A stretch of 64,000 bases of DNA, from positions 1-64,000 of the forward strand of contig JAJYDX010000006.1 of NCBI GenBank assembly GCA_021777135.1, given 5' to 3'. Origin of the DNA: a bacterium (GTDB lineage: Bacteria; SZUA-79; Acidulodesulfobacterales; Acidulodesulfobacteraceae). The notes beneath the pieces are model-generated. The model was not told where the DNA came from, ran no database searches, and worked only from the letters and a program-made list of their open reading frames with translations. Every line of letters starts with the position of its first letter. The first letter of the stretch is position 1. Shown in pieces: positions 1 through 64,000 of this stretch. Both the position numbers and the translations under genes were made by a program.

Positions 1-99
1 TTTATATAAATTTATTTTGTTTTTAATAGCCGTACCGGCTATTAAAATTTTAACTAAATTTTCATAATTAGGGAAGTAAGATTTTTAAAAAGTTGTATT

Positions 100-525
100 A
101 AATTATTGGTTCATTATAAAGCATGCCTTTTCAGCGGGCGAAGATGCGCTGTTAATATACGGCAAGCCCGAAATATTTAATTTAAGGCCAGGGTTCGCAA
201 TATACCGCGCAAGGCTTCATAAATACGCTGGTAAGGCATAACATATCCATATCTATGGATTCCAAAGTTATATTCTTTTACGCGTTTTGCAAAAGCATGT
301 CTTTTGCGGTAAAAGAATATGGCTATAGACAATATATTTATGGAAAGATTCTGGCGCACGATAAAATACGAAAATATCTATCCTTCAAGCTACGATACGC
401 TGAAAAACGCAAGAGTCGGGATAGAACAATATATCCATAAATATAACAACGATAGGCTTCATTCGGCGCTTAATTACAGCATGCCGATGAAAGTTTACAG
501 GCAATATTTTGAAATGGCGGCATAA
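100..525 (+). pseudogene. IS3-family transposase remnant (C-terminal integrase core)
   Basis: The frame from 319 reads AIDNIFMERFWRTIKYE and continues to a HSALNY motif, which is the end of the DDE integrase core of IS3-family OrfB proteins, including the last catalytic Glu region. Upstream, about 170-318, related residues appear in other frames (for example MSFAVKEYG just before the intact part), so the gene is broken by frameshifts and has lost its N-terminal half. No partner orfA or terminal repeats can be seen. It is a dead fragment that marks this end of the window as accessory DNA. Confidence 0.75.
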
Positions 526-540
526 AAAGGGGTTAAAGCT

Positions 541-609
541 GGGGGCACATCTTTAACGGCATGAAAGCCTCCGGCTTCCATAAGCGCCGTTAAAGATATC
601 CCAGACCCC
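541..609. repeat. Imperfect inverted repeat / nested hairpin
   Basis: TCTTTAACGGC at 550-560 is the exact reverse complement of 586-596, and the outer flanks are G-rich (541-545) and C-rich (603-609). A smaller hairpin (AGCC/GGCT) sits in the loop. It lies just downstream of the IS3 remnant and could be an element end or a transcription terminator; there is no T-run to favour the latter. Confidence 0.5.
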
Positions 610-676
610 CTGAAAGACAATTTAAAATTAACCGTTAAAGACAAAAACAAAAGATAAAAACAAGGAAGTAATAATA

Positions 677-901
677 TTAAAAAATTGTATTGACAAATGG
701 GAGCAGTTCATTAATTCTATATTTTTTAAAAAGATTGGCAAGAGCAAAATCAAACTTCTTTCTTTTAACTGTAAGCACTTCCGCCTCATCCGGATAAATA
801 AAAGGGCTTAGTGAAATTTTAAAAGCCTGCCAGCCAGACATAAATCCTTTACTAAGAAAATAAATCTCATCCATAAACTGCCTGTATTCAATGTTTGTCA
901 T
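677..901 (-). CDS. Small protein of unknown function, paralogue of the upstream gene
   Basis: This 74-residue protein is not recognised. Its first 16 residues (MTNIEYRQFMDEIYFL) are identical to those of the gene at 942-1307, and a second stretch (RKKFDFALANLFKKYRI) matches RKKFNFSFVNLCKKYGI in that neighbour. The DNA around both start codons is also nearly identical for about 50 bp. It is shorter than the neighbour and has lost the C-terminal half, so it may be a truncated tandem duplicate. No ribosome-binding site is obvious for either copy. It lies last in a minus-strand run of four unknown genes. Confidence 0.5.
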   Translation of the reverse strand: MTNIEYRQFMDEIYFLSKGFMSGWQAFKISLSPFIYPDEAEVLTVKRKKFDFALANLFKKYRINELLPFVNTIF

Positions 902-941
902 AAAAAGTAGTGTAATATTGATGGACCATATCTAAATATAA

Positions 942-1307
942 CTAATTCCCATCTTCTTGATTATTCTTTTGTTCCTTTCCAAATGCCTCGTAATAATTAT
1001 AAACTTTCGATAAGTAGTCCTTAAATACCATACGCATTGCAGTAGTTTTATCAAATCTAAACATGTATTCATTTTCATCCCTACATTTAGACCATATTTC
1101 ATCTAAATTATTATATAAAGTCTCATCAATAATTCCATATTTTTTACAAAGATTGACAAATGAGAAATTAAATTTCTTTCTTCTCGACTCCGTTAGTCTT
1201 TCCGGTTGAAAAACGAAACCTAAACCAATTTTCGCTCTATATCTATCACTATTTTTAATTAGAAAATAAATCTCATCCATAAACTGCCTGTATTCAATGT
1301 TTGTCAT
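942..1307 (-). CDS. Small protein of unknown function (longer paralogue)
   Basis: This 121-residue charged soluble protein belongs to no family I recognise. It shares its N-terminus and a Lys/Phe-rich central segment with the 74-residue product of 677-901, so the pair arose by tandem duplication. The C-terminal part (EIWSKCRDENEYMFRF onward) is present only here. It has no membrane segment, signal peptide or cysteine motif. It sits between 1420-2172 and 677-901 on the same strand. The shared start-codon context suggests the duplication unit began just upstream of the ATG. Confidence 0.5.
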   Translation of the reverse strand: MTNIEYRQFMDEIYFLIKNSDRYRAKIGLGFVFQPERLTESRRKKFNFSFVNLCKKYGIIDETLYNNLDEIWSKCRDENEYMFRFDKTTAMRMVFKDYLSKVYNYYEAFGKEQKNNQEDGN

Positions 1308-1419
1308 AAAAGTAAATATTTATATTATAACTGAAAAATGCGCAAATCCCAATTCTTAATTATTTTTATTAATTCATCACGTTCCGGAAATTTCATATTT
1401 TTATAATCACCAAAAATTT

Positions 1420-2172
1420 TTAATCTTCTCTTAATTGTATGTCAGATAAACTTTTTTCTATAGATATATTATATAAATAATTTTCTATTGAATATTGCTT
1501 TAAATATGATTCAACATCTAAAGCATTTAAGGAAAATTCTATGGACAAGGATTTATGAATTTTTTTAAAATAAAATAAAGAGTCATCGTTCAAAATTCCT
1601 ACTACTCCCGATGTGAGATATAATACCGCTCCGATTAGTAAAAAAGGGTTAGCGGTAGATATTGCTATAGCTAATTCTATTGCCCCGATGCCAAAAGTAT
1701 TTGCGAAATCTTTAAAATCATTAATAGACATATCGTAATCAATGATTTTTTTGAATTTGTCAAATGCTTTGTAAAAAGCAATAGTCCCAGCTAATATGTC
1801 AAAGCCGTTGACAAAATTCCAACTGTTCTTCAATCTGTCACAGAATCTCAATAAATCAGTATTTTCCAATATTTCTCCAGGGATAATTGGAATCCCTTGC
1901 TTAGTAAATAGGTCAGAAAAAATATGCTCTAAAAAAGGACTAATATTTTGAGGGGAATCAAGTGGAAAATTAAAAATCAAATGATGTCCATATAATCTAT
2001 GGGCTATCACACCTTTTCCTTTAGCTGCGGCATCCATTATTTTACCATAATTACTTTTCCCAATTTCAAATTTATCCATGAATTCGTATATGGCATTCCC
2101 ATTTTTATAAGCATAGTCTCTTATAATGTTAGAAGACAAATTATACGGTAAGTCGTTATTCTCTTTATTCAT
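1420..2172 (-). CDS. Unknown protein with a hydrophobic central segment
   Basis: This 250-residue protein is unrecognised. Residues about 155-195 form a hydrophobic stretch (GAIELAIAISTANPFLLIG and following) that could be one or two membrane helices or a buried helical hairpin; the rest is soluble and charged. A short motif, AHRLYGHHLIF near residue 57, is His-rich. The stop lies 112 bp before the 942-1307 gene on the same strand, and the upstream membrane-protein gene ends only 18 bp before this start, so these two are probably cotranscribed. Confidence 0.55.
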   Translation of the reverse strand: MNKENNDLPYNLSSNIIRDYAYKNGNAIYEFMDKFEIGKSNYGKIMDAAAKGKGVIAHRLYGHHLIFNFPLDSPQNISPFLEHIFSDLFTKQGIPIIPGEILENTDLLRFCDRLKNSWNFVNGFDILAGTIAFYKAFDKFKKIIDYDMSINDFKDFANTFGIGAIELAIAISTANPFLLIGAVLYLTSGVVGILNDDSLFYFKKIHKSLSIEFSLNALDVESYLKQYSIENYLYNISIEKSLSDIQLRED

Positions 2173-2190
2173 AATAACTTGAAATCAATT

Positions 2191-3057
2191 TTATTTAAAA
2201 TTATAATAAATAACTTTATTTGCATGGGTCAATTGTTCTTTTGCCTGGTCTAAAATTAAAATTAATAAAACAATAAGAAACATTGGATAAAGATTATTGC
2301 CAAAAAATGCTGCCGCGGCAATTGATAATAATAAGAACAAAAAATCTTTTGTTATTTTTATTGTTTTAAAATAATACGCATATAACGTAATTGTCCCTAT
2401 GGTAATAATTGCCGTCCCCATAAGCATTTCTATCTCAAGGAGCCTGCCATTATTATATATTAATGCGTTAATTTGAAGATTAAATCTGTAAATAAAAGAA
2501 AACAAAAGGGATAGGATAATCCACGCTAGCCCGGATAAAACCCTGTACATATTGAAATATATTTCGGAATGTTTAAAAGAATTTCCTTGCATTACGAGAA
2601 CAAATTTACTATAAGTTAGATAAGCACTGGAATTGGGCGAAATTCTTTCCATAATATCCTCTTTGCAATCTGCCGAATTAGCGTTATGCTTGCATAAATT
2701 ATTTTTCTCGTTTTCCTCTATTAAAAAGAATATATAGGTCAAATAATGACCCAATATCCACGCAAGTTCTCCCAGTATTACAAGTACAGTTATTACGGTA
2801 AAAACGGTTAAAAAACTTTCATGATTATAAAAATATAACGCAAGTCTTTTTATGTTAAGAATAAAGCATGAAATGCCAAAATCTGTATTCCGGTAGCTGC
2901 AAACATTGTTAGCAATGGGATATAAATCATTGAAAATAGAGGGGGATATATAAACTATCGACAAAAAAAAGAACAATCCTGTTGCAGCGTTAATGAATAT
3001 CCGTAAATAGAAGACATCAAAAATAAGTTCCCAAAAGCCTGCCGTTTTTTGCTCCAT
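2191..3057 (-). CDS. Multi-spanning membrane protein of unknown function
   Basis: This 288-residue protein has about six predicted membrane segments: near residues 15-40, 75-115 (long, possibly two), 170-192, 205-228 and two close to the C-terminus. Between segments 2 and 3 there is a soluble loop of about 50 residues with three cysteines (NLCKHNANSADCKED). I do not recognise the family. It is the first gene of a four-gene minus-strand set. A membrane protein cotranscribed with a soluble partner in a mobile region could be a defence or exclusion pair, but nothing in the sequence proves this. Confidence 0.55.
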   Translation of the reverse strand: MEQKTAGFWELIFDVFYLRIFINAATGLFFFLSIVYISPSIFNDLYPIANNVCSYRNTDFGISCFILNIKRLALYFYNHESFLTVFTVITVLVILGELAWILGHYLTYIFFLIEENEKNNLCKHNANSADCKEDIMERISPNSSAYLTYSKFVLVMQGNSFKHSEIYFNMYRVLSGLAWIILSLLFSFIYRFNLQINALIYNNGRLLEIEMLMGTAIITIGTITLYAYYFKTIKITKDFLFLLLSIAAAAFFGNNLYPMFLIVLLILILDQAKEQLTHANKVIYYNFK

Positions 3058-3472
3058 ATATATGCGACAAAATTATATAACTTTTAATATGCATATTGCA
3101 GATATTTATAGTCTGCCTATTTTTATAATAAATCATAAACCTTCCAAAATGTCAAATTTCGATTTTTAATGGATTTTTAATAGAAATTTGGCATTATACG
3201 ATATAAATAACCCTATGAAACAATAACGATTACATATTAGACCAGATTTCCGGGCTTGCCGCCTAATACGGCGTCCCGAAATTTGTAGTTTACGATGCTT
3301 CGAGGCGTCTTCTATGAGTTATCTTAAGGACAGCTATTCCATAATTTATAAATCGTAAAATAGAATTGACCCCTTTCGTCATTTAAATTTGACCCCCTTT
3401 TTAACATTAAATTAACTTATAATCTTCTTTTGGCAAGTTTAATTTAACGAACTAAAAGGAGGCGCTAAAGAG
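3058..3472. other. Intergenic stretch with IS21-type left-end sequence
   Basis: No gene is visible. From about 3365 to 3405 the sequence contains two spaced copies of TTGACCCC(C)TTT, which resembles the repeated end sequences of IS21-family elements and precedes the istA-like remnant at 3473. The rest is AT-rich with a small hairpin (GCCGCCTAATACGGCG, about 3258-3273). Confidence 0.4.
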
Positions 3473-3854
3473 GTGATTAGTATGTTTAAATGGAAAGAGG
3501 TTAAAAGATTAAAAGCGGAAGGATTCGGAATAAAAGTTATTGCAAGAAAGTTAAAGATTTCAAAAAACACGGTAAAAAAATACTTAAAATCGAGTATGCC
3601 GCCGGTTTTTAATAAGCCTGCCCGCCAGAGCGGATTAATTACGTTTAAAACAGAAATAGAAGGTATGCTTAAAAATGAGTTTATAGGCACTCGTATTCAC
3701 AATGAACTTAAAAGGCTGGGATACTACGGCTCTTTATCGTCGGTGCATAGATTCTTAAGATATTTAGGAAAAACAAAGGAGATAAGCCTAAAGCAAACGC
3801 CCTAGGTTCGAGACCGAACCGGGCAAACAGATGCAATACGACTGGGCGGAATAG
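3473..3854 (+). pseudogene. IS21-family transposase (IstA) remnant
   Basis: Residues 1-110 read as the N-terminal helix-turn-helix region of an IstA protein (VKRLKAEGFGIKVIARKLKI, then NTVKKYLKS). The frame stops at 3805, but the next frame immediately continues with FETEPGKQMQYDWAE, matching the start of the IstA DDE core where TEPG-x-Q-x-x-DW is typical. That frame stops at 3854, and no later core or istB helper gene remains. The gene is therefore frameshifted and truncated. GTGCACCAC and AATACACCAG near 4768-4800 may be the other IS21-type end. Confidence 0.75.
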
Positions 3855-4038
3855 CTCAAGAAAGCCGGGTTCGCGCAGGTCGGCTGTTCTTATAAATATT
3901 TTAAACAAACCTTAAAAAAGTCGTGGATTAAGTTATTTGGGCAGAAGCTTCATAGTTGAAATAGTCTTAATTAAATGTGTTATAATTAGATTGAAATAAA
4001 TATATATAATACTTTATTAAATTTTTTCGGGTTTATTT

Positions 4039-4431
4039 GTGAAAAAACGGGATATCGTTCAATACTGGATAGATTCTTCAAATGCCAATTACGAATCAAT
4101 GCTACGGATATTTAACGCCGGAGAATATATGTGGGCATTGTTTATAGGCCATCTTTCCACGGAGAAGCTTTTAAAGGCGTATTATGTTAAAATAAAAGAC
4201 ATCGAAGTTCCAAGGACGCATGACCTTTATAAACTGGCAATGCTTTCCGGGATTAATTTATCCGATGAACAGAAAGACGTTTTGCAATACATTACGCTTT
4301 TTAATATAGAATCGAGATACGAGGAGTATAAAAAGGATTTTTATAAAAAATGCACAAAGGAATTTGCGCTGGAAAACATGGAAAAAATAAAGAGGCTAAG
4401 GGTATGGCTGCTGGAAATGATACAAAGTTGA
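4039..4431 (+). CDS. HEPN-domain toxin of a HEPN/MNT pair
   Basis: This 130-residue helical protein has the features of the HEPN family: an N-terminal W-x-x-S-x-x-N-x-x-S segment (WIDSSNANYESM), GHLSTEKLLKAYYVK, and the RTHDLYKLA motif near residue 60. In characterised pairs such as SO_3166/SO_3165, the HEPN protein is an RNase toxin neutralised by AMPylation from its MNT partner. That function is inferred here from family and context. The start is GTG at 4039. The gene overlaps the MNT reading frame by 28 bp, which is typical of these modules. Confidence 0.8.
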   Translation: MKKRDIVQYWIDSSNANYESMLRIFNAGEYMWALFIGHLSTEKLLKAYYVKIKDIEVPRTHDLYKLAMLSGINLSDEQKDVLQYITLFNIESRYEEYKKDFYKKCTKEFALENMEKIKRLRVWLLEMIQS

Positions 4432-4727
4432 TTTATAAAACAATAGAAAAATATCTCAAAGAGCTGAAAAAGAAAAATATCGATATAAAAGGCGCTTATC
4501 TTTTCGGTTCATACGCTAAAGGTAACGCTTCGAAATGGAGCGATATAGACTTGGCGGTTATCACAAATAAATTCATAGGAGACAGCGTGGATTTTCGTTT
4601 TCTTCTCATGAAAGTTGCTAGAGACATAGACTTTAACATAGAACCCCATCCATACCTTGCGGAAGATTTTAATGCCGATAATCCCTTTGTTGCCGAAATA
4701 ATAAGGACCGGCAAAAAAGTGGCGTAA
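4404..4727 (+). CDS. MNT nucleotidyltransferase antitoxin
   Basis: This is a minimal nucleotidyltransferase of the DNA polymerase beta superfamily. It shows GSYAKGNASKWSDIDLAV, the classic GSxAxG...SDxDL signature, with a third acidic residue probably in DFNIEPHPY. ATG at 4404 is chosen over the upstream in-frame ATG at 4350 because the longer version adds a basic extension lying inside the HEPN gene, and MNT proteins usually begin a few residues before the first helix. In this family the enzyme AMPylates the HEPN toxin. The two genes form one operon. Confidence 0.8.
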   Translation: MAAGNDTKLIYKTIEKYLKELKKKNIDIKGAYLFGSYAKGNASKWSDIDLAVITNKFIGDSVDFRFLLMKVARDIDFNIEPHPYLAEDFNADNPFVAEIIRTGKKVA

Positions 4728-4856
4728 GTTAATACGGCAATATTTGGTGTCAACGGCAATCTAAAAGTGCACCACATCGGCAGAGTAAAAATACACCAGT
4801 AAGTTAATTTAAAATAGCTAAGTTATCATAGGTTATATTTTCCTCCTTTATTTATG

Positions 4857-4882
4857 CCTTATGCCGGGTACCCGGCATAAGG
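4857..4882. repeat. Perfect 26-bp palindrome
   Basis: CCTTATGCCGGG, then TA, then its exact reverse complement. It lies between the IS21-type end and the IS1634 element, 50 bp outside the IS terminal repeat. There is no T-run on either side strong enough for a clear terminator. It could be a REP-like unit, a protein-binding site or a bidirectional terminator. Confidence 0.7.
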
Positions 4883-4931
4883 AAATTAAGTTTTAAACAG
4901 CATCCTCTTTATCGTAAAATATTCCCGCCTT

Positions 4932-6772
4932 CTTTTTCCTGACTTTGACACCCTACCCAGTTCAAAGTCAATAAAATAGCGCATCTGTATTTTTATTTCC
5001 TGCAAAATTTTACTACCGTTGCTATTTTGACCAGTGTTTATATGGGATTAAGCGGTATCGGGAATGTTTTTGGGGTAGTTTATTCTTAGCGCGGCGAATA
5101 TGTTTTGCGCAAGAGGCAGAGGCTTTACCTTCATGATAAATTTGTTGTCTTCCATATCGGCTTCTACTATATTCATCGAATTAAGCGCTTCCTTAATTCT
5201 TTCCGGCGAATAATCTATATTTTTCTCTTTAAGTTTAAATTCCAAGTTTCTTTCTAAAAGGAAGGATAAGAAGCATACCATAAAGTGCCCCTTGATTCTG
5301 TCTTCCGTCCAGTGGAATACGGGTCTTACTTCCATCGTAGATTTCATAATGCGGAAGGACTCTTCTATCTTCCAGAGCATTCCGTAATTGACAATTATCT
5401 CTTGAGGGGTAAGATTTAAATCATTGGTCTCTATGGCGTAGTATCCGTCATACGCCGCATCTTTTAAAATGGCTTTTTCGTCTAAAGAGTAGGAACATTC
5501 GCCGGTATTTTCTATGTACTTTTTTCCTCCTCTTTTATTAGAGGCTTTTATACGGGAAGGCTTAGATGCGTATTCCATAGCTTTTTTAATAAGCTTTTCT
5601 CTTTTCTTTGCGTCGTTTCCGGCTCTTTCTTCGGAATAGGTTACTATAAGACTTTTATTTTCTAAATCTAATTTTTTATAATCGTAATTTTTATCTTTAA
5701 TAAAATCTTTTCTGGAAAGAACTTTTTTTAAAAGTTCTTTGTTCATCGATTTAAGCCTTAAAGATATGATGTAACAGAATCCCATATCTTTAATTTTTTC
5801 AAGATTGATTCTGGAATTCATTCCTTTATCGGCTACTACTATGACCCTGTCTATGTTGAATCTCTCTTTAAGTTTTAATAGTGATTTTGCCAAAGTCTTT
5901 CCTTCATACGTGTTGCCGGGAAAGAGTTCGTAGCCTACGGGCATTCCGTTTTTGTCTATTAAAAGACCCATTACCACCTGAACCTCGTTAAGCTTATTGT
6001 CTTTAAAGAAACCGAAGTCTTTTAACGAGTCTTTTTTGACGGATTCGAAATAAAATGTCGTTACGTCGTAGAATACGATATCAAGACTTAGATTGAAAAG
6101 ATCTTTCGTCCGGTAGAACAGATGATCTTCTATCGTCTGTTTGTTATCCGCAAGAATATCCAACGAGCGGTACAGGTGGTGGAGTTTTATATCGGGTAAT
6201 CCTAAATATCCGTTCTGGGAATTATAAGCTTTTAGTTTGGAAGAGGGGTTTAAGAGATGGGTTACGGCCATTAAGAAGACGGAGTCGTTTAAAGAAAATT
6301 CAATATTGCCTGAAGATTTTTTTAAAATATTAGGAAGTTCTAAATCGTTCCATAACTTTTTATAAGGAAGGTAGCCGTAGTTAAACATGACTCCTTCGGG
6401 AATTTCTTCCGCTTTAATATCTTTTCCTTCTATCAAAGCGGATAAAGAGCGGAGCAATTTTTTAATTCCTCTGCTTTCCTTAATGCTTTCGACTCTTCCG
6501 AAATTTAATAGAATCCTGTGCTTAGATATACCGTTTTCTTTATACGATTCTACTATCTGGGCGTAAGTGTGATTTCCAGCTTTAATAGTTTTTAGAAACA
6601 TAACCATATTATACTTTTACTATTGATATAATGTCAAGAGAATAAATTAAATATTATTAAAATATTTTACTACCATTTCTGGGAAAAAACGGTATTTTTC
6701 GGATGAAGGATGCAGTAATTATGGTGTTTTGCAGTGGCAGGATTGGAAAGAGGTGTCAAAGTCAGGAAAAAG
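4932..6772 (-). mobile_element. Intact IS1634-type insertion sequence
   Basis: A 21-bp sequence at 4932-4952 recurs as an exact reverse complement at 6752-6772, framing a single full-length transposase gene. The spacing gives an element of about 1.84 kb, in the size range of the IS1634 family. No clear target-site duplication was found immediately outside the repeats. The element lies between the toxin-antitoxin pair and the first rep operon, so it may have separated the integrated replicon from its original left boundary. Confidence 0.8.
5048..6607 (-). CDS. IS1634-family DDE transposase
   Basis: This 519-residue protein has the DDE_Tnp_1 fold of the IS4/IS1634 group. FYDVTTFYFES supplies the first catalytic Asp (about residue 180), VIVVADKGMNS the second (about residue 260), and WKIEESFRIMKS the Glu (about residue 415). 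The N-terminal segment beginning with a G-x-x-TY-x-Q-x-VESY motif is typical of IS1634 proteins. Length is normal and no frameshift is seen, so the element may still be active. It lies alone between perfect terminal repeats. Confidence 0.9.
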   Translation of the reverse strand: MVMFLKTIKAGNHTYAQIVESYKENGISKHRILLNFGRVESIKESRGIKKLLRSLSALIEGKDIKAEEIPEGVMFNYGYLPYKKLWNDLELPNILKKSSGNIEFSLNDSVFLMAVTHLLNPSSKLKAYNSQNGYLGLPDIKLHHLYRSLDILADNKQTIEDHLFYRTKDLFNLSLDIVFYDVTTFYFESVKKDSLKDFGFFKDNKLNEVQVVMGLLIDKNGMPVGYELFPGNTYEGKTLAKSLLKLKERFNIDRVIVVADKGMNSRINLEKIKDMGFCYIISLRLKSMNKELLKKVLSRKDFIKDKNYDYKKLDLENKSLIVTYSEERAGNDAKKREKLIKKAMEYASKPSRIKASNKRGGKKYIENTGECSYSLDEKAILKDAAYDGYYAIETNDLNLTPQEIIVNYGMLWKIEESFRIMKSTMEVRPVFHWTEDRIKGHFMVCFLSFLLERNLEFKLKEKNIDYSPERIKEALNSMNIVEADMEDNKFIMKVKPLPLAQNIFAALRINYPKNIPDTA

Positions 6773-6898
6773 TATTTTGAGCGTTATTGAGGGGCATGGT
6801 GGATAGGGTGCGGATAGAGGAAACGTGAAAATTAAATTTTTTTTAAAATATTTTTTCAGCTACCCCTAAAGTTTTGCTATAAGATATATGGGGGAAAA

Positions 6899-7183
6899 AT
6901 GGCGGAATTAAAATATCTAACATTGAAAGAGGCTTCACAGATATTGTCAGTTTCGACAAGAACGCTTGCGAATCTTGCGATCGGAGGTCAAATTTCCGCA
7001 TACCGTCTTCCATCCGTAAATAATAAAAAGCCGCGTTACCGCTTCAAGTCAACAGACTTAGAAGAATTTATGAATAATCACAAGTTTAATTCTATAAATG
7101 TCATTACCAAAAACGTTTTTAAAAACAATAAAGCCCGTATCGATATAGAAAAGATTAAAAAAGTTTTAGCAATTCACAATTAA
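6899..7183 (+). CDS. Small MerR/excisionase-type DNA-binding protein
   Basis: This 94-residue protein begins with a winged helix-turn-helix of the HTH_17/excisionase kind: LTLKEASQILSVSTRTLANL followed by a basic wing (KKPRYRFKSTDLEEF). Such proteins act as excisionases or as repressors of rep genes. The start follows a GGGGGA ribosome site. It is 22 bp upstream of the DnaB-N/RepA-like gene and leads the rep operon of the integrated element, so a role in replication or copy control, or in excision, is likely but not shown. Confidence 0.7.
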   Translation: MAELKYLTLKEASQILSVSTRTLANLAIGGQISAYRLPSVNNKKPRYRFKSTDLEEFMNNHKFNSINVITKNVFKNNKARIDIEKIKKVLAIHN

Positions 7184-7205
7184 AAATTAAAATAAAATTT
7201 CTGCC

Positions 7206-8459
7206 ATGTCTAATAATATAATCTGCGACATTTCCGCCGAGCGCGCATTGCTCTCTTGTTTAATTATTAATTTTGCGAGCATTAAAAATATCGAACTTTC
7301 GAGCAATGATTTTTATGACGCGTTTAACAGAGAAATTTATAAAACAATTGTTAAAATCGAGAACGACTGCGAGGTTATTGACGTAATTACCGTTCGCGAA
7401 CAACTAAAAAATAGCAGTAACCTTTTCGACGACAATTTATATGCCGAGATTTTATGCGCGGACGGAGCAAACTATGCAGAATACGCGCAAATTATCGCAA
7501 AATATGCGAAAAAACGGCGCGAAACAAGCCTTTTAAATGATGTCGCAAACGGTAAAATAACCGTTCAAGCCGCGCTCGTAAAATTGAACGAGGACGCCGC
7601 GGAAACCCGCGAGGACGACGAGGAATACAGCGCCGCCGAACTTTTAAATTTAGACGGCGAGCAAAGATTTATCGCGGGGTTCCCGAGCGGCTATATTTCC
7701 GTCGTGGCAGGCGCGGGCGGCATCGGCAAAACCTACATGCTGATGAAAATTGCCGCAGAAGCGAGCGCGGCGGGAGCAAAAGTCTTGATATGGCTCACGG
7801 AAGACAACATTTTTCAAATCCGCGAAAGGATTAAATATATTTCTGCTGTCTATGATTTAAATTTCGAGAATGTGATTTTAAAAACGAAAATGCCGTCCGC
7901 GCTGATTGAAAAAACGCGGTCGGGGATTTGGCAGAAAACGCAGGGATTTAGCGAGTTTAAAAAAACGATAAGGGAATACGACCTCATCGTCGCCGACCCT
8001 TTAATGAATTTCGCAAGCGGGTTTGACGTAATTGATAACAGCGCGAATCGCGAATTTTTTAACGCCGTAAAGGCCGCTATGACGGCAGAACAGTCGCTTA
8101 TTTTTTCTCATCACGTGAATAAAAAAGTCGCTGAAAGGTTGTCTATTAAGAGCGTCAACGCGCTCAAACTCTCTGCCGACGAGGCAGCCGCTCGCCTCGA
8201 AAAAGTCAAAGGCGCGTCCGCAATAATCGAAACTTGCCGTTTTGCCGCGTATGTCGAAAGCAACCCGTCCACGGAATTTGGGCGCGTCATTTCTGTTGTA
8301 AAGTCGAATTGTTGTCCTGAACGCGCCATATTTAATTCCGTGACGCTTCCGTCTTTTTTCTACCAACCAGTAACCGCGCCAGCGGCGGCGACCCCGGCAG
8401 CAATAGGGTATAAGAAATATAAAAAAATAAAAAACAACAGGGAGGAATTTTCATTATGA
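7206..8459 (+). CDS. Replicative ATPase: DnaB N-terminal domain fused to RepA-like AAA core
   Basis: Residues about 5-110 match the DnaB N-terminal helical domain (AERALLSCLI, NDFYDAFNREIYKTI). Residues 155-370 form a RecA-fold ATPase of the RepA/AAA_25 kind, with Walker A GAGGIGKT at 169-176, Walker B LIVADPL at 260-266 and a downstream FSHHVNKK motif. The likely role is a hexameric helicase for plasmid replication. IncQ RepA lacks the DnaB-N part, so the fusion is notable. The stop overlaps the next start by ATGA, indicating translational coupling. The paralogous gene at 55371 has the same design. Confidence 0.8.
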   Translation: MSNNIICDISAERALLSCLIINFASIKNIELSSNDFYDAFNREIYKTIVKIENDCEVIDVITVREQLKNSSNLFDDNLYAEILCADGANYAEYAQIIAKYAKKRRETSLLNDVANGKITVQAALVKLNEDAAETREDDEEYSAAELLNLDGEQRFIAGFPSGYISVVAGAGGIGKTYMLMKIAAEASAAGAKVLIWLTEDNIFQIRERIKYISAVYDLNFENVILKTKMPSALIEKTRSGIWQKTQGFSEFKKTIREYDLIVADPLMNFASGFDVIDNSANREFFNAVKAAMTAEQSLIFSHHVNKKVAERLSIKSVNALKLSADEAAARLEKVKGASAIIETCRFAAYVESNPSTEFGRVISVVKSNCCPERAIFNSVTLPSFFYQPVTAPAAATPAAIGYKKYKKIKNNREEFSL

Positions 8460-9295
8460 ATTATCAGCAAAATCAAGAAAAAATGGAATTAAAAATTTAC
8501 CGTCGCCTCTTAAAATATTCGCCGTTCTCGCCGAAAGCGACGCGTCGGAACGGCATGTCGATGTTAATAACCCATCAACTAAGAAACGGAACAATAACCG
8601 CTTCGGCGGTCGAATGCGTTTCTGTTTCCGACGCTGAAAAGCTTTTCGCGGCGGTTTATTGCAAGTTTTCAGAAAAACGAGGCGAGGAAAATGTAAGATT
8701 TAAGTCTAAAATCAGCGACATCTCAAGGTTGACTAATTCTAACAATTTTGAACAGATTTTTAAGGCGATAAAGCGCATAGCGGGACTGACGATAGAATAT
8801 GATAATCGAGCCTTTAAAAAAATAAAAGTATTTCATATTATTAACAGCGCAGAGTTTAATAGAGAAACCGGCGATGTTGAAATTGTAATGCCTACGGAGA
8901 CTTTCGACGCGTTTTTAAATAAAGCTTTGACTTTAAATCTCAAAAAATATATAGAATTGCGGCCTCTTACTAAAAATTTATATGCTTTCTTAATTTCAAA
9001 TTCTGCGAAGTATTTCAGCGAGGACTTACTTATCGAGCGCGCCGCCAGCGCGGCGGTTAGAAAAGATAAAGCGCAAGAAATATTGAAAAAAGCGTTTGTC
9101 GAATTAAAAAATAAAAATGCGATTAAAAATTTTAAATACGAGAAAAAAAATGGGACAAGATATATTTTTTTAGAAAAAATAATATCCACAGCAGGGGGGG
9201 GGAACCCGTCCATAGCAGGTGGGAAATTATTTCGCAAAAACCCCCCAGAACCCCGCAGATATTGGCTTTGCGGATTTGGCGAAAATGACGCATAG
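8456..9295 (+). CDS. RepC-like replication initiator
   Basis: This 279-residue basic protein begins ELKIYRRLLKYSPF and has two winged-helix-like halves: one ending VFHIINSAEFNRETGDV and one around FLISNSAKYFSEDLLIERA. This is the layout of plasmid initiators of the IncQ RepC/replication protein A kind. It is homologous along its length to 56675-57394, which is 40 residues shorter. The extra C-terminal tail here is translated from repeat-rich DNA (9185-9226) containing a nine-G run. It is coupled to the helicase gene by a 4-bp overlap. Binding of the nearby repeats is an inference. Confidence 0.7.
   Translation: MNYQQNQEKMELKIYRRLLKYSPFSPKATRRNGMSMLITHQLRNGTITASAVECVSVSDAEKLFAAVYCKFSEKRGEENVRFKSKISDISRLTNSNNFEQIFKAIKRIAGLTIEYDNRAFKKIKVFHIINSAEFNRETGDVEIVMPTETFDAFLNKALTLNLKKYIELRPLTKNLYAFLISNSAKYFSEDLLIERAASAAVRKDKAQEILKKAFVELKNKNAIKNFKYEKKNGTRYIFLEKIISTAGGGNPSIAGGKLFRKNPPEPRRYWLCGFGENDA
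9185..9226. repeat. Two iteron-like repeats (24-bp period)
   Basis: TCCACAGCAGG...GGGAA (9185-9204) and TCCATAGCAGGTGGGAAA (9209-9226) begin 24 bp apart. A third relative, TCCATAGCGGTAGGGAAAA, lies at 57398-57416, just after the second RepC-like gene. Sites in the same place behind both initiator genes suggest initiator-binding iterons; two copies here overlap the end of the coding region. Confidence 0.45.
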
Positions 9296-9325
9296 TAATA
9301 TATACGCATAGAGCGTATATATTAC
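9295..9325. repeat. Perfect 13-bp stem with ATAGA loop, downstream of rep genes
   Basis: GTAATATATACGC (9295-9307) pairs exactly with 9313-9325 around the loop ATAGA. The second replicon has a stem of different sequence around the same loop at 57485-57509, again preceded by ACGCATAGTAATA. There is no T-run here. Conserved position and loop with changed but still paired stem bases point to a functional fold, such as a single-strand initiation site or part of the origin. Confidence 0.7.
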
Positions 9326-9328
9326 ACC

Positions 9329-9355
9329 GGGGCGGCGCTTTAGGCGCCCCCCTTT
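9329..9355 (+). terminator. GC-rich hairpin, possible rep operon terminator
   Basis: A GGGG-CG-GCGC arm pairs with GCGC-CCCC around TTTAG, followed by CCTTTA. The T-run is poor, so termination activity is uncertain; it could also be part of the origin region. Confidence 0.35.
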
Positions 9356-9580
9356 ACGTTACGCTCCCACACGCACAACCACGCACAGCCCCCGAAGGAC
9401 AAGGGCGGGGAGAAAGAAAGACGGAAAACAATAATACCGGCTGTTATGAGTATATTAGGAAGGTTTATTCCAGCAATAGTTTGATTGACGATATTAGCAT
9501 TAGAGAAATACGCTCAGTCCACGAAGCCCGCACAATTTCGGAAGTTATTAGTAATTTTTAACTTAATAGGTAATAATTTT

Positions 9581-10450
9581 ATGGAACATTTAAGTCTAAA
9601 GCAATTGTCTTTATACCCAATCACGACCCATTTTTTCGTTAAAGCTATAAATCTCGAAACCGACGAAATCAAGGTAAAAAAGGACATCGTTTATTTTGAA
9701 TATTCTACGAAATACCTTGCATATTTAAAACATCTTAATTGCGCCGGCTTCAACGTCTTTTTTTTCCCCCGCCCGGCGGCGGGGGGGCGTGTCGATTTTC
9801 TGCTTGACGATTTAAAAAAAGAAAGTATAGACGAACTTGTTCGGGACGGATTGAAACCGCTTTATTATCTCGAAACGTCGCCTGCAAATTTCCAAGTTAT
9901 CTTGAGATTTGATACTACAATAGAGGATAAAGACGAATACTTAGAAATAAACAGATATTTCGTAAAGAAATATAACGCCGACGCCGGGAGTATAGGAACG
10001 GAGCATTTTTTCCGGCTGGCGGGATATACGAATCGCAAAGAAAAATATTACCGGAACGGACAATATCCATTCGTAAGACTAACAGCCGCAACAGACGAGC
10101 CGGTAGTATTGGACAAAAGTTTATTGCCTATATTACCCCGCAAAAGCAAAATCCCGAAAAAAGATAATATTAATACCACAGCTCCCTTGCCGCCTACGGC
10201 GGCGGGAGAAAAAAAAGACAACGACAGTTGCGATAAATATATTTCAGCGATTTATAGAAATACAAAAGTCGGCGGCGATATCTCGTTGCTTGATTGGAAA
10301 GCAACAAGAATTGCGCTTTCCCATGGATTTTCTCAAGATGAAATCGCGGCGGCTATCCGTAAATATTCGCCAAATATCGAGAACCGGAAAAAGGGGCATA
10401 TCGATGATTATATTTTAAGAACGATAAAAAACGCCGCCACTCGGCTTTAA
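9581..10450 (+). CDS. RepB-type plasmid primase
   Basis: The product resembles the RepB/RepB' primase family of IncQ-like plasmids. Key matches are the Pro/Gly-rich NVFFFPRPAAGG followed by DFLLDDL, then LYYLETSPANFQVILRF (about residues 95-130 from ATG) and EHFFRLAGYTNRKEKYY. ATG at 9581 is preferred to the upstream TTG at 9485, because the added residues show no family similarity and the family core begins soon after. The enzyme would prime replication at origin hairpins such as that at 9295. It follows the RepA and RepC-like genes, completing an IncQ-like trio, and converges on the integrase. Confidence 0.75.
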   Translation: MEHLSLKQLSLYPITTHFFVKAINLETDEIKVKKDIVYFEYSTKYLAYLKHLNCAGFNVFFFPRPAAGGRVDFLLDDLKKESIDELVRDGLKPLYYLETSPANFQVILRFDTTIEDKDEYLEINRYFVKKYNADAGSIGTEHFFRLAGYTNRKEKYYRNGQYPFVRLTAATDEPVVLDKSLLPILPRKSKIPKKDNINTTAPLPPTAAGEKKDNDSCDKYISAIYRNTKVGGDISLLDWKATRIALSHGFSQDEIAAAIRKYSPNIENRKKGHIDDYILRTIKNAATRL

Positions 10451-10503
10451 AATCCTTCCAAATTTGCGTTTTAAGGCTCGAAAAGGGACGAACAGGTAGT
10501 TTA

Positions 10504-11586
10504 CTATTCGTTTTTTTGCTTCGTCATTGGGGAAACCGTTAAAGACTTTCCCCACACGTCGTCAACCGCCTTTTTTAACGTATCTGGAACCAAATGCGAA
10601 TACCTTTTCGTCATCTGCGTCGTCCTGTGTCCCAGAAGCTCGCCTGTAATATATAGCGACGTCCCGTTCATTACCATTTTAGAGGCGAAGACGTGGCGCA
10701 AATCGTGGATATGTAAGTCCTTAAGTCCGGCGTTCCGGCAGGCGGTATGGAAAGACTTCTTAAAATCGCCGATTTTAGCCCCGTTGCTGTTGAATACATA
10801 CAAACAGTCTTGGTTTTTTTCAATACCCTTTAAAAGCTCTTTTAACGGTTTACTGATAGGAATATACCTATCATACTTTGTTTTAGTCCCTTTAATCGCT
10901 ATAACGCCTATCTTTAAATCCACGTCGTCCCATTTAAGATTTAGGGCTTCACCTTTTCGGCAGCCGGTATAAATAAGAAAAGTTATCAAATCCCGGGTTA
11001 ATTTATTCGTGGCTCCGGAAATTAATTTTTGAATGTCTTCGTCGGATAAGGTTTTAAGCCGGGATAGTTCGTTAAGTTTTTTAATGCCGGAAGCCGGGTT
11101 CTTATCGATATATCCTCGCTTAATACAGAAATTAAAAAAGTTATGCAGGATAGATATTTCCAAGTTGACTTCCCTGAACGATATTTCCGATTCTCTTTTT
11201 TTTATATTCTTCGGCATAGCCGTTTTTTCGATTTTTCTTTTAAGCTGGTATGCTTCTATCAAATCAGTCGTTATAATTTTTATAGACGAGTCCGAAAAAA
11301 CCGGCAGGAAATGTTTCGCAATGTGTTGTCTTAATTTTACCGTTTCGGAGCTTACCGCTTGCGCTTGCATGTATTGTTCCCACGCATCGCGAAAATTATA
11401 ATCGTTTGAATAATTAACTATCGTTGGCAGGTCGTGTTTCTGCCGCAATATATCCGCTTTTATCGTGCTGGCTATTTGTTCGGCAAGTTTTTTATCAGTC
11501 GTCTTGGTTGTCCCCTTATATCGAACGTGGTCGATTATCATATCGTAGTAATAATACTTACCCCGTAGCCTGATATTATTTGACAT
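10504..11586 (-). CDS. int: Tyrosine recombinase (integrase of the tRNA-Pro element)
   Basis: The protein has 360 residues with the standard layout: an N-terminal arm-type domain (MSNNIRLRGKYYYYD), a core-binding SAM-like domain, and a catalytic domain with GCRKGEALNLKWDDV (Arg I), HIHDLRHVFAS (H-x-x-R), LLGHRTTQMTKRYSH (second His and nucleophilic Tyr). ATG at 11586 is chosen over 11634 because it follows TAGGAGGAG. Its 5' end lies about 130 bp from tRNA-Pro, the usual arrangement for an integrase that uses the tRNA 3' end as attB. The other attachment copy was not found in the window. Confidence 0.9.
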   Translation of the reverse strand: MSNNIRLRGKYYYYDMIIDHVRYKGTTKTTDKKLAEQIASTIKADILRQKHDLPTIVNYSNDYNFRDAWEQYMQAQAVSSETVKLRQHIAKHFLPVFSDSSIKIITTDLIEAYQLKRKIEKTAMPKNIKKRESEISFREVNLEISILHNFFNFCIKRGYIDKNPASGIKKLNELSRLKTLSDEDIQKLISGATNKLTRDLITFLIYTGCRKGEALNLKWDDVDLKIGVIAIKGTKTKYDRYIPISKPLKELLKGIEKNQDCLYVFNSNGAKIGDFKKSFHTACRNAGLKDLHIHDLRHVFASKMVMNGTSLYITGELLGHRTTQMTKRYSHLVPDTLKKAVDDVWGKSLTVSPMTKQKNE

Positions 11587-11716
11587 TTTTTCTCCTCCTA
11601 AAAATGGGACGATTTTGAGACAATATTTTACCAATTTTTACCTTATTTTACCATTTTTGGAAATATTGTCAAGAGAAAGGATACTGCCAGAATGCCTTAT
11701 TTACTGCGGTTTTGAA

Positions 11717-11793
11717 TGGTCGGGACGACTGGATTTGAACCAGCGACCCCTTGCTCCCGAAGCAAGTGCGCTACCGAGCTGCGCTACGTCCCG
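11717..11793 (-). tRNA. tRNA-Pro (anticodon CGG)
   Basis: On the minus strand the sequence folds as a cloverleaf with acceptor CGGGACG/CGTCCCG, D-arm AGCGCAGCTCGGTAGCGC, anticodon stem CTTGC/GCAAG with loop TTCGGGA (CGG), and T-arm CTGGTTCAAATCCAG. The discriminator A and an encoded CCA (11717-11719) follow. It probably serves as the integration site of the neighbouring integrase. Confidence 0.93.
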
Positions 11794-11910
11794 AAGTGAA
11801 AAACAATCAAAAGGCTAGATAAATTTTAATTATTAAATTTTTATTATAATATAATCTGCCTAATTTTTACAACAAATTATTTATCTGACATATAATAAAG
11901 CAGTATACCG

Positions 11911-12561
11911 CTAAATTCTTTCGCGCATTTCATTCATAGTTTCCAAATAATTATCTGATTTAAATATTCCCGACCCGCTAACAAAAATATCCGCGCCGGA
12001 ATTAGCAACATCTGCGATATTTATTACTTTTATACCGCCGTCAACCTCTATTAACGTTTCTAACTCGCGACGCTTAATAATTTTGCGCATTTTTTCTATT
12101 TTGAATAGAGAAGAATAAATAAATTCTTGTCCGCTAAAACCCGGATTAACCGACATAATCACAACTATGTCTATATAGTTAAGTATCTCGCTTAAAAAAT
12201 CCACTGGCGTTCCCGGATTTATCGCAACTCCAGGGCTTGCTTCCAATTCTCTTATTTTCTCAACCATCCGATGTAAATGCACCGAACCCTCGAAGTGGAC
12301 AGTCAATATATCAGCACCGCTCTTAACAAACTGTTCTATATACCGTTCAGGCCTGTCTATCATTAAATGTACGTCTAAAGGAATGTCCGTACGCGACTTT
12401 ATAGCTTCGACAAGATCACAACCTGCCGTTATATTAGGAACGAATATGCCGTCCATAATATCTATATGTATTAAGTCGGCATCCGCTTCCTCCAAAAGCT
12501 TAATTTCGTTGGAAAGATTTAATAAATTTCCAGAGAGAATGGACGGTGCAATTTTTTTCAA
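11911..12561 (-). CDS. rpe: Ribulose-phosphate 3-epimerase
   Basis: This 216-residue TIM barrel interconverts ribulose 5-phosphate and xylulose 5-phosphate in the pentose phosphate pathway. Signature segments are APSILSGN at the N-terminus, HIDIMDGIFVPN (metal-binding His and catalytic Asp, about residues 32-43), DVHLMI, MSVNPGFSGQ and IEVDGGI with the second catalytic Asp near residue 175. Length is normal for the family. It is the first core gene beside tRNA-Pro and appears to be a single-gene unit on the minus strand. Confidence 0.95.
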   Translation of the reverse strand: MKKIAPSILSGNLLNLSNEIKLLEEADADLIHIDIMDGIFVPNITAGCDLVEAIKSRTDIPLDVHLMIDRPERYIEQFVKSGADILTVHFEGSVHLHRMVEKIRELEASPGVAINPGTPVDFLSEILNYIDIVVIMSVNPGFSGQEFIYSSLFKIEKMRKIIKRRELETLIEVDGGIKVINIADVANSGADIFVSGSGIFKSDNYLETMNEMRERI

Positions 12562-12642
12562 AATTTTTCCTCTTTTCTTATTTTAATTTAATATGATATT
12601 TAAATTATGATTCAATTATCCGACAGAAACGGTAACTTAGAA

Positions 12643-13506
12643 TTATATCCCGCCCCTGGACATTTCTTTAAGCTTTGCAATTCTGTCTTCGGTAGCCGGA
12701 TGCGTGCTGAATAAGCTTTTAAAAGCGCCGCTTCTTAGAGGATTAACAATAAACATATGGGCGGTAGCGTTTGTCATTTGATTTGCAGGCATAGGTTCCT
12801 CTTCATTGCCTTCTTCTAATTTATTCAAAGCGCTGGCAAGATAGAGAGGATTTCCGCTTAACATTGCGCCTCCCTTATCAGCTGCGTATTCTCTCTGTCT
12901 GGATATGGCAAGCTGTATTAATGTCGCGATCAACGGTGCAAGTATAGCCATCGCTATAATACCGATTATATTGCCTTCCCTGTCGTCGCTTCTTCCTCCG
13001 AAACCGCCAAACATTGCTCCCCATTCCGCCATCCACGCGATCATGCTTATAGCGCCTGCTACTGTAGCAGCTATAGAGCTTATAAGGATATCCCTGTTTT
13101 TTACGTGCGTCAGTTCATGCCCTATAACCCCGGATAGTTCGTTTGCGTTTAAAATTCTCATAATTCCCGTAGTAACGCATACTGCGGCATGATTGGGGTT
13201 TCTGCCCGTGGCGAAAGCATTCGGCGTATCTTCGTCGACTATATATACCTTAGGCATCGGAATATTTCCCCTTACGGCAAGATTTCTTACTATAGAATAA
13301 AGTTCCGGATATTCCGACTCTGTAACCGGCGTAGCATGATACATTGACAAAACTACTTTATCGCTAAACCAGTAAGTTCCAAGATTCATTACAGCCGCAA
13401 ATATTAAAGCTATTATCATTCCCTGCTCGCCGCCTATAGCGCCGCCGGCAATTATCAGCAATCCCGTAAGCACCAGCATAAGCAGGAAAGTTTTAAAATA
13501 ATTCAT
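12643..13506 (-). CDS. htpX: HtpX zinc metalloprotease, membrane quality control
   Basis: This 287-residue M48B peptidase degrades misfolded membrane proteins with the active site facing the cytoplasm. It has two N-terminal membrane helices (residues 5-40), the zinc motif GHELTH near residue 130, two more hydrophobic helices (about 145-215) and the third ligand region REYAADKGGA. The C-terminal FSTHPATEDRI is typical of HtpX. Length is normal. It stands alone between rpe and scpB. Confidence 0.95.
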   Translation of the reverse strand: MNYFKTFLLMLVLTGLLIIAGGAIGGEQGMIIALIFAAVMNLGTYWFSDKVVLSMYHATPVTESEYPELYSIVRNLAVRGNIPMPKVYIVDEDTPNAFATGRNPNHAAVCVTTGIMRILNANELSGVIGHELTHVKNRDILISSIAATVAGAISMIAWMAEWGAMFGGFGGRSDDREGNIIGIIAMAILAPLIATLIQLAISRQREYAADKGGAMLSGNPLYLASALNKLEEGNEEEPMPANQMTNATAHMFIVNPLRSGAFKSLFSTHPATEDRIAKLKEMSRGGI

Positions 13507-13643
13507 CTATATATAAAACCTCTACGCATTTCAATAAACATCTTATAACTAAAATTTTATTTTTTTAATTTTCAACTTATCATTCAGCTTATCATTATTT
13601 AATCTATATATATTCATATATTATACCATAAAAACTAATTTAC

Positions 13644-14414
13644 TCAATTTTCTTCAAACAGTTTTGCTTCTATTTCTAATTCTTTACTTCCGCCTTCATC
13701 TGAATTTTCATTATCAGTATTTCCATTTTTTACGACATCTTCCATCTCTTTAATTGAAGGTAAATCATTCAAATTTTTAAGATTAAAAACCTCTATAAAA
13801 TAATCTGTAGTTTTATAAATCAATGGTCTTCCGACTATTTCTTTCCTTCCGGCAACTTTGACTAGATTTTTTTCAAGTAAAAATTTTACCGTACTTCCTG
13901 AATCAAACCCTCTAATAGCATCGATTTCGTTTTTCGTAACCGGTTGTTTATACGCTATAATCGAAAGCGTTTCAAGTTGCGGTCCAGTAAATTTTAACGG
14001 TTTGACATTTAAACTTCCAGATATAACGTCAAAATATTCCGGCTTTGTTTTAAAACTTATTCCTTTGTCGTTAACAGATAAATATATACCATGATTTACA
14101 TTTTCATTAAACTCTTTTTTTATGAATTCGAGTGCTTTTAATATAATTTCTTTCTTTGCTTTAACTTCTTTTTTAAGTTGTTCTTCCTTGTTCTTATTTT
14201 TAATATTGATATGTCGTCCGCCCGTTAAGTTTTTATATTCGTACTTTTCAGATTTATTACCGGAATTGCTTTCGCAACCTCCTTGAACATTAAACAATTC
14301 AAACAGTCTTTCTATGGAAACAGGTTCTTCGGAAGCAAATATTACAGCTTCTATAGCTGGAACTAAACTTTCGAAATCGCCGGTATAATTATTTAACAAA
14401 ACTGGATGAACCAT
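13644..14414 (-). CDS. scpB: Segregation and condensation protein B
   Basis: ScpB is the winged-helix kite subunit of the SMC-ScpAB condensin. Recognised segments are AIEAVIFASEEPVSIERL at the N-terminus, LETLSIIAYKQPVTKNEI with DAIRGFDSG (first and second winged helix), and KNLVKVAGRKEIVGRPLIY near the end. A low-complexity Lys/Asn-rich insertion at about residues 50-95 makes it longer than the usual 170-200 residues. No scpA is adjacent in the window. The promoter side faces the terminator at 14436. Confidence 0.9.
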   Translation of the reverse strand: MVHPVLLNNYTGDFESLVPAIEAVIFASEEPVSIERLFELFNVQGGCESNSGNKSEKYEYKNLTGGRHINIKNKNKEEQLKKEVKAKKEIILKALEFIKKEFNENVNHGIYLSVNDKGISFKTKPEYFDVISGSLNVKPLKFTGPQLETLSIIAYKQPVTKNEIDAIRGFDSGSTVKFLLEKNLVKVAGRKEIVGRPLIYKTTDYFIEVFNLKNLNDLPSIKEMEDVVKNGNTDNENSDEGGSKELEIEAKLFEEN

Positions 14415-14435
14415 AAAATATTTAAAATCATTAAC

Positions 14436-14470
14436 GTAAAAAGGGAGACGGATTTAAAAATCCGGCTCCC
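14436..14470 (-). terminator. Intrinsic terminator of the MCP-ODP operon
   Basis: Read on the minus strand, a GGGAGCCGGATTT arm pairs with AAATCCGTCTCCC (one mismatch), followed directly by TTTTTA. It lies 50 bp past the ODP gene stop and before scpB. Confidence 0.75.
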
Positions 14471-14520
14471 AATTTATTTGAATTTATAATAATAAAACTG
14501 CAAGTTCTTATCTTATTGTT

Positions 14521-15279
14521 TTATTTAGAATACAAGCCTACATTTAAACCGTCGAACCAGTTTAAAAACTTGTCGACCATTTCTTTTCCTTTGAAAATCA
14601 AGCCGTGTTGAGGCGCCAAAATCTCTATGTCTAATTTAGACACCCTGTCTATCCATATTTTTTTAGGTTCGTTAGACGGCATCCATCTTTTGTGAAAATA
14701 TTCCATATATTTTATATGCGAGTCAAAATCCTGAACAAAAACATTAGGTTTTCTTTTACCTTTAAATTCCTCCCTTGGAACCAATGCTGCACCGATATCT
14801 CCGGTAAAAAGTATTTTAGATATAGGATCATATAAATTTAAGTGCCCCGGGGAATGAAGATAATGGGCTGGAATTATATCAAAGGCATAATCTTTCGTCA
14901 TATTAAGCTTCATTCCGGCATCCTCTACCATAATCATATTATCCGGTCTTGCGCCGTAATGAGAAATGAAAGTCGACCATATTCTGTCTATAATTATTTT
15001 AGAATCTGTAATGGAAAGCCACAAAGCCAGAGACGAAATAACATCCGGATCCTGATGCGAAGAAAATATAAATTTCACGTCAGACATCCTGACTTCTCCG
15101 GCAAAAGCAGACGAAACAGAAGAGAACATTTCTATGCCGCCCGGATCCATTATAGTAGCTATTTTATCATGAATAAGAAGGTATTGGTTTGTATCTATTA
15201 TATAATCCGGCCTTTCCGGATCTTTACCTATATAAACGAACTTATGGTTCGGCGATTCGTATAGAACTTCTGATATCAT
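14521..15279 (-). CDS. ODP-type di-iron oxygen-binding protein (metallo-beta-lactamase fold)
   Basis: This 252-residue protein has the flavodiiron-type beta-lactamase fold without a flavodoxin domain. Likely metal ligands lie in FSSHQDPDVISS (H-x-D-x-D), AHYLHSPGHLNLYD (His), FTGDIGAALV (Asp) and LAPQHGLIF (His). The H-x-[ED]-x-D-x spacing places a Val where flavodiiron proteins often have His. ODP proteins bind oxygen at a di-iron centre; in Treponema one acts in chemotaxis signalling. The gene is 23 bp behind a cytoplasmic MCP-like gene, which strongly suggests an oxygen-sensing pair. Confidence 0.8.
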   Translation of the reverse strand: MISEVLYESPNHKFVYIGKDPERPDYIIDTNQYLLIHDKIATIMDPGGIEMFSSVSSAFAGEVRMSDVKFIFSSHQDPDVISSLALWLSITDSKIIIDRIWSTFISHYGARPDNMIMVEDAGMKLNMTKDYAFDIIPAHYLHSPGHLNLYDPISKILFTGDIGAALVPREEFKGKRKPNVFVQDFDSHIKYMEYFHKRWMPSNEPKKIWIDRVSKLDIEILAPQHGLIFKGKEMVDKFLNWFDGLNVGLYSK

Positions 15280-15302
15280 ATTATAATACCTCTCTCCCTA
15301 CG

Positions 15303-16010
15303 TTATACGCAGATATCGTTAACTTTATTGTCTATATTTTTTATAGTTTTCATGAGCCCTTCATTCATTTTGCTGTCTATCCTGAGAGTATCGTTAAGCT
15401 TGGCGCTTACTTTTCTGATGCCGAAAAGGACATTGGATATTTCTTTAGTGGAACTAGAGGACTTTTCTGACAATTTCCTGACTTCGTCGGCTACTACGGC
15501 AAAACCTCTTCCTGCCTCTCCCGCCCTTGCCGCTTCTATAGCAGCATTTAACGCTAACAGATTAATCTGGTCGGTAATTGAAACGATAGCGCTCAAAATT
15601 TCGTCAGTAAAAAGAGTGAGTTTATAAAGTTCGACCGAATCTTTATAAGTTTTTTCAAGAGTTGAAAAAGAACTCGAATACATATGGCTTAAAGAATCGA
15701 CAAAGTTTTTAATACCGGCTTTAGATTCCCTGCATTTTGCCTCAAACTGATTGAACTTTTCATTGACCCTTGGCAGCTCCTCTGAATCGCTGGCACATGA
15801 GTTCAAAAGACTCTCTTTACCGCGTAAGTCATCTTCTAGAGAACTTATTTTTGATTTTAAAATTTCGACTTCATTTTTATAGTCCTCTCTTGCAGTTGCG
15901 ATTTCAGAATCCTTTTTTTTCAAAGAAACTTCAATTTCATTGTTTCTTGTTTTAAGTTCGCTTATTTCTTTAAGTAATCTTTGGTATTCGTTACCGGATA
16001 GGAATTTCAT
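15303..16010 (-). CDS. Soluble MCP-like chemotaxis signalling protein
   Basis: This protein of about 235 residues has a long N-terminal coiled coil (residues 5-75) and a short receptor signalling hairpin containing [18 protein letters not shown] and [17 protein letters not shown], the CheA/CheW contact tip. There is no membrane segment or separate sensor domain, so input probably comes from a partner. The adjacent ODP gene (23 bp downstream) is the natural candidate. ATG at 16010 is chosen over a GTG at 16019. The methylation regions are much shorter than in standard receptors. Confidence 0.85.
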
Positions 16011-16144
16011 ACAAAGCACCCGCTCTTAAATCAGACAATTAAATATAATATATAAATAATTTTATGCGTATTTTTATTTATTGTTAATTTTATATTTTTA
16101 TAAATAGGATTGCAACAAAAATTTGATAATAAATTATATTTTTA

Positions 16145-18010
16145 TTATTTAATATTTTTTATCGTTAAAGCCTCCGCGCATCTTATTCCGTCAATAGCGC
16201 TCGTAATTATACCGCCGGAATATCCCGAACCTTCTCCGCATGGATATAAACCTTTGACCGATACAGATTCGTAATCGGAGTTTCTCTTAATTCTAACGGC
16301 AGATGAAGTGCCTGTCTCCAATCCTGTTAAAACCGATTTTGCGGCAAACCCTTTAAATCTGTTTTCAAACTCGGTAAGCGAACCGGCAATAGACATGTTT
16401 AAAAAATCGGGCAGCAATTTAAAAAGATTAAAATACATAACGGACGGCTTATACGATGGTACAGGTATGCCCGTAGAAGTTGCATTTTTAACGTCATTAT
16501 AGGCTTTAGCGCTAAAGGCGCTTTTGAAAGCGGCTTGGGCATTATAAACGTCTTTTATGTAATCCGGCGTCCATTGATAAGGAGCCGCAAAGCTTCCCCC
16601 TCCTGCTTCATATGCTTTAAGCTCTAAATCTTTTCTGAATTGCAGCGCTCCGGTTCCTGAAGAATATCTCTCGGAGTCAATCCCGTCCAACATTTCAGGC
16701 CTGACTGCCGCAACTACGGCGCTGTTGGAATTTTCCAAATCCCTGCCTGAGTAACTCATACCGTTAATACATAAGAGATTTTCGTCAGCGCTGGAATTTA
16801 TAACTACGCCTCCGGGACACATACAAAATGAATATCCTCCGTATTTTTTAGACGATATGTTATAATTTACTCCTTTAAGTTTTACTTCTGCTTTTTCGTC
16901 TCCTTCAATTTTTCCAATATTTCCTTTGAAAAATAAACCGTCCACAAAATCTCTTTTATGCTCTATCCTGAACCCAAGGGCAAATGGCTTTCTTTCCATG
17001 ATTACGCCTTTATTTCTTAATATTTCATATGTGTCGTAACTATTAGAACCTGAAGCTAAAATAACTAAATCCGTTTCAAAACTCCTCTTGTCGGTTTTCG
17101 CAGAACATATAGAACCGTTTTCGTTAATCTCTAAATCTTTCAATTCTTCTTCAAAATAAATTTCGGCTCCGTTGCTGCTAAGGTAATTCCTTATGTTACG
17201 AAGTATGTAAATTAAATTATCGCTACCTACGTGAGGCTTATGCTCTATTAAAATATCTGGATTTGCTCCCATTTTTACCAAAAAATTTAAAACATAGGAC
17301 ACAGCTTTATCGTTTTTTCTAGTCGTAAGTTTTCCGTCTGAAAACGTCCCTGCCCCGCCTTCTCCGAATACGACGTTGCTTTTTTTATTAAATTTTCCGT
17401 TATGCAGAAGATTTTCTACGTCTTTTATCCTGTCTTCGACGCGCTTTCCTTTTTCTATCAGAATTGGTTTGATACCATTGTCTAATAAATAGGCTGCGGC
17501 AAAAATCCCCGCAGGACCCATGCCGGCTATAAGGACTTTAGTTTTATTGCGACTGTCGTGCGAGTGGGTGACGTTTTTGCTTTTGCTTTCAGTTTCGCTT
17601 TCTGTTTCAGGAACCCTCTCAATATACTCCGGTTTAATTTTAAATAAGTTTTCTTCTTCACTATCCGCTTTCCTTGCCTTTATACCGGCTTTATTTAATA
17701 ATTTAAGAAACGCATCGTCAAAAACGCCATAAGTACCGGAAACATCGGAAAAGAACTCTGGAGAATTGAATCGTATCAAAACTTTAAAAACGGTTTTTTG
17801 TTCCTTTTGCCTTAAATCTCTGGATTTTTTTAGAATTTTTACGTCAAAACTCTGAACCGGCATTAAAAAATTAGAAAGGGATTTGAATTCCCCTGGTATG
17901 CGGCTATTTAAATAATTAATAAAATAATCCGAGAAAATCTCTTCGTCATTTTTGGACTTCTCCAAACCGTCTGCCGGAATTTTAAAGTCGTAAACTATTA
18001 TCATAAACAT
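16145..18010 (-). CDS. FAD-dependent dehydrogenase (COG2509 type)
   Basis: This 621-residue uncharacterised flavoprotein has an N-terminal domain of about 130 residues, then a dinucleotide-binding site KVLIAGMGPAGIFAAAYLLD (about residues 158-177) with the acidic end LIEKGKRVEDR. Family hallmarks are VVFGEGGAGTFSDGKLTTR, the central PFALGFRIEH, FCMCPGGVV and, near the C-terminus, YPCGEGSGYSGGI, typical of this NAD(FAD)-utilising dehydrogenase group. The substrate is unknown. Its start overlaps the uspA stop as TAATG, so the two genes are translationally coupled. Confidence 0.85.
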   Translation of the reverse strand: MFMIIVYDFKIPADGLEKSKNDEEIFSDYFINYLNSRIPGEFKSLSNFLMPVQSFDVKILKKSRDLRQKEQKTVFKVLIRFNSPEFFSDVSGTYGVFDDAFLKLLNKAGIKARKADSEEENLFKIKPEYIERVPETESETESKSKNVTHSHDSRNKTKVLIAGMGPAGIFAAAYLLDNGIKPILIEKGKRVEDRIKDVENLLHNGKFNKKSNVVFGEGGAGTFSDGKLTTRKNDKAVSYVLNFLVKMGANPDILIEHKPHVGSDNLIYILRNIRNYLSSNGAEIYFEEELKDLEINENGSICSAKTDKRSFETDLVILASGSNSYDTYEILRNKGVIMERKPFALGFRIEHKRDFVDGLFFKGNIGKIEGDEKAEVKLKGVNYNISSKKYGGYSFCMCPGGVVINSSADENLLCINGMSYSGRDLENSNSAVVAAVRPEMLDGIDSERYSSGTGALQFRKDLELKAYEAGGGSFAAPYQWTPDYIKDVYNAQAAFKSAFSAKAYNDVKNATSTGIPVPSYKPSVMYFNLFKLLPDFLNMSIAGSLTEFENRFKGFAAKSVLTGLETGTSSAVRIKRNSDYESVSVKGLYPCGEGSGYSGGIITSAIDGIRCAEALTIKNIK

Positions 18011-18501
18011 TATGATGGATTAATTAAAGATACCGCCGATTCCTTGACTAAATGTTTTTCCGAGGTTTTAACGGCATCCCTTAAGGGGATTAAAAGGACC
18101 GGGCATGGCGAATTCTTTGAAACAGAAAAAGAAACCGACCCCGAAACAAATTCTTTAAAACCTATTCTTTGGTGTGTTCCCAGGGCAATTAAATCAATAC
18201 CTTTTTTCTTTGAAAAATTAAGGATTTCCGTTGCGGGAACACCAATTGAAATAAAAATCTCATAATTCAAATAATATAAGCCGGCCTCTTTAATTTCGTT
18301 TTCAGCAGATTTATAGGCTTCTTCAGATCTTAATTTTACTGTAGATTGCTTGCCTAAAGACGTAAATATATCAGCAGAAATAATATGTAAGATATAAAAT
18401 CTTACGGAATTTTCCCTGAAAAAAGAAGCGGCTTTTGATAATACGAAACCTGTTTCAAAATTCAAATCAACCGCTATCAGAATTTTTTTTTCCATCTCCA
18501 T
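18010..18501 (-). CDS. Universal stress protein family (UspA)
   Basis: This 163-residue protein has the Usp fold: KKILIAVDLNFETGFVL at the N-terminus and IDLIALGTHQRIGF followed by GSVSFSVSKNSPCPVLLIP, which carries the G-x2-G-x9-G(S/T)-like nucleotide-binding pattern in degenerate form. It is likely a stress-response protein. It is immediately upstream of, and coupled to, the FAD dehydrogenase gene, so the pair may act in the same redox or stress condition. Confidence 0.85.
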   Translation of the reverse strand: MEMEKKILIAVDLNFETGFVLSKAASFFRENSVRFYILHIISADIFTSLGKQSTVKLRSEEAYKSAENEIKEAGLYYLNYEIFISIGVPATEILNFSKKKGIDLIALGTHQRIGFKEFVSGSVSFSVSKNSPCPVLLIPLRDAVKTSEKHLVKESAVSLINPS

Positions 18502-18671
18502 AATATAATATTATCTGATTAACCCCTTTTTTTCAAGACGGCTTTCCTAAACAGACGGCTTTCCTAAACATTGTTTTAGTTATTCCATTGACTGTCCGGC
18601 CTCAGGTATAATATAATTTATATAAAATCTACCAAATAAAAACGTTGAATTTTAAATTTAAGGAGAAAATT

Positions 18672-18926
18672 ATGTGCGAAGAACACCATGCCGACGATGT
18701 ATTGAGCGAAGAAACAAGAAACCTTGAAATGGCAAGGTTGTCTTTAATTGAAGAATTTCAAGCAATTAACTGGTATCAGGAAAGGATAGAATACACTAAC
18801 GACGAAGAATTAAAACATATCCTTTCCCATAACAGGGACGAGGAAAAAGAACATGCGGCAATGCTTATGGAATATATTAGAAAACACGATAAAGTTCAGG
18901 ATGATAAATTTCTCCACCACGATTAA
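18672..18926 (+). CDS. Encapsulated-ferritin-like protein
   Basis: This 84-residue two-helix protein matches the encapsulated ferritin (EncFtn) family: SLIEEFQAINWYQERIEYT supplies the Glu and Tyr, and HNRDEEKEHAAMLMEYIRKHD supplies the E-x-x-H ferroxidase pair. Such proteins oxidise iron inside encapsulin shells. ATG at 18672 is preferred because AAGGAG lies just upstream. No encapsulin gene is adjacent and no encapsulin-targeting tail is obvious after the helices, so it may work without a shell or with one encoded elsewhere. Confidence 0.8.
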   Translation: MCEEHHADDVLSEETRNLEMARLSLIEEFQAINWYQERIEYTNDEELKHILSHNRDEEKEHAAMLMEYIRKHDKVQDDKFLHHD

Positions 18927-19033
18927 AGTATAGCTTAAATCCTAATTGGAACTCATAAAAATTTTCTTAAAAAGGTATTTGGGATTAAAATAATTCTTTT
19001 TAAAAACGACCGTTATATGCTATAATTGTTAAG

Positions 19034-19132
19034 GAGTAATCCGACGGTACGGTATTGAGGTTGAAAACCCCGCCAGGTTCGAAAGAAAGCAACGGTATCG
19101 ATTCAAGATGCGCGTATTTAATCGGATTGCTC
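19034..19132 (+). ncRNA. ffs: Signal recognition particle RNA (short 4.5S type)
   Basis: The 5' end GAGTAATCCGA pairs with the 3' end TCGGATTGCTC, closing a hairpin of 99 nt. The tip holds CCAGGTTCGAAAGAAAGCAACGG, recognisable as the conserved SRP domain IV loop (compare GG-x-x-CGGAAGGAAGCA, with some changes). It lies between the ferritin-like gene and iorA, and a T-rich stretch follows about 12 nt later. Confidence 0.85.
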
Positions 19133-19225
19133 TTTATTCATGCCGTTTTTTAGCTCAATCTATTTATTTAAGAATTTATTTTTTAAAGATTTATTTAAAA
19201 TTTAAACTTTTACCTTTTTTTTAAA

Positions 19226-21139
19226 TTGACCGCAAATTCATGCAATATTATAAATATTGACGGTTCAAGTAATTCTGACGCTAAAGCCAGCGCTCTTATG
19301 ACAGGAAACGAAGCGGTAGCTTCCGGAGCCAATAAAGCCGGAGTTTATATTGCCGTTGGTTATCCGGGAACACCGAGCTCGGAAATTCTGCCATTTCTCG
19401 CTAAATTCAAAAGCGCGATAGTAAACTGGTCCATAAACGAAAAAACAGCTCTGGAAATTGCGATTGGAGCGTCCATAGGATTTAAAAGGTCTATTTTTAC
19501 TACAAAACATGTCGGCTTAAATGTAGCGTCTGACCCGCTTATGACGCTTGCCATTACAGGAGTAAGGGGCGGACTGGTCGTAGTTACTGCTGACGATCCT
19601 GGCATGCACAGTTCTCAAAACGAACAGGACAACAGGCTTTACGCAAAATTTGCAAAAATTGCCATGTTGGAACCTTCCGACAGCCAAGAATGTTTCAGTT
19701 TCACGGCTGCGGCATTCGATATAAGCGAAAAATTTGACACTCCCGTTATCCTAAGGACAACCACAAGGATATCTCATTCCAGAAGTATAGTTTCCATACA
19801 GGATATTACCCAAACTGAAGGCAATTTTAATTTAAGCCCTTCAAATAGCGATTATATAAGCAAAAACAAATCTTATATAAAAGACATAGAAAAATTCGTA
19901 ATGGTCCCAATTTACGCAAAAAAAAGACACAAATCCGCGATAGAAAGATTGAAATATTTAGCTGATTTTTCAAATAATTCCGGCATAAATAAAATAGAAT
20001 ACGGAAGTTTGGATTTCGGAATAATAACAAGCGGAATTTCATATCAGTACGCTAAAGAGATTATACCCTCCGCCTCCTTTTTAAAACTTTCTTTTTCTTA
20101 CCCTATTCCGGATATTCTCGTCAGGGAATTCGTAAAAAATGTTAGGAACGTCGTTATAATAGAAGAATTAGAGCCTTTTATACAAAACGAAATTTCATCT
20201 TTAGGCATAAATTTAAAAGGTAAAGAGTATTTCCCTCGTGACGGCGAACTTAATTTAGATTTAGTAGAACAAGGTTTGTCCGGTGCGGGATTCTTTAAAA
20301 ATAAAAATACTAATACACGACGCTTTAATTTTAATATGTTTGACGACCCCGAAAACATTCAGGAATCTCTTCCGCCGAGACTGCCGGCTTTATGTAGCGG
20401 ATGCCCGCATACATCTGTATTTTATGCTCTTAAAAAATTAAAGGTTCCGGTCATGGGCGACATAGGATGTTACACTCTAGGAGCATTGCCGCCGCTTAAC
20501 GCAATGGACAGCTGTATATCTATGGGTTTGGCTTTTGGAGCCGCGCAGGGATTGTCTTTATCTAAATCCTCTACAAAAAAAACTGTTGGCATAATGGGCG
20601 ATTCGACTTTTTTTCACTCAGGCATTACTTCGCTCATAGATGCAAAATACAATAGCGCCTGTTTTACAGCGGTTATTTTGGATAACGCCACTACAGCGAT
20701 GACAGGAGGACAGGATCACCCGGGAACAGGCAGAAATTTATCTCTGGATCAATCCTTTTCAAATAAAATTGATATTAAAAAAATTATCGAGGGAATTGGA
20801 ATAGACGAGATTTATACAATCGACCCTTACGACTATAACGAAACATATAAAACTCTAAAAAAAGCGCTCCAATCCGATAAACTCAACGTGGTCATAACAA
20901 ACAGACCCTGCGTACTATACCCAAAAAAATTGAATTACGGAAAAAAGTTCGAGATTATTAAGGGGTGTCTCGGGTGCGATTTATGCCTGCAGATTGGATG
21001 CCCTTCTATTTTGACTTCTTATACTTTGAACATTTCCGGCAATAGCAATAAAAAGCTCCCATTCATAGACGAATCTTGCATAGGCTGTTCTATATGCAAG
21101 GATATATGTGTATTTAACTTTATAGATGAAATAAAATAA
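19226..21139 (+). CDS. iorA: Indolepyruvate ferredoxin oxidoreductase, alpha subunit
   Basis: IorA oxidatively decarboxylates aryl-pyruvates to aryl-acetyl-CoA, reducing ferredoxin. Visible parts are MTGNEAVASGANKAGV with AVGYPGTPSSEI (pyrimidine domain), ALCSGCPHTSVFYALKK, the TPP-binding MGDIGCYTLG and GIMGDSTFFHSG, and two C-terminal iron-sulfur clusters in GCLGCDLCLQIGCPS and CIGCSICKDICVF. Length (637) is normal. The start is uncertain: TTG at 19226 gives a 24-residue leader, while ATG at 19298 matches the usual N-terminus, and neither has a good ribosome site. Confidence 0.93.
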   Translation: MTANSCNIINIDGSSNSDAKASALMTGNEAVASGANKAGVYIAVGYPGTPSSEILPFLAKFKSAIVNWSINEKTALEIAIGASIGFKRSIFTTKHVGLNVASDPLMTLAITGVRGGLVVVTADDPGMHSSQNEQDNRLYAKFAKIAMLEPSDSQECFSFTAAAFDISEKFDTPVILRTTTRISHSRSIVSIQDITQTEGNFNLSPSNSDYISKNKSYIKDIEKFVMVPIYAKKRHKSAIERLKYLADFSNNSGINKIEYGSLDFGIITSGISYQYAKEIIPSASFLKLSFSYPIPDILVREFVKNVRNVVIIEELEPFIQNEISSLGINLKGKEYFPRDGELNLDLVEQGLSGAGFFKNKNTNTRRFNFNMFDDPENIQESLPPRLPALCSGCPHTSVFYALKKLKVPVMGDIGCYTLGALPPLNAMDSCISMGLAFGAAQGLSLSKSSTKKTVGIMGDSTFFHSGITSLIDAKYNSACFTAVILDNATTAMTGGQDHPGTGRNLSLDQSFSNKIDIKKIIEGIGIDEIYTIDPYDYNETYKTLKKALQSDKLNVVITNRPCVLYPKKLNYGKKFEIIKGCLGCDLCLQIGCPSILTSYTLNISGNSNKKLPFIDESCIGCSICKDICVFNFIDEIK

Positions 21140-21180
21140 ACCAATACAAAATTAATGCGGATAAAAGTAAAATAATCAAA

Positions 21181-21786
21181 ATGGATAAGTTAATCCAAAA
21201 TATTTTGATATGCGGCATTGGAGGACAAGGGGTTGTTCTTGCCGGCAAGATTATCAGCCTTGCGGCATTTGAATACGGATTAGATATTAAAACGTCTGAA
21301 GTGCACGGTATGTCTCAGAGAGGCGGTTCTGTATCGACCCATATAAGATTCGGGGAAAAAATTTTTTCCCCATTGATACCTGAAAATAAAGCAAGTATAA
21401 TACTTTCTTTTGATATTTACGAAACTGCAAGATATACAAATTACTTTGCAAATGAAAAAACTATAATTATATCATCTAACCGCGGCAAAATTCCTTCTTG
21501 GACGTCTAAGATTAAAAATGGATTAATAAACTCCGGCGCTGTTGCCGGCTTCTTAAAAAATAATTTTAACTTTTTAAATCTTTTAGACGATAAAAAAATA
21601 GCATTAAAATTAGGAAATATCAAAGTTTCAAATATCGTATTAATTGGTATGCTGTCTGGTTTTACTGAAATTAAAAAAGATACATGGCTCAATGCAGTGG
21701 AAAAAAACGTACCTAAAAAAACTATTGAGTTAAACGTTAAAGCATTTTTGGCAGGAAGAAACTATTATGAAAATAAAATATTTTGA
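21181..21786 (+). CDS. iorB: Indolepyruvate ferredoxin oxidoreductase, beta subunit
   Basis: This 201-residue gamma-domain protein pairs with IorA. Typical segments are ILICGIGGQGVVLAGKIIS at the N-terminus and TSEVHGMSQRGGSVSTHIRFG, which is close to the cluster and CoA-binding side of the 2-oxoacid oxidoreductase gamma domain. It lies 41 bp after iorA, and its end overlaps the CoA-ligase gene by 20 bp, so the three form an operon for aromatic amino-acid breakdown or its reverse. Confidence 0.92.
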   Translation: MDKLIQNILICGIGGQGVVLAGKIISLAAFEYGLDIKTSEVHGMSQRGGSVSTHIRFGEKIFSPLIPENKASIILSFDIYETARYTNYFANEKTIIISSNRGKIPSWTSKIKNGLINSGAVAGFLKNNFNFLNLLDDKKIALKLGNIKVSNIVLIGMLSGFTEIKKDTWLNAVEKNVPKKTIELNVKAFLAGRNYYENKIF

Positions 21787-23089
21787 AAAAAAACAGGAGA
21801 CTTTAGAGTTTTCCGAGCTTAAAGCGCTGCAAACTAACGGATTAAAAAAAACTCTTCAAAGGATTTTTACCGCAAACGGATTCTTAAAAAATAAGTTGGC
21901 TTTATCGGGCATAAAAAATATAGAAACAATAGAAAAAATTAAATCTGTTTCTGATATAAAAGACTTTTCCTTTACCTCAAAAATTGACCTTGTAAACAAC
22001 TATCCTTTTGGACTTTTTTCCAGACCGTTAAGCGATATAACCAGAATTCACGCATCATCCGGCACTACCGGAAAGCCAATTATAGCAGGTTATACCAAAA
22101 ACGATTTAAAAATTTGGGCAAGACTTATGGCAAGGGTTTTTTGCGCCGTAGGAATAAGCCGGCGCGATATCGGACAGAACGCTTACGGATACGGTCTTTT
22201 CACCGGAGGATTAGGTTTTCATTACGGAGCGGAAAAAATAGGAATGACTATTATCCCTATGTCAACCGGATTTACTGAAAGACAACTGACTATGATGCAG
22301 GATATCGGCGCAACCGTACTTTTTTGCACTCCGTCGTACGCGCTGTTTCTTTCTGAAGAAATAAACAAGAATATAACGGATAAGTCTAAAATTAAGCTTA
22401 AAAAAGGTATATTCGGCGCAGAACCATGGTCAGACGAACTAAGAAAAACAATAGAAAAATCTCTGAATATAGACGCTTACGATATTTACGGATTAAGTGA
22501 AATTATGGGGCCGGGTGTCGCGTTTGAATGCTTATATAAAAATGGTCTTCATATAAACGAGGATAATTTTTTTGCCGAGATAATAAATCCTGAAACCGGA
22601 CAAGTCCTTGACGACGGACAGACCGGAGAACTGGTCATTACCAGCCTAAACAGGGAAGCAATGCCCCTTATCAGGTTTAGGACTAAAGATATAACCAGGC
22701 TTACGCGCGAAAAATGCAGTTGCGGAAGAACGTTCGTCCGTATGGATAAAATAAAAGGCAGAACTGACGATATGATAATACTAAAAGGAGTAAACGTATT
22801 TCCGTCTCAGATTGAATCCGTTTTATTCAACTACGAATATTTGGAGCCGGTTTACATAATCGAATTATACACCGAAAATCTTCTTGACAAAATCAATATA
22901 ATAATTGAGCCTAAAAATGAGATATTTAATTTAGGAGAAAATAAAATTAATGAAATATCAAACGAGATATCTCATAAAATATACGAACTTATAGGAATAA
23001 GGGCAAAGATAACCGCGGTTCCCCCAAAAACATTAGAAAGAAGTCAGGGAAAAGCAAAAAGGATTAATGACCTCAGGAAGAAGATTTAG
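21767..23089 (+). CDS. Phenylacetate-CoA ligase family protein
   Basis: This 440-residue adenylate-forming ligase shows the P-loop ASSGTTGKPIIAGY (about residues 95-108), GLFTGGLGFHYGAE, DIYGLSEIMGPGVA and FRTKDITRLTREKC, with the C-terminal Lys region. It would join aryl acetates to CoA with ATP. Co-occurrence with iorAB is common: IorAB makes aryl-acetyl-CoA and the ligase interconverts it with the free acid, possibly conserving ATP. The start codon lies inside iorB. The end overlaps the convergent DUF116 gene by 17 bp. Confidence 0.9.
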   Translation: MKIKYFEKKQETLEFSELKALQTNGLKKTLQRIFTANGFLKNKLALSGIKNIETIEKIKSVSDIKDFSFTSKIDLVNNYPFGLFSRPLSDITRIHASSGTTGKPIIAGYTKNDLKIWARLMARVFCAVGISRRDIGQNAYGYGLFTGGLGFHYGAEKIGMTIIPMSTGFTERQLTMMQDIGATVLFCTPSYALFLSEEINKNITDKSKIKLKKGIFGAEPWSDELRKTIEKSLNIDAYDIYGLSEIMGPGVAFECLYKNGLHINEDNFFAEIINPETGQVLDDGQTGELVITSLNREAMPLIRFRTKDITRLTREKCSCGRTFVRMDKIKGRTDDMIILKGVNVFPSQIESVLFNYEYLEPVYIIELYTENLLDKINIIIEPKNEIFNLGENKINEISNEISHKIYELIGIRAKITAVPPKTLERSQGKAKRINDLRKKI

Positions 23090-23840
23090 AGGTAATCTTT
23101 TCTATAAGTTCGCTCAAAGCCGCCACATCCACCATAGTATCCCTGCATGGACCGTTAGGCCTTATATTTGGAAGGCCGTAAACAGGTAGCGGAAAGCTGT
23201 CTATAACACCGGAACTTAAATCTCTTTCGCATGCTACGGCTATAACGGCTTTAGGTTTTTTTTCCTCTAGAACCCTTCTAGCAAGAGTACCGCCGGTTGC
23301 CACGGCAATAAATATACCTTTTTTATCGGACAATATTGCAAGCTCTTTTATATTGCATTTACCGCAGTTAAGGCAGTTATGAATATCGTCGGTAATCTTT
23401 GCCTTGCAGTTATGAAGCTGTAAGCAGTGTGGAAGAAGAATTAATATCCTGTCTAAAGCTATTGTTTTATTTAAAGAAAAAAGGAGAAAGTTATTTATGG
23501 CTATAAAAGAACTCTGCATCTTGTCCCTGTTTATCTTGAATATAGACGTTATAAAATAAGCCATAGGATATAGTATTCTTACCAGTATATATCTTGCGGC
23601 ATAGATTAAAACGGATTTATTTTTTCTATTTTGTTTCCCTATGAGTCCGAGAAAAAAAATAAAAATAACGAATAATAAAACGGCATCTAAAAATAAAAAT
23701 ATATATATTGGCAGGTATGGACTTAGCTTTTCTAGCCCCCCGGATATAATCCAAAATAGAAATGACGATATTGCCAAAATTGTTAAAATAGATACGGAAA
23801 TTATTTTTAAAAAATAAATATGTTCTTTTTTTAACGGCAT
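23073..23840 (-). CDS. DUF116-family membrane protein with cysteine cluster
   Basis: This 255-residue protein has two N-terminal membrane helices (about 10-32 and 40-66), then the DUF116 domain with a cysteine-rich part (LLPHCLQLHNCKAKI, CLNCGKCNIKEL) that may bind an iron-sulfur cluster, and a C-terminal VAVACERDLSSGV ... RPNGPCRDT segment. Function is unknown, although DUF116 genes often travel with fmt and def, as here. The start overlaps the end of fmt by 10 bp. Confidence 0.8.
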   Translation of the reverse strand: MPLKKEHIYFLKIISVSILTILAISSFLFWIISGGLEKLSPYLPIYIFLFLDAVLLFVIFIFFLGLIGKQNRKNKSVLIYAARYILVRILYPMAYFITSIFKINRDKMQSSFIAINNFLLFSLNKTIALDRILILLPHCLQLHNCKAKITDDIHNCLNCGKCNIKELAILSDKKGIFIAVATGGTLARRVLEEKKPKAVIAVACERDLSSGVIDSFPLPVYGLPNIRPNGPCRDTMVDVAALSELIEKITSKSSS

Positions 23841-24961
23841 TCAGCACCCTGTTTTATCCTAAATCCATTAATAAAATCAATATAACTCATAATATTTTTT
23901 CCTTCAGGCTTAAGTTTTAAAAGTTGAATATAAACTCCTTTCTTAACGGTTGTTACTAATAACCCTGATTTATTTGCGATTATTATGGTTCCGGGTTTAT
24001 CTGGTATTATATCCTGTATAGCCCCCTCATGCGACAAATAGCTTGTTAAATCAGAATCGTCAGGATAGTCGCAATAACTAAATACCGAACTTTCTTCCTG
24101 GACGTTTAAACATTCCTCCTTTATTTCTTTATTGTTTTTATCGGCGATTAACTTTGCTTCTATTATTTTAATTTTTTTGTTCCCAAAAGCAAAAAAAGTT
24201 CCGCCTGATTCAGTAAAAGCTCTAATCTTAGCATAAATATCCAACGGGTCGTCAACAAAAAAATCTACTTTCATCTCATCCGGCTTAATTAATTCAGTTA
24301 AATAAAATGAACTTGAATAATCCAAATAAGAATTATCCTGCCGATAAGCGTATTTATAAATATTCGTCCTAAACTTGAAGAGCGACTTTACAACTTCAGC
24401 AAGTAAAAGCGCGCCAGTCAAAGACATTCTTTCATAAAGAGTCGAAAAATATTCGTTTTTATCTATGTCAGTCCTTTGCTGGGCTACAATCGGTCCCGTA
24501 TCTACGCCTGCGTCTAATGCCATTATGGAAACACCGCTAAATTTCATTCGTTTCAATATAGCATACTGTATCGGACTAGGGCCTCTTAAATCAGGAAGTA
24601 AAGAAGGGTGCAGATTTAATACGCCGTATTTAGGAATATTTAATATTTCAACCGGAAGAATCAGTCCAAACGCTACGACGATAATTATATCTAAATCCAG
24701 TGATTTTAAAAAATTTATCTCTTCCGTATTGGCTTTTAAAGTTTTAGGCGTCCTAGCTTTAATGCCATAACTGCGCGCTAATGCATCAACCGGTGATGAC
24801 GTAAATTCTTTTTTTTTATTATTCCAAACCGGAGGCTTAGTATAAACCGATTTTAAAGTAATTATATTCAGCTTTTCTAGTTCGGCAATACGGGACAAAG
24901 ATTCCGAAGCAATTTCGGGAGTACCCATAAATACAATATTAAGAGAGTTCGGAGAAGGCAT
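23831..24961 (-). CDS. fmt: Methionyl-tRNA formyltransferase
   Basis: The enzyme formylates initiator Met-tRNA using 10-formyl-THF. Visible motifs are NIVFMGTPEIASESL, VAFGLILP and NLHPSLLPDLRGPSPIQYAI (catalytic Asn/His/Asp region), ALDAGVDTGPIV, and the C-terminal OB-like domain from about residue 215. At 376 residues it is about 60 longer than the usual enzyme, with an extra acidic segment around residues 280-320 inside the C-terminal domain. It follows def by 18 bp on the same strand, the usual def-fmt arrangement. Confidence 0.93.
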   Translation of the reverse strand: MPSPNSLNIVFMGTPEIASESLSRIAELEKLNIITLKSVYTKPPVWNNKKKEFTSSPVDALARSYGIKARTPKTLKANTEEINFLKSLDLDIIIVVAFGLILPVEILNIPKYGVLNLHPSLLPDLRGPSPIQYAILKRMKFSGVSIMALDAGVDTGPIVAQQRTDIDKNEYFSTLYERMSLTGALLLAEVVKSLFKFRTNIYKYAYRQDNSYLDYSSSFYLTELIKPDEMKVDFFVDDPLDIYAKIRAFTESGGTFFAFGNKKIKIIEAKLIADKNNKEIKEECLNVQEESSVFSYCDYPDDSDLTSYLSHEGAIQDIIPDKPGTIIIANKSGLLVTTVKKGVYIQLLKLKPEGKNIMSYIDFINGFRIKQGAECR

Positions 24962-24979
24962 AGGATTAATGGCTGTATT

Positions 24980-25561
24980 TCAAGAAGTATAGTCTAGTTC
25001 TTTTTGATGTTTTATAGTCTTCTTTTTTTGCATCGAAGCATTATATAAAGAACGTTTTAGCGGTGAAACTTTATCTATAAACAAAATTCCGTCAAGATGG
25101 TCTATTTCATGCTGAAATGCAACGGAGAGCAAGTCTTTTGCCTCAACGACAAACTCCTTGCCTGAAATATCCTGAGCTTTAACTTTTATTTTAGAAGCCC
25201 TTTCGACGTCGGCATTAAATTTAGGTATAGACAAGCATCCTTCTTCATAGGAAATCATTCCTTCCTTAAAAACTATTTCAGGATTAATAGCTATTATCAA
25301 GTCTTTATTGGCGGTCAGGATATCTTGTTCGTTAAGCGAAAACAATTTATTATTATCAGATTTTCTGCTTATATCCAAAACTATTATACGTTTATCTATT
25401 CCGGTCTGAGTTGCCGCAAGACCTATCCCATCTGCCTTATACATCGTGTAAACAAGGTTTTTTATCAGGAGAATATTGCCTGCTATTTCATCGGCGTTTA
25501 GAGCACGTGCTTTTGTTCTTAATTTTGGATTTGGATACTCTAAAATCTTAAGAAATTCCAT
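24980..25561 (-). CDS. def: Peptide deformylase
   Basis: This metalloenzyme removes the formyl group from nascent proteins. All three motifs are present: GIGLAATQTG (motif 1), EEGCLSIP (motif 2, with metal-binding Cys) and FQHEIDHLDG (motif 3, with the H-E-x-x-H pair). The length (193) has a small insertion between motif 1 and 2 that resembles type-1 relatives with extended loops. It is the head of the def-fmt-DUF116 operon. Confidence 0.95.
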   Translation of the reverse strand: MEFLKILEYPNPKLRTKARALNADEIAGNILLIKNLVYTMYKADGIGLAATQTGIDKRIIVLDISRKSDNNKLFSLNEQDILTANKDLIIAINPEIVFKEGMISYEEGCLSIPKFNADVERASKIKVKAQDISGKEFVVEAKDLLSVAFQHEIDHLDGILFIDKVSPLKRSLYNASMQKKKTIKHQKELDYTS

Positions 25562-25583
25562 ATATTGCCTGTTAAATTAATTA

Positions 25584-26096
25584 TTAATTACCGCTGCCCA
25601 TTTTATTAAAATTAAAACTCTTTTTATAAATAACAAGTCCGTGTAAAGTCAATGGAAGGTTATATAAATGCTCTGTTGCCGCATTAGGCAGTCCTTTTTT
25701 TACGGGTTGCGGAGGCACTTTTAAGGCCGCAAAACCTGCTGGGATATTTTTCCTCTTCACTCTTAAAATAGGACCGTGTTTCAAAGGCTGCGGTATTTCT
25801 CTTTGCGGCGTGATGCTGAACATTCCGTTTATTTTTTTGGAATTAAACCATATGCCTTTTGACCAAAAATAATAAGCTTTATGATAATAATAATAAACTT
25901 TTTGATTTTTTTTATTTACGTATGCTTCCAGATTTTTGGATATTTTAAGCATTATAAACTTCTTGCCTTCGGTGTAGTATTTCTTAGATGATTTTCCTGG
26001 CAATTTTGCGACCGTTTCAGAATGCGCTGATAAGGCGGCCGATAAAACAAAAAAAAGCGCCAAAACGGTTAATAGCATTAAAAATTTTCTCGACAT
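25584..26096 (-). CDS. Exported protein of unknown function
   Basis: This 170-residue protein has a clear signal peptide (basic start, hydrophobic LMLLTVLALFFVLSAALSA, cleavage after SAHS or nearby). The mature part is basic, with a Tyr-rich region VYYYYHKAYYFWSKGIWF around residues 66-85, reminiscent of small periplasmic or outer-membrane-associated DUF6515-like proteins. The C-terminal half is rich in Pro and Lys. It lies upstream of def on the same strand with a 22-bp gap, but a functional link is not evident. Confidence 0.6.
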   Translation of the reverse strand: MSRKFLMLLTVLALFFVLSAALSAHSETVAKLPGKSSKKYYTEGKKFIMLKISKNLEAYVNKKNQKVYYYYHKAYYFWSKGIWFNSKKINGMFSITPQREIPQPLKHGPILRVKRKNIPAGFAALKVPPQPVKKGLPNAATEHLYNLPLTLHGLVIYKKSFNFNKMGSGN

Positions 26097-26272
26097 ATAA
26101 TGCCTCTTTTTTATGTGTTTTTTTAATTTAAAACATTTATTTTATTATACATTATTAATGGCAAAAATCAATTTTTTATTTGAATTTGTCAAGATTTTTC
26201 TTGACTTTATAGCCATATAAGATATATTAATACTAGTTAAGGTTTTATTCTAATATTAAAAGGAGATGTTCA

Positions 26273-26710
26273 ATGTTTAAGAAAATTCTATGCCCGGTAG
26301 ATTTCAGCGACACTTCTATGAGCGCCGCTAATAACGCTATAAATTTTGCTTCCGAAGCTAAAGCGGAATTAACATTTATTCACATTATAGACATTCAAGC
26401 GTTACAAAACATAGGCGACCTATCTGGAGGCGGAATAAACGATTTAAATCTTCTAATAGAAGAAGAGAAACCTATCTTGAGCAAACTTAAAGACGAGTGC
26501 GAAAAAAAAGGCATTAAGGTTAAAACAGTGCTGACACACGGAATGCCGATTAACGTTATATTGGAAACCATAAAAGAAGACGGACACGACCTTATAATAA
26601 TGGGAACCCACGGAAAAACAGGTTTAACAAGATTAGTATTGGGCTCAATAGCCGAAAACGTGGTAAGAAGATCGGATATTCCCGTTTTGCTATACCATTG
26701 CAAATGTTAG
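26273..26710 (+). CDS. Universal stress protein family (UspA)
   Basis: This 145-residue Usp protein begins FKKILCPVDFSDTSMSA and has the complete ATP-binding signature IIMGTHGKTGLTRLVLGSIA with G-x2-G-x9-G(S), so nucleotide binding is likely, unlike the degenerate copy at 18010. A good ribosome site (AAAGGAGATG) precedes the ATG. It stands alone and is convergent with the selenoprotein gene, 28 bp apart. Confidence 0.92.
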   Translation: MFKKILCPVDFSDTSMSAANNAINFASEAKAELTFIHIIDIQALQNIGDLSGGGINDLNLLIEEEKPILSKLKDECEKKGIKVKTVLTHGMPINVILETIKEDGHDLIIMGTHGKTGLTRLVLGSIAENVVRRSDIPVLLYHCKC

Positions 26711-26738
26711 TGTTATATTAAAAAATATGGATAAGCGG

Positions 26739-27389
26739 TTATTCTTGAGAATATCCTTCCATAATTTTACCTAAAAACACGGCTTCCGGAACTGCTCCCA
26801 CTACTTCGGTGTGTTCGTTAATTACCGTTTTTGGAACGCTGAAAACCGAATATCTGTCGGAAAGATTATGAAATTCCTGAATTTCTATAATATCCGAAGT
26901 AATATTTTCGTTTTCTATCGCAAAATTGTGTGCAAGAACCGCCGCCGGCGGACAATGAGGTCAGGTAGGCGTTACAAAGACTTGAATATTTAAAGGCTTC
27001 GTAATGCTCTTAAGCTTTTCTATAGTTTTTTCGGAAAGACCGGTTTTTTTAGTTGAAACATTAATTATGGCATGAATCAGGGTCATAAATTCATGTCCTG
27101 CCGGCATTCCGTAATATCGGACGCCGTAATCTTTGTCGCCTGCTATTGCGATAGCAGGGGTTCTTTTTATATTGTACTGTTTTACTTTGTCCGTATCTTT
27201 ATCGAAATCGTATTCCTCTAAGGTGATTTTATCGCTAAGACCTGATAATTCTACTAATATATCTTTTGCTTCCTTACAATATAAACAGCCGTCTTCAGAT
27301 TTAAAAAATATAATCTTAATATTGTTTTCAAGCTTATCGCTAAAATCTTTCCTTAAAGATTCGGCATCCTGCTCGCTAAGTAAAGGCAT
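26739..27389 (-). CDS. Two-domain glutaredoxin-like protein with in-frame UGA, probable selenoprotein
   Basis: Two thioredoxin folds follow each other, as in protein disulfide oxidoreductases. The N-terminal fold has GCLYC and ends with a KRTPAIAI cis-Pro region. The C-terminal fold has VFVTPT-[UGA]-PHCPPAAVLAH, so UGA (26961-26963) takes the place of the first Cys of the usual CPxC motif. The frame stays open for 73 more codons to TAA at 26739 and contains the expected VPKTVIN cis-Pro motif. ATG at 27389 follows AAGGAT. A stem can form just after UGA. This implies SelA/SelB/SelD elsewhere in the genome. Confidence 0.85.
26922..26963 (-). promoter_or_regulatory. Candidate bacterial SECIS element
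   Basis: Directly after the UGA, ATTGT (minus strand, from 26956) can pair with ACAAT (ending at 26925), enclosing a GC-rich CCGCC/GGCGG segment and a loop. This is the expected position for a bacterial SECIS hairpin bound by SelB. The exact fold was judged by eye. Confidence 0.5.
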
Positions 27390-27468
27390 ACTTTTATCCT
27401 TTTTTATAATTTTGCATTTTATCCTTTTTTTATTATATAATAGTTCATAATTTAAATTCAACAAAAAT

Positions 27469-28161
27469 ATGCAGCCTAAACTTCATAATTATTGTATAGA
27501 TAAAACTTTTGAGCTTTTGTATAACGACTCAAGAAGCGACGTTTTAAAAACTATTTTCGACCCGCGCATTTCTGCAGTATCCGTTGAAGAAAGAATTAAG
27601 CTTATGCAGCACGGTTCTTACATAATTGACAGGCTTGCAATAAAAAAAATGAGGATACATTGGTTTGGAGGACATTATCTCTATCCTCATTCACATGCCG
27701 GCTATATAAGAGGATTTTCTGACGCCGGCACTAAATGCGCTCAGCTTTTTAATATTGCAGTTAAGGATTGGGAATATGGCAGAATTAAAAAATCGATGAT
27801 TGCTCTTGGCGGAGCCGTTCATTTAGTTCAGGACCTTTGCATACCTTTTCATACGACTAATATGGCACTTAAAAAGCATATACTATTTGAAAGATGGATG
27901 TCATCACATTATTTAGACGTCAATTTAAAATTAGAAAACGGCACATATAAATTCAAGCCGTTAAAAGGGCATTATAAGGATATGCATCCATTCGGATGGG
28001 TGGATTATAACGCGCATAATTCTTCGATGTTTCTACCTGAATTGCTTTACGCAAAAACTAAAGCTGAATATTTTAACGCTATGAATAGGATATTGCCGGA
28101 GGCCGTAAAAACTTCTGCAGGCTTTCTGGAATTGTTTGCCAAAAAAGTCCGAAAACAATAA
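27469..28161 (+). CDS. Zinc-dependent phospholipase C-like protein
   Basis: This 230-residue all-helical protein resembles the phospholipase C/P1 nuclease superfamily. ALGGAVHLVQDLCIPFHTTN (about residues 105-124) is the central zinc-binding H-x-x-QD-x-x-x-PFH motif, and HWFGGHYLYPHSHAGYI and NAHNSSMF supply other His/Asn residues. There is no signal peptide, so it may be cytoplasmic, unlike secreted enzymes. It is divergent from the selenoprotein gene and 7 bp ahead of the CobD-like gene, with which it is probably cotranscribed. Confidence 0.7.
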   Translation: MQPKLHNYCIDKTFELLYNDSRSDVLKTIFDPRISAVSVEERIKLMQHGSYIIDRLAIKKMRIHWFGGHYLYPHSHAGYIRGFSDAGTKCAQLFNIAVKDWEYGRIKKSMIALGGAVHLVQDLCIPFHTTNMALKKHILFERWMSSHYLDVNLKLENGTYKFKPLKGHYKDMHPFGWVDYNAHNSSMFLPELLYAKTKAEYFNAMNRILPEAVKTSAGFLELFAKKVRKQ

Positions 28162-28168
28162 AAAAATA

Positions 28169-29290
28169 ATGAAGTCTATTTTTAACCTCGAAGACCATGG
28201 GGGCGGCGTAATGCCGTACGGATATAAAAGCGGGATAATCGACTTTTCCGCTAATATAAACCCCATTGGATTAAGCAAAAAAGCAGCAAAAATTTTTAAA
28301 TACCCGGGCAGATTAAAATACTTCACGGAAAATTATCCTGAAATCTATCCCGAATCATTTATAAAAAACTTATCGGATTACCACTCCGCAGATAAAAAAT
28401 GCATATTCCCCGGTGCGGGAGCCGCCGACCTTTTATTTAACACGGTATGCATGTTGAATCCTAATAAAATTATTATCGTCGAACCTTCTTTTTTAGAATA
28501 TGAAAGAGCTGCGTCGCTTCGTACGAAAAAATCAGATATTATTCATATAAATACATATTTTTCGGATAATTTTGAGCTGAAAGGAAAAAGTCTGTCAAAT
28601 CTTTTAGAAAATATTAAAAAGCTAGATAAAAACGACTTAATTTTTATCGCAACTCCTTCTAACCCTGCAGGCGCCGTAACGCCATTAAATACTATTATTA
28701 AAATATTGGGGCTTGCTAAAACAAAAAAAGCATTTTTAGTTTTAGACGAATCTTTTATGGATTTTTGTGAAGAATTTTCTTCTAAAACGTTAATCGCAGA
28801 CGGCGGAAGGTTTGACAATTTAATAATAATTAGGTCTATGACAAAGTTTTTTGCTATGCCGGGGCAAAGACTGGGATATATATTAGCAAGCCATAAAATT
28901 ATTAAAAAATTCGCGGAATACTCGGCGCCGTGGAAAATAACCTCTTTAGCCTCTGAAATAGCTTCAGAATCTTTAAAAGACAGAGATTATATAACAAAGT
29001 CGCGTATTTTATTGAACGGATTAAAAAATAATCTTCTGACGGAGCTTAAGAAATTAAAATTTTTAGAAATCATACCCGGTAAAGCAAATTTTTTTCTAAT
29101 AAAAATAAAAACAGCATCACCAGAGACATTTAACGCCTTAGATTTAAAAAACAGCCTTCACGAGTCCGGAATTTTAATAAGATATTGCGGATATTACAGG
29201 GGGTTGGACGATAAATATTTCAGGATAGCCGTAAGAAAAAAATACGAAAACGATTTTTTAATAAAAAAATTAAAAGAAATTATTTTTTAG
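28169..29290 (+). CDS. PLP-dependent aminotransferase, CobD/HisC type
   Basis: This fold-type I enzyme starts LEDHGGGVMPYGY followed by IIDFSANINPIGLSKKA, the N-terminal pattern of threonine-phosphate decarboxylase (CobD) and histidinol-phosphate aminotransferase. Also seen are PGAGAADLLF, IATPSNPAGAV, LVLDESFMDF and SMTKFFAMPGQRLGY with the PLP Lys. The HGG start favours CobD of cobalamin synthesis over HisC, but no other cob gene is nearby. ATG at 28169 is chosen over a TTG at 28136 that lies inside the upstream gene. Confidence 0.8.
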   Translation: MKSIFNLEDHGGGVMPYGYKSGIIDFSANINPIGLSKKAAKIFKYPGRLKYFTENYPEIYPESFIKNLSDYHSADKKCIFPGAGAADLLFNTVCMLNPNKIIIVEPSFLEYERAASLRTKKSDIIHINTYFSDNFELKGKSLSNLLENIKKLDKNDLIFIATPSNPAGAVTPLNTIIKILGLAKTKKAFLVLDESFMDFCEEFSSKTLIADGGRFDNLIIIRSMTKFFAMPGQRLGYILASHKIIKKFAEYSAPWKITSLASEIASESLKDRDYITKSRILLNGLKNNLLTELKKLKFLEIIPGKANFFLIKIKTASPETFNALDLKNSLHESGILIRYCGYYRGLDDKYFRIAVRKKYENDFLIKKLKEIIF

Positions 29291-29297
29291 TAATATT

Positions 29298-31250
29298 TTA
29301 GCCGTGAAAATAATCGTAAATATTTTTTGCGGTATTTTTATTTACGCCCTTAATTGCTGCCAATTCGTCTATCGGCGCTTTTTTTATATTTTCTACGCTT
29401 TCAAGCTTTTTAATCAAATTACCGTAAGTTATTTTTCCTACGCCGTCTATTTTTAATAATTCAGAGGTAATCAGCGATTTAACTTTTATTTTTGAAAAAT
29501 AAGACACGGCAAACCTGTGGGCTTCGTCCCTTAAACGCATAAGCAAAAAAATTTCCTCCTTGTTTTTACCAAAATTTACTTCATTTTTTCTGTTAGGAAG
29601 ATAAATTTTATCCGTTTCGTGATTTTTTTTATTTCCTCTGGCATCCTTAGATTTTGCGATTGCAATAAGCGCGGGCATATTTTCGGCTTTTATGCTTCCG
29701 TTATCCGTAAAATCTTTAGCCGCTTTAACAAGGACGTTAAGCTGCCCTTTTCCTCCGTCCACCATGATAATATCCGGCAGAGGGTCTTTCCCGGAAACGG
29801 CATTTCCGAAGCGCCTGCTTAAAGCTTCATACATCATTGCGTAATCGTCTGGGGTATTTTTTGATTTTATCCTGTAACGCCTGTATAAGGAAGCGTCTTT
29901 TTCTCCGTTTTTAAAAACTGCTTTGGATGCTACCGCGTAAGTTCCTGAAATGTTGGATATGTCGAAACATTCTATTATTTCAGGAATTTTGTTAAGCCTC
30001 AGGATGTCTTTTAGGGCGTTCAGTCTTTTTACGCTAATGGTGTTATTTTGTTTGTTGCTTAGATTCGTCTCTTTAATGTTTTCTTCGCCGCCGCTTCCCC
30101 GGTTACCTGCAGCTTTCTCGAAAAAATTCTTTTTTGCGTTCCTTAAAGCCATAGCCGCAACGGTTTCATATTTATTTTTGTTTCTTACCGCGCTTTTTAC
30201 ATCTAAAATCTTTACTTTTTTACCAGAAAAACGCTTAATATATTCGGCAAGGCTTTTTTTATCCTCGTCTTCTATTTTAACTGGTATAAATATCTCGTCT
30301 GGAATATTTGCGTTTGCTTCTAAATTTTTTGCGTAATACCTGTTCAAAAAATCGGATAGCATACCTGAATCGTTTAAATAAATATTCTTAAAAAAGAAAT
30401 CTTTAGTTCCTGTAACCCTGCCGCCCCTTATAATCAGGACTACAACGTCTAGCTTATCATCTTGCTGATAAAATCCTATAACGTCTATATCTTTTTCTTC
30501 TTCAAGTACTACCGCCTGTTTTTCGTTGATAGTAGTTATGGCGTTGATTTTATCCCTTAACTTTATGGCAGCTTCAAAATTTAATTCTTTAACATGCGCA
30601 TCCATCGATCGCTTCATCGTTTTTAACAACCTACTGTTTTTTCCGCTAAGCAGAAGCCTTATTCCTTCTATAGATTTTTTATAAGTTTCCGCGTCGGCGT
30701 ATCCGCAACATGGAGCGGAACACCTGTTTATTTGATAATAAAGACAGGGTTTTTTTTTAGCGGCATAGAAATTAAACTTATTGTCTGTGCAAGTTCTCAT
30801 TTTAAATATTCTGTTTACCGTGTTTATCGTTTCATTAACTGCAAAAGCGCTTGAATAAGGACCAAAATACTCGCCATCGCCTTTTTTAAAATTTCTTGTT
30901 TTTACTACATACGGAAAACCGGTTTTTGTGTCGGCTATCTTAATATAAGGATAAGACTTGTCGTCTTTAAGACTTATATTGTATTTTGGCTTATATTGTT
31001 TTATAAGAGTATTTTCAAGCAGAAAAGCCTCCAGTTCGTTGCCGGAAATAATTGTTTCAATATCGCAGATTTTTGAAACTAAATGTTCCGTCTTTATTCC
31101 TGCGTTCTTGCCTGAAAAATACTGGGAAACTCTTTTTTTTAAGTTTTTGGCTTTGCCCACGTAGATAACGTCTCCGTTTATATTTTTCATAATATAAACT
31201 CCGGGAGACGCTGAAATATTTTTAATTTTGCGGGCTAAACTTTCGTTCAT
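29298..31250 (-). CDS. uvrC: Excinuclease ABC subunit C
   Basis: UvrC makes both incisions in nucleotide excision repair. The 650-residue protein shows the GIY-YIG nuclease (GVYIMKNINGDVIYVGKAKN, residues 17-36), a cysteine patch (CLYYQINRCSAPCCGY), the UVR motif (ELNFEAAIKLRDKI), the RNase H-like domain (IIECFDISNISGTYAVAS and MVDGGKGQLNVL) and C-terminal helix-hairpin-helix repeats (LKIDGVGKITYGNLI). It lies 4 bp behind uvrB on the same strand, giving an uvrB-uvrC operon. Confidence 0.97.
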   Translation of the reverse strand: MNESLARKIKNISASPGVYIMKNINGDVIYVGKAKNLKKRVSQYFSGKNAGIKTEHLVSKICDIETIISGNELEAFLLENTLIKQYKPKYNISLKDDKSYPYIKIADTKTGFPYVVKTRNFKKGDGEYFGPYSSAFAVNETINTVNRIFKMRTCTDNKFNFYAAKKKPCLYYQINRCSAPCCGYADAETYKKSIEGIRLLLSGKNSRLLKTMKRSMDAHVKELNFEAAIKLRDKINAITTINEKQAVVLEEEKDIDVIGFYQQDDKLDVVVLIIRGGRVTGTKDFFFKNIYLNDSGMLSDFLNRYYAKNLEANANIPDEIFIPVKIEDEDKKSLAEYIKRFSGKKVKILDVKSAVRNKNKYETVAAMALRNAKKNFFEKAAGNRGSGGEENIKETNLSNKQNNTISVKRLNALKDILRLNKIPEIIECFDISNISGTYAVASKAVFKNGEKDASLYRRYRIKSKNTPDDYAMMYEALSRRFGNAVSGKDPLPDIIMVDGGKGQLNVLVKAAKDFTDNGSIKAENMPALIAIAKSKDARGNKKNHETDKIYLPNRKNEVNFGKNKEEIFLLMRLRDEAHRFAVSYFSKIKVKSLITSELLKIDGVGKITYGNLIKKLESVENIKKAPIDELAAIKGVNKNTAKNIYDYFHG

Positions 31251-31254
31251 AACT

Positions 31255-33258
31255 TCAAACAGAATCCATTAACAGCATATTTTTTTTGATATTATTTATT
31301 TCGTCCCTATAGCGTGTAGCTTCCTCGAAATTCAGCTCCTTTGCCGCTTTTTTCATCTTTCTGGATAAATTTTTTATTAATTTCTCTGCTTCCTTAGGGT
31401 CTATAATCAGAAGCGGGTTTTCGCCTAACCCACCGGATATATCGATATAATCCTGTTCGAATATCGTAGTCAAAAGTCCTGCTATATTTTTTTGTATAGA
31501 TTTAGGAGTAATATTATTTTTTTTGTTAAACGATTCTTGAATTTTTCTTCTTCTCTCCGTTTCAGAAATGGCAAACTTCATCGAATCGGTTATTTTATTT
31601 CCGTAAAGTATGACCTTGCCTTTAATATTTCTTGCCGCCCTGCCTATAGTCTGAATAAGGGATGTTTTTGAACGAAGAAATCCTTCCTTGTCCGCATCCA
31701 AAATTCCAATAAGTTCCACCTCGGGAATATCTAATCCTTCTCTTAATAAATTTATTCCCACAAGAACGTCGAACTCGCCTAATCTTAATTCCCTTATAAT
31801 TTTAAATCTCTCAAGAGAATCTATATCTGAATGAAGATATTTTGCTTTAATGCCGCTGTCCGTCAAAAACTCCGCCAGCTCCTCCGACATCCTTTTCGTC
31901 AAGGTTGTAACTAAAGCTCTTCCGCCACCCGCAACCGTCTTTTTAATTTCTCCCACTATATCATCTACTTGATTTGTTTCGGGTCTGACTTCTACTAAAG
32001 GATCTATTAATCCCGTAGGACGTATTATCTGTTCAACAACCTGCGAACTCACTTCCAGTTCATACTCTGCCGGCGTAGCCGAAACAAAAATAAGATTTTT
32101 TATATGCGACGAAAATTCCTCAAAATTCAATGGACGGTTGTCCAAAGCGCACGGCAGCCTGAAACCGTATTCCACCAGGGTAGATTTTCTTGAAATATCC
32201 CCGTTATACATCCCCCTGATTTGCGGAACGGCAACATGAGACTCATCTATCATTATTATAAAATCGTCCGGAAAATAATCTAAAAGAGTAGGCGGAGGCT
32301 CTCCTTTTTTTCTTCCAGTCAAATGTCTGGAATAGTTTTCTATTCCAGAACAATAACCCATTTCCTGCATCATTTCAAGATCATACATAGTCCTTTGTTC
32401 CAGTCTTTGAGCTTCTACAAGTTTTCCTAAAGACTTAAGCTCCATCAACCTGTCTTTTAACTCTTCTTTTATAGATTTTACCGCGCTTTTTAAAGTAACT
32501 TCATCGGCAACATAATGAGACGCAGGATAAATTGCAACCTTTGAAAGCCTTCTTTTAATAATACCCCTTAAAGGATCTATTTCGGCTATCATAGATATCT
32601 CGTTGCCGAAAAACTCTATCCTAACGGATGTTTCTTCTTCATATGCCGGAAAAATATCGACTATATCTCCCCTTACCCTGAAAGTTCCACGATGAAAATC
32701 GACGTCGTTTCTTTCGTATCTAATATCGGTAAGCCTTTCAAGAACGTCGCTTAAGTTAATTTCTTCACCCTTTTTGACCTCAAGTAGCATATCCTTATAA
32801 CTTTCTGGAGAACCTAAACCGTAAATGCATGAAACCGATGCTATGACTATTACATCCCTGCGCGAAAGAATAGATCGCGTTGCAGAATGTTTCATTTTAT
32901 CTATCTGGTCGTTAATAGCCGAATCTTTTTCTATATATAAATCTTTTGAAGGAACATAAGCTTCCGGCTGGTAATAATCATAATAACTTATAAAAAACTC
33001 AACCGCATTTTCAGGGAATAGAGTCTTAAATTCTGAATATAGCTGACCGGCAAGTGTTTTATTAGGGGCTATTATAAGGGCGGGTCTTTCAAGCCTTTTA
33101 ATAACGTTGGCCATTGTAAATGTTTTACCTGAACCGGTTACTCCCAGAAGCGTTTGATATCTCAGGTTTTTATTTTTTACGCCTTCTACTAATAAGCTTA
33201 TCGCCTCAGGCTGATCTCCCGCAGGACTATTTTCCGAAACAAGATTAAACAAATCCAT
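31255..33258 (-). CDS. uvrB: Excinuclease ABC subunit B
   Basis: UvrB is the damage-verifying helicase of nucleotide excision repair. The 667-residue protein has Walker [15 protein letters not shown] (about residues 39-52), the beta-hairpin region [18 protein letters not shown], the DEAD-like [15 protein letters not shown], motif V/VI ([29 protein letters not shown]) and a C-terminal UVR domain [18 protein letters not shown]. Length is normal. It heads the uvrBC operon. Confidence 0.97.
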
Positions 33259-33369
33259 AATAATTTTATTTTATCATTTTTTTATGGAAATATCGCCTGT
33301 CAAACTTGACCCAAAACCCAGTTTGTCATTAAAACGCGGAGGGCTAAACGTGATATTTAAACAAAAAAA

Positions 33370-33443
33370 TACCGCCGTATCAGCCACTGGTTTTTAACGT
33401 CCAATGTGCTTATAGTTAAGCATTAAACTGACTGACGGCGGTA
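33370..33443. repeat. Inverted repeat in the uvrB-glycosyltransferase intergenic region
   Basis: TACCGCCGT (33370-33378) pairs with ACGGCGGTA (33435-33443), with partly pairing inner arms (ATCAG near CTGACTGA). The 320-bp gap between the divergent genes 33258 and 33578 otherwise shows only AT-rich DNA. It may be a miniature repeat element or an RNA hairpin; no transposase is associated. Confidence 0.5.
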
Positions 33444-33577
33444 CACTGCTTAAAGATTTATTAATACCAAATTCATTTATGCTTATTTAATTCCTCAATT
33501 TAATTATAACGCGCATTTTTTAAAATTCAAGTGTAATTTATTTTAAATTTTTTATTCCATTTAGTATAATCATTAAA

Positions 33578-34753
33578 ATGAATATAATTCATATAATATC
33601 GTCCAAGGGATGGGGCGGGGCGGAAAACAGCGCGGCTTATCTTGCAAAATCACAAATAAAACAAGGAAATAAGGCATATTTTTTCATACATTCCCTTAAC
33701 AGAAAAATGATAAACGTTTTAAATTCTGTTAATGTGCCATATTTTGCGGCTTTTGATCCGGAAAGAAAAAACGTTTTTGCTATTAAGAAGCTGATAAACC
33801 TGTGCTATCGTCTTAAAATTGACATTATTCACACTCACCTTGCAACAGGCTGTTATATAGGTTTAATTGCCGGAAACAGCCTTGGCATACCGGTCGTTTC
33901 GCGCATAAATACATACTGCGGCTATCCTTACTATGCGGCGGCGGACAGGCTATTATTCGTTTCTGAGGACTTAAAAAACTACTTTATTAAAGATTATTTT
34001 AATTCTCAATCCTTTATTAATTACAATCCAGATATAGTTGAAAAAACGATAAACAGGTTATTTAATTTTAAATTTGGTCATATTTACGTTCAAGAAATTA
34101 ACTCTAAATCTGGAATAGCCCAAGATACCCTGCCTGATGTATTTTCAGACAACGACAAAAAAATAAACGGATACGAAGGTTTTTTTAATATAGGAATTAC
34201 CGGAAGGGTTACTGTAGAGAAAGGTCAACATTACCTCATAGAAGCATTGGACCTGATAAAAAAAGAAAACGATAAAACAGCGCTGCCTTCTCTTGCGGGC
34301 AAACCGGTTATGCTTCATATCGTAGGAAACGGAAATAATGAAAAAAATCTCGTAAAAGCCGTAGCGGTCAAAAAACTTCAAAACAGCGTCAAATTCTGGG
34401 GATATCAGAACGATGTAAGGCCTTTTATAAATATGTTCGACATCGCGGTTTCCTATACTAGCAAAGAACCCTTTGGAATAAACAATCTAGAATATATGCT
34501 TATGAAAAAACCGTGTATAGCACCCAACAGCGGCGGCGTTCCAGAAATATACGGCGACACTAATATATTAATAGAACCGGAAAATCCATATGCCCTTAAG
34601 GAATCCATAAAACTTTACGCAAACGACCCCGACTTTATGGCTCTTGAAGCCGATAAAGGTTTTGATAGAGCCAAAAATTTTTTTAGCTCTGAAAAAATAT
34701 ACAATGAAACAATGAAAGAATATATGTTTGCAACTGCGGTCAAGCAAAAATAA
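33578..34753 (+). CDS. GT4-family glycosyltransferase
   Basis: This 391-residue GT-B fold enzyme starts IHIISSKGWGGAENSAAYLA, the donor-independent N-terminal pattern of GT4 transferases, followed by IIHTHLATGCYIGL, a second domain beginning NIGITGRVTVEKGQHYLIEA, and the nucleotide-sugar site SKEPFGINNLEYMLMKKPCIAPNSGG in short pieces (EPFG with the E-x7-E spacing). It probably acts in lipopolysaccharide, capsule or other surface glycan synthesis. It is a single gene at the right edge of the core block, next to the island boundary. Confidence 0.85.
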   Translation: MNIIHIISSKGWGGAENSAAYLAKSQIKQGNKAYFFIHSLNRKMINVLNSVNVPYFAAFDPERKNVFAIKKLINLCYRLKIDIIHTHLATGCYIGLIAGNSLGIPVVSRINTYCGYPYYAAADRLLFVSEDLKNYFIKDYFNSQSFINYNPDIVEKTINRLFNFKFGHIYVQEINSKSGIAQDTLPDVFSDNDKKINGYEGFFNIGITGRVTVEKGQHYLIEALDLIKKENDKTALPSLAGKPVMLHIVGNGNNEKNLVKAVAVKKLQNSVKFWGYQNDVRPFINMFDIAVSYTSKEPFGINNLEYMLMKKPCIAPNSGGVPEIYGDTNILIEPENPYALKESIKLYANDPDFMALEADKGFDRAKNFFSSEKIYNETMKEYMFATAVKQK

Positions 34754-34833
34754 CAAGTGTGTTTGCTTTCGCGATTTAATGCTAAATTTATAAGTATTCT
34801 GGAATGTTTAGAGGTTCTTAGGAAAATCCCTTA

Positions 34834-35028
34834 GACTTCCCTTCCTCCCTTAGCGCCAGCACCCTTTTCGGCATGTCATTCTTAAACTTCTCCCTTTCCT
34901 CGTTAAACCACTCCCATATCCCCACGGACCTGATTATTTGGCTCATCCTCTCCATTTTTAGTCCAAGTTCCCTGCCGACGGAAGGGGCATTGAATTCGTG
35001 CCTGGTTAAAAAGGTTTTAATTTTTACG
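34834..35028 (-). pseudogene. Fragment of the multi-HTH gene found at 48414
   Basis: This stretch aligns without large gaps to about 48520-48710, the part of the intact gene that encodes NDMPKRVLALREEGKS through KMKALLTKHKF. It has no start codon and no continuation. It is the remnant of an earlier copy of the island end, and lies 90 bp outside the left 57-bp direct repeat. Confidence 0.75.
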
Positions 35029-35114
35029 ATTTAAGTCATACGTTCGCAAGTCGGTTAGTTATAATAGAGGTAAACATTATAGCGTTATCAGGCAAAAACA
35101 TCGGAACTCTGAAT

Positions 35115-35171
35115 CCTTGTAAATACTGGAGCGGGCAACGGGGTTCGAACCCGCGACACCAAGCTTGGGAA
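35115..35171. repeat. Left 57-bp direct repeat (attL) with tRNA-Gly 3' half
   Basis: Identical for 57 bp to 53157-53213. Read on the minus strand it contains the anticodon (CCC), 3' anticodon stem, variable loop, T-arm (GCGGGTTCGAACCCCG), acceptor 3' strand and CCA of a tRNA-Gly, plus 12 bp of flank. Beyond the repeat the sequence is ATTACGCCCGGG, which resembles a tRNA acceptor 5' end but lacks the D-arm, so no complete tRNA is present. Confidence 0.85.
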
Positions 35172-35367
35172 TTACGCCCGGGCTTTTTTATAAAAACTAA
35201 CAATACCGGGCATCCCGGCTTACCTATTGGATTTAAGGGGATTTTATATTTTTTGTTTTAGAGGTAATTTTTTATTAATTTTTATAAATTTCACTATACT
35301 TTCGCTATACCTGGGTGGCCGGGGGTTGCGAAGGCAATTTATAATGAACCCATAAATTTGAACAGCA

Positions 35368-35432
35368 TTTTTTAATTTCTTATTCCTCAAGATTCAAAAT
35401 CTGTTAAAATTTAATAATAAGAAATTAAAAAA
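35368..35432. repeat. Perfect 17-bp AT-rich inverted repeat
   Basis: A 17-bp arm at 35368-35384 (TTTTTTAATTTCTTATT) pairs exactly with 35416-35432 around a 31-nt loop. It lies 32 bp beyond the stop of the broken gene at 35464. It could be a terminator or a small mobile repeat. Confidence 0.6.
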
Positions 35433-35463
35433 CTTCAAATTTAAAGGGGTAAAACAAAAATTA

Positions 35464-35807
35464 CTATTTATTTTTTCCACAAGTTTCAGCAACATTTGTC
35501 CAAACAAAAGTGGTATTTTCTTTTGTATGAAGTTCACCATTTTGTCCGTTATGTTTCTTGCACATCGGAATAATGTAAGGGTGCGTTTTATAGCCTTCAC
35601 ATTCTGCGTGTGGCCTAATTATATGGGCGCCAACCTCGGCAGGTTCCTCACAACCCGATAACCCGATATAGAACAAATTAAGGTAATATCTCCGCTTAAC
35701 TTTCCCCAATGGCCTATCCAAGTGGCACAATTTGGACAGGTGTTTTCAGAGGTTCCATTAACATTTTTAACTATTACTTTTTCTTTGACTGTATAAACTT
35801 TCTTCAT
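35464..35807 (-). pseudogene. Small Cys/His zinc protein broken by an 8-bp tandem duplication
   Basis: The first frame runs MKKVYTVKEK ... NTCPNCATWIGHWGKLSG ... CSISG from an ATG at 35807 after a GAGGAGGGAA ribosome site, then derails. A second frame continues with GCEEPAEVGAHIIRPH and YIIPMCKKHN to NVAETCGKNK. The switch is at ATCGGGTTATCGGGTT (about 35656-35671), an exact tandem 8-bp duplication. Removing one copy restores CSISGCEEPAEVGAH and a single protein of about 112 residues with paired CxxC and C-x-x-H motifs. It could be a fresh mutation or a reversible switch. Function is unknown; the layout resembles small zinc-binding HNH-like proteins. Confidence 0.75.
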
Positions 35808-35993
35808 ATTTCCCTCCTCCATAAATTAAGTTATTTTCTTTTATTTAAATTTTCCTGGAATGTTATAATTGAAAATAATGCCGTACAACCGGCTAAATTA
35901 ACGGCTAATTCACTATGTCTTTCCTTTGGTGCAAATTTTATTTTGCTTGTATGTGCGAATCTCCAATTTATTCAAATATTCTTGTATTTTATT

Positions 35994-37001
35994 TTAGCTA
36001 AATATATCTTCTACATTTCCTGATTTCTTAATAATTCTCAATATGCAACTAACTGAAAGATTAGGATGGGTTTCTTTTTCTGCTTGAAATTCCCGCTTTA
36101 ACTTATCAATAGATAAAATAGTGTCATTCTTCTTTTTACTATGATAATCAAGTTTATTCCTGATTAACCATATCAAGTCTTCGGTATTTAACTTTGGATA
36201 TTTAGATTTTAATATCTTAAAATTTACATTAAAAGAATAAAAATACGAAGTGATAGAATAAATTCTAGTAAATCCATATATAAAGGAAGCCAATCCAATG
36301 ATCAGCGCAAATAGATAAATCTCTATTGCAAATCCCCAAAGTGATTTATTATGATGCAATATATATTTATTTGTATAATCATAAACATTATCAGCGTTTG
36401 GAAATATAAGTCCAAATAAAATATCAAATATATAAGCACCTACAAATATTATTAAATGATGTATAATTTCCTTTAATTCTTTTAATAATTCTTTCTTATC
36501 ATATAATACACCCCAATCATCCACCGGTTTATATTGCTCGTTTATATTTATAATACCCTGTGGAATAAATCCTACAAATAATGCTCCAATTGTGGCTAAA
36601 GACATCAATATGGTTCTGATTGTTGAAAAAGTAATAGATTTAGAAATAGGTGTAAGGAATATGTAAAATATATATGTAATAATTATTATTCCTACTATGG
36701 TTAAGCGCGGATTTGTTTTCCAAAGATTAGATAAGGTTTTCCATATTGCAACAATAGAAATAATAAAAAATAAAGCAATAATATCTATATAAAGCCATAG
36801 TAATATCAATAGAATGAACTCAAAGTTTACTTTTAAACCAAAATGAATGAAAATAACAGCTACTTCAATTAATAGTAAGACAAATGATATTAATATTATC
36901 TCTTTTATTCTTTTTTCTTTAAAAACCGCCCATAACCAACTTTTGCCAGCTTTTATTTTCTCGTAAAAATTGTAAATTGATTTAATTTTCATATGTTTCA
37001 T
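35994..37001 (-). CDS. Multi-spanning membrane protein of unknown function
   Basis: This 335-residue protein has about seven hydrophobic segments: two near residues 33-85, one near 100, one near 115-135, one near 140-155, one near 185-205 and one near 240-265. A soluble C-terminal tail of about 70 residues follows (NTEDLIWLIRNKLDY, then a Lys-rich region). I do not recognise the family. It follows the TIR operon on the same strand after a 574-bp gap, so it may be a separate unit. A membrane effector linked to TIR signalling is possible but unproven. Confidence 0.55.
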   Translation of the reverse strand: MKHMKIKSIYNFYEKIKAGKSWLWAVFKEKRIKEIILISFVLLLIEVAVIFIHFGLKVNFEFILLILLWLYIDIIALFFIISIVAIWKTLSNLWKTNPRLTIVGIIIITYIFYIFLTPISKSITFSTIRTILMSLATIGALFVGFIPQGIININEQYKPVDDWGVLYDKKELLKELKEIIHHLIIFVGAYIFDILFGLIFPNADNVYDYTNKYILHHNKSLWGFAIEIYLFALIIGLASFIYGFTRIYSITSYFYSFNVNFKILKSKYPKLNTEDLIWLIRNKLDYHSKKKNDTILSIDKLKREFQAEKETHPNLSVSCILRIIKKSGNVEDIFS

Positions 37002-37575
37002 ATGATTTACCTATTTTTTATTAAAAGATTATAATAATAATTCCATATTTAGATATAAATTTAACATATTTTATAAAAAAATCAATAAATTTTTAAATAT
37101 TCTCATAATAGTTGTGTTTTAATTTTTCGTAAATAAAAAATATTTAAAAAATAATAATCCTTTAATTTAGCATTAGACATATAAAAAAACCTTCTAATAT
37201 GTTATAATTATTGTGTCTTAAGACAATAAACAAACATAACAAGGAGGTTAATCGATAAGAAAAATTATATCATAATTAAAGGCGAAAGAAACACTTTTGC
37301 ATTCGCAGGCCAAGGCCGCCTTATTGTTAAATTGCAAGTAAATTCACCCGGCAAGTTGCGTTTATTTTCACCCGCTCTTGGATTAATTTAAAAAACTAAT
37401 CAAGATAAAAATAAATAATATGGATTCTCTTTTATATTTGGAGCAAAGAACTCTAATTGTGTTGGTGGATCTGAAAAATTTTGGAAAGATTGTTCCATGA
37501 TATTAATAAATATAGCTTTAATTTAAGATTCTGGACGAGTGTTGCAAACTATTTGCAACGATTTTATAAAACTAT
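37002..37575. other. Intergenic region with a possible decayed short gene
   Basis: On the plus strand a strong ribosome site (AAGGAGG, 37241-37247) is followed at 37251-37391 by 46 open codons (IDKKNYIIIKGERNTFAFAG and onward to a TAA), but the first codon is ATC, not a normal start. A promoter-like TATAATTATT lies upstream (near 37203). This could be a gene that lost its start codon, or a leader. The remainder is AT-rich with nothing recognised. Confidence 0.3.
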
Positions 37576-38895
37576 TTAAATAACTGGAAGTTTGCCTTCA
37601 ATTAAATCATTAGCAAATTCTTTCATTTTTCTACAATCTTCTTTTATATATTCCCATTCATCTACCTCTTTTTTAACCTCGAATTGATTACTAGCATAAT
37701 CATCTGGATACCATATATTGTGCCTCTCTTTTGTAATGATATCAACCGGAAGACGGGTTGCTTCCCTAAATTGCTTAATACTATCATCCGACAACTCATA
37801 CCCCCAAAAGGGAATCCTAGCTGCTTCACAAAAACAAATTAACTCCTTAAGCTCGCTTCTACATTTATGATAATTCCATCTTTCTATCTCCAATACTTCA
37901 TACGTATAATATTCGACACCTTCAATAGTTTTATTTCTAAATTTAATTATCACGCCTATGGGCTCTTCTCGCCATTTACCACGGTCATTATCTAACTTAG
38001 CTTGTTCAAAATCAGCACTCATTCGTCTTATAAACATTACCTCTGTATGTAAATTATCTTTATAATTATATTTAAAAAGCTTTCTTCCAATATTATGAAT
38101 ATTTTTATACCAACGAACTTCTAAACCAAATGTATAGCAGAAATCACTTTTAAAAGATAGCCATTCATATGTTACACGGAAAGTTTCAGCCAATGTTCTT
38201 AGTAAGTTATAATCTATATTATCTATAAATTCTTTACTATCAAATAATGAAGAAATTTTAAAATTTTCTTGCCCTATAAAACTGCCCATATTAAATAAAT
38301 CTATCCCATGCGATTGGAATAAGTTTATAATTCTTGCTTTAATACCGTCAATATAATGTTTTAAAGTTTCCATTTTAATAGCATCCTTTTCAATTTCTAT
38401 ATTGCCTTTGCTATAATTTTTCTGATTATTTTTACTATCATGTAAAGATTTTTTAATTTTAAAAATTGTATTAGGCAAATCTTTATTGTCTCTTGAATCT
38501 AAATTTGAACGAATATTTGATAAAAATTTGAATTTTTTATTAGAAATTAATTCCTTATTGGATATATCATATGGAATTATAAAAATTTTGAAATTTTCAT
38601 CATTAAGACTTTGTTCGTAAGCTAATTCAGCCTCCATTTTAATCCATTCCCTTCTGCAATTAAGATAATTAGGAGTGATTAACAATATAGCAGAATTAGA
38701 TTCTTTTAATAATCCAAAGTTTATCTTTGTTATAATATTATCTCCATAGTTAATTCGGTCTTCATCACGCCAAATATCTAAACTAGGCTCGCCATACCCG
38801 CTTGACGTTAGTTCTTTATAGATACGTTCAACAAGGCGGAAATCCTCATTTACATAAGATATAAAAGAATCAAATTTTTTTATACTTTCATTCAT
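37576..38895 (-). CDS. TIR-domain protein with unknown C-terminal region
   Basis: Residues 6-135 form a TIR domain: FDSFISYVNEDFRLVERIY, LDIWRDEDRINYGDNI and SAILLITPNYLNCRREW, with Trp84 and a putative catalytic Glu88 (WIKMEAE). TIR enzymes of this kind cleave NAD or make cyclic ADP-ribose signals. Residues 165-439 match nothing I know; they include WYKNIHNIGRKLFKYNY, a basic stretch EVMFIRRMSADFE and a Trp-rich end. Its ATG overlaps the stop of the TIR-TIR-SLOG gene by 8 bp, so it is the last gene of the operon and may be an effector or second signal maker. Confidence 0.8.
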   Translation of the reverse strand: MNESIKKFDSFISYVNEDFRLVERIYKELTSSGYGEPSLDIWRDEDRINYGDNIITKINFGLLKESNSAILLITPNYLNCRREWIKMEAELAYEQSLNDENFKIFIIPYDISNKELISNKKFKFLSNIRSNLDSRDNKDLPNTIFKIKKSLHDSKNNQKNYSKGNIEIEKDAIKMETLKHYIDGIKARIINLFQSHGIDLFNMGSFIGQENFKISSLFDSKEFIDNIDYNLLRTLAETFRVTYEWLSFKSDFCYTFGLEVRWYKNIHNIGRKLFKYNYKDNLHTEVMFIRRMSADFEQAKLDNDRGKWREEPIGVIIKFRNKTIEGVEYYTYEVLEIERWNYHKCRSELKELICFCEAARIPFWGYELSDDSIKQFREATRLPVDIITKERHNIWYPDDYASNQFEVKKEVDEWEYIKEDCRKMKEFANDLIEGKLPVI

Positions 38896-40921
38896 ATATT
38901 TTTTTTAATCCTTTTAGTATAAGATAAATCGCTTCATCCATAAAAGGAGTTACAAAAAGTCTACGATTATCTTTATCATTAAGCCCGTTATTTAATAATT
39001 TAGATATACTTAAAGATTTAAAAGTATTTATTGCATTACCATACTCATCAGCGTAATTATATTTCCTTGAAGAAGCATAGTCTAGCAAGTCTTTATACCC
39101 TTTATTGTTATAGACTTGCCATTCAACGGTAAGTTCTTCAGGCGTCCCCTTACTAGTTATTAAATCGCAAACCTTCGAAGTTATTCCTCCAAAACCACCT
39201 AATAAAAATAATGGTTTCCTTTTTTCTACCGCTATAATGATTTCCTCCAAAACACCCGGCATTTTTCCTTTATACCCGCTACTTGTTCCTCCAGCAGATA
39301 TTCTAACATCACAGTTTTCAATCATTTCTTTTCTCATTTCGGATAAACATCTTGTCCAAACAAAAATATTCTCTTTTCCAATAGGGCCTAAAAATGCTTT
39401 ATCATTTGCAATAAGGCCTTTAACATCGCCAGGACATTTAACCTCTTTCATTTCTGCCACATTATTATATCTAGCTTTCCAGTTAATAATTTCAGGGGTG
39501 TCCCCTAAATATATTGGCCAGGAAATATAATTTTCTATATGAATATTTTCAGAAATAAGTCTCGCTTGTAATATCTGAGCCTCTTCAAATAAAAATTCGG
39601 TAAAACCATTTTTTCTTAGATCGCCTCCGTAGATTAATATTCCATGCCTTGCAAGTATATGCCTTGCTATATCTTGAGAAAGAATGGTAAGGTACGGCTC
39701 ATCTTGTCCAATTTCTATTAATTCATTTGGTAAAGGATTAGAAATAGAAATACCTACCCTTTTTCCGGTTAAATTTAAACCACCTAGTGATAATGGAGTT
39801 TCAATTATGCAACCCTTGTTTTTCAAAAAGGATAATTCCTCTGAATAAAGCGGGGGTTCCGGATAAACTATCGGCTTTAACTTGCATTCTTCAAAAACTT
39901 TATCGGTCTTGGTATTGAATATTTTCTCTAAATCTGACATTTCTGGGGGTCTTGAAAGTATTTGGGCGTCATTAGGAATCCATTTTATCCTCCTATATTC
40001 TTTTAACAAAAACTCAGAGTAAAAAAACCTTATAGTTTCAAGCAACGCTAATCTTAAAACGCGTAATAAATCCTTTTTACTTACTATGTAGTCGCAATCT
40101 AAACCCACATGTACCCCTGGAATATTAGCCGCGAAAGGAAACCTGCGATCCTCAAACTCCTCAAGACAGTCAACGGCTATCATAGGGCATTCAAGCTCTT
40201 TTGCGCATAATATTTCCTTTTGACACCAATACCGCGAAGAATAAATGTCAGAATGGATAGCAATGAGTGTTGAATCTTTGATATTATCTTCAATTTCCTT
40301 GTTAAATTGATAACCTGGCGCAATATCGGTAGCATCAAAGAAGTTGTTCATTACGGATTTATCGATGAATTCTTTCAGCGCTTCGGCAACTTTTATCCCC
40401 TGCTTTCCATCTTTTGCGTGACTTAAGAATATTTTCAAAGCAGTTTGTTTTCCTGTTTTATTTTCTTTAAAATCTTTATTTAAAGCATATCTGTAAATTT
40501 CATGCGCAATAGAAATAAATAAATAATCTTCTAAATAACACTGTTCAAAATTATATGCCCTAATAAAATTTAGTTGCTTAATAGAACTTAAATTAAATGC
40601 CGTTTTGTCCAAAGCTATTGGGATTAATCTGCACTTTTCGTTATTAGGTAAATCCTTTATATAGTTGGCCCATTCTTTATCAGCTAATATGTTTTCTCCA
40701 ATAAAGGAGAAGATTATGGTTTTTTCACTTATTAACTCAATTTGGTCAGGTACTTTATTATTAATTGAAGTCCTATAAAAAATAGGAAGGTTCATGGAGC
40801 GTGAAAATGGCTTGGATGAGTCTCTTTGTAATAATTTACTGCAAAAATCTACTAAAGGCTTAACTTTATCTAAATCAGCTGGATGCCATATAAAGTATAT
40901 TGATAATGGAGGCTTATACAT
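38888..40921 (-). CDS. TIR-TIR-SLOG protein, probable signal-gated NADase
   Basis: Three parts are visible in this 677-residue protein. Residues 5-140 are a divergent TIR-like domain (LSIYFIWHPADLDKVKPL); the equivalent of the catalytic Glu after W84 (ADKEWANYI) is missing. Residues 160-295 are a second TIR (LKIFLSHAKDGKQGIKVAEAL) with YWCQKEI, so Trp232 and Glu236 may be active. Residues 385-600 form a SLOG domain (KRVGISISNPLPNEL, ILIYGGDLRKNGFTEFLF, ISAGGTSSGYKGKMPGVLEE, PLFLLGGFGGI). In Thoeris ThsA, SLOG binds the TIR-made cyclic nucleotide and switches on a SIR2 NADase; here a TIR replaces SIR2. ATG at 40921 is chosen over a TTG at 40942. Confidence 0.8.
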   Translation of the reverse strand: MYKPPLSIYFIWHPADLDKVKPLVDFCSKLLQRDSSKPFSRSMNLPIFYRTSINNKVPDQIELISEKTIIFSFIGENILADKEWANYIKDLPNNEKCRLIPIALDKTAFNLSSIKQLNFIRAYNFEQCYLEDYLFISIAHEIYRYALNKDFKENKTGKQTALKIFLSHAKDGKQGIKVAEALKEFIDKSVMNNFFDATDIAPGYQFNKEIEDNIKDSTLIAIHSDIYSSRYWCQKEILCAKELECPMIAVDCLEEFEDRRFPFAANIPGVHVGLDCDYIVSKKDLLRVLRLALLETIRFFYSEFLLKEYRRIKWIPNDAQILSRPPEMSDLEKIFNTKTDKVFEECKLKPIVYPEPPLYSEELSFLKNKGCIIETPLSLGGLNLTGKRVGISISNPLPNELIEIGQDEPYLTILSQDIARHILARHGILIYGGDLRKNGFTEFLFEEAQILQARLISENIHIENYISWPIYLGDTPEIINWKARYNNVAEMKEVKCPGDVKGLIANDKAFLGPIGKENIFVWTRCLSEMRKEMIENCDVRISAGGTSSGYKGKMPGVLEEIIIAVEKRKPLFLLGGFGGITSKVCDLITSKGTPEELTVEWQVYNNKGYKDLLDYASSRKYNYADEYGNAINTFKSLSISKLLNNGLNDKDNRRLFVTPFMDEAIYLILKGLKKIYE

Positions 40922-40966
40922 ATTTCTACAAATAAAAACCAAATATTTTATTATATTTAATTAATT

Positions 40967-41506
40967 TTATGGCTGCCATTGCTCACCGGAACGATTGTTA
41001 ATAAACGAAGGGTAAGAATTGTCCGGCTCTATTTTATTTCTGTTATTAAAAGCCTCATCAATCCGATTTTGCAGCTCAGTTTTATTTTCTGTCCAATTAT
41101 ATATCTTCGCAAAATTACGTTGGATGTTATAATAAAGCCTAGGAGGTATAGTATAAGGATCATAATGTTTAATATCGCTTCTTGGATATGTTGGTAAAAT
41201 GATTCCAAGAAGTCCAGATCTTGGGTTTAAACTGGTATTCCTAATACTTGAACCTATTTCCCAATCAACATGTTTGCGTTGCCATGTTTGTGCGCCAATT
41301 AATACAACAGTAACGGTAGAGTCTCTAAGGTATTCATCTCTTATTTTTTGTCTAATAGTTTCAACTGACAGTCTGGGATCTATATCACCTATCTCAACAG
41401 ACCTGGGAATAACAATGCCATCCGTTAGTTTATCAAACTCGTCACGATAATACTCATCATTGTTATGATGATAGCTTACAAACACTTTGTGGTGAGTATT
41501 ATTCAT
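40967..41506 (-). CDS. ThsB-like TIR protein, copy 2
   Basis: This 179-residue protein is of the MTH538/ThsB TIR-like kind: HKVFVSYHHNNDEYYRDEF, IPRSVEIGDID, STVTVVLIGAQTWQRKHVDWEI (with the Trp and Glu of the TIR active site), SGLLGIILPTYP and YNWTENKTELQNRI. In Thoeris, ThsB senses phage and makes a cyclic ADP-ribose isomer. ATG at 41506 is chosen because GGAGGAG precedes it; the longer frame would add 24 unrelated residues. It is about 45 bp upstream of the SLOG protein gene and paralogous to 41639-42181. Confidence 0.85.
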   Translation of the reverse strand: MNNTHHKVFVSYHHNNDEYYRDEFDKLTDGIVIPRSVEIGDIDPRLSVETIRQKIRDEYLRDSTVTVVLIGAQTWQRKHVDWEIGSSIRNTSLNPRSGLLGIILPTYPRSDIKHYDPYTIPPRLYYNIQRNFAKIYNWTENKTELQNRIDEAFNNRNKIEPDNSYPSFINNRSGEQWQP

Positions 41507-41638
41507 AAATAACTCCTCCAATCTGATACCCATGCCAAAATATGGCAAATCATTATTGAATAAATCTCTTAAGTCCATTTTTACTCTTTTTACGTTGTAA
41601 TTTATTCATTAGCATAGATAAACGGATTCAAAATTATA

Positions 41639-42181
41639 CTAACAGCTTCTATTGTATTTAAATTGCGTGCGAGAATTATCTATGGAATCGGCTTTTTTTA
41701 TTCTGTTTTGAAAAGCCTCCTCGACCCATTTTTTTATCTTGTTCTTTTCTTCTGTCCAAGGATATAATTGAGCATAATCTGTATCAATATTATCTACCAA
41801 CCTTAGAGGAACAATATCGGAATCAACTTCAATTTTTTTGAAATCAGGATGGTTAGGCAAACAGATTCCCAATAAACCTGAGTAGCCACCAATCTTTTTA
41901 TTTAAAGCTGCCGATATTTCCCAGTCCACATGCTTTCTACTCCAAGTATGAGGGCCGACCAAAACAACCAAAACCGATGAATCCTCAATATAATTCAATT
42001 GAATTAATCTTTTTATATATTCATTGCTATTGTCGATATCTATATCTCCTTTCTGAACAGACTTAGGTATAAATAAATCTTTAAATAATTTTTCAAATTT
42101 GTTTTTATACAATTCATCTCCTTTGCATTCTTTATTTCCATGAAAATAACTAATAAAGACTTTATGTTTTTGATTATTCAT
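41639..42181 (-). CDS. ThsB-like TIR protein, copy 1
   Basis: This 180-residue paralogue shares the same landmarks: HKVFISYFHGNKECKGDEL, IPKSVQKGDIDI, SSVLVVLVGPHTWSRKHVDWEI, SGLLGICLPNHP and YPWTEEKNKIKKWVEEAF. The start at ATG 42181 follows a GGGAGGGG ribosome site. The two copies differ along most surface stretches while sharing the core, which fits the known habit of Thoeris loci to carry several thsB genes with different triggers for one ThsA. It lies 63 bp after the nuclease gene on the same strand. Confidence 0.85.
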   Translation of the reverse strand: MNNQKHKVFISYFHGNKECKGDELYKNKFEKLFKDLFIPKSVQKGDIDIDNSNEYIKRLIQLNYIEDSSVLVVLVGPHTWSRKHVDWEISAALNKKIGGYSGLLGICLPNHPDFKKIEVDSDIVPLRLVDNIDTDYAQLYPWTEEKNKIKKWVEEAFQNRIKKADSIDNSRTQFKYNRSC

Positions 42182-42244
42182 TACTACCCCTCCCTTTTTA
42201 TTTCTCAATCTCTTGTAGTTATTTAAAAAAATAAATATGAAATA

Positions 42245-43165
42245 TTATTTCCCTATATAATCCAATATCCCCTTCTCCACCATATCCAAATTAAATACAT
42301 ACTCGTTATGGTCAAATGTTTCCCTTAACGGCCTCTCCGTGGTTTTCCAGCCGTAGCCGTCGGTAATCCATATAAACTTATATTTCCCGTCTAAAACGTC
42401 GTAGAGATTCCTGTATTCCCCGGCGGTAGATTTAAGCTTGGAACCGCCTCCGCCGTAAAAGTTGGTTTCAAAGATAATGAGTTCCCTGCCGTTATTAATA
42501 ACGAAGTCGTATCTCCTGGAAGACTTATCGACCGGAACGTCTATATTCCATTTGTCTTTTATCTTCCCGGCATCGGCTTCCTTTATATATTCGAGGTTCT
42601 TCCTGTCGCAGAGGTCTTTAATGAAGAACTCGACAATGTTTTCCATGCTGTGGCCGCTTCTGTTTTTCCTTCCGTTGCTGTCAAGTCCGGCTTCCACGCC
42701 TATCATGTAATCAACGAGGTTTTTAATCTTTTTTGATACGATTAAATCTTTAAGGCCGGACTCCTTTATAAAATACAGGTATTTTTCTATGTCTTTACCG
42801 GTGGGTTTGGTAACGGTAAAGTCGTAGTCTTCATAGACGAACTTTTTATGCTTATAATCAATAAGGATTTTGAATCTCAGGCTATTACTTCCGTCCCTTA
42901 CTATGAGGGAGGGGATTGCTTTAATTACGGAGGGGTTTTCTTTTACGAGGTGCTTAAACTCCTTGTCGAAGTCTTCCTTGCCTATAAGGTAGTTTAAGCT
43001 ATTTAAGGCTATTTCAATTTTTTTGGTATTCTTAATGACCTTATCCCAGTTCACGAAATAAGACCACAGGAGTATGCTGGGCTTTAGGTTGTTAATAAAA
43101 TATTTAAAAACGTCGTCTTCGGTATTACAGTTTAGAATTTTAGAATAAAAATCCAAATATTTCAT
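42245..43165 (-). CDS. DpnII/MboI-type restriction endonuclease
   Basis: This 306-residue protein matches the DpnII family: LIGKEDFDKEFKHLVKENP and IPSLIVRDGS in the N-terminal half, then GHSMENIVEFFIKDLC, RRYDFVINNGRELIIFETNF with the catalytic D and E-x-N of the PD-(D/E)xK fold, YGGGGSKLKSTAGEYRNL and FIWITDGYGWKTTERPLRE. Members cut GATC sites that lack adenine methylation. The start overlaps the methyltransferase stop by ATGA. Cognate GATC specificity is inferred from family only. Confidence 0.88.
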   Translation of the reverse strand: MKYLDFYSKILNCNTEDDVFKYFINNLKPSILLWSYFVNWDKVIKNTKKIEIALNSLNYLIGKEDFDKEFKHLVKENPSVIKAIPSLIVRDGSNSLRFKILIDYKHKKFVYEDYDFTVTKPTGKDIEKYLYFIKESGLKDLIVSKKIKNLVDYMIGVEAGLDSNGRKNRSGHSMENIVEFFIKDLCDRKNLEYIKEADAGKIKDKWNIDVPVDKSSRRYDFVINNGRELIIFETNFYGGGGSKLKSTAGEYRNLYDVLDGKYKFIWITDGYGWKTTERPLRETFDHNEYVFNLDMVEKGILDYIGK

Positions 43166-43980
43166 AACCGCGCATATGCCTCTTCGTTTTTAATATTAAC
43201 CTTCATGTCCTCGAACCTCTTAACGGACAAATCAAGATATTTCTTTTCATTGTCTATACCTATGAAGTCCCTGTTAAAGAAAGAAGCGGCTATGCCGGTA
43301 GTGGAACTTCCGGTAAAGGGATCCAATATTAGGTCCCCTTCGTTGGTGCTTGCAAGGACAATTCTTTTTAAGAGGTCGAAGGGTTTTTGCGTTGGATGCT
43401 TGCCGAATTTCTTCTCTATGGGCTTAGGGGCGTTTATGGACCAGTAAGACCTCATCTGCATACCGGGCTTCTTAAGGGAGTCTTCCGGCCACTCTCCGTT
43501 CTTCATGAGGTCGTAGTTGAAGGTATGTTTGCCTTTCTTGTCCTTCCTCGCCCATATAAGGGTCTCGTGGCTTGCGGTAAAGAAGCGGCAGCTTAGGTTG
43601 GGAGGGGCGTTGGGCTTAAGCCAGGCTACGTCGTTAAGGAGATGGTAATCGTTAAGTTCTAAGGCGTAGCCGCACTGGTATATGGAATGATACGTCCCGC
43701 TTATCCATATTGTGCCGTTGGGCTTTAATATCCTCCTGCATGCCTTAATCCACTGCATATGGAACTCGAAGTTCTTCTTGACCCCGCTGCTTAAGTCCCA
43801 GTCGCCTTTCTTAACGCTTACCCTTTTTCCGCTGTGGCAGGAAAAGGAGCCGCTCGAAAGAAAATATGGAGGGTCTGCGAAAACCATGTCCACGGAGTTT
43901 TCGGGGAGTTCTTCCAGAAGGGAAAGGGAGTCTCCGAGGTAGAGGGAAAAGCCGGGTTTTGAGTAGTACGATCGGGTCAT
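43162..43980 (-). CDS. DpnA-like adenine-N6 DNA methyltransferase
   Basis: This 272-residue beta-class methyltransferase has the catalytic VDMVFADPPYFLSSG early (motif IV, about residues 30-44) and the AdoMet motif LILDPFTGSSTTGIAASFF late (motif I), as in DpnA/M2.DpnII, which methylates GATC adenines and acts also on single-stranded DNA. The companion alpha-class enzyme DpnM of classic DpnII systems is absent here. It heads the minus-strand operon; the nuclease follows with a 4-bp overlap and the TIR genes follow that. Confidence 0.9.
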   Translation of the reverse strand: MTRSYYSKPGFSLYLGDSLSLLEELPENSVDMVFADPPYFLSSGSFSCHSGKRVSVKKGDWDLSSGVKKNFEFHMQWIKACRRILKPNGTIWISGTYHSIYQCGYALELNDYHLLNDVAWLKPNAPPNLSCRFFTASHETLIWARKDKKGKHTFNYDLMKNGEWPEDSLKKPGMQMRSYWSINAPKPIEKKFGKHPTQKPFDLLKRIVLASTNEGDLILDPFTGSSTTGIAASFFNRDFIGIDNEKKYLDLSVKRFEDMKVNIKNEEAYARL

Positions 43981-44322
43981 GGTTTATATTATATTAAAGT
44001 ATTATATACGCATTATAATTATTTATGGACAAGTTCAATAGAAGTAGCTAATTTTATTAAAATACAATGAGGGATTATTTTCAAGTATTTTTATTATCAT
44101 TCTAATTTATCATCCAAATCATTAAGGCTATAAATTCCTTGACACAAAATTACGGAAGGCTTAAAATAAATTTAATCCAAACCCACTGAAAGACACGGTC
44201 GTCCCGTCCTGGAGGAAGAGACAACGGGAACCGGAGGCGAGTCCGATGGACTTGCCTTGCGTAAATATATATCTTTATCTCTTCCACTAAATAAGCTATT
44301 TACATAATCGGATATAAACCTC

Positions 44323-44898
44323 ATGGATAGCGATAAGCAATCTAAAATTAAACGCGTACAAATTCCCAGCCCCGAATGGGACAGGGAGTTTAATGCCGTA
44401 AAGCGCGCCATGAGGCTTACGGCAGAACTGAACAGGCTTTCGTTCGACGATGCTGAAAAGATAAGGGAAATATTCTGCGATTTAACGGGGCAAAAAGTGG
44501 ATGGGTCTTTTTACCTTATTCCCCCTTTCTATACGGCAAACGGCCGGGAGATAAGGGTAGGCCGCAAGGTTTCCATAAACCAGTGCTGCACTATATACGA
44601 CATGGGAGGGGTGGAAATCGCCGATGAAGTAATGATTGGGCCTAACGTGAATATTATTACCACAAGCCATCCTATGGAGCCGTCCAAAAGACGAGCTTAC
44701 ATTGAAGGTAAGCCGATAGTAATCGAAAGGAACGTCTGGATTGCTACTGGCGCCACCATACTGGGCGGAGTTACGATCGGAGAAAATTCGGTTGTCGGAG
44801 CTGGTACGGTAGTTACTAAGGACGTTCCGCCTAATAGCTTCATGGCGGGTAATCCGGCCAGGGTCATTCGTTCTTTTGGGGAAAAGAAAAGAAATTAA
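44323..44898 (+). CDS. Maltose O-acetyltransferase-type hexapeptide acetyltransferase
   Basis: This 191-residue left-handed beta-helix protein belongs to the Maa/LacA/NodL group. It shows the N-terminal FDDAEKIREIF helix region, PFYTANGREIRVGRKVSINQ, the catalytic His in IITTSHPMEPSKRRA, and the hexapeptide coils NVWIATGATILGGVTIGENS and GAGTVVTKDVPPNSFMAGNPA. It would acetylate a sugar or small thiol acceptor using acetyl-CoA. It is divergent from the methyltransferase gene and appears to be island cargo unrelated to defence. Confidence 0.9.
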   Translation: MDSDKQSKIKRVQIPSPEWDREFNAVKRAMRLTAELNRLSFDDAEKIREIFCDLTGQKVDGSFYLIPPFYTANGREIRVGRKVSINQCCTIYDMGGVEIADEVMIGPNVNIITTSHPMEPSKRRAYIEGKPIVIERNVWIATGATILGGVTIGENSVVGAGTVVTKDVPPNSFMAGNPARVIRSFGEKKRN

Positions 44899-44919
44899 TT
44901 GCAAATACGACTGATTAAG

Positions 44920-45246
44920 TTAAGTCTTGAGTGAATTGCCGCCATGAAATTTTCCGAAATGACGCGCATTGAAAATGGCAATCAAAAAAGCTCCCAATCC
45001 TGCAACAAAGACATCTGGAATTGAATGCAGGTCGAATGTTCCAATCTGAAAAATAAGAAAATAAGCCGCCGTAACGTTAAAAAAACCCCAAATAACATTA
45101 ATTGTAGATGACGAAAGCCCTTCTCCGGCTGGTTTAGCAAATGGGCTTTGGAAAGCACGCCCCATCATTCCGCTAACAATATGCGGAATGGCGTTGAATA
45201 AGAAAATACCCCCGAAAAAATAAGCAATATAAATAGTCCAGTTCAT
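44920..45246 (-). CDS. Small membrane protein of unknown function
   Basis: This 108-residue protein has three or four hydrophobic helices: IYIAYFFGGIFLFNAIPHIV at the start, INVIWGFFNVTAAYFLIFQI in the middle and VFVAGLGAFLIAIFNA near the end. The short soluble loop MMGRAFQSPFAKPAGEGLSS joins the first two. Similar small integral proteins occur in many bacteria without assigned function. It is convergent with the acetyltransferase gene, 21 bp apart. Confidence 0.65.
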   Translation of the reverse strand: MNWTIYIAYFFGGIFLFNAIPHIVSGMMGRAFQSPFAKPAGEGLSSSTINVIWGFFNVTAAYFLIFQIGTFDLHSIPDVFVAGLGAFLIAIFNARHFGKFHGGNSLKT

Positions 45247-45529
45247 ATTAGGCCCCCCTCCATTGAATTTGTTATGCCATTATAAATTTGCTTATCTAAA
45301 AATAAATAGGCGTCTTCTTTAGAAACCCTAAAATAAGTATGAGAATTATTCATGAATATTTTTATAAAACCGTTAATAGTTAAACGGAACTATTATTTTG
45401 TAATGATAACACATTTTCTTTGCTTTATTATATACCAATTTATATAATTTATTAAACAATTTTTGATAATTACAACCAATATTTTCTAAGCGTGCAAAAA
45501 CTCATTTATAGTATTATAATGAAATCATT

Positions 45530-46246
45530 ATGCCTATAGACTTTAAAAAAATTGTTGAGGATTTATCCTGCAAATATCACGTAAGTCTGTCGAGAACCAA
45601 ACTGGTTATAGAGCGGGCTTTCGTCGTCGTCTTACAAAGAGCTTTTAAGGCCGACCGGGCCTAGTTCACATGGGACGACGAAATGCCTTATATCGTGATT
45701 TACAGAAATAGGCGCGGGAGAGAACTTACCCACGACGAAATAACCCCTTCTTTCATAGTTCAAATTAAACGCCTAATTCCCAAATACATGGCTATAGAGA
45801 AAGCGGACATGTTACTGAACAACCTTAAGTATCTCGAAGGGACGCTTAAAGGGGTTTATAGAGTCCGTGGAGAAGGACCATATAAAAGTGAACCACGACG
45901 ACTTCCCGGTATATTTCCACTATCCCCTTATAAACCAGCCCTTGCAGGAAAGAACGCTATACAAACCCGACCAGACATACTTATTTTTCGTACAAGGTTC
46001 TGGGATATTTAAAATAAACGGAAAGATTGTCCCAATGATAACCCTGTCCAGGACGGACAGAATGATACCGGAAATGTTCTTAAAAAAGGAAACTATATAG
46101 ACGTTATCTGCCTTAAGCGCGAATACGACCGCAAGAAGCGTTTCGGAACGACATATATCAAAACGAAGCATAGGATTCCCTTTCCCGTAATCGAGAAATA
46201 TTCAAAGGAATTTAAGGAAAGCGTTAAGATAATTTTTTATCGTTAA
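45530..46246 (+). pseudogene. Decayed gene, possible NusA-like protein
   Basis: A start at 45530 gives DFKKIVEDLSCKYHVSLSR ... VLQRAF, a stop (TAG, 45662), then the same frame continues (MPYIVIYRNRRGRELTHDEI). Two frameshifts follow: about 45860 into a frame with FFVQGSGIFKINGKIVPMITLSRTDRMIPEMF, and about 46080 into YIDVICLKREYDRKKRFG to a TAA. The LSRT...F-x-K-x-E then I-D-V layout recalls the NusA S1/N-terminal junction, which is weak evidence. One nonsense codon and two shifts mean it cannot make a normal product. Confidence 0.5.
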
Positions 46247-46342
46247 TTTTCCTTGACACGGTAAAAATAATACGATATACTTAAAATATCTTTTATTAGG
46301 TGTTTATGTTTTTTTTCTCGCGTATGTATTTAGCTGTCGACA

Positions 46343-46660
46343 CCAGCCGAGCATATTTTAGATAACCATAAGTCAGCCTTTCACTATCGAGAGTAGATGA
46401 TTGGACATACTGAGAAGGCTATTCGGCTCGGTGGATTATGGAGGGTGCGGTTAAAGTTGCCTACGGGTCCGCATTGTTCATATATCACGCTTTCCAGTCA
46501 GGTAGGCCGAAGTATCGAAGGTTACGGCCTTTTGGGTTAATTAGCGTTCAGGTTACGGCCTTAAGTCAAACTCTATTCGCCTATACCCCGATACTTAAAC
46601 TCTTATAAGAAAGCCGTTCCTTGAGGCAACAAGGAATCGTGCCTAATTATTATTAAAGAT
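46343..46660. other. Possible structured noncoding region
   Basis: No gene is seen between 46247 and 46708. On the plus strand nested pairings can be drawn: CCGAGC (46347-46352) with GCTCGG (46426-46431), and inside it AGCCTT (46375-46380) with AAGGCT (46415-46420); then GCCTAC with GTAGGC, AGGCCG with CGGCCT, and TTCCTT-x8-AAGGAA. A short repeat AGGTTACGGCCTT occurs twice (about 46518 and 46549). It may be a structured RNA, an origin or recombination region; I cannot name a family. Confidence 0.4.
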
Positions 46661-46708
46661 ATGCCGTCCAAGCGGGATTAATGGCATATTTGCGACTAAC
46701 TTTTTTTC

Positions 46709-47259
46709 CAGCAGCAAAACCGCTTACTGCTGCGTCCGAGAGATAAAGAAGCCGGCGTTAAGGCCGCCGTACAATTAATGTCGGTATGGCTTGCGGCGGG
46801 ACTAGGCATTGAGGGTTACTTATAAGCTGTCAAAGGGTCATAACGCTTTAAAAGACGGCAAGCTGCACATTACGAGAGGCTGGGGCAAAGGTACCGTAGA
46901 ACGCACATTTGCAATGAGAGACGGCGACCAGAAGTTGCGGAATGTTGCTATAGCTGTTAGAGGTTTCGAAATTAAAGGGCGTATAGAAAACTTTCGCTCT
47001 CGTTTGGACTACGCCTTCCGGCGGGGAAACACTATTAAGACCCTTGACGATTCGGACGCTCATCCTCACGGACTCCGCACTAATTACGCCCAAACCAGAT
47101 TTACAGATATCACCGACACGGTTTGCCCTGCGGCGGGGGGAGAGCAATAATAGATATGAACGAAAAAGAAAAGTAGAATATAATAAGGCTGCAGACATAA
47201 TCTCTGCCGAAATAGGACATACCCGCCCAGAGATAAGCTCAACTTATATCGGAAAGTAG
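46709..47259 (+). pseudogene. Decayed tyrosine recombinase (Integrase_1 type)
   Basis: Pieces of a recombinase lie in three frames. The first (46709-46825) reads DKEAGVKAAVQLMSVWL; the second (from 46809) includes LHITRGWGKGTVERTFAMRD and the catalytic H-x-L-R region HPHGLRTNYAQTRF; the third (about 47152-47259) ends AADIISAEIGHTRPEISSTYIGK, where GHTRPEI-x4-Y is the second His and nucleophilic Tyr. Two frameshifts and a lost N-terminus make it inactive. It indicates an older integration inside the island. Confidence 0.7.
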
Positions 47260-47750
47260 AAACCCTTAAAATATTGTTATGCCTGCCTTTAACATATCCC
47301 CCGGTTTACTGGGGTTGGGGGTATAGGATAAGGAGGCAGTTTTGGCGGCAAAGCGAGCCCTTTCCCCCATTTATAGATAATATAAACTCTTAAGTTTTTT
47401 TGATAATCCGAACTTGTCTGGCGGACTGCCGCTGGCTTCGGCGTTGCGTCCACCTTCGCAAGCGCGGCAGTCCGATTAGTGTTTGAAATAATTAAGACTA
47501 AAACCTGTGATTTCCCCTCCCCTCTCCCACGGGCGAGGAGCGTAATGTGGGCTTGCCCCCATACCCCATTATAAAAAGTAAAATATGCCAAAATAACCTT
47601 GACAGGCACCGCCTTAAGGGGATAAATTTATTATATCCCACAGTCAAGGAGGCTGACTATATTTACCGACGCCCAAGAACAGCGGGTGAGCGGGTCAGCA
47701 TGGCAAATCACTAAAAGGGGTTTGCCATGCAAACTCTTTCTTTTAAACCC
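47260..47750. repeat. Intergenic region with an 11-bp inverted repeat
   Basis: No convincing gene is present; a 106-codon minus-strand frame has no family features. CGGACTGCCGC (47422-47432) pairs exactly with 47464-47474 around a 31-nt loop. CATGGCAAATCACTAAAAGGGGTTTGCCATG (about 47699-47729) forms a second, shorter hairpin near the mazF end that may terminate transcription. Confidence 0.5.
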
Positions 47751-48074
47751 CTAATCCACGAGCATTTCCTTAATGACCGACTTAACCGAAGATACGGTTG
47801 CTGGCCCGGCTTTGCCTATTTTTTTAATTAAACGCCGCTTGTCGATAGTTCTTATCTGGTCAAGGACAATCCACCCGTTCTTGCCGTCGAACCGCGTTTT
47901 TATCCTGGTCGGATAATCGTGTGATTGGGTGGTCATGGGCGCAATTATAACCGTTGCTATGTTCCGGTTTATTTCATCGGGGGATATTACGAGGCAGGGG
48001 CGGGTCTTTTTTATTTCATGCCCTATAGTGGGGTCTAGGTTTACCAGGTATATGTCGTACCGGCTTATTTCCAT
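47751..48074 (-). CDS. mazF: MazF/PemK-type mRNA interferase toxin
   Basis: This 107-residue protein matches the MazF family: RYDIYLVNLDPTIGHEIKKT, RPCLVISPDEINRN with the catalytic Arg region, VIIAPMTTQSHDYPTRI with the catalytic Thr/Ser, and GWIVLDQIRTIDKRRL. These toxins cut mRNA at short sequences. The start overlaps the antitoxin end by 10 bp, so translation is coupled. It probably serves to stabilise the island. Confidence 0.93.
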   Translation of the reverse strand: MEISRYDIYLVNLDPTIGHEIKKTRPCLVISPDEINRNIATVIIAPMTTQSHDYPTRIKTRFDGKNGWIVLDQIRTIDKRRLIKKIGKAGPATVSSVKSVIKEMLVD

Positions 48075-48316
48075 TGCCAGTCTTCCTCATCCCGGTCTAT
48101 GTCCTCACCCATTAGAAGCGCGTCTTCGCCCCGCTTGTGCATGAGCTTAAAAGCCTCGTCCCAGCCGCTTCTCGGCTTCTTCCTTACGGGCTTTAATATT
48201 ATCCTGTCGTTTTTGACTTCAAGCTCAAGATCGCCGTCTATATCGCATTGTTTAAGGACGGCTGACGGAATCCTTATGCCTTTTGAATTTCCTATTGCAA
48301 TTAAATTAAGCTTCAT
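48065..48316 (-). CDS. mazE: MazE/AbrB-type antitoxin
   Basis: This 83-residue protein has the SpoVT/AbrB swapped-hairpin DNA-binding domain (LIAIGNSKGIRIPSAVLKQ) followed by VKNDRIILKPVRKKPR and an acidic tail with GEDIDRDEEDWQWK that would block the MazF active site. ATG at 48316 is preferred over an upstream codon at 48373 because AbrB proteins begin a few residues before the hairpin. The complex usually represses its own promoter. Confidence 0.9.
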   Translation of the reverse strand: MKLNLIAIGNSKGIRIPSAVLKQCDIDGDLELEVKNDRIILKPVRKKPRSGWDEAFKLMHKRGEDALLMGEDIDRDEEDWQWK

Positions 48317-48413
48317 GTATGTAATTATAATGTAGTTACTTGGAAATGTCAATAAATTATTATGATGTGGCAATAGAGGATTAGCCCTATACCCCGTTAT
48401 AAATCGCTTTATC

Positions 48414-49148
48414 CTACCGCTTCCTTATCCTCTTAACCCTCTCGCTTTTATACATCTGCAGCATATCCACGACCGCCGGGATAGGCTTGCCTGTTATTTC
48501 GGATATTTCGTCTATGGACTTACCCTCCTCTCTTAAGGCCAGCACCCTTTTGGGCATGTCGTTCTTGAACTTTCCCCTTTCCTCATTGAACCACTCCCAT
48601 ATCCCGCAGGAACGGATTATCTGGCTTACCCTCGCCCTTTCTATGCCGAGTTCCCTTCCGACGGAAGCGGCGTTGAATTTGTGCTTTGTCAAAAGGGCCT
48701 TCATTTTCTCGGGGGAATATTTGCCGCTTACCGGCTCGGCAGTATATTTATAGACCACGCTGGGGGACGCTTTAAGCTTCCCGGCTATCTCGGTCCCAGA
48801 ATAGCCTTCTGCTTTAAGCTTCTTCATTTTGTTTATGGTCTTTTGCGGCAAAGGGATTCTCTTGCCCTCCACCGGCAGGACGTACCCATTAAGCCGCAGA
48901 TATTTCCTGACCGTCCAAACGCTTACGCCGGTCTTTTCGGTTATCTTGCCTATGGATAGACCTTCCTGCCTTAATTTTATTATATTATCTACGGTTTTCT
49001 TATCGTAAGGGACGTTCCCCCTGGGTTCGCTTAAACCGCACTCTTTTCTCTTGTTGCTTATGGTAGCTACGCTTACCTTTAAAATCCTGGCCGCCTCCGT
49101 AGCCGGTATTCCCCTGTATTTCTTTAGTAGTTCGCAGTCGATAGCCAT
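48414..49148 (-). CDS. Protein made of five helix-turn-helix units
   Basis: This 244-residue basic protein consists of consecutive helix-turn-helix segments: GIPATEAARILKVSVATISN (about residues 14-33), GLSIGKITEKTGVSVWTVRK (about 60-80), GYSGTEIAGKLKASPSVVYK (about 113-133), FNAASVGRELGIERARVSQI (about 152-172) and GKSIDEISEITGKPIPAVVD (about 213-233). No catalytic domain is present. A broken copy lies at 34834. Arrays of HTH units of the Hin/resolvase kind could read long or repeated DNA sites. It may control island excision or act at the ends. Confidence 0.7.
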   Translation of the reverse strand: MAIDCELLKKYRGIPATEAARILKVSVATISNKRKECGLSEPRGNVPYDKKTVDNIIKLRQEGLSIGKITEKTGVSVWTVRKYLRLNGYVLPVEGKRIPLPQKTINKMKKLKAEGYSGTEIAGKLKASPSVVYKYTAEPVSGKYSPEKMKALLTKHKFNAASVGRELGIERARVSQIIRSCGIWEWFNEERGKFKNDMPKRVLALREEGKSIDEISEITGKPIPAVVDMLQMYKSERVKRIRKR

Positions 49149-49319
49149 ATTTAAAACTCCCTGTTATTTCTTTTATAAATTTTACGATGTTTATATCTTA
49201 TGCAAATTATACATCGGATATAAATTTTATCAGTTTTAATTTACTATATCAAGAAAATTATCTTGACATAGTAAATATAAAATGAAATATTAAATTATAA
49301 CCTAACGCCAAAAAAATTG

Positions 49320-49491
49320 GTGGAAAAATATAAAAAAACTTCTTACCGTAAACGATGTGGCGGAAATGCTGTCCTTAAGCAAGTTCGCAGTGTACGACAT
49401 GGTGTATAAGGACAAAATTTCGTACGTCAGGCTCGGCTCGACGGGAAAGGTAGTCCGCTTCGACCGGGGCAAAAAATTAACGCGTGGTTAA
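49320..49491 (+). pseudogene. AlpA-like HTH protein remnant
   Basis: It aligns with the intact gene at 51820: LLTVNDVAEMLSLSKFAVYD and MVYKDKISYVRLGS match LMTVSEVAEMLSLSKFAVYN. The start is disrupted (the homologous TTG/GTG is in another frame) and a frameshift in an A-run near 49470 changes the expected INAWLNK end. It precedes the truncated integrase at 49571, mirroring the intact pair. Confidence 0.75.
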
Positions 49492-49570
49492 ATAAAAATT
49501 CCTGTTATAAAATACTTTTAGGTAAGCCGTAGATGCCCGCCTTTAATTATAGGCGAAAGGAAGATAGCAA

Positions 49571-50088
49571 ATGGGCATATACAGGCAGAAAAAAAGTAAG
49601 TTTTACTGGATGTCGAAAACCGTAGCCGGACGGCAATATTCCAAGTCCACGGAAACGGACAGCAAGATGCGGGCAAAAGCCGTCTATGAAGAATGGGTCG
49701 TCGAACTCAAGGAAAAGCTCAAGAACGGCGGGAAAGTAACGACGAACCGCCAGGCACCCAAAAAAGTAATTACTTTCAGGGAATTTGCGGAAAGTAACTC
49801 GAATTTTCCAGAGGACGGCTTAAATCATACAAAAACCTTGAGTACATGGTAAAGAACATGGTTGGCGTATTTAAAGACAAACCGCTTGACGAATTCAATT
49901 TAGCAGACACCGAAGGTATCCAGAACGACAAGTTAAGGCGCGGGCTGTCAATCAGGACCGCGATCCATTTTCCGAGGGTCTTAAAAACCATGTTTAGAAA
50001 GGCTGCGGACTGGGAACTCGTCGATGAATCCGTCCTTAAGAAATTAGTTAAATGCAAAAATATTATAGGGGGGACATCGGAACTCTGA
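49571..50088 (+). pseudogene. Truncated tyrosine integrase, paralogue of the 52070 gene
   Basis: It starts GIYRQKKSKFYWMSKTVAGR, matching GIYKRKDSLYYWFRKTVGGK of the intact integrase, and continues through a frameshift near 49810-49850 to LKTMFRKAADWELVDESVLK. It then ends at an abrupt junction (about 50075), losing the whole catalytic domain. The junction sequence ACATCGGAACTCTGAA is the same as that just outside attL at 35098. This suggests recombination between integrated copies. Confidence 0.85.
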
Positions 50089-50408
50089 ACCCTTTTATGA
50101 AAGTAACTCCTAAAAAAGAAAATACAAATCCCTAAAATTCCGCAGGATTTTATCCGTAAAATTATCAATTTACTTTCAAGAATATTATTTGTGAAAGTGA
50201 GACGGTTTTTAAGACGTCTTAAGGCTGTCTTGTAAGACGTATATAAGACGGGCGTTAATCTAACGTTAGAATAACGTTACCGGTAACGTTACACATCACC
50301 CGCTTATCCGCCGGAATAAAGCCTTTAAAAATATCACCCTATCAAAAACCATTAACCAACTTCCAAATCGCACCTCTATGGATAAGACCTTGCTTCGGCA
50401 AGAACTCG
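50089..50408. repeat. Intergenic region with phased TAACGTTA palindromes
   Basis: Three TAACGTTA octamers lie at 50261, 50272 and 50284, about one helical turn apart, in a stretch beginning AAGACGGGCGTTA. A similar sequence with TAACGTTA recurs near 51345-51375 on the other side of the next two genes. AGACGTCT palindromes also occur just upstream. These are candidate operators or recombination boundaries. No gene is seen. Confidence 0.5.
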
Positions 50409-50903
50409 CTATTTTTTATCGCATGCAAAGTTTATAAAAAAATGCGCTATACTTCCTGGAGGAGCAGAACTATACATTGGAAAAGCAGAAGAATCAATTG
50501 ATTTAATAACCTTACCGTAAATATCGTAATCTATGGATGTTACACTAGTATATGTCCTGTTTTGACAATTTATATTATAGGATACAAGTTCATATGAAAA
50601 ATTATTAAAATCTTTCGCAGATAGCCCGTCATACTTGACTCCAAGATTTATCTCCTCGTTTTTATCTCTTCTCCCTGTAAATTTACACCATACGGTATAA
50701 ACTGACTTAGAAATTAGCTTGATATCTTTCGTATCGAAATATCCATCGCAATTGCCTTTTGAATCGGCTGTTACGCATATCCATTTAGATATACCCTTTG
50801 CCGCCGAGGTATTTACGCATGGAAATATAAAGAAATAAATACCGGCTAAAAAACCAACTATAAAAACGAATAAATATCTGAACAGTTTGCTATTATTACG
50901 CAT
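50409..50903 (-). CDS. Secreted or anchored protein resembling surface-adhesin E
   Basis: This 164-residue protein has an N-terminal membrane anchor or signal (YLFVFIVGFLAGIYFFIF, residues 10-28) followed by a periplasmic domain with the order W-x-C...YFDTKDIKLISKSVYTVW...YELVSYNINCQNRTYT...IDYDIYGKVIKS. This matches the surface-adhesin protein E-like fold (a strand with Trp, a Tyr-Asp-x-x-x-I, and paired cysteines). The function of most such proteins is unknown. It is followed on the same strand, 43 bp away, by nothing coding, and preceded by 50947-51216. Confidence 0.6.
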   Translation of the reverse strand: MRNNSKLFRYLFVFIVGFLAGIYFFIFPCVNTSAAKGISKWICVTADSKGNCDGYFDTKDIKLISKSVYTVWCKFTGRRDKNEEINLGVKYDGLSAKDFNNFSYELVSYNINCQNRTYTSVTSIDYDIYGKVIKSIDSSAFPMYSSAPPGSIAHFFINFACDKK

Positions 50904-50946
50904 ATTTATATTAATACCATATATTTTTTAAAAATGCCAAATATTG

Positions 50947-51216
50947 CTACCTATTTAAAAACATAGGAATGTCATTCCATTTTTCCATAGCCTTTTTATT
51001 GGTTGCCCGGCCTGGACATAAAAATACTTCTATCTTTTTTAATGCATAATTTATTTTATCGGAATCGTCAGGCTTTGCAAAGCCGAGAGCAATGAAACTA
51101 AAAATACTGTTTCTTATGTCGCAAAGAGTATCTTCATTGCAAACTTCATAGCACTCTACTACCGATGCATCATTAAGATTTTCTATATACATCCATGTTT
51201 CAGTTTCGAAAGACAT
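50947..51216 (-). CDS. Small soluble protein of unknown function
   Basis: This 89-residue protein is not recognised. It is acidic in the N-terminal half (MYIENLNDASVVECYEVCNE) with three cysteines, and ends with KAMEKWNDIPMFLNR. There is no signal or membrane segment. The start is preceded by GAGGGGC-type sequence (minus strand). It lies 43 bp upstream of the adhesin-like gene on the same strand and probably shares its transcript. Confidence 0.5.
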   Translation of the reverse strand: MSFETETWMYIENLNDASVVECYEVCNEDTLCDIRNSIFSFIALGFAKPDDSDKINYALKKIEVFLCPGRATNKKAMEKWNDIPMFLNR

Positions 51217-51819
51217 AATAGCCCCTCTTTTATAATATTGTTTTCCATATCAATAGCTTATGCTATTTGAATTAATATTATACAAAAAAAATTTAGATGT
51301 CAACTATCGTTTTTACTATCATTCTTACTATTGTTTTACTTTAAGACTGGCGTTAGATAACGTTAGGAACGATATCCTAACGCTGCTGTATCGATACCAT
51401 ATATATACCTTATTAATACCATATCCGGCCTTTTCCGCCCGCCCGCTATCGGCGTTTCCTTGCTGCGCTCCCTACGCGTCGAACCCTCGCCGGCCATTGA
51501 AAAGCAAAAAACGGGTCAGCCGGCAAGGGATTCTCCGCTTCGTTCGCTTGCTTCGTCATCGCCTGCCACGGGCGGTATCGCATTTTTCCGAGTTAGCCGC
51601 TAAAACAATTTCGATGAAAGACTTTTTTAAGAGCATCATAAAAAACTTTCTAAGGGTCATTCAAAACCCTTGCTATTCTGGCAGTTCTGCCCCGCCGCTT
51701 CGCGCGGGTATGCCGTATTCGCGGTTCCGGCGGAGAACCGGCATGCTCACCCTTAGGGAGAAAAACCGCAACTTCGCTATAAATATATAACGATAACCAT
51801 ATATCTAAAGGAGAAGAAA
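51217..51819. other. Intergenic region without a supported gene
   Basis: The longest open frame here (176 codons) is compositionally odd and has no family features. The stretch 51345-51375 carries the second TAACGTTA site. About 51430-51740 is GC-richer than its surroundings and looks like decayed sequence. A clear ribosome site for the AlpA-like gene (AAAGGAG) ends the region. Confidence 0.4.
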
Positions 51820-52017
51820 TTGGAAAAATTAATGACTGTATCGGAAGTCGCGGAAATGTTAAGCTTATCGAAATTTGCCGTTTACAATATGGTCTACGCC
51901 GACCGTATACCATACATCAAAGTCGGGCGGACTAATAGGTCTGTCCGTTTCGACAAGGCCAAAATAAACGCTTGGCTTTCTCGGCAAAGTAATGATAAAA
52001 TTCTCAATAGGAAATAG
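51820..52017 (+). CDS. AlpA/excisionase-type HTH protein
   Basis: This 65-residue protein has a single winged HTH: LMTVSEVAEMLSLSKFAVYN, then YADRIPYIKVGRTNRSVRFD and INAWLSRQ. Such proteins bind att regions to direct excision or activate the integrase gene. The TTG start at 51820 is supported by AAAGGAGAAG seven bases upstream. It lies 52 bp before the integrase gene. A decayed copy with the same arrangement is at 49320. Confidence 0.8.
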   Translation: MEKLMTVSEVAEMLSLSKFAVYNMVYADRIPYIKVGRTNRSVRFDKAKINAWLSRQSNDKILNRK

Positions 52018-52069
52018 CCGTATATTCCCGCGTTAAGTTTTAAATTTAAACGCAAAAGGAGGCTATTTT

Positions 52070-53146
52070 ATGGGAATATACAAGCGAAAAGACAGTCTGT
52101 ATTACTGGTTTAGAAAGACCGTGGGCGGTAAACAATATCGCCGGGCGACGGACACCGCGTCGAAAATGAGGGCGCAGGAGCTATACGGAAATTGGGTGGC
52201 GGAAATTAAAGGAAAACTTGAAAAAGGCGAACCTGTTGTAACCGTTAAAGTCGAACCGAAAGAGCAGACGACGTTCCGGGAACTTGCAGAAAGATACGTC
52301 GAGTTCACCAGGGGCAGGCTTAGGTCCGCAAAAGACATTATGTATATGGCTAACGACATGGTTTTGTTATTTCAGGATAAGCCGCTTAATGAATTTGCCC
52401 TCGTCGATATCGAAAGAGTGCAAAACGATAAGCTAAGCAGCGGGCGGGCGATAAGAACCGCCAACCACTACCCTATCTTGCTTAAAACAATGTTTCGCAA
52501 GGCCCTTGACTGGGAACTCGTGGACGAATCCGTTATAAAGAAGCTTTCGAGATGGAAAAAACTTAAAGGCGAAAATAAGCGGCTTAGGTATCTGGCCGAT
52601 GAAGATGAAGCGGACAGGCTTATAGAAGCCTGCGAGCCTTCGTATTTAAGGCCGGTAGTCATAACGGCGTTAAATACCGGAATGAGGCTAAAAGAGATAC
52701 TAAAACTTACCTGGAATCGCGTTGACCTTAAAAACCGCCTTATCCTGCTCGACAAAACCAAGAATGACGACCGGCGCGAAATTCCGATTAACAACACTCT
52801 CTACGAAACGCTGTCCGGTATGATAAGGAACATCAAAACGGATTACCTGTTTTACGACCCGCGGACGTTAAAGTCTTTAGACAGGATAGACAGGTCATGG
52901 CATACGACATTAAATAAGGCCAAAATAACGGACTTTAAGTTTCATGACCTGCGTCATACATTTGCAAGCTGGCTCGTTATGAAAGGCGTTGACCTGGCTT
53001 CCGTCCAGAAGTTATTAGGCCATAAGAGCATACTAATGACAATGCGGTACGCACACCTGGCTCCGGGGCATACCAGTAAGGCGGTAAGGGTATTAGATAG
53101 AAAAGCACGAAAAGAGCACGCCGAAGAAAAAGCGAAAAACGAGTAA
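52070..53146 (+). CDS. int: Tyrosine integrase of the 18-kb island
   Basis: This 358-residue recombinase has an N-terminal AP2-like segment (GIYKRKDSLYYWFRKTVGGK), a SAM-like core-binding domain (about residues 65-155) and a catalytic domain with ALNTGMRLKEILKLTWNRV (Arg I), KFHDLRHTFASWLV (H-x-x-R), LGHKSILMTMRYAHL (His and nucleophilic Tyr). A strong ribosome site (AAGGAGG) precedes ATG. The stop is 10 bp from the right 57-bp repeat, so this integrase most likely formed the island using the tRNA-Gly 3' end. Confidence 0.93.
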   Translation: MGIYKRKDSLYYWFRKTVGGKQYRRATDTASKMRAQELYGNWVAEIKGKLEKGEPVVTVKVEPKEQTTFRELAERYVEFTRGRLRSAKDIMYMANDMVLLFQDKPLNEFALVDIERVQNDKLSSGRAIRTANHYPILLKTMFRKALDWELVDESVIKKLSRWKKLKGENKRLRYLADEDEADRLIEACEPSYLRPVVITALNTGMRLKEILKLTWNRVDLKNRLILLDKTKNDDRREIPINNTLYETLSGMIRNIKTDYLFYDPRTLKSLDRIDRSWHTTLNKAKITDFKFHDLRHTFASWLVMKGVDLASVQKLLGHKSILMTMRYAHLAPGHTSKAVRVLDRKARKEHAEEKAKNE

Positions 53147-53156
53147 AACCGCAAAC

Positions 53157-53213
53157 CCTTGTAAATACTGGAGCGGGCAACGGGGTTCGAACCCGCGACA
53201 CCAAGCTTGGGAA
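53157..53213. repeat. Right 57-bp direct repeat (attR) with tRNA-Gly 3' half
   Basis: Identical to 35115-35171. After the shared part it continues GCTATTTT, so only the 3' half of the tRNA-Gly (anticodon CCC onward, on the minus strand, with encoded CCA) is present. It may also be the left end of the second element that begins to its right. Confidence 0.85.
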
Positions 53214-53361
53214 GCTATTTTAATAAAATCACGAAACGCAGTAATACAGCTTATTTCTAATATTCCAACGATAGATAATTTTTTATAAAATAAGTTTTTT
53301 TATGCTTTTTTTTAGAAATCAGGACATAGAAAAGGCATAGTAAAAATCTGCGATAACCTTT

Positions 53362-53550
53362 TCAGTTTATTTTTTTAATGCCAAGGTCCTTACATATCTT
53401 TCTTGCTAAATTGTCGTCTATTTCGGTATGCCTTGGAACTGAGGAGCTTTTATTCTGGGATGGATTATGCCACCAGGAATGGCTTCCGCCTTCTCTTAAC
53501 AGAAAACATCCGCACGATTTTAAATGTTTAATGAGAGCTTGCCGCTTCAT
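53362..53550 (-). CDS. hicA: HicA-type mRNA interferase toxin
   Basis: This 62-residue dsRBD-fold toxin shows the family pattern LIKHLKSCGCFLLREGGSHS followed by WWHNPSQNKSSSVPRHTEID and a final DLGI. The His in GGSH is the catalytic residue of HicA. The start overlaps the hicB stop by ATGA, so the antitoxin gene is first, the less common order for this family. Confidence 0.92.
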   Translation of the reverse strand: MKRQALIKHLKSCGCFLLREGGSHSWWHNPSQNKSSSVPRHTEIDDNLARKICKDLGIKKIN

Positions 53551-53750
53551 ACGGCTATAAGCTCTGTCTCGAAATCATCTCCGGCTTCTTTGAGCGCTTC
53601 GTTGCGGTTAATTTCTAAGGCTTCTTTGAGTGTTACCTTAAGGGATTCTATTAATTTTTCCTTAGTTTTTTCCTGGCAGTTTACGCCCGGAACTTCTTCT
53701 ATCCAGCCTATCCACCAAGGATCTGATTTTTTAAGAATTGCGGTAAACAT
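53547..53750 (-). CDS. hicB: HicB-type antitoxin
   Basis: This 67-residue protein has the HicB partial RNase H fold: FTAILKKSDPWWIGWIEEVP, GVNCQEKTKEKLIESLKVTL and ALEINRNEAL. It lacks the C-terminal DNA-binding domain found in longer HicB proteins, so repression, if any, would need another protein, such as the HTH protein encoded just upstream. It binds and blocks HicA. Confidence 0.9.
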   Translation of the reverse strand: MFTAILKKSDPWWIGWIEEVPGVNCQEKTKEKLIESLKVTLKEALEINRNEALKEAGDDFETELIAV

Positions 53751-53803
53751 AACAACCCCCGATAATATTTTTTAATTTATTATAACATTTTTATAGCTGC
53801 TTG

Positions 53804-54127
53804 TCATTGCGATTCAAATTCTTTTAAAATTAGCGATACCGCCTGTCTTGTTAATTTTAATCTCTCTGCCAGCTTTGACTGATTATAATCGCATTTTTCT
53901 AATAAATCAAAAAAAATATCTTTGTTAGTTTTGGCGGACTCTGTAATATTAACCGGCACAGGCGGCGTTATGTTAAAAAAATAAACAAGGCTTGATAAAA
54001 AAAGATGTTTCTTACGTAGGCCTTCAACTTTCCTGTATTTTATTTTTTTTAATTTTATCATTAAACGCAAGTCTTTTTCAGGCGCTCCGGCTTTAACGGC
54101 TTCATCAAAACTTAATAAAATTTCCAT
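53804..54127 (-). CDS. Small protein with C-terminal Fis-like HTH
   Basis: This 107-residue protein ends with a helix-turn-helix (LLEKCDYNQSKLAERLKLTRQAVSLILKEF in pieces: NQSKLAERLKLTRQAVSL at about residues 83-100), like the Fis/HTH_8 type. The basic N-terminal half (LMIKLKKIKYRKVEGLRKK) has no recognised domain. It is divergent from the rep operon promoter at 54359 and 53 bp upstream of hicB on the same strand, so it may regulate either. Confidence 0.65.
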   Translation of the reverse strand: MEILLSFDEAVKAGAPEKDLRLMIKLKKIKYRKVEGLRKKHLFLSSLVYFFNITPPVPVNITESAKTNKDIFFDLLEKCDYNQSKLAERLKLTRQAVSLILKEFESQ

Positions 54128-54358
54128 AAAAAAAATTAATTGACATCTTAAATTACTATAATTATTAATATTTTTTAAAAGAAAAACTTTTAAAAACTCA
54201 AAAGCATTTGTCCTATCGTGTCTTTTTTTATTGTATTTTACCGTATTTTATATTATTTTATCAAAATTGTCAAGTATTTTTGACACTGTAAATTAAACTT
54301 TTTATATAAAATAATTATAAAAAATATTGCAGTATATGAAAAAAATATAAAAAAAGTC

Positions 54359-54387
54359 TTGACAAACTATAAAAAATATGATAATAT
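54359..54387 (+). promoter_or_regulatory. Strong sigma-70-type promoter of the second rep operon
   Basis: TTGACA at 54359-54364 and TAATAT at 54382-54387 are separated by exactly 17 bp. It drives the operon starting at 54443. The region around it (54128-54442) is extremely AT-rich with a partial second TTGACA-like site near 54276; no gene is present there. Confidence 0.75.
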
Positions 54388-54442
54388 ATAAATATAAAAT
54401 AAAATTTTAAATTAACTTAAAAAATTAAACGGAGGTAAAAAA

Positions 54443-55378
54443 ATGAATACGATTCTAATTGATTTTGCGGCCTATTTTACGGCTTTGTCTTTTATTGCTT
54501 TGCCATTTCTATTTTATTTATTTTTAAAAAAATTTGAAAAATTTTGCGAATTTGAAAAAAAATTCGATGAAAAATGGTCAAAAATAGTATTCGACGACAC
54601 AGAATCTATTCTGCCTATGCTTAGAATAATAATAATGAATAATCACGGGTATATAGCGGTCGGCAGCGTCGCAACTAAACAAGTATATGCCAATGCTCCG
54701 CCTGCCGCGCCGCCTATAGATTACGTCCTTGATATACTCTCCGCTCTCGTCCCGCCAATCCTCGATGACCTTTCCGAATTTGAATTTAAACTCAAAAAAG
54801 AAGAAATAAAAAAATATGTAATTCAAAAATTAACTCTTAAAGTGGCGGCTAATAACCGCTCCTACCCTCTGGACTTCTCTATCCCCAGTAATTTTAATAC
54901 CTTCGAAAAAAATATCAAATATTGTATAATTCGGCAGATATTGCCGACCTTGAGTTATGCGCTTAAGCGCGCAAATAAAAAAGCGCAACCTGTCATGCGC
55001 GACGCCGTAGCAGCGTGGCATCGCGCAGATATAAGCCTTGACGCTACTCTGCCATGCAACGACGGCAAGCCGCGGACAGGACATGATATAATACCTGGCC
55101 GCACGCCAGACCCGTTAGCTATCCTACTATTACAGGAGAAAGTGGCAGGCGAGCAGGCTATCCTCGACACTCTATCCGACGATGATAAAGAACGCCTGCT
55201 ATCAGAATATGACGCCAGGCGCCGCACTGAGACCGGCGAACTATTCGAATGCCTATCAAGTCCGAATAACATTATTAACATAAACAAATACCGCCACAAA
55301 CATCAAGCAACACAAAAACAACAGGCAACAGAAGAACCTTCCTTATTTGCTAATAATAAGGAGGTGCATAATGGATAA
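54443..55378 (+). CDS. Unknown protein with N-terminal membrane segment, first gene of the second rep operon
   Basis: This 311-residue protein has one membrane helix (YFTALSFIALPFLFYLFL, residues 12-30), then a charged coiled-coil-like stretch, a hydrophobic Pro/Ala-rich part (NAPPAAPPIDYVLDILSALV) and a soluble C-terminal region with DGKPRTGHDIIPGRTPDPLA. I do not recognise it. A strong promoter and GGAGG ribosome site precede it. Its last 8 bp overlap the start of the replicative ATPase gene, so it is tied to replication. It has no counterpart in the first replicon. Confidence 0.55.
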   Translation: MNTILIDFAAYFTALSFIALPFLFYLFLKKFEKFCEFEKKFDEKWSKIVFDDTESILPMLRIIIMNNHGYIAVGSVATKQVYANAPPAAPPIDYVLDILSALVPPILDDLSEFEFKLKKEEIKKYVIQKLTLKVAANNRSYPLDFSIPSNFNTFEKNIKYCIIRQILPTLSYALKRANKKAQPVMRDAVAAWHRADISLDATLPCNDGKPRTGHDIIPGRTPDPLAILLLQEKVAGEQAILDTLSDDDKERLLSEYDARRRTETGELFECLSSPNNIININKYRHKHQATQKQQATEEPSLFANNKEVHNG

Positions 55379-56678
55379 TTTCACTAACATAAAAATTATA
55401 GAAAAATCTTTGCTTTCGGCGCTATTTGTAGAGAATGGCGCAAACCTCGAAAAACTTGAAACACTCGAAATTGACGACTTTTATGATTCAACGTATAGGC
55501 AGATTTATCAGTCTATTATAGACGTTTGTCTCAGAGATGACGAACCTTTCGACGTTGCCTTAATCGTTGAAAATCTAAAAAATAATAGCAAAGACAGTAA
55601 GGACTGGTATGCCGAGGTAGCCGAACTAATAGACTTCACACCGACCTTTTTTAGCATTGAAATTTATGCAAAAAAAATTAAAGAAGAAAGCACTAAGCGT
55701 AGAAGATTATGTGTTATTAATGATTTTAAAAATAATAAAGTAACTTACTTAGAATTAAAACAAATACTCGATAATATCGATTATTCGAATAATAACGACG
55801 ACGACAACTTGTGCGTATATGATTTCGATTATAATTTAGATGACGAGCAGGAATGGTTAATCGACTATCTGTTACCCGCACAAGAAATAACCACCCTTGC
55901 CGGTTTAGGCGCAAGCGGTAAAACTACATTAGTGGCGCAACTTGCTTTACACTTATTGCTGAACAAAGACTTTAATGAAGATATCAAAGTCTGTAAAAAA
56001 ATTGAAAAAGTCCTATATTTGACTGGTGAGGCAAGCCGAAAACAAGTTAATAATATTTTTAAAAAATTAATTAATACGATTAACGCAAAAGATAAAATCA
56101 ATAAAGAACAGATTAAGATTATCGCATCTGACAACGTAATTTTTGCGACGACGCAGTATAGTAAAGTTGTAAAATCGCAATTTTTCGATAAATTAAAACG
56201 GCAAATTGACAAGATTAACCCCGATTTTGTCATTATAGACTCATTTATGTCGACGAATTCAATTAATTTCTTAGATGGGACGCAAGTGCAAGATGCGTTT
56301 CGAATTATTAAAGATGCGACTAGCAACAGAACGGCACTTTTGTTACATCACATGAGCGGCCAAGCCTACAACGAGAAATTAGCTAAAGATGATAAGGGTG
56401 TGTTTGGCAGTGTCAATATACTAAACAAATTACGGCATGTTCTTACTTTATTTAACAATAAATTACTAATTAAAAAAACGAACATGGAATACGTGTATAA
56501 AGATAAATATTGCAATTTGACGCCTCTTATAAGCAAAGACGGCAGATACGTATCAGGCGTTCATTTATCTAAGATATATGCATCTACAAAAGACGAAATT
56601 AACAAACTCGTAGAACAATCCAAAATAGAAACTAAAAAAACAGCAGGAAGACATAGAGAAAAGGAGTTTTCACTATGA
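55371..56678 (+). CDS. Second DnaB-N/RepA-like replicative ATPase
   Basis: This 435-residue protein has the same two-part structure as 7206-8459. The DnaB N-terminal domain (residues 5-110) includes IIEKSLLSALFV, DDFYDSTYRQIYQSI, and is followed by a RecA-fold core with Walker A GLGASGKT (178-185), Walker B FVIIDSF (286-292) and LLLHHMSGQAYN. Both proteins end in KEFSL/EEFSL at the same overlap with the initiator gene. Similarity to the first copy is clear only in pattern, so they are old paralogues. ATG at 55371 follows AAGGAGG. Confidence 0.8.
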   Translation: MDNFTNIKIIEKSLLSALFVENGANLEKLETLEIDDFYDSTYRQIYQSIIDVCLRDDEPFDVALIVENLKNNSKDSKDWYAEVAELIDFTPTFFSIEIYAKKIKEESTKRRRLCVINDFKNNKVTYLELKQILDNIDYSNNNDDDNLCVYDFDYNLDDEQEWLIDYLLPAQEITTLAGLGASGKTTLVAQLALHLLLNKDFNEDIKVCKKIEKVLYLTGEASRKQVNNIFKKLINTINAKDKINKEQIKIIASDNVIFATTQYSKVVKSQFFDKLKRQIDKINPDFVIIDSFMSTNSINFLDGTQVQDAFRIIKDATSNRTALLLHHMSGQAYNEKLAKDDKGVFGSVNILNKLRHVLTLFNNKLLIKKTNMEYVYKDKYCNLTPLISKDGRYVSGVHLSKIYASTKDEINKLVEQSKIETKKTAGRHREKEFSL

Positions 56679-57394
56679 ATAATAAAAAAACAGAATTAAA
56701 AGTGTATCGCAGATTGCTAAAATATCCCCCTTTTGTGCCTTGGCGCCAAGGCAACGATCCAATGACGATAATTCACCATTTAAAAAGACAGATACGAATA
56801 ACCATTACTGCACCAGAACCAGTAACTGTAAGCGACGCGGAAAAATTATATTCTTCAATATATTGTTCTGACAACATTAAAGACGGCGAAGAGACTGTAA
56901 ATTTCATCACAAAAATAAGCAAAATACATAAATTAACAAACTGCAACAATGATGGTTATATCGTTTCAGCATTAGAAAGAATTACAAAACTTACAATTAA
57001 ATATGAAGATAAAAAAAAGAAAATTATTGTTTTTCATATCATCGATAAAGTTGAATTCGATCCGGCAACTGGAATTTTATCTATTCGTATGCCGAAAGAT
57101 ACCTATTATGCATTTAGAGATAGAGCATTAACCATTAATCTTAAAAATTTTATAAATTTAAAACCCGGCGCAAAAAACCTATACGGATTTTTTATATCAA
57201 ATTCCGGTAAAAAATTCAGGGAGGATTTATTAATTGAGCGGGCGGTAATAACCGCCGCCAGAAAAGATAATGTGCAAGTGATTTTAAAACGGTCTTTAGT
57301 CGAACTCAAAAACAATTACATTATTAAAAGTTTTGAAATTACAAAAAAAAGCGGCCAACGTTATATAAATATTGGCAAAATAGAACATAAATAA
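56675..57394 (+). CDS. Second RepC-like replication initiator
   Basis: This 239-residue protein matches the 8456 gene throughout: LKVYRRLLKYPPFVPW, VSDAEKLYSSIYC, VFHIIDKVEFDPATGIL, LYGFFISNSGKKFREDLLIERA. Two winged-helix halves are inferred. It starts inside the ATPase stop (ATGA) as in the first replicon. The iteron-like motif at 57398 and the stem-loop at 57485 follow directly. It lacks the 40-residue tail of the other copy. Confidence 0.7.
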   Translation: MNNKKTELKVYRRLLKYPPFVPWRQGNDPMTIIHHLKRQIRITITAPEPVTVSDAEKLYSSIYCSDNIKDGEETVNFITKISKIHKLTNCNNDGYIVSALERITKLTIKYEDKKKKIIVFHIIDKVEFDPATGILSIRMPKDTYYAFRDRALTINLKNFINLKPGAKNLYGFFISNSGKKFREDLLIERAVITAARKDNVQVILKRSLVELKNNYIIKSFEITKKSGQRYINIGKIEHK

Positions 57395-57397
57395 TTA

Positions 57398-57416
57398 TCC
57401 ATAGCGGTAGGGAAAA
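57398..57416. repeat. Single iteron-like motif
   Basis: TCCATAGCGGTAGGGAAAA matches the two repeats at 9185-9226 in the first replicon, in the same position relative to the RepC-like gene end. Confidence 0.4.
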
Positions 57417-57484
57417 TAAATCTAAAAAATCAATAAACCCAAACAAATAAAAGCTTTGTTAATTCAATGAAAAAACGCATAGTA

Positions 57485-57509
57485 ATACATATGCATAGAG
57501 CATATGTAT
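57485..57509. repeat. Stem-loop with ATAGA loop, counterpart of 9295-9325
   Basis: ATACATATGC (57485-57494) pairs with GCATATGTAT (57500-57509) around ATAGA. The flank ACGCATAGTAATA is shared with the first replicon, while stem bases differ and remain paired. Confidence 0.7.
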
Positions 57510-57550
57510 GCAAGCAAAAATGCTTGATGCATTTTGCTTGCCTTTTTTAA
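57510..57550 (+). terminator. Rho-independent terminator of the second rep operon
   Basis: GCAAGCAAAA(A)TGC pairs with GCATTTTGCTTGC around TTGAT (one bulged A) and is followed by CTTTTTT. It directly follows the ATAGA stem-loop. Confidence 0.8.
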
Positions 57551-57605
57551 AAATCCCCTGGAACTTAAAAATTTTTAAAGAAAAAACGGGGTATCTTTTG
57601 AAAAG

Positions 57606-57701
57606 AAAAACGCCGGAAAAACTCAACAGCAGGAATTTAAAAAGTAGGTTTTATACCTATTCTTATTTTTAACAACCTTAAAAGGCAAATGCGGCGTTTT
57701 T
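57606..57701. terminator. Long-range inverted repeat, possible bidirectional terminator
   Basis: AAAAACGCCG (57606-57615) pairs with CGGCGTTTTT (57692-57701); an internal hairpin GTAGGTTTTATACCTAT lies between. T-runs follow on both strands. It sits between the rep operon and the convergent gene at 57754. Confidence 0.5.
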
Positions 57702-57753
57702 TTAGGTAATATTCAAAATTAATTGCTAGTCAGTAATATTTGAAATCCAAATT

Positions 57754-58068
57754 TTATAAACGTCTTTGACAAGATTCTATTAAGACATTCATAAAATTAT
57801 TATCTTTTTTAAAATCTTTTACGCCTTCTAAAGAGAGAATTTCATGATAATTATACGCGCCTATTGGATACTCCCATAAACCGATAATAATTTTTATATC
57901 GTTACCACATTCACATTGAAATTCATGCACAAATTCATATTGGTATTCTGCGCCCATTGCTCTATCGGGGTCAGTGCCGATATGCTCAAAACTTGTGCTA
58001 TCAATTTCGATATTATGCGGGGTACTACATTTTGCACAATTAAAATTCAATTTAGAAACTGTATTCAT
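57754..58068 (-). CDS. Small zinc-ribbon-like protein of unknown function
   Basis: This 104-residue protein has two Cys pairs, FNCAKCSTPHNIEI (CxxC, residues 10-13) and EFQCECGNDIKI (CxC, residues 51-53), likely a zinc ribbon. The remainder is acidic, with GLWEYPIGAYNYHEIL. I do not recognise a family. The start follows AAGGAGAT on the minus strand. It heads nothing else; the next gene upstream on the same strand is 58192-58575. Confidence 0.55.
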   Translation of the reverse strand: MNTVSKLNFNCAKCSTPHNIEIDSTSFEHIGTDPDRAMGAEYQYEFVHEFQCECGNDIKIIIGLWEYPIGAYNYHEILSLEGVKDFKKDNNFMNVLIESCQRRL

Positions 58069-58191
58069 TTCTTTTATCTCCTTGTAATTTAATGTTAAAA
58101 ATTTACATATTAATCAAAGAAAAATCTGAAAAAATGTAATTAAAGTATCGCAAAATTTATAAAACCTCTCGCAAAAAAACAGAGTGGCTAT

Positions 58192-58575
58192 TTATTTGTT
58201 ACGGTAGTTAATATAGTCAATATAACCTTTAATTTCTTGATTTACCTTGTTTAATAAATTAGCAGTCATTTTTTCAATATCATTGAGAAAAACACTTGGA
58301 ACATCTATTGTTACAGATATTTTATATTCCTTATATTTATCTTGTGTTAATGTTTTTATAAATAAATCTACCCCGTCCCAAAATAAAAATGAATTTTGTG
58401 GACCATTATTATATATATAATTAATATATTTAGAATCAGGAATGTTTTTTAAAATGTTTTTTAATTTTTCAATCTTAGGCTCTAAAATTCTAACTTTTTC
58501 TCTATATTTCTCATTATACTCCTTTGATAAAGACTCACCCTCACTCATTAATTTTTCTAAATCAGAATCACTCAT
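58192..58575 (-). CDS. Helical protein of unknown function
   Basis: This 127-residue protein is rich in Lys, Glu and Asn and probably helical at both ends (LEKLMSEGESLSKEYNEKYR; NDIEKMTANLLNKVNQEI). No domain is recognised. The ATG follows a GGAGGTAATT ribosome site. It lies 31 bp downstream of 58607-59164 on the same strand and is probably cotranscribed with it. Confidence 0.5.
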   Translation of the reverse strand: MSDSDLEKLMSEGESLSKEYNEKYREKVRILEPKIEKLKNILKNIPDSKYINYIYNNGPQNSFLFWDGVDLFIKTLTQDKYKEYKISVTIDVPSVFLNDIEKMTANLLNKVNQEIKGYIDYINYRNK

Positions 58576-58606
58576 GAAATTACCTCCATTAATATTTTGT
58601 TAAATT

Positions 58607-59164
58607 TTATCTACTTTCTTCTATTATCTCAACAATAGTTTTTAGGCTCGTTCCTACTGCGCCAGCAGCTTCATATAATCCTTCGGCATCTCCTGATAAA
58701 AGGCACTCAACCGGAAACTCTTGGCAACCATTAGCTAATAACCATATCGTCCTGGTTACGCCATCCGTAAACCTAACATGATTCTGACATAAATTAATGG
58801 AACCAGCTTTAAAAAATGCAACCTCAGCTAAAGGAACAGGGTTATTTCGCCCTTGCGAGAAGCCAAGTTCGGCATTAGGATATTTCTTATCATTCCGCCA
58901 TGTTTCAGGATTGCCATTAGCTATTTCATAATGCCCGCTGTTAGGTTCGATTCTCCATAAATCGAGAAATTTCTTTGCGTCCACAATGACTACACATCTT
59001 TTTTCGTTTAAAGCGGCGGTTTTTCTGGGACTCATATAAATTACCCTACCGTCCATGAGCGGAACCTCAAAAACTATTTCGCCTAAAATTTCCGAATTTT
59101 TAAAATATTTCATTATAGCCTCGTAAAAGACTTTTAAAATTTCTTTAAGTATTTTTCCTATCAA
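58607..59164 (-). CDS. Unknown protein with a ParB-like FxDG-type motif
   Basis: This 185-residue soluble protein begins with an amphipathic helix region and contains VVIVDAKKFLDLWRIEP, then VRFTDGVTRTIWLLANGCQE followed by FPVECLL. The F-x-DG-x-x-R-x-x-W-L layout resembles ParB/sulfiredoxin-like domains and plasmid fertility-inhibition proteins (R/H-F-x-DG-R-HR-x-x-W-L), but the match is loose. If correct, it could inhibit or regulate transfer in this conjugative element. Confidence 0.4.
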   Translation of the reverse strand: MIGKILKEILKVFYEAIMKYFKNSEILGEIVFEVPLMDGRVIYMSPRKTAALNEKRCVVIVDAKKFLDLWRIEPNSGHYEIANGNPETWRNDKKYPNAELGFSQGRNNPVPLAEVAFFKAGSINLCQNHVRFTDGVTRTIWLLANGCQEFPVECLLSGDAEGLYEAAGAVGTSLKTIVEIIEESR

Positions 59165-59267
59165 CCACCATCGAAAAACGTTTTAAAACGTGAACACGGC
59201 GTTTTTAAAAAATCAATAATTGTTTTCTCATAGAGAACCTCTGAATAAATAGTTTAAATTAGAGATA

Positions 59268-59450
59268 TTAACCATGAATGCTAAATACTAAAGTTAATAT
59301 AGCAACTGCTAAAGCTACAAACGAAATAATAACGGCTATTATAGACCAAACGCGCGTATTTTTCATTTCTTTTAATTGCTCTTTTGAAATAGCTACTTGT
59401 TCTTTTATTCCAGGACTATCAACCGGCGCGCCATTAATTTGTATTACCAT
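59268..59450 (-). CDS. Small single-pass membrane protein
   Basis: This 60-residue protein has a soluble start (MVIQINGAPVDSPGIKEQV), a short amphipathic helix (ISKEQLKEMKN) and one membrane helix (WSIIAVIISFVALAVAILTL). Composition and codon pattern fit a real small gene. A purine-rich GGGGGTG lies 14 bases before ATG. It is unrecognised; size suits an entry-exclusion or holin-like product, but this is a guess. Confidence 0.45.
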   Translation of the reverse strand: MVIQINGAPVDSPGIKEQVAISKEQLKEMKNTRVWSIIAVIISFVALAVAILTLVFSIHG

Positions 59451-59608
59451 AGAACAAGAACACCCCCTTTTTATTAAAAAAACTTTCTAAACCCTTAAAA
59501 CCTCATCTTCCTTTTTTAAATTATACCTACTAAAAATAAAAAAATCAAATTAGCTATATAAGTAAAGATTTAATTTTAAATTAACTTTAAAAGCCAGGAG
59601 GTAAAAAA

Positions 59609-59773
59609 ATGTTAGAAAAAATTATTTTATTTGTGTTGCTAACCGTATCTTTATTTGAATTATTTTTTGACACATCGAGATTTATTTATGTGCTTAAATT
59701 TTTAATGGACGCAAGCTTTAGAATTTTAAATTACGTCTTAATTTTTTTCGTTGTGTTATTCAAGAATTATTAA
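59609..59773 (+). CDS. Small hydrophobic protein
   Basis: A 54-residue frame starts at ATG 59609 after AGGAGGTAAAAAA. It contains two hydrophobic helices (IILFVLLTVSLFELFF and ILNYVLIFFVVLF). Its leader (about 59571-59608) closely resembles the leader of the 54443 gene (AATTTTAAATTAACTT, then GGAGGTAAAAAAATG), so the two were probably derived from each other or share control. Function is unknown. Confidence 0.6.
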   Translation: MLEKIILFVLLTVSLFELFFDTSRFIYVLKFLMDASFRILNYVLIFFVVLFKNY

Positions 59774-59832
59774 GACTACAAAACCAAAAAAAAATTAAAT
59801 TAATTTTTAAAAGAGAAGAGAGGTTTATCTAA

Positions 59833-59994
59833 ATGAATATGAAAACCGAAGCCGAAATATTAACCGAGAAAATTTTAGAACTAGAAAGTAAAAATAAAAA
59901 GTTGAAAAGTTTGAACGAATTTTTAATCAGGGAGCTTGCCAAAGTCAAAAAAGAGAAGAAATATTTCCGTAAGAGGTGCAGTTGGCAGATATAA
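59833..59994 (+). CDS. Small coiled-coil protein
   Basis: A 53-residue frame from ATG 59833, after GAAGAGAGG, encodes a single long coiled coil (EAEILTEKILELESKNKKLK) with a basic end (KKEKKYFRKRCSW). It lies 59 bp behind the small hydrophobic gene. No family is recognised. It may be a DNA-packing or relaxosome helper, judging only from its position before the transfer genes. Confidence 0.5.
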   Translation: MNMKTEAEILTEKILELESKNKKLKSLNEFLIRELAKVKKEKKYFRKRCSWQI

Positions 59995-60179
59995 AAAAGT
60001 AAAGGCCTCATTTTGTATGCACACCCCACGCAACGAACTTGCAAAATGCAAAATCCCGTTTTTATCAGCAAATATGCGGGGTTGTTCGTGATATAAAATG
60101 ATAGCTTTTTAAAATATAAATATGCGCAAAAGCCTTATAATTATTAACTTTGATTTGAATATCAAAATATGCCAAAAAG

Positions 60180-60197
60180 TGCTATCAGTTGATAGCA
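60180..60197. repeat. Inverted repeat, candidate oriT feature
   Basis: TGCTATCA, GT, TGATAGCA lies 64 bp before the RHH gene, in the intergenic region 59995-60260 where MOB_F oriT sites usually lie. TATGCGCAAA and AACTTGCAAAATGC lie nearby. The nic site cannot be assigned by eye. Confidence 0.4.
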
Positions 60198-60260
60198 TAG
60201 TTTTCTAACGTCAAAATTGCAAGTTAGCTATATAGATATAGTAAAAAATTAGAGGCACTT

Positions 60261-60635
60261 ATGAAAAAGAAATCAGTGTTAATCAGAATCGACGAAGCCT
60301 TATATTTTAAGATAAAAGAATCGTCTAAAAATCAAAAATCTTTTAATCAGACAGTTGTAAATTTAATCGAAAAAGGTCTCATAAAAAACAAAAACGACTA
60401 TGCCGAACTTATTAATTTTTTAAGTAAAAATATCGTTACAAAAATCAATAAAGAGTTTACCGACTATCGTTATTTTTTGCGGAAACTTTCATTAAATAAT
60501 TCTGCTTTTTCGTCGTCATCAAACCAAAAAAACGATAACCAAAATGACGATAGAGTTTCAAAAGCCAAGACGCCGCCGGAACAAAAATCAAACTTTTTTG
60601 ACCTCGTGGATAAGAGTTTAAAAAATAAAAAATAA
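60261..60635 (+). CDS. Ribbon-helix-helix protein, TrwA-like relaxosome accessory
   Basis: This 124-residue protein starts with a ribbon-helix-helix: KKKSVLIRIDEALYFKIKES then SFNQTVVNLIEKGLI (residues 2-42). The middle is basic and the C-terminal part is Ser/Asn-rich, low-complexity, ending FFDLVDKSLKNKK. In MOB_F plasmids such as R388, the RHH protein TrwA binds oriT and stimulates both the coupling ATPase and relaxase. Position directly upstream of both fits that role. The gene 60662 follows by 26 bp. Confidence 0.7.
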   Translation: MKKKSVLIRIDEALYFKIKESSKNQKSFNQTVVNLIEKGLIKNKNDYAELINFLSKNIVTKINKEFTDYRYFLRKLSLNNSAFSSSSNQKNDNQNDDRVSKAKTPPEQKSNFFDLVDKSLKNKK

Positions 60636-60661
60636 TAAAAATTTTTAAGGAGTTTTTTATT

Positions 60662-60850
60662 ATGAAAGGCATTAAAAAATTAAGAGAAGAAATCGCAAAA
60701 TTACAAAAAGAAATTAAAACTGCAGAAGCGGAAAAAATTAAAACGGCGGGCAAAATTACTCTCTCTTTTTTTAAAAAAGAAAGCGATTTAATTCCCGAAA
60801 ACTTTCTTAAATTCAAAGAAAATTTTATCAAATTTTTAAACGAAAATTAA
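60662..60850 (+). CDS. Small coiled-coil transfer protein (TraD/MobC-like)
   Basis: This 62-residue protein has a coiled coil LREEIAKLQKEIKTAEAEKI followed by KTAGKITLSFF and a short acidic end. The pattern, a coiled coil then a small G-K-[IL] segment, is seen in the short TraD/MobC-type accessory proteins of conjugative and mobilisable plasmids. A good AAGGAG site precedes ATG. It sits between the RHH gene and the coupling ATPase in the same operon. Confidence 0.55.
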   Translation: MKGIKKLREEIAKLQKEIKTAEAEKIKTAGKITLSFFKKESDLIPENFLKFKENFIKFLNEN

Positions 60851-60879
60851 ATTAAAACTAAATTAAAAGGAGACCAAAA

Positions 60880-62316
60880 ATGGAAAGATTTATCAGGCTT
60901 TTTACAGAATTTTTTAACGCAACTAAAGCTTTAATTTTTAAATATCCCGTCCCAGCGGCAGGCATATTTTTATTTTATTTTGTTTATATTTTTATCATTT
61001 TTTATGATAAAAAAGTGAAAGATAAACACGTCCGCGGCGTTAAAATTATCAAGCCGAAAAAGTTTTCCTTTAAGAAAAAATCAAACGAAAACGAGAACAT
61101 TTTTATCGGAGACGTTGAGCTTCCGGTTGAGGAAGAAAACAAACAAATGTTTTTGTTTGGACGCCCTGGAAGCGGTAAAACGACCGTGTATAATAACATC
61201 ATCGAGAAGCTTATCCAGCGTAACGACAAGGCCATTATTTATGATGAAAAGTTTGATTATATCCCGCTTTTTTACAATCCCGAAAAGGACTTAATTTTAA
61301 ACATTGCTGATTCTCGGACCCTGAAATGGTCTATCATTAACGAGATAAAAGACAAAGCCGACCTTGTTTCGGTAGCTAAATCTCTAATTCCAGACGCAGT
61401 CGGAACAGAGCAGCATTGGAACGATACGGCAAGAGCGATTTTTACAGCGATGACAAGAGAGTTTTTGCTCTCAGGCAAGACGAAAAATAAGCAGTTATTT
61501 TCCGCTTTATCGCAAAAAACAGAAGATATTCTTGTCTTTCTACAAGAGCAAAACGCCCCTGAAGCCGTCCATATTTCGAACCCCCGTAATGCAAGTGACG
61601 TGATGTCAACTTTAATGCGTTATATAAGCTGGCTCGAATATGCTGAGGACGGAGATTTTACTATTCAGTCTTGGTTAAACGACCCATCGAAACGTTTTAT
61701 TTTTGTCGCGAATAACCCAAAAATCAAAGACATTCAAAAGCCTTTGCTTGCTTTATTCATAGACCTTATTAGTAAGAATGTTCTGTTTTTGCCAGAGGAC
61801 CGCAATCGTCGCTTTTATTTCTTGCTTGATGAGTTAGGAACCTTAGGGCGCTTAAATTCCGTTGTTGACCTCTTAACACAAGGCAGGAGCAAAGGCATAA
61901 GGACGTTTGCAGGAGTGCAAGATATAGGGCAGTTTGATAAACTTTATGGTCAAGAAACCCGTAATACCCTAATAAACGCCTGTAGTATTTATGTTCTTTT
62001 GGCGCAAAACGAATTTTCAAACGCTAAATTTGCCTCTGATTTAGTTTCCTCCCCGGAAGTCTGGACGTCGTCGCATAGTTCCAACGACGCCGGAGCGGAT
62101 AGTTCAAGCCAGCAGAGCCAGCAGATAAAACCTCTTATTTTGCCGTCGGAATTTCAATCAATGGATAATCTTACTGCTTATGTTCGCATTTTAAAAAATT
62201 GGCAATTTACGGGGCTTAAACCGTATGATAAAGAACCGCAAGCTCCGGGCTTTATTCTTAATAATTCTTTTGCGTTCACCCTTAAAAACGAAGAATCTAA
62301 AGAGGAGGGCGAATAA
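60880..62316 (+). CDS. Type IV coupling ATPase (TrwB/TraD family)
   Basis: This 478-residue protein has two N-terminal hydrophobic segments (residues 8-45, with FYFVYIFIIFYD), then a RecA-like core with Walker A FGRPGSGKTTVYN (94-101), Walker B FYFLLDELGTLGRL (about 305-315), the motif LLTQGRSKGIRTFAGVQDIGQ and a C-terminal RILKNWQFTGLKPY region. It docks the relaxosome to the secretion channel. It is shorter at the C-terminus than F TraD, like R388 TrwB. The stop overlaps the relaxase ATG by one base. Confidence 0.92.
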   Translation: MERFIRLFTEFFNATKALIFKYPVPAAGIFLFYFVYIFIIFYDKKVKDKHVRGVKIIKPKKFSFKKKSNENENIFIGDVELPVEEENKQMFLFGRPGSGKTTVYNNIIEKLIQRNDKAIIYDEKFDYIPLFYNPEKDLILNIADSRTLKWSIINEIKDKADLVSVAKSLIPDAVGTEQHWNDTARAIFTAMTREFLLSGKTKNKQLFSALSQKTEDILVFLQEQNAPEAVHISNPRNASDVMSTLMRYISWLEYAEDGDFTIQSWLNDPSKRFIFVANNPKIKDIQKPLLALFIDLISKNVLFLPEDRNRRFYFLLDELGTLGRLNSVVDLLTQGRSKGIRTFAGVQDIGQFDKLYGQETRNTLINACSIYVLLAQNEFSNAKFASDLVSSPEVWTSSHSSNDAGADSSSQQSQQIKPLILPSEFQSMDNLTAYVRILKNWQFTGLKPYDKEPQAPGFILNNSFAFTLKNEESKEEGE

Positions 62317-64000
62317 TGGCAGTTTCGATATCGGACGGCGCAAGTATAGGCGGCAGCGGATTTGATTATTATTCTCAATCGCAAGGCGGAGATTATTATA
62401 ACCAGCACGAGCAATCTGCAGGCTTTTGGGCAGGTAAAGGCCTTGAATTTGTAGGATTAAAAAACGGACAGGTTGTCGATAAAACGGCTATGGACAATTT
62501 ATCTAAAGGTTTCCGCCCTCAAACCGAAGAAGCACTTGTTTATAACGCCGGGCGTGAGAACCATCGTTCCAGCTACGATATTGCTTATTCGCCCGATAAA
62601 TCGGTCTCTATTATGCGAGAATTCATGCCAGAATTTAAAGAAATAATAGATAAAGCCGTAGAAAGCGCTACCCTCGAAAATGTTAAAAACATCGAAGCAA
62701 CGCAACTACAAATTCGTGAAACCGTCGGCAGCGAAACGGTAAGAACCCAGACGGATAATGCGATGATAGCAGTTTTTAAGCACGAAACAACGAGGGGCGA
62801 CAATCCTGATATGGACTTGCATTACCACGCTGTTTTTATGAATCTAACGCATTTACCCGAAAAAGACCGATACGGCAACGAATTTAAAGCCATAGAAAAT
62901 AACAAGATATATAAAAATCAAACCTTAAATTCCAGAGCCTTTACGAATGAATTAGCTAAAAATCTCGTCGAAGCCGGAATTGCCATAGAAAATACTAAAA
63001 ACGGCTTCAGGATTCAAGGCGTAACCGATGAAATGATAGCCTTATTTTCTAAGCGTTCGCAAGAAATGCGCAAGACTTATGACGACCTAAAAAAAAAATA
63101 CGGCGACACTAAAAGCGACGCAGAGTTAAAAGAAATGGCCGCTTTAGCTACGCGTCCGGAGAAGAACCTAAACAAAGTTTCATCGGAAAGTAATATTGAA
63201 AGCTGGAAAAGTCAAGCCAAAGCGGCGGGTTTCGATATTTTAGAAAGCATTAAAACTGTTCAAGAGGAAGAGCGTAAAAAAGGCGGTTCCGGCGGCGATT
63301 TAGTTAAAGGCGGTAATAAAATGAATGCTGGAGAAGCCTTGTCTGCCGCCTTTTTAGATTTAACCCAGCGGGAAGCTGTTTTATCTAAAAATGAACTATT
63401 CAGCAAAGCCCTTGAATACAGCGTCGGATATGCCCGGCTTTCAGATATTGAACATGCTGCGCTAAGGCTCAAAGAAAGCGGTCAATTAATCGAAAAAGCC
63501 GGAAATTTTACGTCTAAAGAAATTATAGAAGCGCAAAAATATATTGAAAGAACCGAAAAGGCAGGAGTAGGCGCCGTGAGTTCTATTGCCCAATCGGACG
63601 AACAAATCCAAAATGCGATAAATCAACACGAAGCCAAATCTGACTTTAGTTTTCACAGCGAACAAATAGCCGGTATTAATAATATCCTAAAATCAGTTGA
63701 CAGGTATCAAAACGTCCAGGGCGTAGCCGGAGCTGGTAAAACCGATATGCTCGATATTATTAACAAAGTCGCAAAAGCAAACGGATTTAACGTCGTTGCA
63801 ATTAGTTTTCAAGGAAATGCTGCAAATGAAATGGCTCAATCTATTAATTCCGAAGCTCACACTATAGAGAGCTTTAAAAGTATAACTTTAAAACAAAACG
63901 ACGTCGTAATAAACGACGAAGCGTCGATGACTTCCTTGCGCGATATGAAAGCTATCGTCGAAAAAGTCGAAGCAGCAGGCGCAAGGTTAATTAATGTCGG
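62316..64000 (+). CDS. MOB_F relaxase-helicase (TrwC/TraI), 3' end outside the window
   Basis: The frame is open for 561 codons to the window edge. The N-terminal relaxase domain has the paired tyrosines (GFDYYSQSQGGDYYNQH), SYDIAYSPDKSVSIM and the metal-binding triad DMDLHYHAVFMN (about residue 168). A RecD-like helicase begins near residue 460 with Walker A QGVAGAGKTDML and Walker B VVINDEASMTS. The Ser/Gly-rich start before the first Tyr is longer than in TrwC. It cuts oriT and leads the strand into the recipient. Mating-channel genes would be expected to the right. Confidence 0.92.
   Translation, partial: MAVSISDGASIGGSGFDYYSQSQGGDYYNQHEQSAGFWAGKGLEFVGLKNGQVVDKTAMDNLSKGFRPQTEEALVYNAGRENHRSSYDIAYSPDKSVSIMREFMPEFKEIIDKAVESATLENVKNIEATQLQIRETVGSETVRTQTDNAMIAVFKHETTRGDNPDMDLHYHAVFMNLTHLPEKDRYGNEFKAIENNKIYKNQTLNSRAFTNELAKNLVEAGIAIENTKNGFRIQGVTDEMIALFSKRSQEMRKTYDDLKKKYGDTKSDAELKEMAALATRPEKNLNKVSSESNIESWKSQAKAAGFDILESIKTVQEEERKKGGSGGDLVKGGNKMNAGEALSAAFLDLTQREAVLSKNELFSKALEYSVGYARLSDIEHAALRLKESGQLIEKAGNFTSKEIIEAQKYIERTEKAGVGAVSSIAQSDEQIQNAINQHEAKSDFSFHSEQIAGINNILKSVDRYQNVQGVAGAGKTDMLDIINKVAKANGFNVVAISFQGNAANEMAQSINSEAHTIESFKSITLKQNDVVINDEASMTSLRDMKAIVEKVEAAGARLINV

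What the first reader, a model, noticed from the sequence alone, without database searches (positions are those of the whole stretch)
26739..27389. Probable selenoprotein: UGA replaces the first Cys of the C-terminal CPxC motif
Seen: the frame VFVTPT-UGA-PHCPPAAVLAH stays open for 73 codons after UGA and encodes a full second thioredoxin fold with its cis-Pro motif. Known: Sec often replaces a redox Cys in such motifs and bacterial SECIS hairpins sit directly after UGA; a stem can be drawn there. Standard gene callers would truncate the gene at 26961.
Basis: partly seen in the sequence, partly recalled or inferred. Interest (0 to 1): 0.75.

Follow-up and report, generated by a model that had tools for sequence, protein, structure and literature searches.

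The report
Selenium-containing protein disulfide oxidoreductase gene
This gene of an acid-mine-drainage bacterium almost certainly reads a UGA 'stop' codon as selenocysteine in the active site of a two-domain disulfide-exchange enzyme; the kind of protein is already catalogued, so it is a well-supported but ordinary new member that standard gene finders would cut short.

Summary
On the minus strand, 27389..26739 encodes a 216-residue two-thioredoxin-fold protein in which UGA (26963-26961) stands for the first Cys of the C-terminal motif (TPT-U-PHC-PP), with 73 sense codons following. All 23 full-length homologues in the lineage (Candidatus Acidulodesulfobacterales/SZUA-79) keep exactly this in-frame UGA. 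More distant homologues have Cys or UGA in the same column. The host genome carries SelA, SelB, tRNA-Sec(UCA), and SelD, which itself has an in-frame UGA. Five codons just after the UGA (TGT CCG CCG GCG GCG) show no synonymous variation in 23 genomes, although synonymous sites elsewhere vary freely; they can form a CCGCC/GGCGG hairpin with a GGC loop, where a bacterial SECIS is expected. [quoted passage not shown] It is therefore a new member of a known selenoprotein family, most likely a cytosolic thiol-disulfide exchanger fed by thioredoxin reductase. Loose ends: the UGA-to-loop spacing (14 nt) is slightly under the published 16-37 nt, and the hairpin's energy alone is not statistically unusual.

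The parts
26739..27389 (-). Sec-containing protein disulfide oxidoreductase (PDO), 216 aa, ATG start at 27389, TAA stop at 26741-26739
   Evidence: Read-through translation; TIGR02187 274 bits against a cut-off of 185; solved relatives 1a8l, 1j08, 2ywm
26961..26963 (-). UGA codon read as selenocysteine (residue 143), first position of the C-terminal UPHC motif
   Evidence: TGA in 23/23 full-length lineage orthologues; aligned Cys in Cys-form homologues
26939..26951 (-). Predicted apical hairpin of the SECIS element, CCGCC-GGC-GGCGG, GGC loop
   Evidence: RNA fold -7.7 kcal/mol of the first 28 nt; the same hairpin in several relatives
26940..26954 (-). Codons +3 to +7 after UGA (TGT CCG CCG GCG GCG), identical in 23 genomes
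   Evidence: No synonymous variation, whereas 20 other invariant four-fold-degenerate residues within -60..+70 codons all vary; Fisher p 9.4e-5 for the four four-fold codons
27276..27287 (-). N-terminal active site CLYC (Cys35, Cys38)
   Evidence: Both Cys invariant in alignment A1; corresponds to CQYC of P. furiosus PDO
27396..27401 (-). Shine-Dalgarno-like AAGGAT upstream of the ATG
   Evidence: Read directly from the sequence

Best explanation
The gene encodes a selenoprotein form of the two-domain protein disulfide oxidoreductase. Shown by sequence: the conserved in-frame UGA, the complete family fold on both sides of it, the Sec machinery in the genome, and a constrained hairpin-forming segment directly downstream. 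Inferred: SelB with Sec-tRNA and GTP binds the hairpin about 15 nt after the UGA and inserts Sec at residue 143. The UPHC selenol then acts as the fast nucleophile in thiol-disulfide exchange, with Cys146 as the resolving residue. The N-terminal CLYC site relays electrons, and thioredoxin reductase (present in the genome) regenerates the enzyme. Probable clients are peroxiredoxins or mis-oxidised cytosolic proteins.
For: UGA in 23/23 full-length orthologues at 67-87% protein identity. Purifying selection after the UGA: dN 0.06-0.17 against dS 0.5-2. Synonymous freeze in codons +3..+7. SelA 550 bits, SelB 303 bits, SelD 360 bits with its own in-frame UGA (SAHGUGCK), tRNA-Sec 69.5 bits with anticodon UCA. 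Same-column Sec or Cys in other phyla; the five other Sec-form genomes tested all have tRNA-Sec. The family is named PDO_seleno_TRX and is listed as a UxxC selenoprotein (PMC13188914; PMC9312934; PMC1794560). Thioredoxin reductase in the genome, 369 bits; in Sulfolobus thioredoxin reductase reduces PDO, and the C-terminal site is the main thiol-transferase site (PMC7465337).
Against: No protein-level evidence. The hairpin energy is matched or beaten by 12-19% of synonymous recodings and a longer fragment folds no better than dinucleotide shuffles. Loop spacing is 14 nt, below the 16-37 nt of the published model. Stem pairs never vary within the lineage, so there is no covariation support there. 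tRNA-Sec did not pass the cut-off in G012, G021 and G010, which have UGA-form PDO (draft assemblies, and not all first-look candidates were scored in G012 and G021). The reductase partner and clients are inferred.
Confidence: 0.96

Rival explanations
1. The UGA is a sequencing or assembly error, or a premature stop in a decaying Cys-type PDO gene.
For: The window comes from a draft assembly (92 contigs), and TGC/TGT to TGA is one base change.
Against: The same TGA is present in 23 genomes of five genera, with selection maintained after it.
Confidence: 0.005
2. UGA is a real stop giving a one-domain protein, and the downstream part is expressed separately or is a relic.
For: UGA is used as an ordinary stop by 4 of 10 neighbouring ORFs.
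Against: No copy in the lineage has another stop or a gap at this site; the active-site Cys partner and cis-Pro motif after it are conserved; Cys homologues are continuous.
Confidence: 0.01
3. UGA is read as another amino acid (Trp or Cys) by a changed code or near-cognate tRNA, not as Sec.
For: Cys would restore the usual CPxC motif.
Against: UGA ends ordinary genes here; complete Sec machinery and a UGA-containing selD are present; the family is known in a Sec form.
Confidence: 0.02

Closest known systems
[quoted passage not shown]
   Same: Two thioredoxin folds, UxxC motif, full-length match above the curated cut-off
   Different: Different phylum; its own SECIS sequence; here the Sec form was found in every full-length copy examined in the lineage
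Cys-type archaeal/bacterial PDO (P. furiosus 1a8l, 2ayt/2ywm, Sulfolobus SsPDO)
   Same: Two-domain fold, CxYC and CPxC motifs, thiol-disulfide exchange
   Different: Cys instead of Sec; a review calls PDOs exclusive to thermophiles, whereas this lineage is known from acid mine drainage
AhpF-like fusions with an N-terminal PDO module (TIGR03143)
   Same: Homologous N-terminal part; some Nitrospirota copies have TGA at the same active-site column (L186, L189)
   Different: Those frames are about 540-550 aa, consistent with a fused reductase module; this protein is free-standing

Membership tests
TIGR02187 protein disulfide oxidoreductase | Full-length match above the curated cut-off | tested here: met
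   274.1 bits against 185, positions 2-208 of 209
TIGR02187 protein disulfide oxidoreductase | Two redox motifs, one per thioredoxin fold | tested here: met
   C35-LY-C38 and U143-PH-C146
TIGR02187 protein disulfide oxidoreductase | Disulfide reductase/isomerase activity | not testable with these tools
   Needs biochemistry
Bacterial selenoprotein | In-frame UGA aligned with Cys of homologues and conserved in orthologues | tested here: met
   23/23 TGA in the lineage; Cys or TGA elsewhere
Bacterial selenoprotein | selA, selB, selC, selD in the genome | tested here: met
[quoted passage not shown]
   5 bp, GGC loop, -7.7 kcal/mol
Bacterial selenoprotein | 16-37 nt between UGA and apical loop | tested here: inconclusive
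   14 nt counted from the A of UGA (17 nt counted from its U); the review states that a subset of elements departs from the model
Bacterial selenoprotein | Selenium in the protein | not testable with these tools
   Needs mass spectrometry or 75Se labelling

The most novel reading that the evidence does not exclude
The lineage has fixed a Sec-type PDO with a short-spaced (14 nt), GGC-triloop SECIS preceded by an invariant U, slightly outside the published bacterial SECIS limits, as a general disulfide reductase of acid-mine-drainage bacteria rather than a thermophile protein-folding factor.
Probability: 0.3. Interest if true: 0.4.

Novelty: new member of a known kind. Interest (0 to 1): 0.25.

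Why it matters
It corrects gene models: in 23 genomes an ordinary gene caller would truncate this enzyme before its main active site. It shows that the whole lineage examined keeps a selenium-dependent PDO, and adds a case of repeated Cys/Sec exchange in one family (about five label changes on the tree, 4-6 in bootstraps). It also gives a clean test case for SECIS spacing.

Tried and rejected
Rfam scan of 26000-28200: no match. Folding of a 73-nt fragment gave no unusual stability (z 0.34), and 12-19% of synonymous recodings are as stable, so hairpin energy is not used as proof; codon-level constraint is. PF12390, a short N-terminal model, missed SelA but the full SelA model found it. A possible conserved redox operon was tested: the neighbours (universal stress protein, deformylase, fmt, uvrC/uvrB and others; names from my own reading of the ORFs) are conserved by descent in the genus but not linked to PDO outside the lineage. 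The two full-length formate dehydrogenase matches have no in-frame UGA, so they do not explain the Sec machinery. Other UGA read-throughs in the window look like chance, or adjacent genes in one frame. The plasmid search gave only distant AhpF/PDO relatives.

Full report
Observation. The gene lies on the minus strand. Translating 27386..26739 with TGA as U gives one continuous protein with a single TGA; with its ATG at 27389 it has 216 residues, Sec at position 143 (codon 26963-26961), 73 codons after it, and TAA at 26741-26739. An ordinary ORF list ends the gene at 26961. A TTG start further upstream (27464) is possible, but the ATG at 27389 has an AAGGAT Shine-Dalgarno-like sequence and starts the part conserved in relatives.

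Identity. The read-through protein scores 274 bits against NCBIfam TIGR02187, 'protein disulfide oxidoreductase', short name PDO_seleno_TRX, cut-off 185, over the full model. Pfam sees thioredoxin-type folds in both halves. The best solved relative is P. furiosus PDO (1a8l, 174 bits), where the aligned motif is CPYC. The protein thus has an N-terminal CLYC and a C-terminal UPHC site.

Conservation. A search of the 30 held genomes of the order found 23 full-length copies, every one with exactly one internal TGA, and in all 23 it is the same codon. One further copy (G009) is cut by its contig end before that site. dN after the UGA is as low as before it, so the downstream part is under protein-level selection. 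The loci in GTDB records include 'Candidatus Acididesulfobacter diazotrophicus' and 'SZUA-79', which places the genome in or near Candidatus Acidulodesulfobacterales of acid mine drainage (PMC6776010). The gene neighbourhood is conserved in the genus and partly in the family, showing vertical inheritance.

Wider family. Among homologues of other phyla most have Cys in the column, and five have TGA (Nitrospirae L064, Zixibacteria L082, Anaerolineae L087, an unidentified bacterium L102, Ignavibacterium L107). On a maximum-likelihood tree the Sec label needs five changes (4-6 in bootstraps; at least two forced by well-supported branches), so Sec and Cys were exchanged more than once. All five of those genomes have a tRNA-Sec above the cut-off; of the 13 Cys-form genomes tested ten do and three do not. 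In Nitrospirota two AhpF-type proteins also have TGA at this column (L186, L189).

Machinery. The host genome has SelA (549.6 bits), SelB (303 bits), SelD (360 bits, with its own in-frame UGA in SAHGUGCK) and tRNA-Sec (69.5 bits; ARAGORN anticodon UCA). UGA also ends four of ten ordinary neighbouring genes, so it is not reassigned wholesale.

SECIS. Codons +3 to +7 (TGT CCG CCG GCG GCG) are identical in 23 genomes, although CCG makes up about 30% of Pro codons and GCG about 20% of Ala codons. All 20 other invariant four-fold-degenerate residues within -60..+70 codons vary (Fisher p 9.4e-5; a rough figure, because related genomes are not independent and the segment was chosen after inspection). 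The segment can fold as CCGCC-GGC-GGCGG with an invariant U just 5' of the stem, at -7.7 kcal/mol for the first 28 nt. This meets the published bacterial limits for stem, loop, loop G and energy, but the spacing is 14 nt against 16-37 (PMC13188914). Energy alone is weak evidence: 12-19% of synonymous recodings do as well. The outside Sec forms also fold into hairpins after their UGA.

Mechanism. In Sulfolobus, NADPH and thioredoxin reductase reduce PDO, which serves peroxiredoxins, and the C-terminal site dominates thiol-transferase activity (PMC7465337). This genome has a thioredoxin reductase (369 bits), and peroxiredoxin and thioredoxin reductase genes are expressed in this order (PMC6776010). 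Most likely Sec143 speeds the C-terminal exchange reaction, with Cys146 resolving. This step is inference.

Novelty. The Sec form of this family was reported in 2006 as 'homolog of AhpF, amino-terminal domain' in Carboxydothermus and Symbiobacterium (PMC1794560), is listed with UxxC in later reviews, and was found in Asgard archaea (PMC11227280). I found no report for this lineage in the papers held; the one paper on the order read here does not mention selenoproteins. Verdict: real, well supported, a new member of a known kind.

Noticed in passing
L042:1483-2538 (G000:C70, near 36904-37830): selD of this genome is itself a selenoprotein gene (SAHGUGCK), about 4 kb from selA on the same contig.
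   Followed up: partly
L186 and L189 (Nitrospirota, AhpF-like proteins): Long PDO-containing proteins with in-frame TGA at the same active-site column (SPT-U-PYCP, TPT-U-PICP).
   Followed up: partly
G000:C54:115895-117922 and G000:C92:5973-8000: Two formate dehydrogenase alpha-type genes without in-frame UGA, although FdhA is the commonest bacterial selenoprotein.
   Followed up: no
   Followed up: no

What the first reader, a model, noticed from the sequence alone, without database searches (positions are those of the whole stretch)
37576..42181. Enlarged Thoeris-like operon: two ThsB-like TIRs, a TIR-TIR-SLOG protein and a fourth TIR protein
Seen: four tightly packed minus-strand genes (two overlaps or gaps under 50 bp) with four TIR-bearing proteins, two of them MTH538/ThsB-like paralogues, and one SLOG domain fused behind two TIRs. 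Known: in Thoeris, ThsB makes a cyclic ADP-ribose isomer and the ThsA SLOG domain senses it to switch on SIR2. Inference: here the SLOG gates a TIR NADase in place of SIR2, TIR1 (no catalytic Glu) may be regulatory, and the 439-residue TIR protein with an unknown 270-residue C-terminus may be an additional effector or amplifier. I do not know a described system with this exact set.
Basis: partly seen in the sequence, partly recalled or inferred. Interest (0 to 1): 0.88.

Follow-up and report, generated by a model that had tools for sequence, protein, structure and literature searches.

The report
Thoeris-like operon with TIR-TIR-SLOG effector
Four neighbouring bacterial genes form a probable anti-virus alarm system in which small TIR proteins would make a chemical signal that switches on a second, NAD-destroying TIR protein; it is a fused relative of the recently named type III Thoeris systems and recurs across many bacterial phyla, sometimes inside DNA-restriction operons.

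Summary
Four minus-strand genes encode two ThsB-type TIR proteins, a 677-residue TIR-TIR-SLOG protein (called TTS here) and a 439-residue TIR protein. The set ThsB, often a second ThsB/TIR, and TTS is conserved: 152 TTS relatives turned up in one scan of bacterial genomes. In 92 loci examined, 68 have a ThsB-like TIR within 3 kb; ThsB density is about 50 times higher there than farther out. TTS gives a confident model (pLDDT 89). Its second TIR keeps the catalytic Glu (70/71); the first has lost it.

The system is not without precedent. NCBIfam already names 'type III Thoeris' (ThcB4 = TIR-TIR; ThcA = SLOG, adjacent genes). TTS is collinear with ThcB4 then ThcA, but falls far below both model cut-offs and uses a different SLOG cluster. 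TTS is also split into two adjacent genes in E. coli, Klebsiella and Bacteroidota. So this is a fused sister variant of type III Thoeris.

The fourth gene is peculiar to this locus: its C-terminus belongs to an uncharacterised, mostly plasmid-borne family and occurs beside no other TTS.

Unexpected: in six phyla the module sits inside type I restriction operons; here it follows a DpnII-type pair. The mechanism is inferred, not shown.

The parts
41639..42181 (-). ThsBa: 180-aa ThsB/MTH538-type TIR protein; candidate catalytic Glu E88 (codon 41918-41920)
   Evidence: PF08937 63.2 bits; profile of ThsBa, ThsBb and relatives matches B. cereus ThsB 6LHY E 1.6e-11 with the Glu aligned; E88 >=90% conserved
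40967..41506 (-). ThsBb: 179-aa ThsB-type TIR paralogue (46% identical to ThsBa); E83 (codon 41258-41260); start set at the internal ATG behind GGAGGAG
   Evidence: PF08937 59.4 bits; alignment; sequence
38888..40921 (-). TTS: 677-aa TIR1-TIR2-SLOG protein, probable signal-gated effector
   Evidence: PF13676 and PF18163; AF2 model pLDDT 88.9, pTM 0.91; 152 relatives in genome scan
40481..40909 (-). TIR1 of TTS (residues 5-147), degenerate: Tyr/Phe at the catalytic Glu position, conserved W84
40022..40435 (-). TIR2 of TTS (residues 163-300) with SHA, D196, W232, C233, catalytic E236 (codon 40214-40216)
   Evidence: E236 in 70/71 relatives; TIR_2; Foldseek to SARM1 TIR prob 1.00
38894..39760 (-). 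SLOG domain of TTS (residues 388-676), LD_cluster2; R530 (codon 39332-39334) and E559/E560 (39242-39247)
   Evidence: PF18163 208.4 bits, PF18185 STALD 18 bits on the core; R530, E559, E560 near-invariant
37576..38895 (-). TIR4: 439-aa protein, N-terminal TIR with E88 (codon 38632-38634) and unrelated C-terminal domain; starts within the end of TTS
   Evidence: PF13676 40 bits; nearest PDB TIR 7uxr E 1.7e-5
37579..38475 (-). C-terminal domain of TIR4 (from about residue 141), member of an uncharacterised family with motif RWNYWRCR
   Evidence: tblastn to 26 plasmid records (Vibrio, Salmonella and others); alignment A4; no Pfam match in relatives
42245..43165 (-). DpnII-family restriction endonuclease directly upstream; context of the module
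   Evidence: PF04556 307 bits
43162..43980 (-). N6/N4 DNA methyltransferase, pair of the DpnII gene (4-nt overlap)
   Evidence: PF01555 185.7 bits

Best explanation
This is a Thoeris-like anti-phage abortive-infection module, a fused sister variant of type III Thoeris. ThsBa and/or ThsBb sense infection and convert NAD+ into an ADP-ribose-type signal. The signal binds the SLOG domain of TTS around R530 and E559/E560. TTS then assembles, using catalytically dead TIR1 as scaffold, and TIR2 (E236) destroys NAD+, stopping phage growth. TIR4 is a lineage-specific added sensor or NADase. Shown by computation: gene content, domain folds, conserved active-site and pocket-type residues, conserved linkage, relationship to ThcB4/ThcA. 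Inferred: every biochemical step, the identity of the signal, and phage defence itself.
For: Conserved linkage ThsB + TTS: 68/92 loci within 3 kb, 74/92 with any TIR, 38/92 with two or more TIR genes (density contrast). TIR2 catalytic Glu 70/71, TIR1 without it. SLOG residues R530 (70/70 non-gap), E559, E560 near-invariant and aligned with the R..GNK..GxxEE core of SIR2-STALD proteins, though that alignment is weak. TTS TIR1-TIR2 aligns collinearly with ThcB4, hhalign prob 96.6, E 6e-10; its SLOG with ThcA, E 2.6e-5, prob 49. TIR-TIR and SLOG as separate adjacent genes in Klebsiella, Pseudomonas, E. coli, Bacteroidota, as for ThcB4-ThcA. The same SLOG type is fused to a patatin phospholipase inside the E. 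coli ThcB4-ThcA locus, which points to SLOG as input and the fused domain as output. TTS model similar to TIRs of SARM1/IL-1RAcP, weaker to ThsA and TRPM2. Precedent for ThsB signal to SLOG to NADase: PMC11204291, PMC12578639.
Against: No activity is shown. Whole-chain Foldseek hits are weak (ThsA 6lhx E 1.6e-3, prob 0.77; top ranks are generic Rossmann folds). The SLOG-ThsA profile comparison is weak on its own (E 0.008), and residue 546, Lys/Arg in 60 of 71 relatives, is Thr here, so the ligand could differ. 18 of 92 loci show no TIR neighbour in the retrieved flank (some flanks are short).
Confidence: 0.6

Rival explanations
1. TTS is not the killer but a signal amplifier or signal-modifying hub: TIR2 makes a second messenger under SLOG control, and another protein (TIR4 or a gene elsewhere) is the effector.
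For: Most described Thoeris TIRs make signals rather than kill; the E. coli ThcB4-ThcA locus carries a separate SLOG-patatin effector besides the TIR proteins, so its TIR-TIR protein need not be the killer. Several TIR genes often sit beside TTS.
Against: In most TTS loci no other conserved effector gene accompanies TTS; the window has no patatin, caspase, macro or SIR2 domain among its neighbours.
Confidence: 0.2
2. No small messenger: ThsB proteins, TTS TIR1 and TIR2 form a direct TIR-TIR assembly on a phage protein, and SLOG only binds NAD+ or a product to set the threshold.
For: TIR domains signal by co-assembly; in S. aureus Thoeris ThsB1 and ThsB2 assemble on the phage capsid protein (PMC12578639). 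TIR1 is conserved but catalytically dead, as expected of a docking domain.
Against: SLOG is strongly conserved, with a near-invariant R/E set, and is fused to a phospholipase elsewhere, which fits a ligand switch better.
Confidence: 0.12
3. The module is a guard of the neighbouring restriction-modification system: it fires when restriction fails or is inhibited, as PrrC guards some type I systems (PrrC is from my own knowledge). This could be true together with the best explanation.
For: The order HsdM-HsdS-TIR genes-TTS-HsdR on one strand recurs in L015, L018, L025, L028, L049, L062 from six phyla; L040 is similar (HsdM is not seen in L018); in the window the module follows DpnII R-M genes by 63 nt.
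Against: Most TTS loci have no recognised R-M gene next to them (only type I genes were scored there); co-transcription in a defence island could explain the order.
Confidence: 0.2
4. TIR4 is an independent single-gene defence or regulatory gene that merely overlaps the operon. This concerns TIR4 only and could be true together with the best explanation for the other three genes.
For: Its C-terminal family is absent from all other TTS loci; relatives are mostly lone plasmid proteins.
Against: 8-nt overlap with TTS suggests translational coupling; extra downstream TIR genes recur at other TTS loci: L014, L017, L038, L052, L053.
Confidence: 0.45

Closest known systems
Type III Thoeris, ThcB4 + ThcA (NCBIfam NF058526, NF058525)
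   Same: Degenerate TIR + active TIR followed by a SLOG, accompanied by ThsB-like TIR proteins; collinear by hhalign; both kinds carry the same optional neighbours of MazG / UDG type
   Different: TTS is one fused protein; LD_cluster2 not LD_cluster3 SLOG; scores 30.7 bits against the 220-bit ThcB4 cut-off and no ThcA match
Type I Thoeris, ThsA (SIR2-SLOG) + ThsB
   Same: ThsB-type TIRs plus a SLOG-bearing probable NADase; conserved R and E in the SLOG core
   Different: TIR replaces SIR2; SLOG is a different cluster (best Pfam LD_cluster2 208 bits, STALD 18 bits)
SLOG-patatin proteins annotated 'CBASS cGAMP-activated phospholipase' (L109 3407-5083, L113 1408-3030)
   Same: Same SLOG type, including its C-terminal LNNGL..LILKGL segment
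   Different: Output domain is a phospholipase (Pfam-tested in L109), not TIR
Type II (TM-macro) and type IV (caspase-like) Thoeris
   Same: TIR-made ADP-ribose signals gate an effector (PMC11204291, PMC12847820)
   Different: No macro, membrane or caspase-like effector among the four genes
TIR-based systems of Yirmiya et al., bioRxiv 2025 (doi 10.64898/2025.12.03.692087)
   Same: A systematic survey of TIR signalling systems, cited in PMC13232231 as source of type VI Thoeris; may include this architecture
   Different: Paper not held here; could not be checked

Membership tests
Thoeris in the broad sense (ThsB-type TIR + signal-gated effector in one operon) | ThsB-family TIR with catalytic Glu | tested here: met
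   PF08937 over cut-off for both; match to BcThsB 6LHY, Glu aligned
Thoeris in the broad sense (ThsB-type TIR + signal-gated effector in one operon) | TIR makes an NAD-derived signal that activates the partner; anti-phage protection | not testable with these tools
   needs biochemistry and plaque assays
Type I Thoeris | ThsA with SIR2 fused to STALD-type SLOG | tested here: not met
   no SIR2; SLOG is LD_cluster2, STALD only 18 bits, below its cut-off of 24
Type II Thoeris | TM-macro ThsA | tested here: not met
   no macro domain
Type III Thoeris (NCBIfam) | ThcB4 over the equivalog cut-off (220 bits) | tested here: not met
   30.7 bits over TIR2 only
Type III Thoeris (NCBIfam) | ThcA over cut-off (110 bits; LD_cluster3 SLOG) | tested here: not met
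   no match; SLOG is LD_cluster2
Type III Thoeris (NCBIfam) | TIR(dead)-TIR(active) followed by SLOG, with ThsB-like TIR partners (architecture inferred here from the loci, not read from a paper) | tested here: met
   hhalign TT vs ThcB4 prob 96.6, E 6e-10, 311 columns; SLOG vs ThcA E 2.6e-5, prob 49; partners
Type IV Thoeris | caspase-like protease effector | tested here: not met
   no such domain in the four genes or nearest neighbours
TIR NADase | conserved catalytic Glu in W-x-x-x-E context | tested here: met
   TIR2 E236 70/71; TIR4 E88
SLOG LD_cluster2 | Pfam PF18163 over cut-off | tested here: met
   208.4 bits, cut-off 25.3

The most novel reading that the evidence does not exclude
A widespread, unnamed Thoeris class in which both the signal maker and the signal-gated killer are TIR proteins, and which is physically built into restriction-modification operons as a back-up that fires when DNA restriction is evaded.
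Probability: 0.22. Interest if true: 0.75.

Novelty: new variant of a known kind. Interest (0 to 1): 0.52.

Why it matters
It extends TIR-to-SLOG signalling from SIR2 killers to a TIR killer, gives a testable split-versus-fused comparison with type III Thoeris (split TIR-TIR / SLOG versions occur in E. coli, so standard laboratory phages can be used), and exposes a recurring physical link between TIR signalling modules and restriction or DNA-modification genes that has no explanation yet.

Tried and rejected
(1) 'Unprecedented set': rejected after NCBIfam gave ThcA/ThcB4 and a genuine ThcB4-ThcA locus was found in Geomonas and in plasmids. (2) Strict membership of type III Thoeris: rejected, both equivalog cut-offs missed. 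(3) TIR4 as conserved fourth component: rejected, its C-terminal family is absent from the other TTS loci. (4) Phage origin of TTS: only 2 viral contigs in the profile scan, none with the single sequence. (5) AlphaFold2 of TIR4 without alignment: pLDDT 34.6, useless. (6) TIR4C in phage records and viral contigs: none. (7) SLOG profile against PDB by sequence: only chance hits. (8) Promoter and terminator scan: no more sites than in shuffles. (9) Literature: no open paper with 'type III Thoeris' or a TIR-SLOG effector described as such; Rousset 2025, Burroughs 2015 and 2020, and Yirmiya 2025 not held. (10) A first script read ThsBb in the wrong frame; corrected. A first ThsA comparison used the wrong strand; corrected.
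Full report
WHAT IS THERE. In order of transcription: ThsBa (41639-42181), ThsBb (40967-41506), TTS (38888-40921) and TIR4 (37576-38895). Two starts are better placed than in the raw ORF list: ThsBb at the internal ATG behind GGAGGAG, and TTS at ATG 40921. TTS and TIR4 overlap by 8 nt. Pfam supports ThsB_TIR for the first two, TIR_2 plus SLOG LD_cluster2 for TTS, and TIR_2 for TIR4. Directly upstream on the same strand lie a DpnII endonuclease and its methyltransferase. GC is 25-34% over most of the TIR genes, against 42-47% in parts of the flank, which suggests acquisition by transfer.

CONSERVATION. tblastn of TTS finds full-length relatives on plasmids of Priestia, Gloeothece, Aureispira and others. 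A profile scan of one genome per species found 152 relatives, of which 80 were fetched, spread over Bacillota, Bacteroidota, Pseudomonadota, Desulfobacterota, Verrucomicrobiota, Planctomycetota, Cyanobacteriota, Actinomycetota and more. In 92 loci a ThsB-like TIR lies within 3 kb in 68, any TIR in 74, two or more TIR genes in 38. ThsB-like ORFs number 96 in 493 kb near TTS and 2 in 538 kb farther away; the search profile was built from the near copies, so the exact ratio is flattered, but the contrast is large.

ANATOMY OF TTS. The AlphaFold2 model from 33 aligned sequences has mean pLDDT 88.9 and pTM 0.91. Foldseek gives TIR domains (SARM1, IL-1RAcP; prob 1.00) and, more weakly, ThsA and TRPM2 (whose N-terminal part is SLOG-like, from my own knowledge); the top E-values are generic Rossmann folds and are not used. 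In 71 sequences, TIR2 keeps E236 in 70, and TIR1 has Tyr or Phe at the matching place in 62. In the SLOG, R530, E559 and E560 are near-invariant and align with the R..GNK..GxxEE core of SIR2-STALD (ThsA-type) proteins, although that profile comparison alone is weak (E 0.008). That R371, K388 and E403 of B. cereus ThsA contact 3'cADPR is from my own knowledge. Position 546, usually Lys or Arg, is Thr in the window.

RELATION TO KNOWN SYSTEMS. NCBIfam holds 'Thoeris_type3_ThcA' and 'Thoeris_type3_ThcB4'. A genuine ThcB4-ThcA pair was found in Geomonas and on 29 plasmids; in the ten loci whose proteins were extracted, ThcB4 is immediately followed by ThcA. ThcB4 aligns collinearly with TIR1-TIR2 of TTS (prob 96.6, E 6e-10), mostly through TIR2; TIR1 on its own gives no significant match. 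ThcA, an LD_cluster3 SLOG, aligns with the TTS SLOG (E 2.6e-5, prob 49). TTS is itself split at the same place in Klebsiella, Pseudomonas, E. coli and Bacteroidota. Both kinds carry similar optional neighbours: MazG-type pyrophosphohydrolase, UDG and a small TIR paired with a hypothetical protein, which at TTS loci is Nmad2. In the E. coli ThcB4-ThcA locus an LD_cluster2 SLOG is fused to a patatin phospholipase. I therefore place TTS as a fused sister variant of type III Thoeris: it probably works like it, but does not pass its family cut-offs. The open library has no paper on type III Thoeris; a 2025 preprint that may cover this architecture could not be read, so 'undescribed' is not claimed.

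MECHANISM. The modular evidence (the same SLOG on TIR or phospholipase; an active TIR behind a dead one; ThsB-type TIRs next door) fits best with ThsB signal, SLOG switch and TIR2 NADase. Each biochemical step is inference. Main rivals are TTS as signal amplifier, and direct TIR co-assembly.

TIR4. Its TIR has the catalytic Glu, but its C-terminal 300 residues belong to an uncharacterised family with a RWNYWRCR motif, found in 26 plasmid records and in only 4 of 399 genomes of one phylum searched. The plasmid relatives examined have a different N-terminus, and no relative found carries this domain beside TTS. It is probably a local addition.

CONTEXT. In L015, L018, L025, L028, L049 and L062, from six phyla, TIR genes and TTS lie between HsdS and HsdR of a type I restriction operon, all on one strand. 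In 31 loci a ThsB-like TIR is paired with Nmad2, often with a 5-hmdU-kinase-type gene and a thymidylate-synthase homologue or with MazG_C and UDG. The window's DpnII neighbours fit the first pattern loosely. This link is the most surprising part and is unexplained.

Noticed in passing
L015, L018, L025, L028, L049, L062 (also L040); window 37576-43980: TIR genes + TTS sit between HsdS and HsdR of type I restriction operons, same strand, in six phyla; in the window the module follows DpnII R-M genes by 63 nt.
   Followed up: partly
L032, L033, L034, L044, L046, L029, L042, L072 and others; L010, L090 divergent: A ThsB-like TIR (about 160 aa) is paired with Nmad2 (PF18753), with HMUDK_hel + thymidylate synthase homologue or MazG_C + UDG: a DNA/nucleotide hypermodification-type gene set tied to TIR signalling; a similar set lies beside ThcB4-ThcA in L111 and L113.
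   Followed up: partly
L109 3407-5083, L113 1408-3030, L108 1546-3141: LD_cluster2 SLOG segment in longer proteins; in L109 fused to a patatin phospholipase inside the E. coli ThcB4-ThcA locus. L109 and L113 copies are annotated as 'CBASS cGAMP-activated phospholipase', probably a misleading name there.
   Followed up: partly
L132 3079-6982 (E. coli UK_Dog_Liverpool chromosome): E. coli carries a split TTS (TIR-TIR and SLOG genes) with two TIR genes; TIR-TIR/SLOG DNA is in 12 of 5426 E. coli genomes: a tractable test system.
   Followed up: partly
window 37579-38475; L119-L122: Uncharacterised plasmid-borne family, motif RWNYWRCR; the plasmid relatives have an N-terminal segment that looks like a ribbon-helix-helix, replaced by a TIR domain in the window.
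   Followed up: partly
window 39284-39286 (TTS residue 546): Residue matching a Lys/Arg conserved in 60 of 71 relatives, next to the ThsA-like pocket motif, is Thr here.
   Followed up: no
L005 1-766: On an Aureispira plasmid a type III-B CRISPR (Cmr6) operon end lies about 5 kb from a TTS locus.
   Followed up: no
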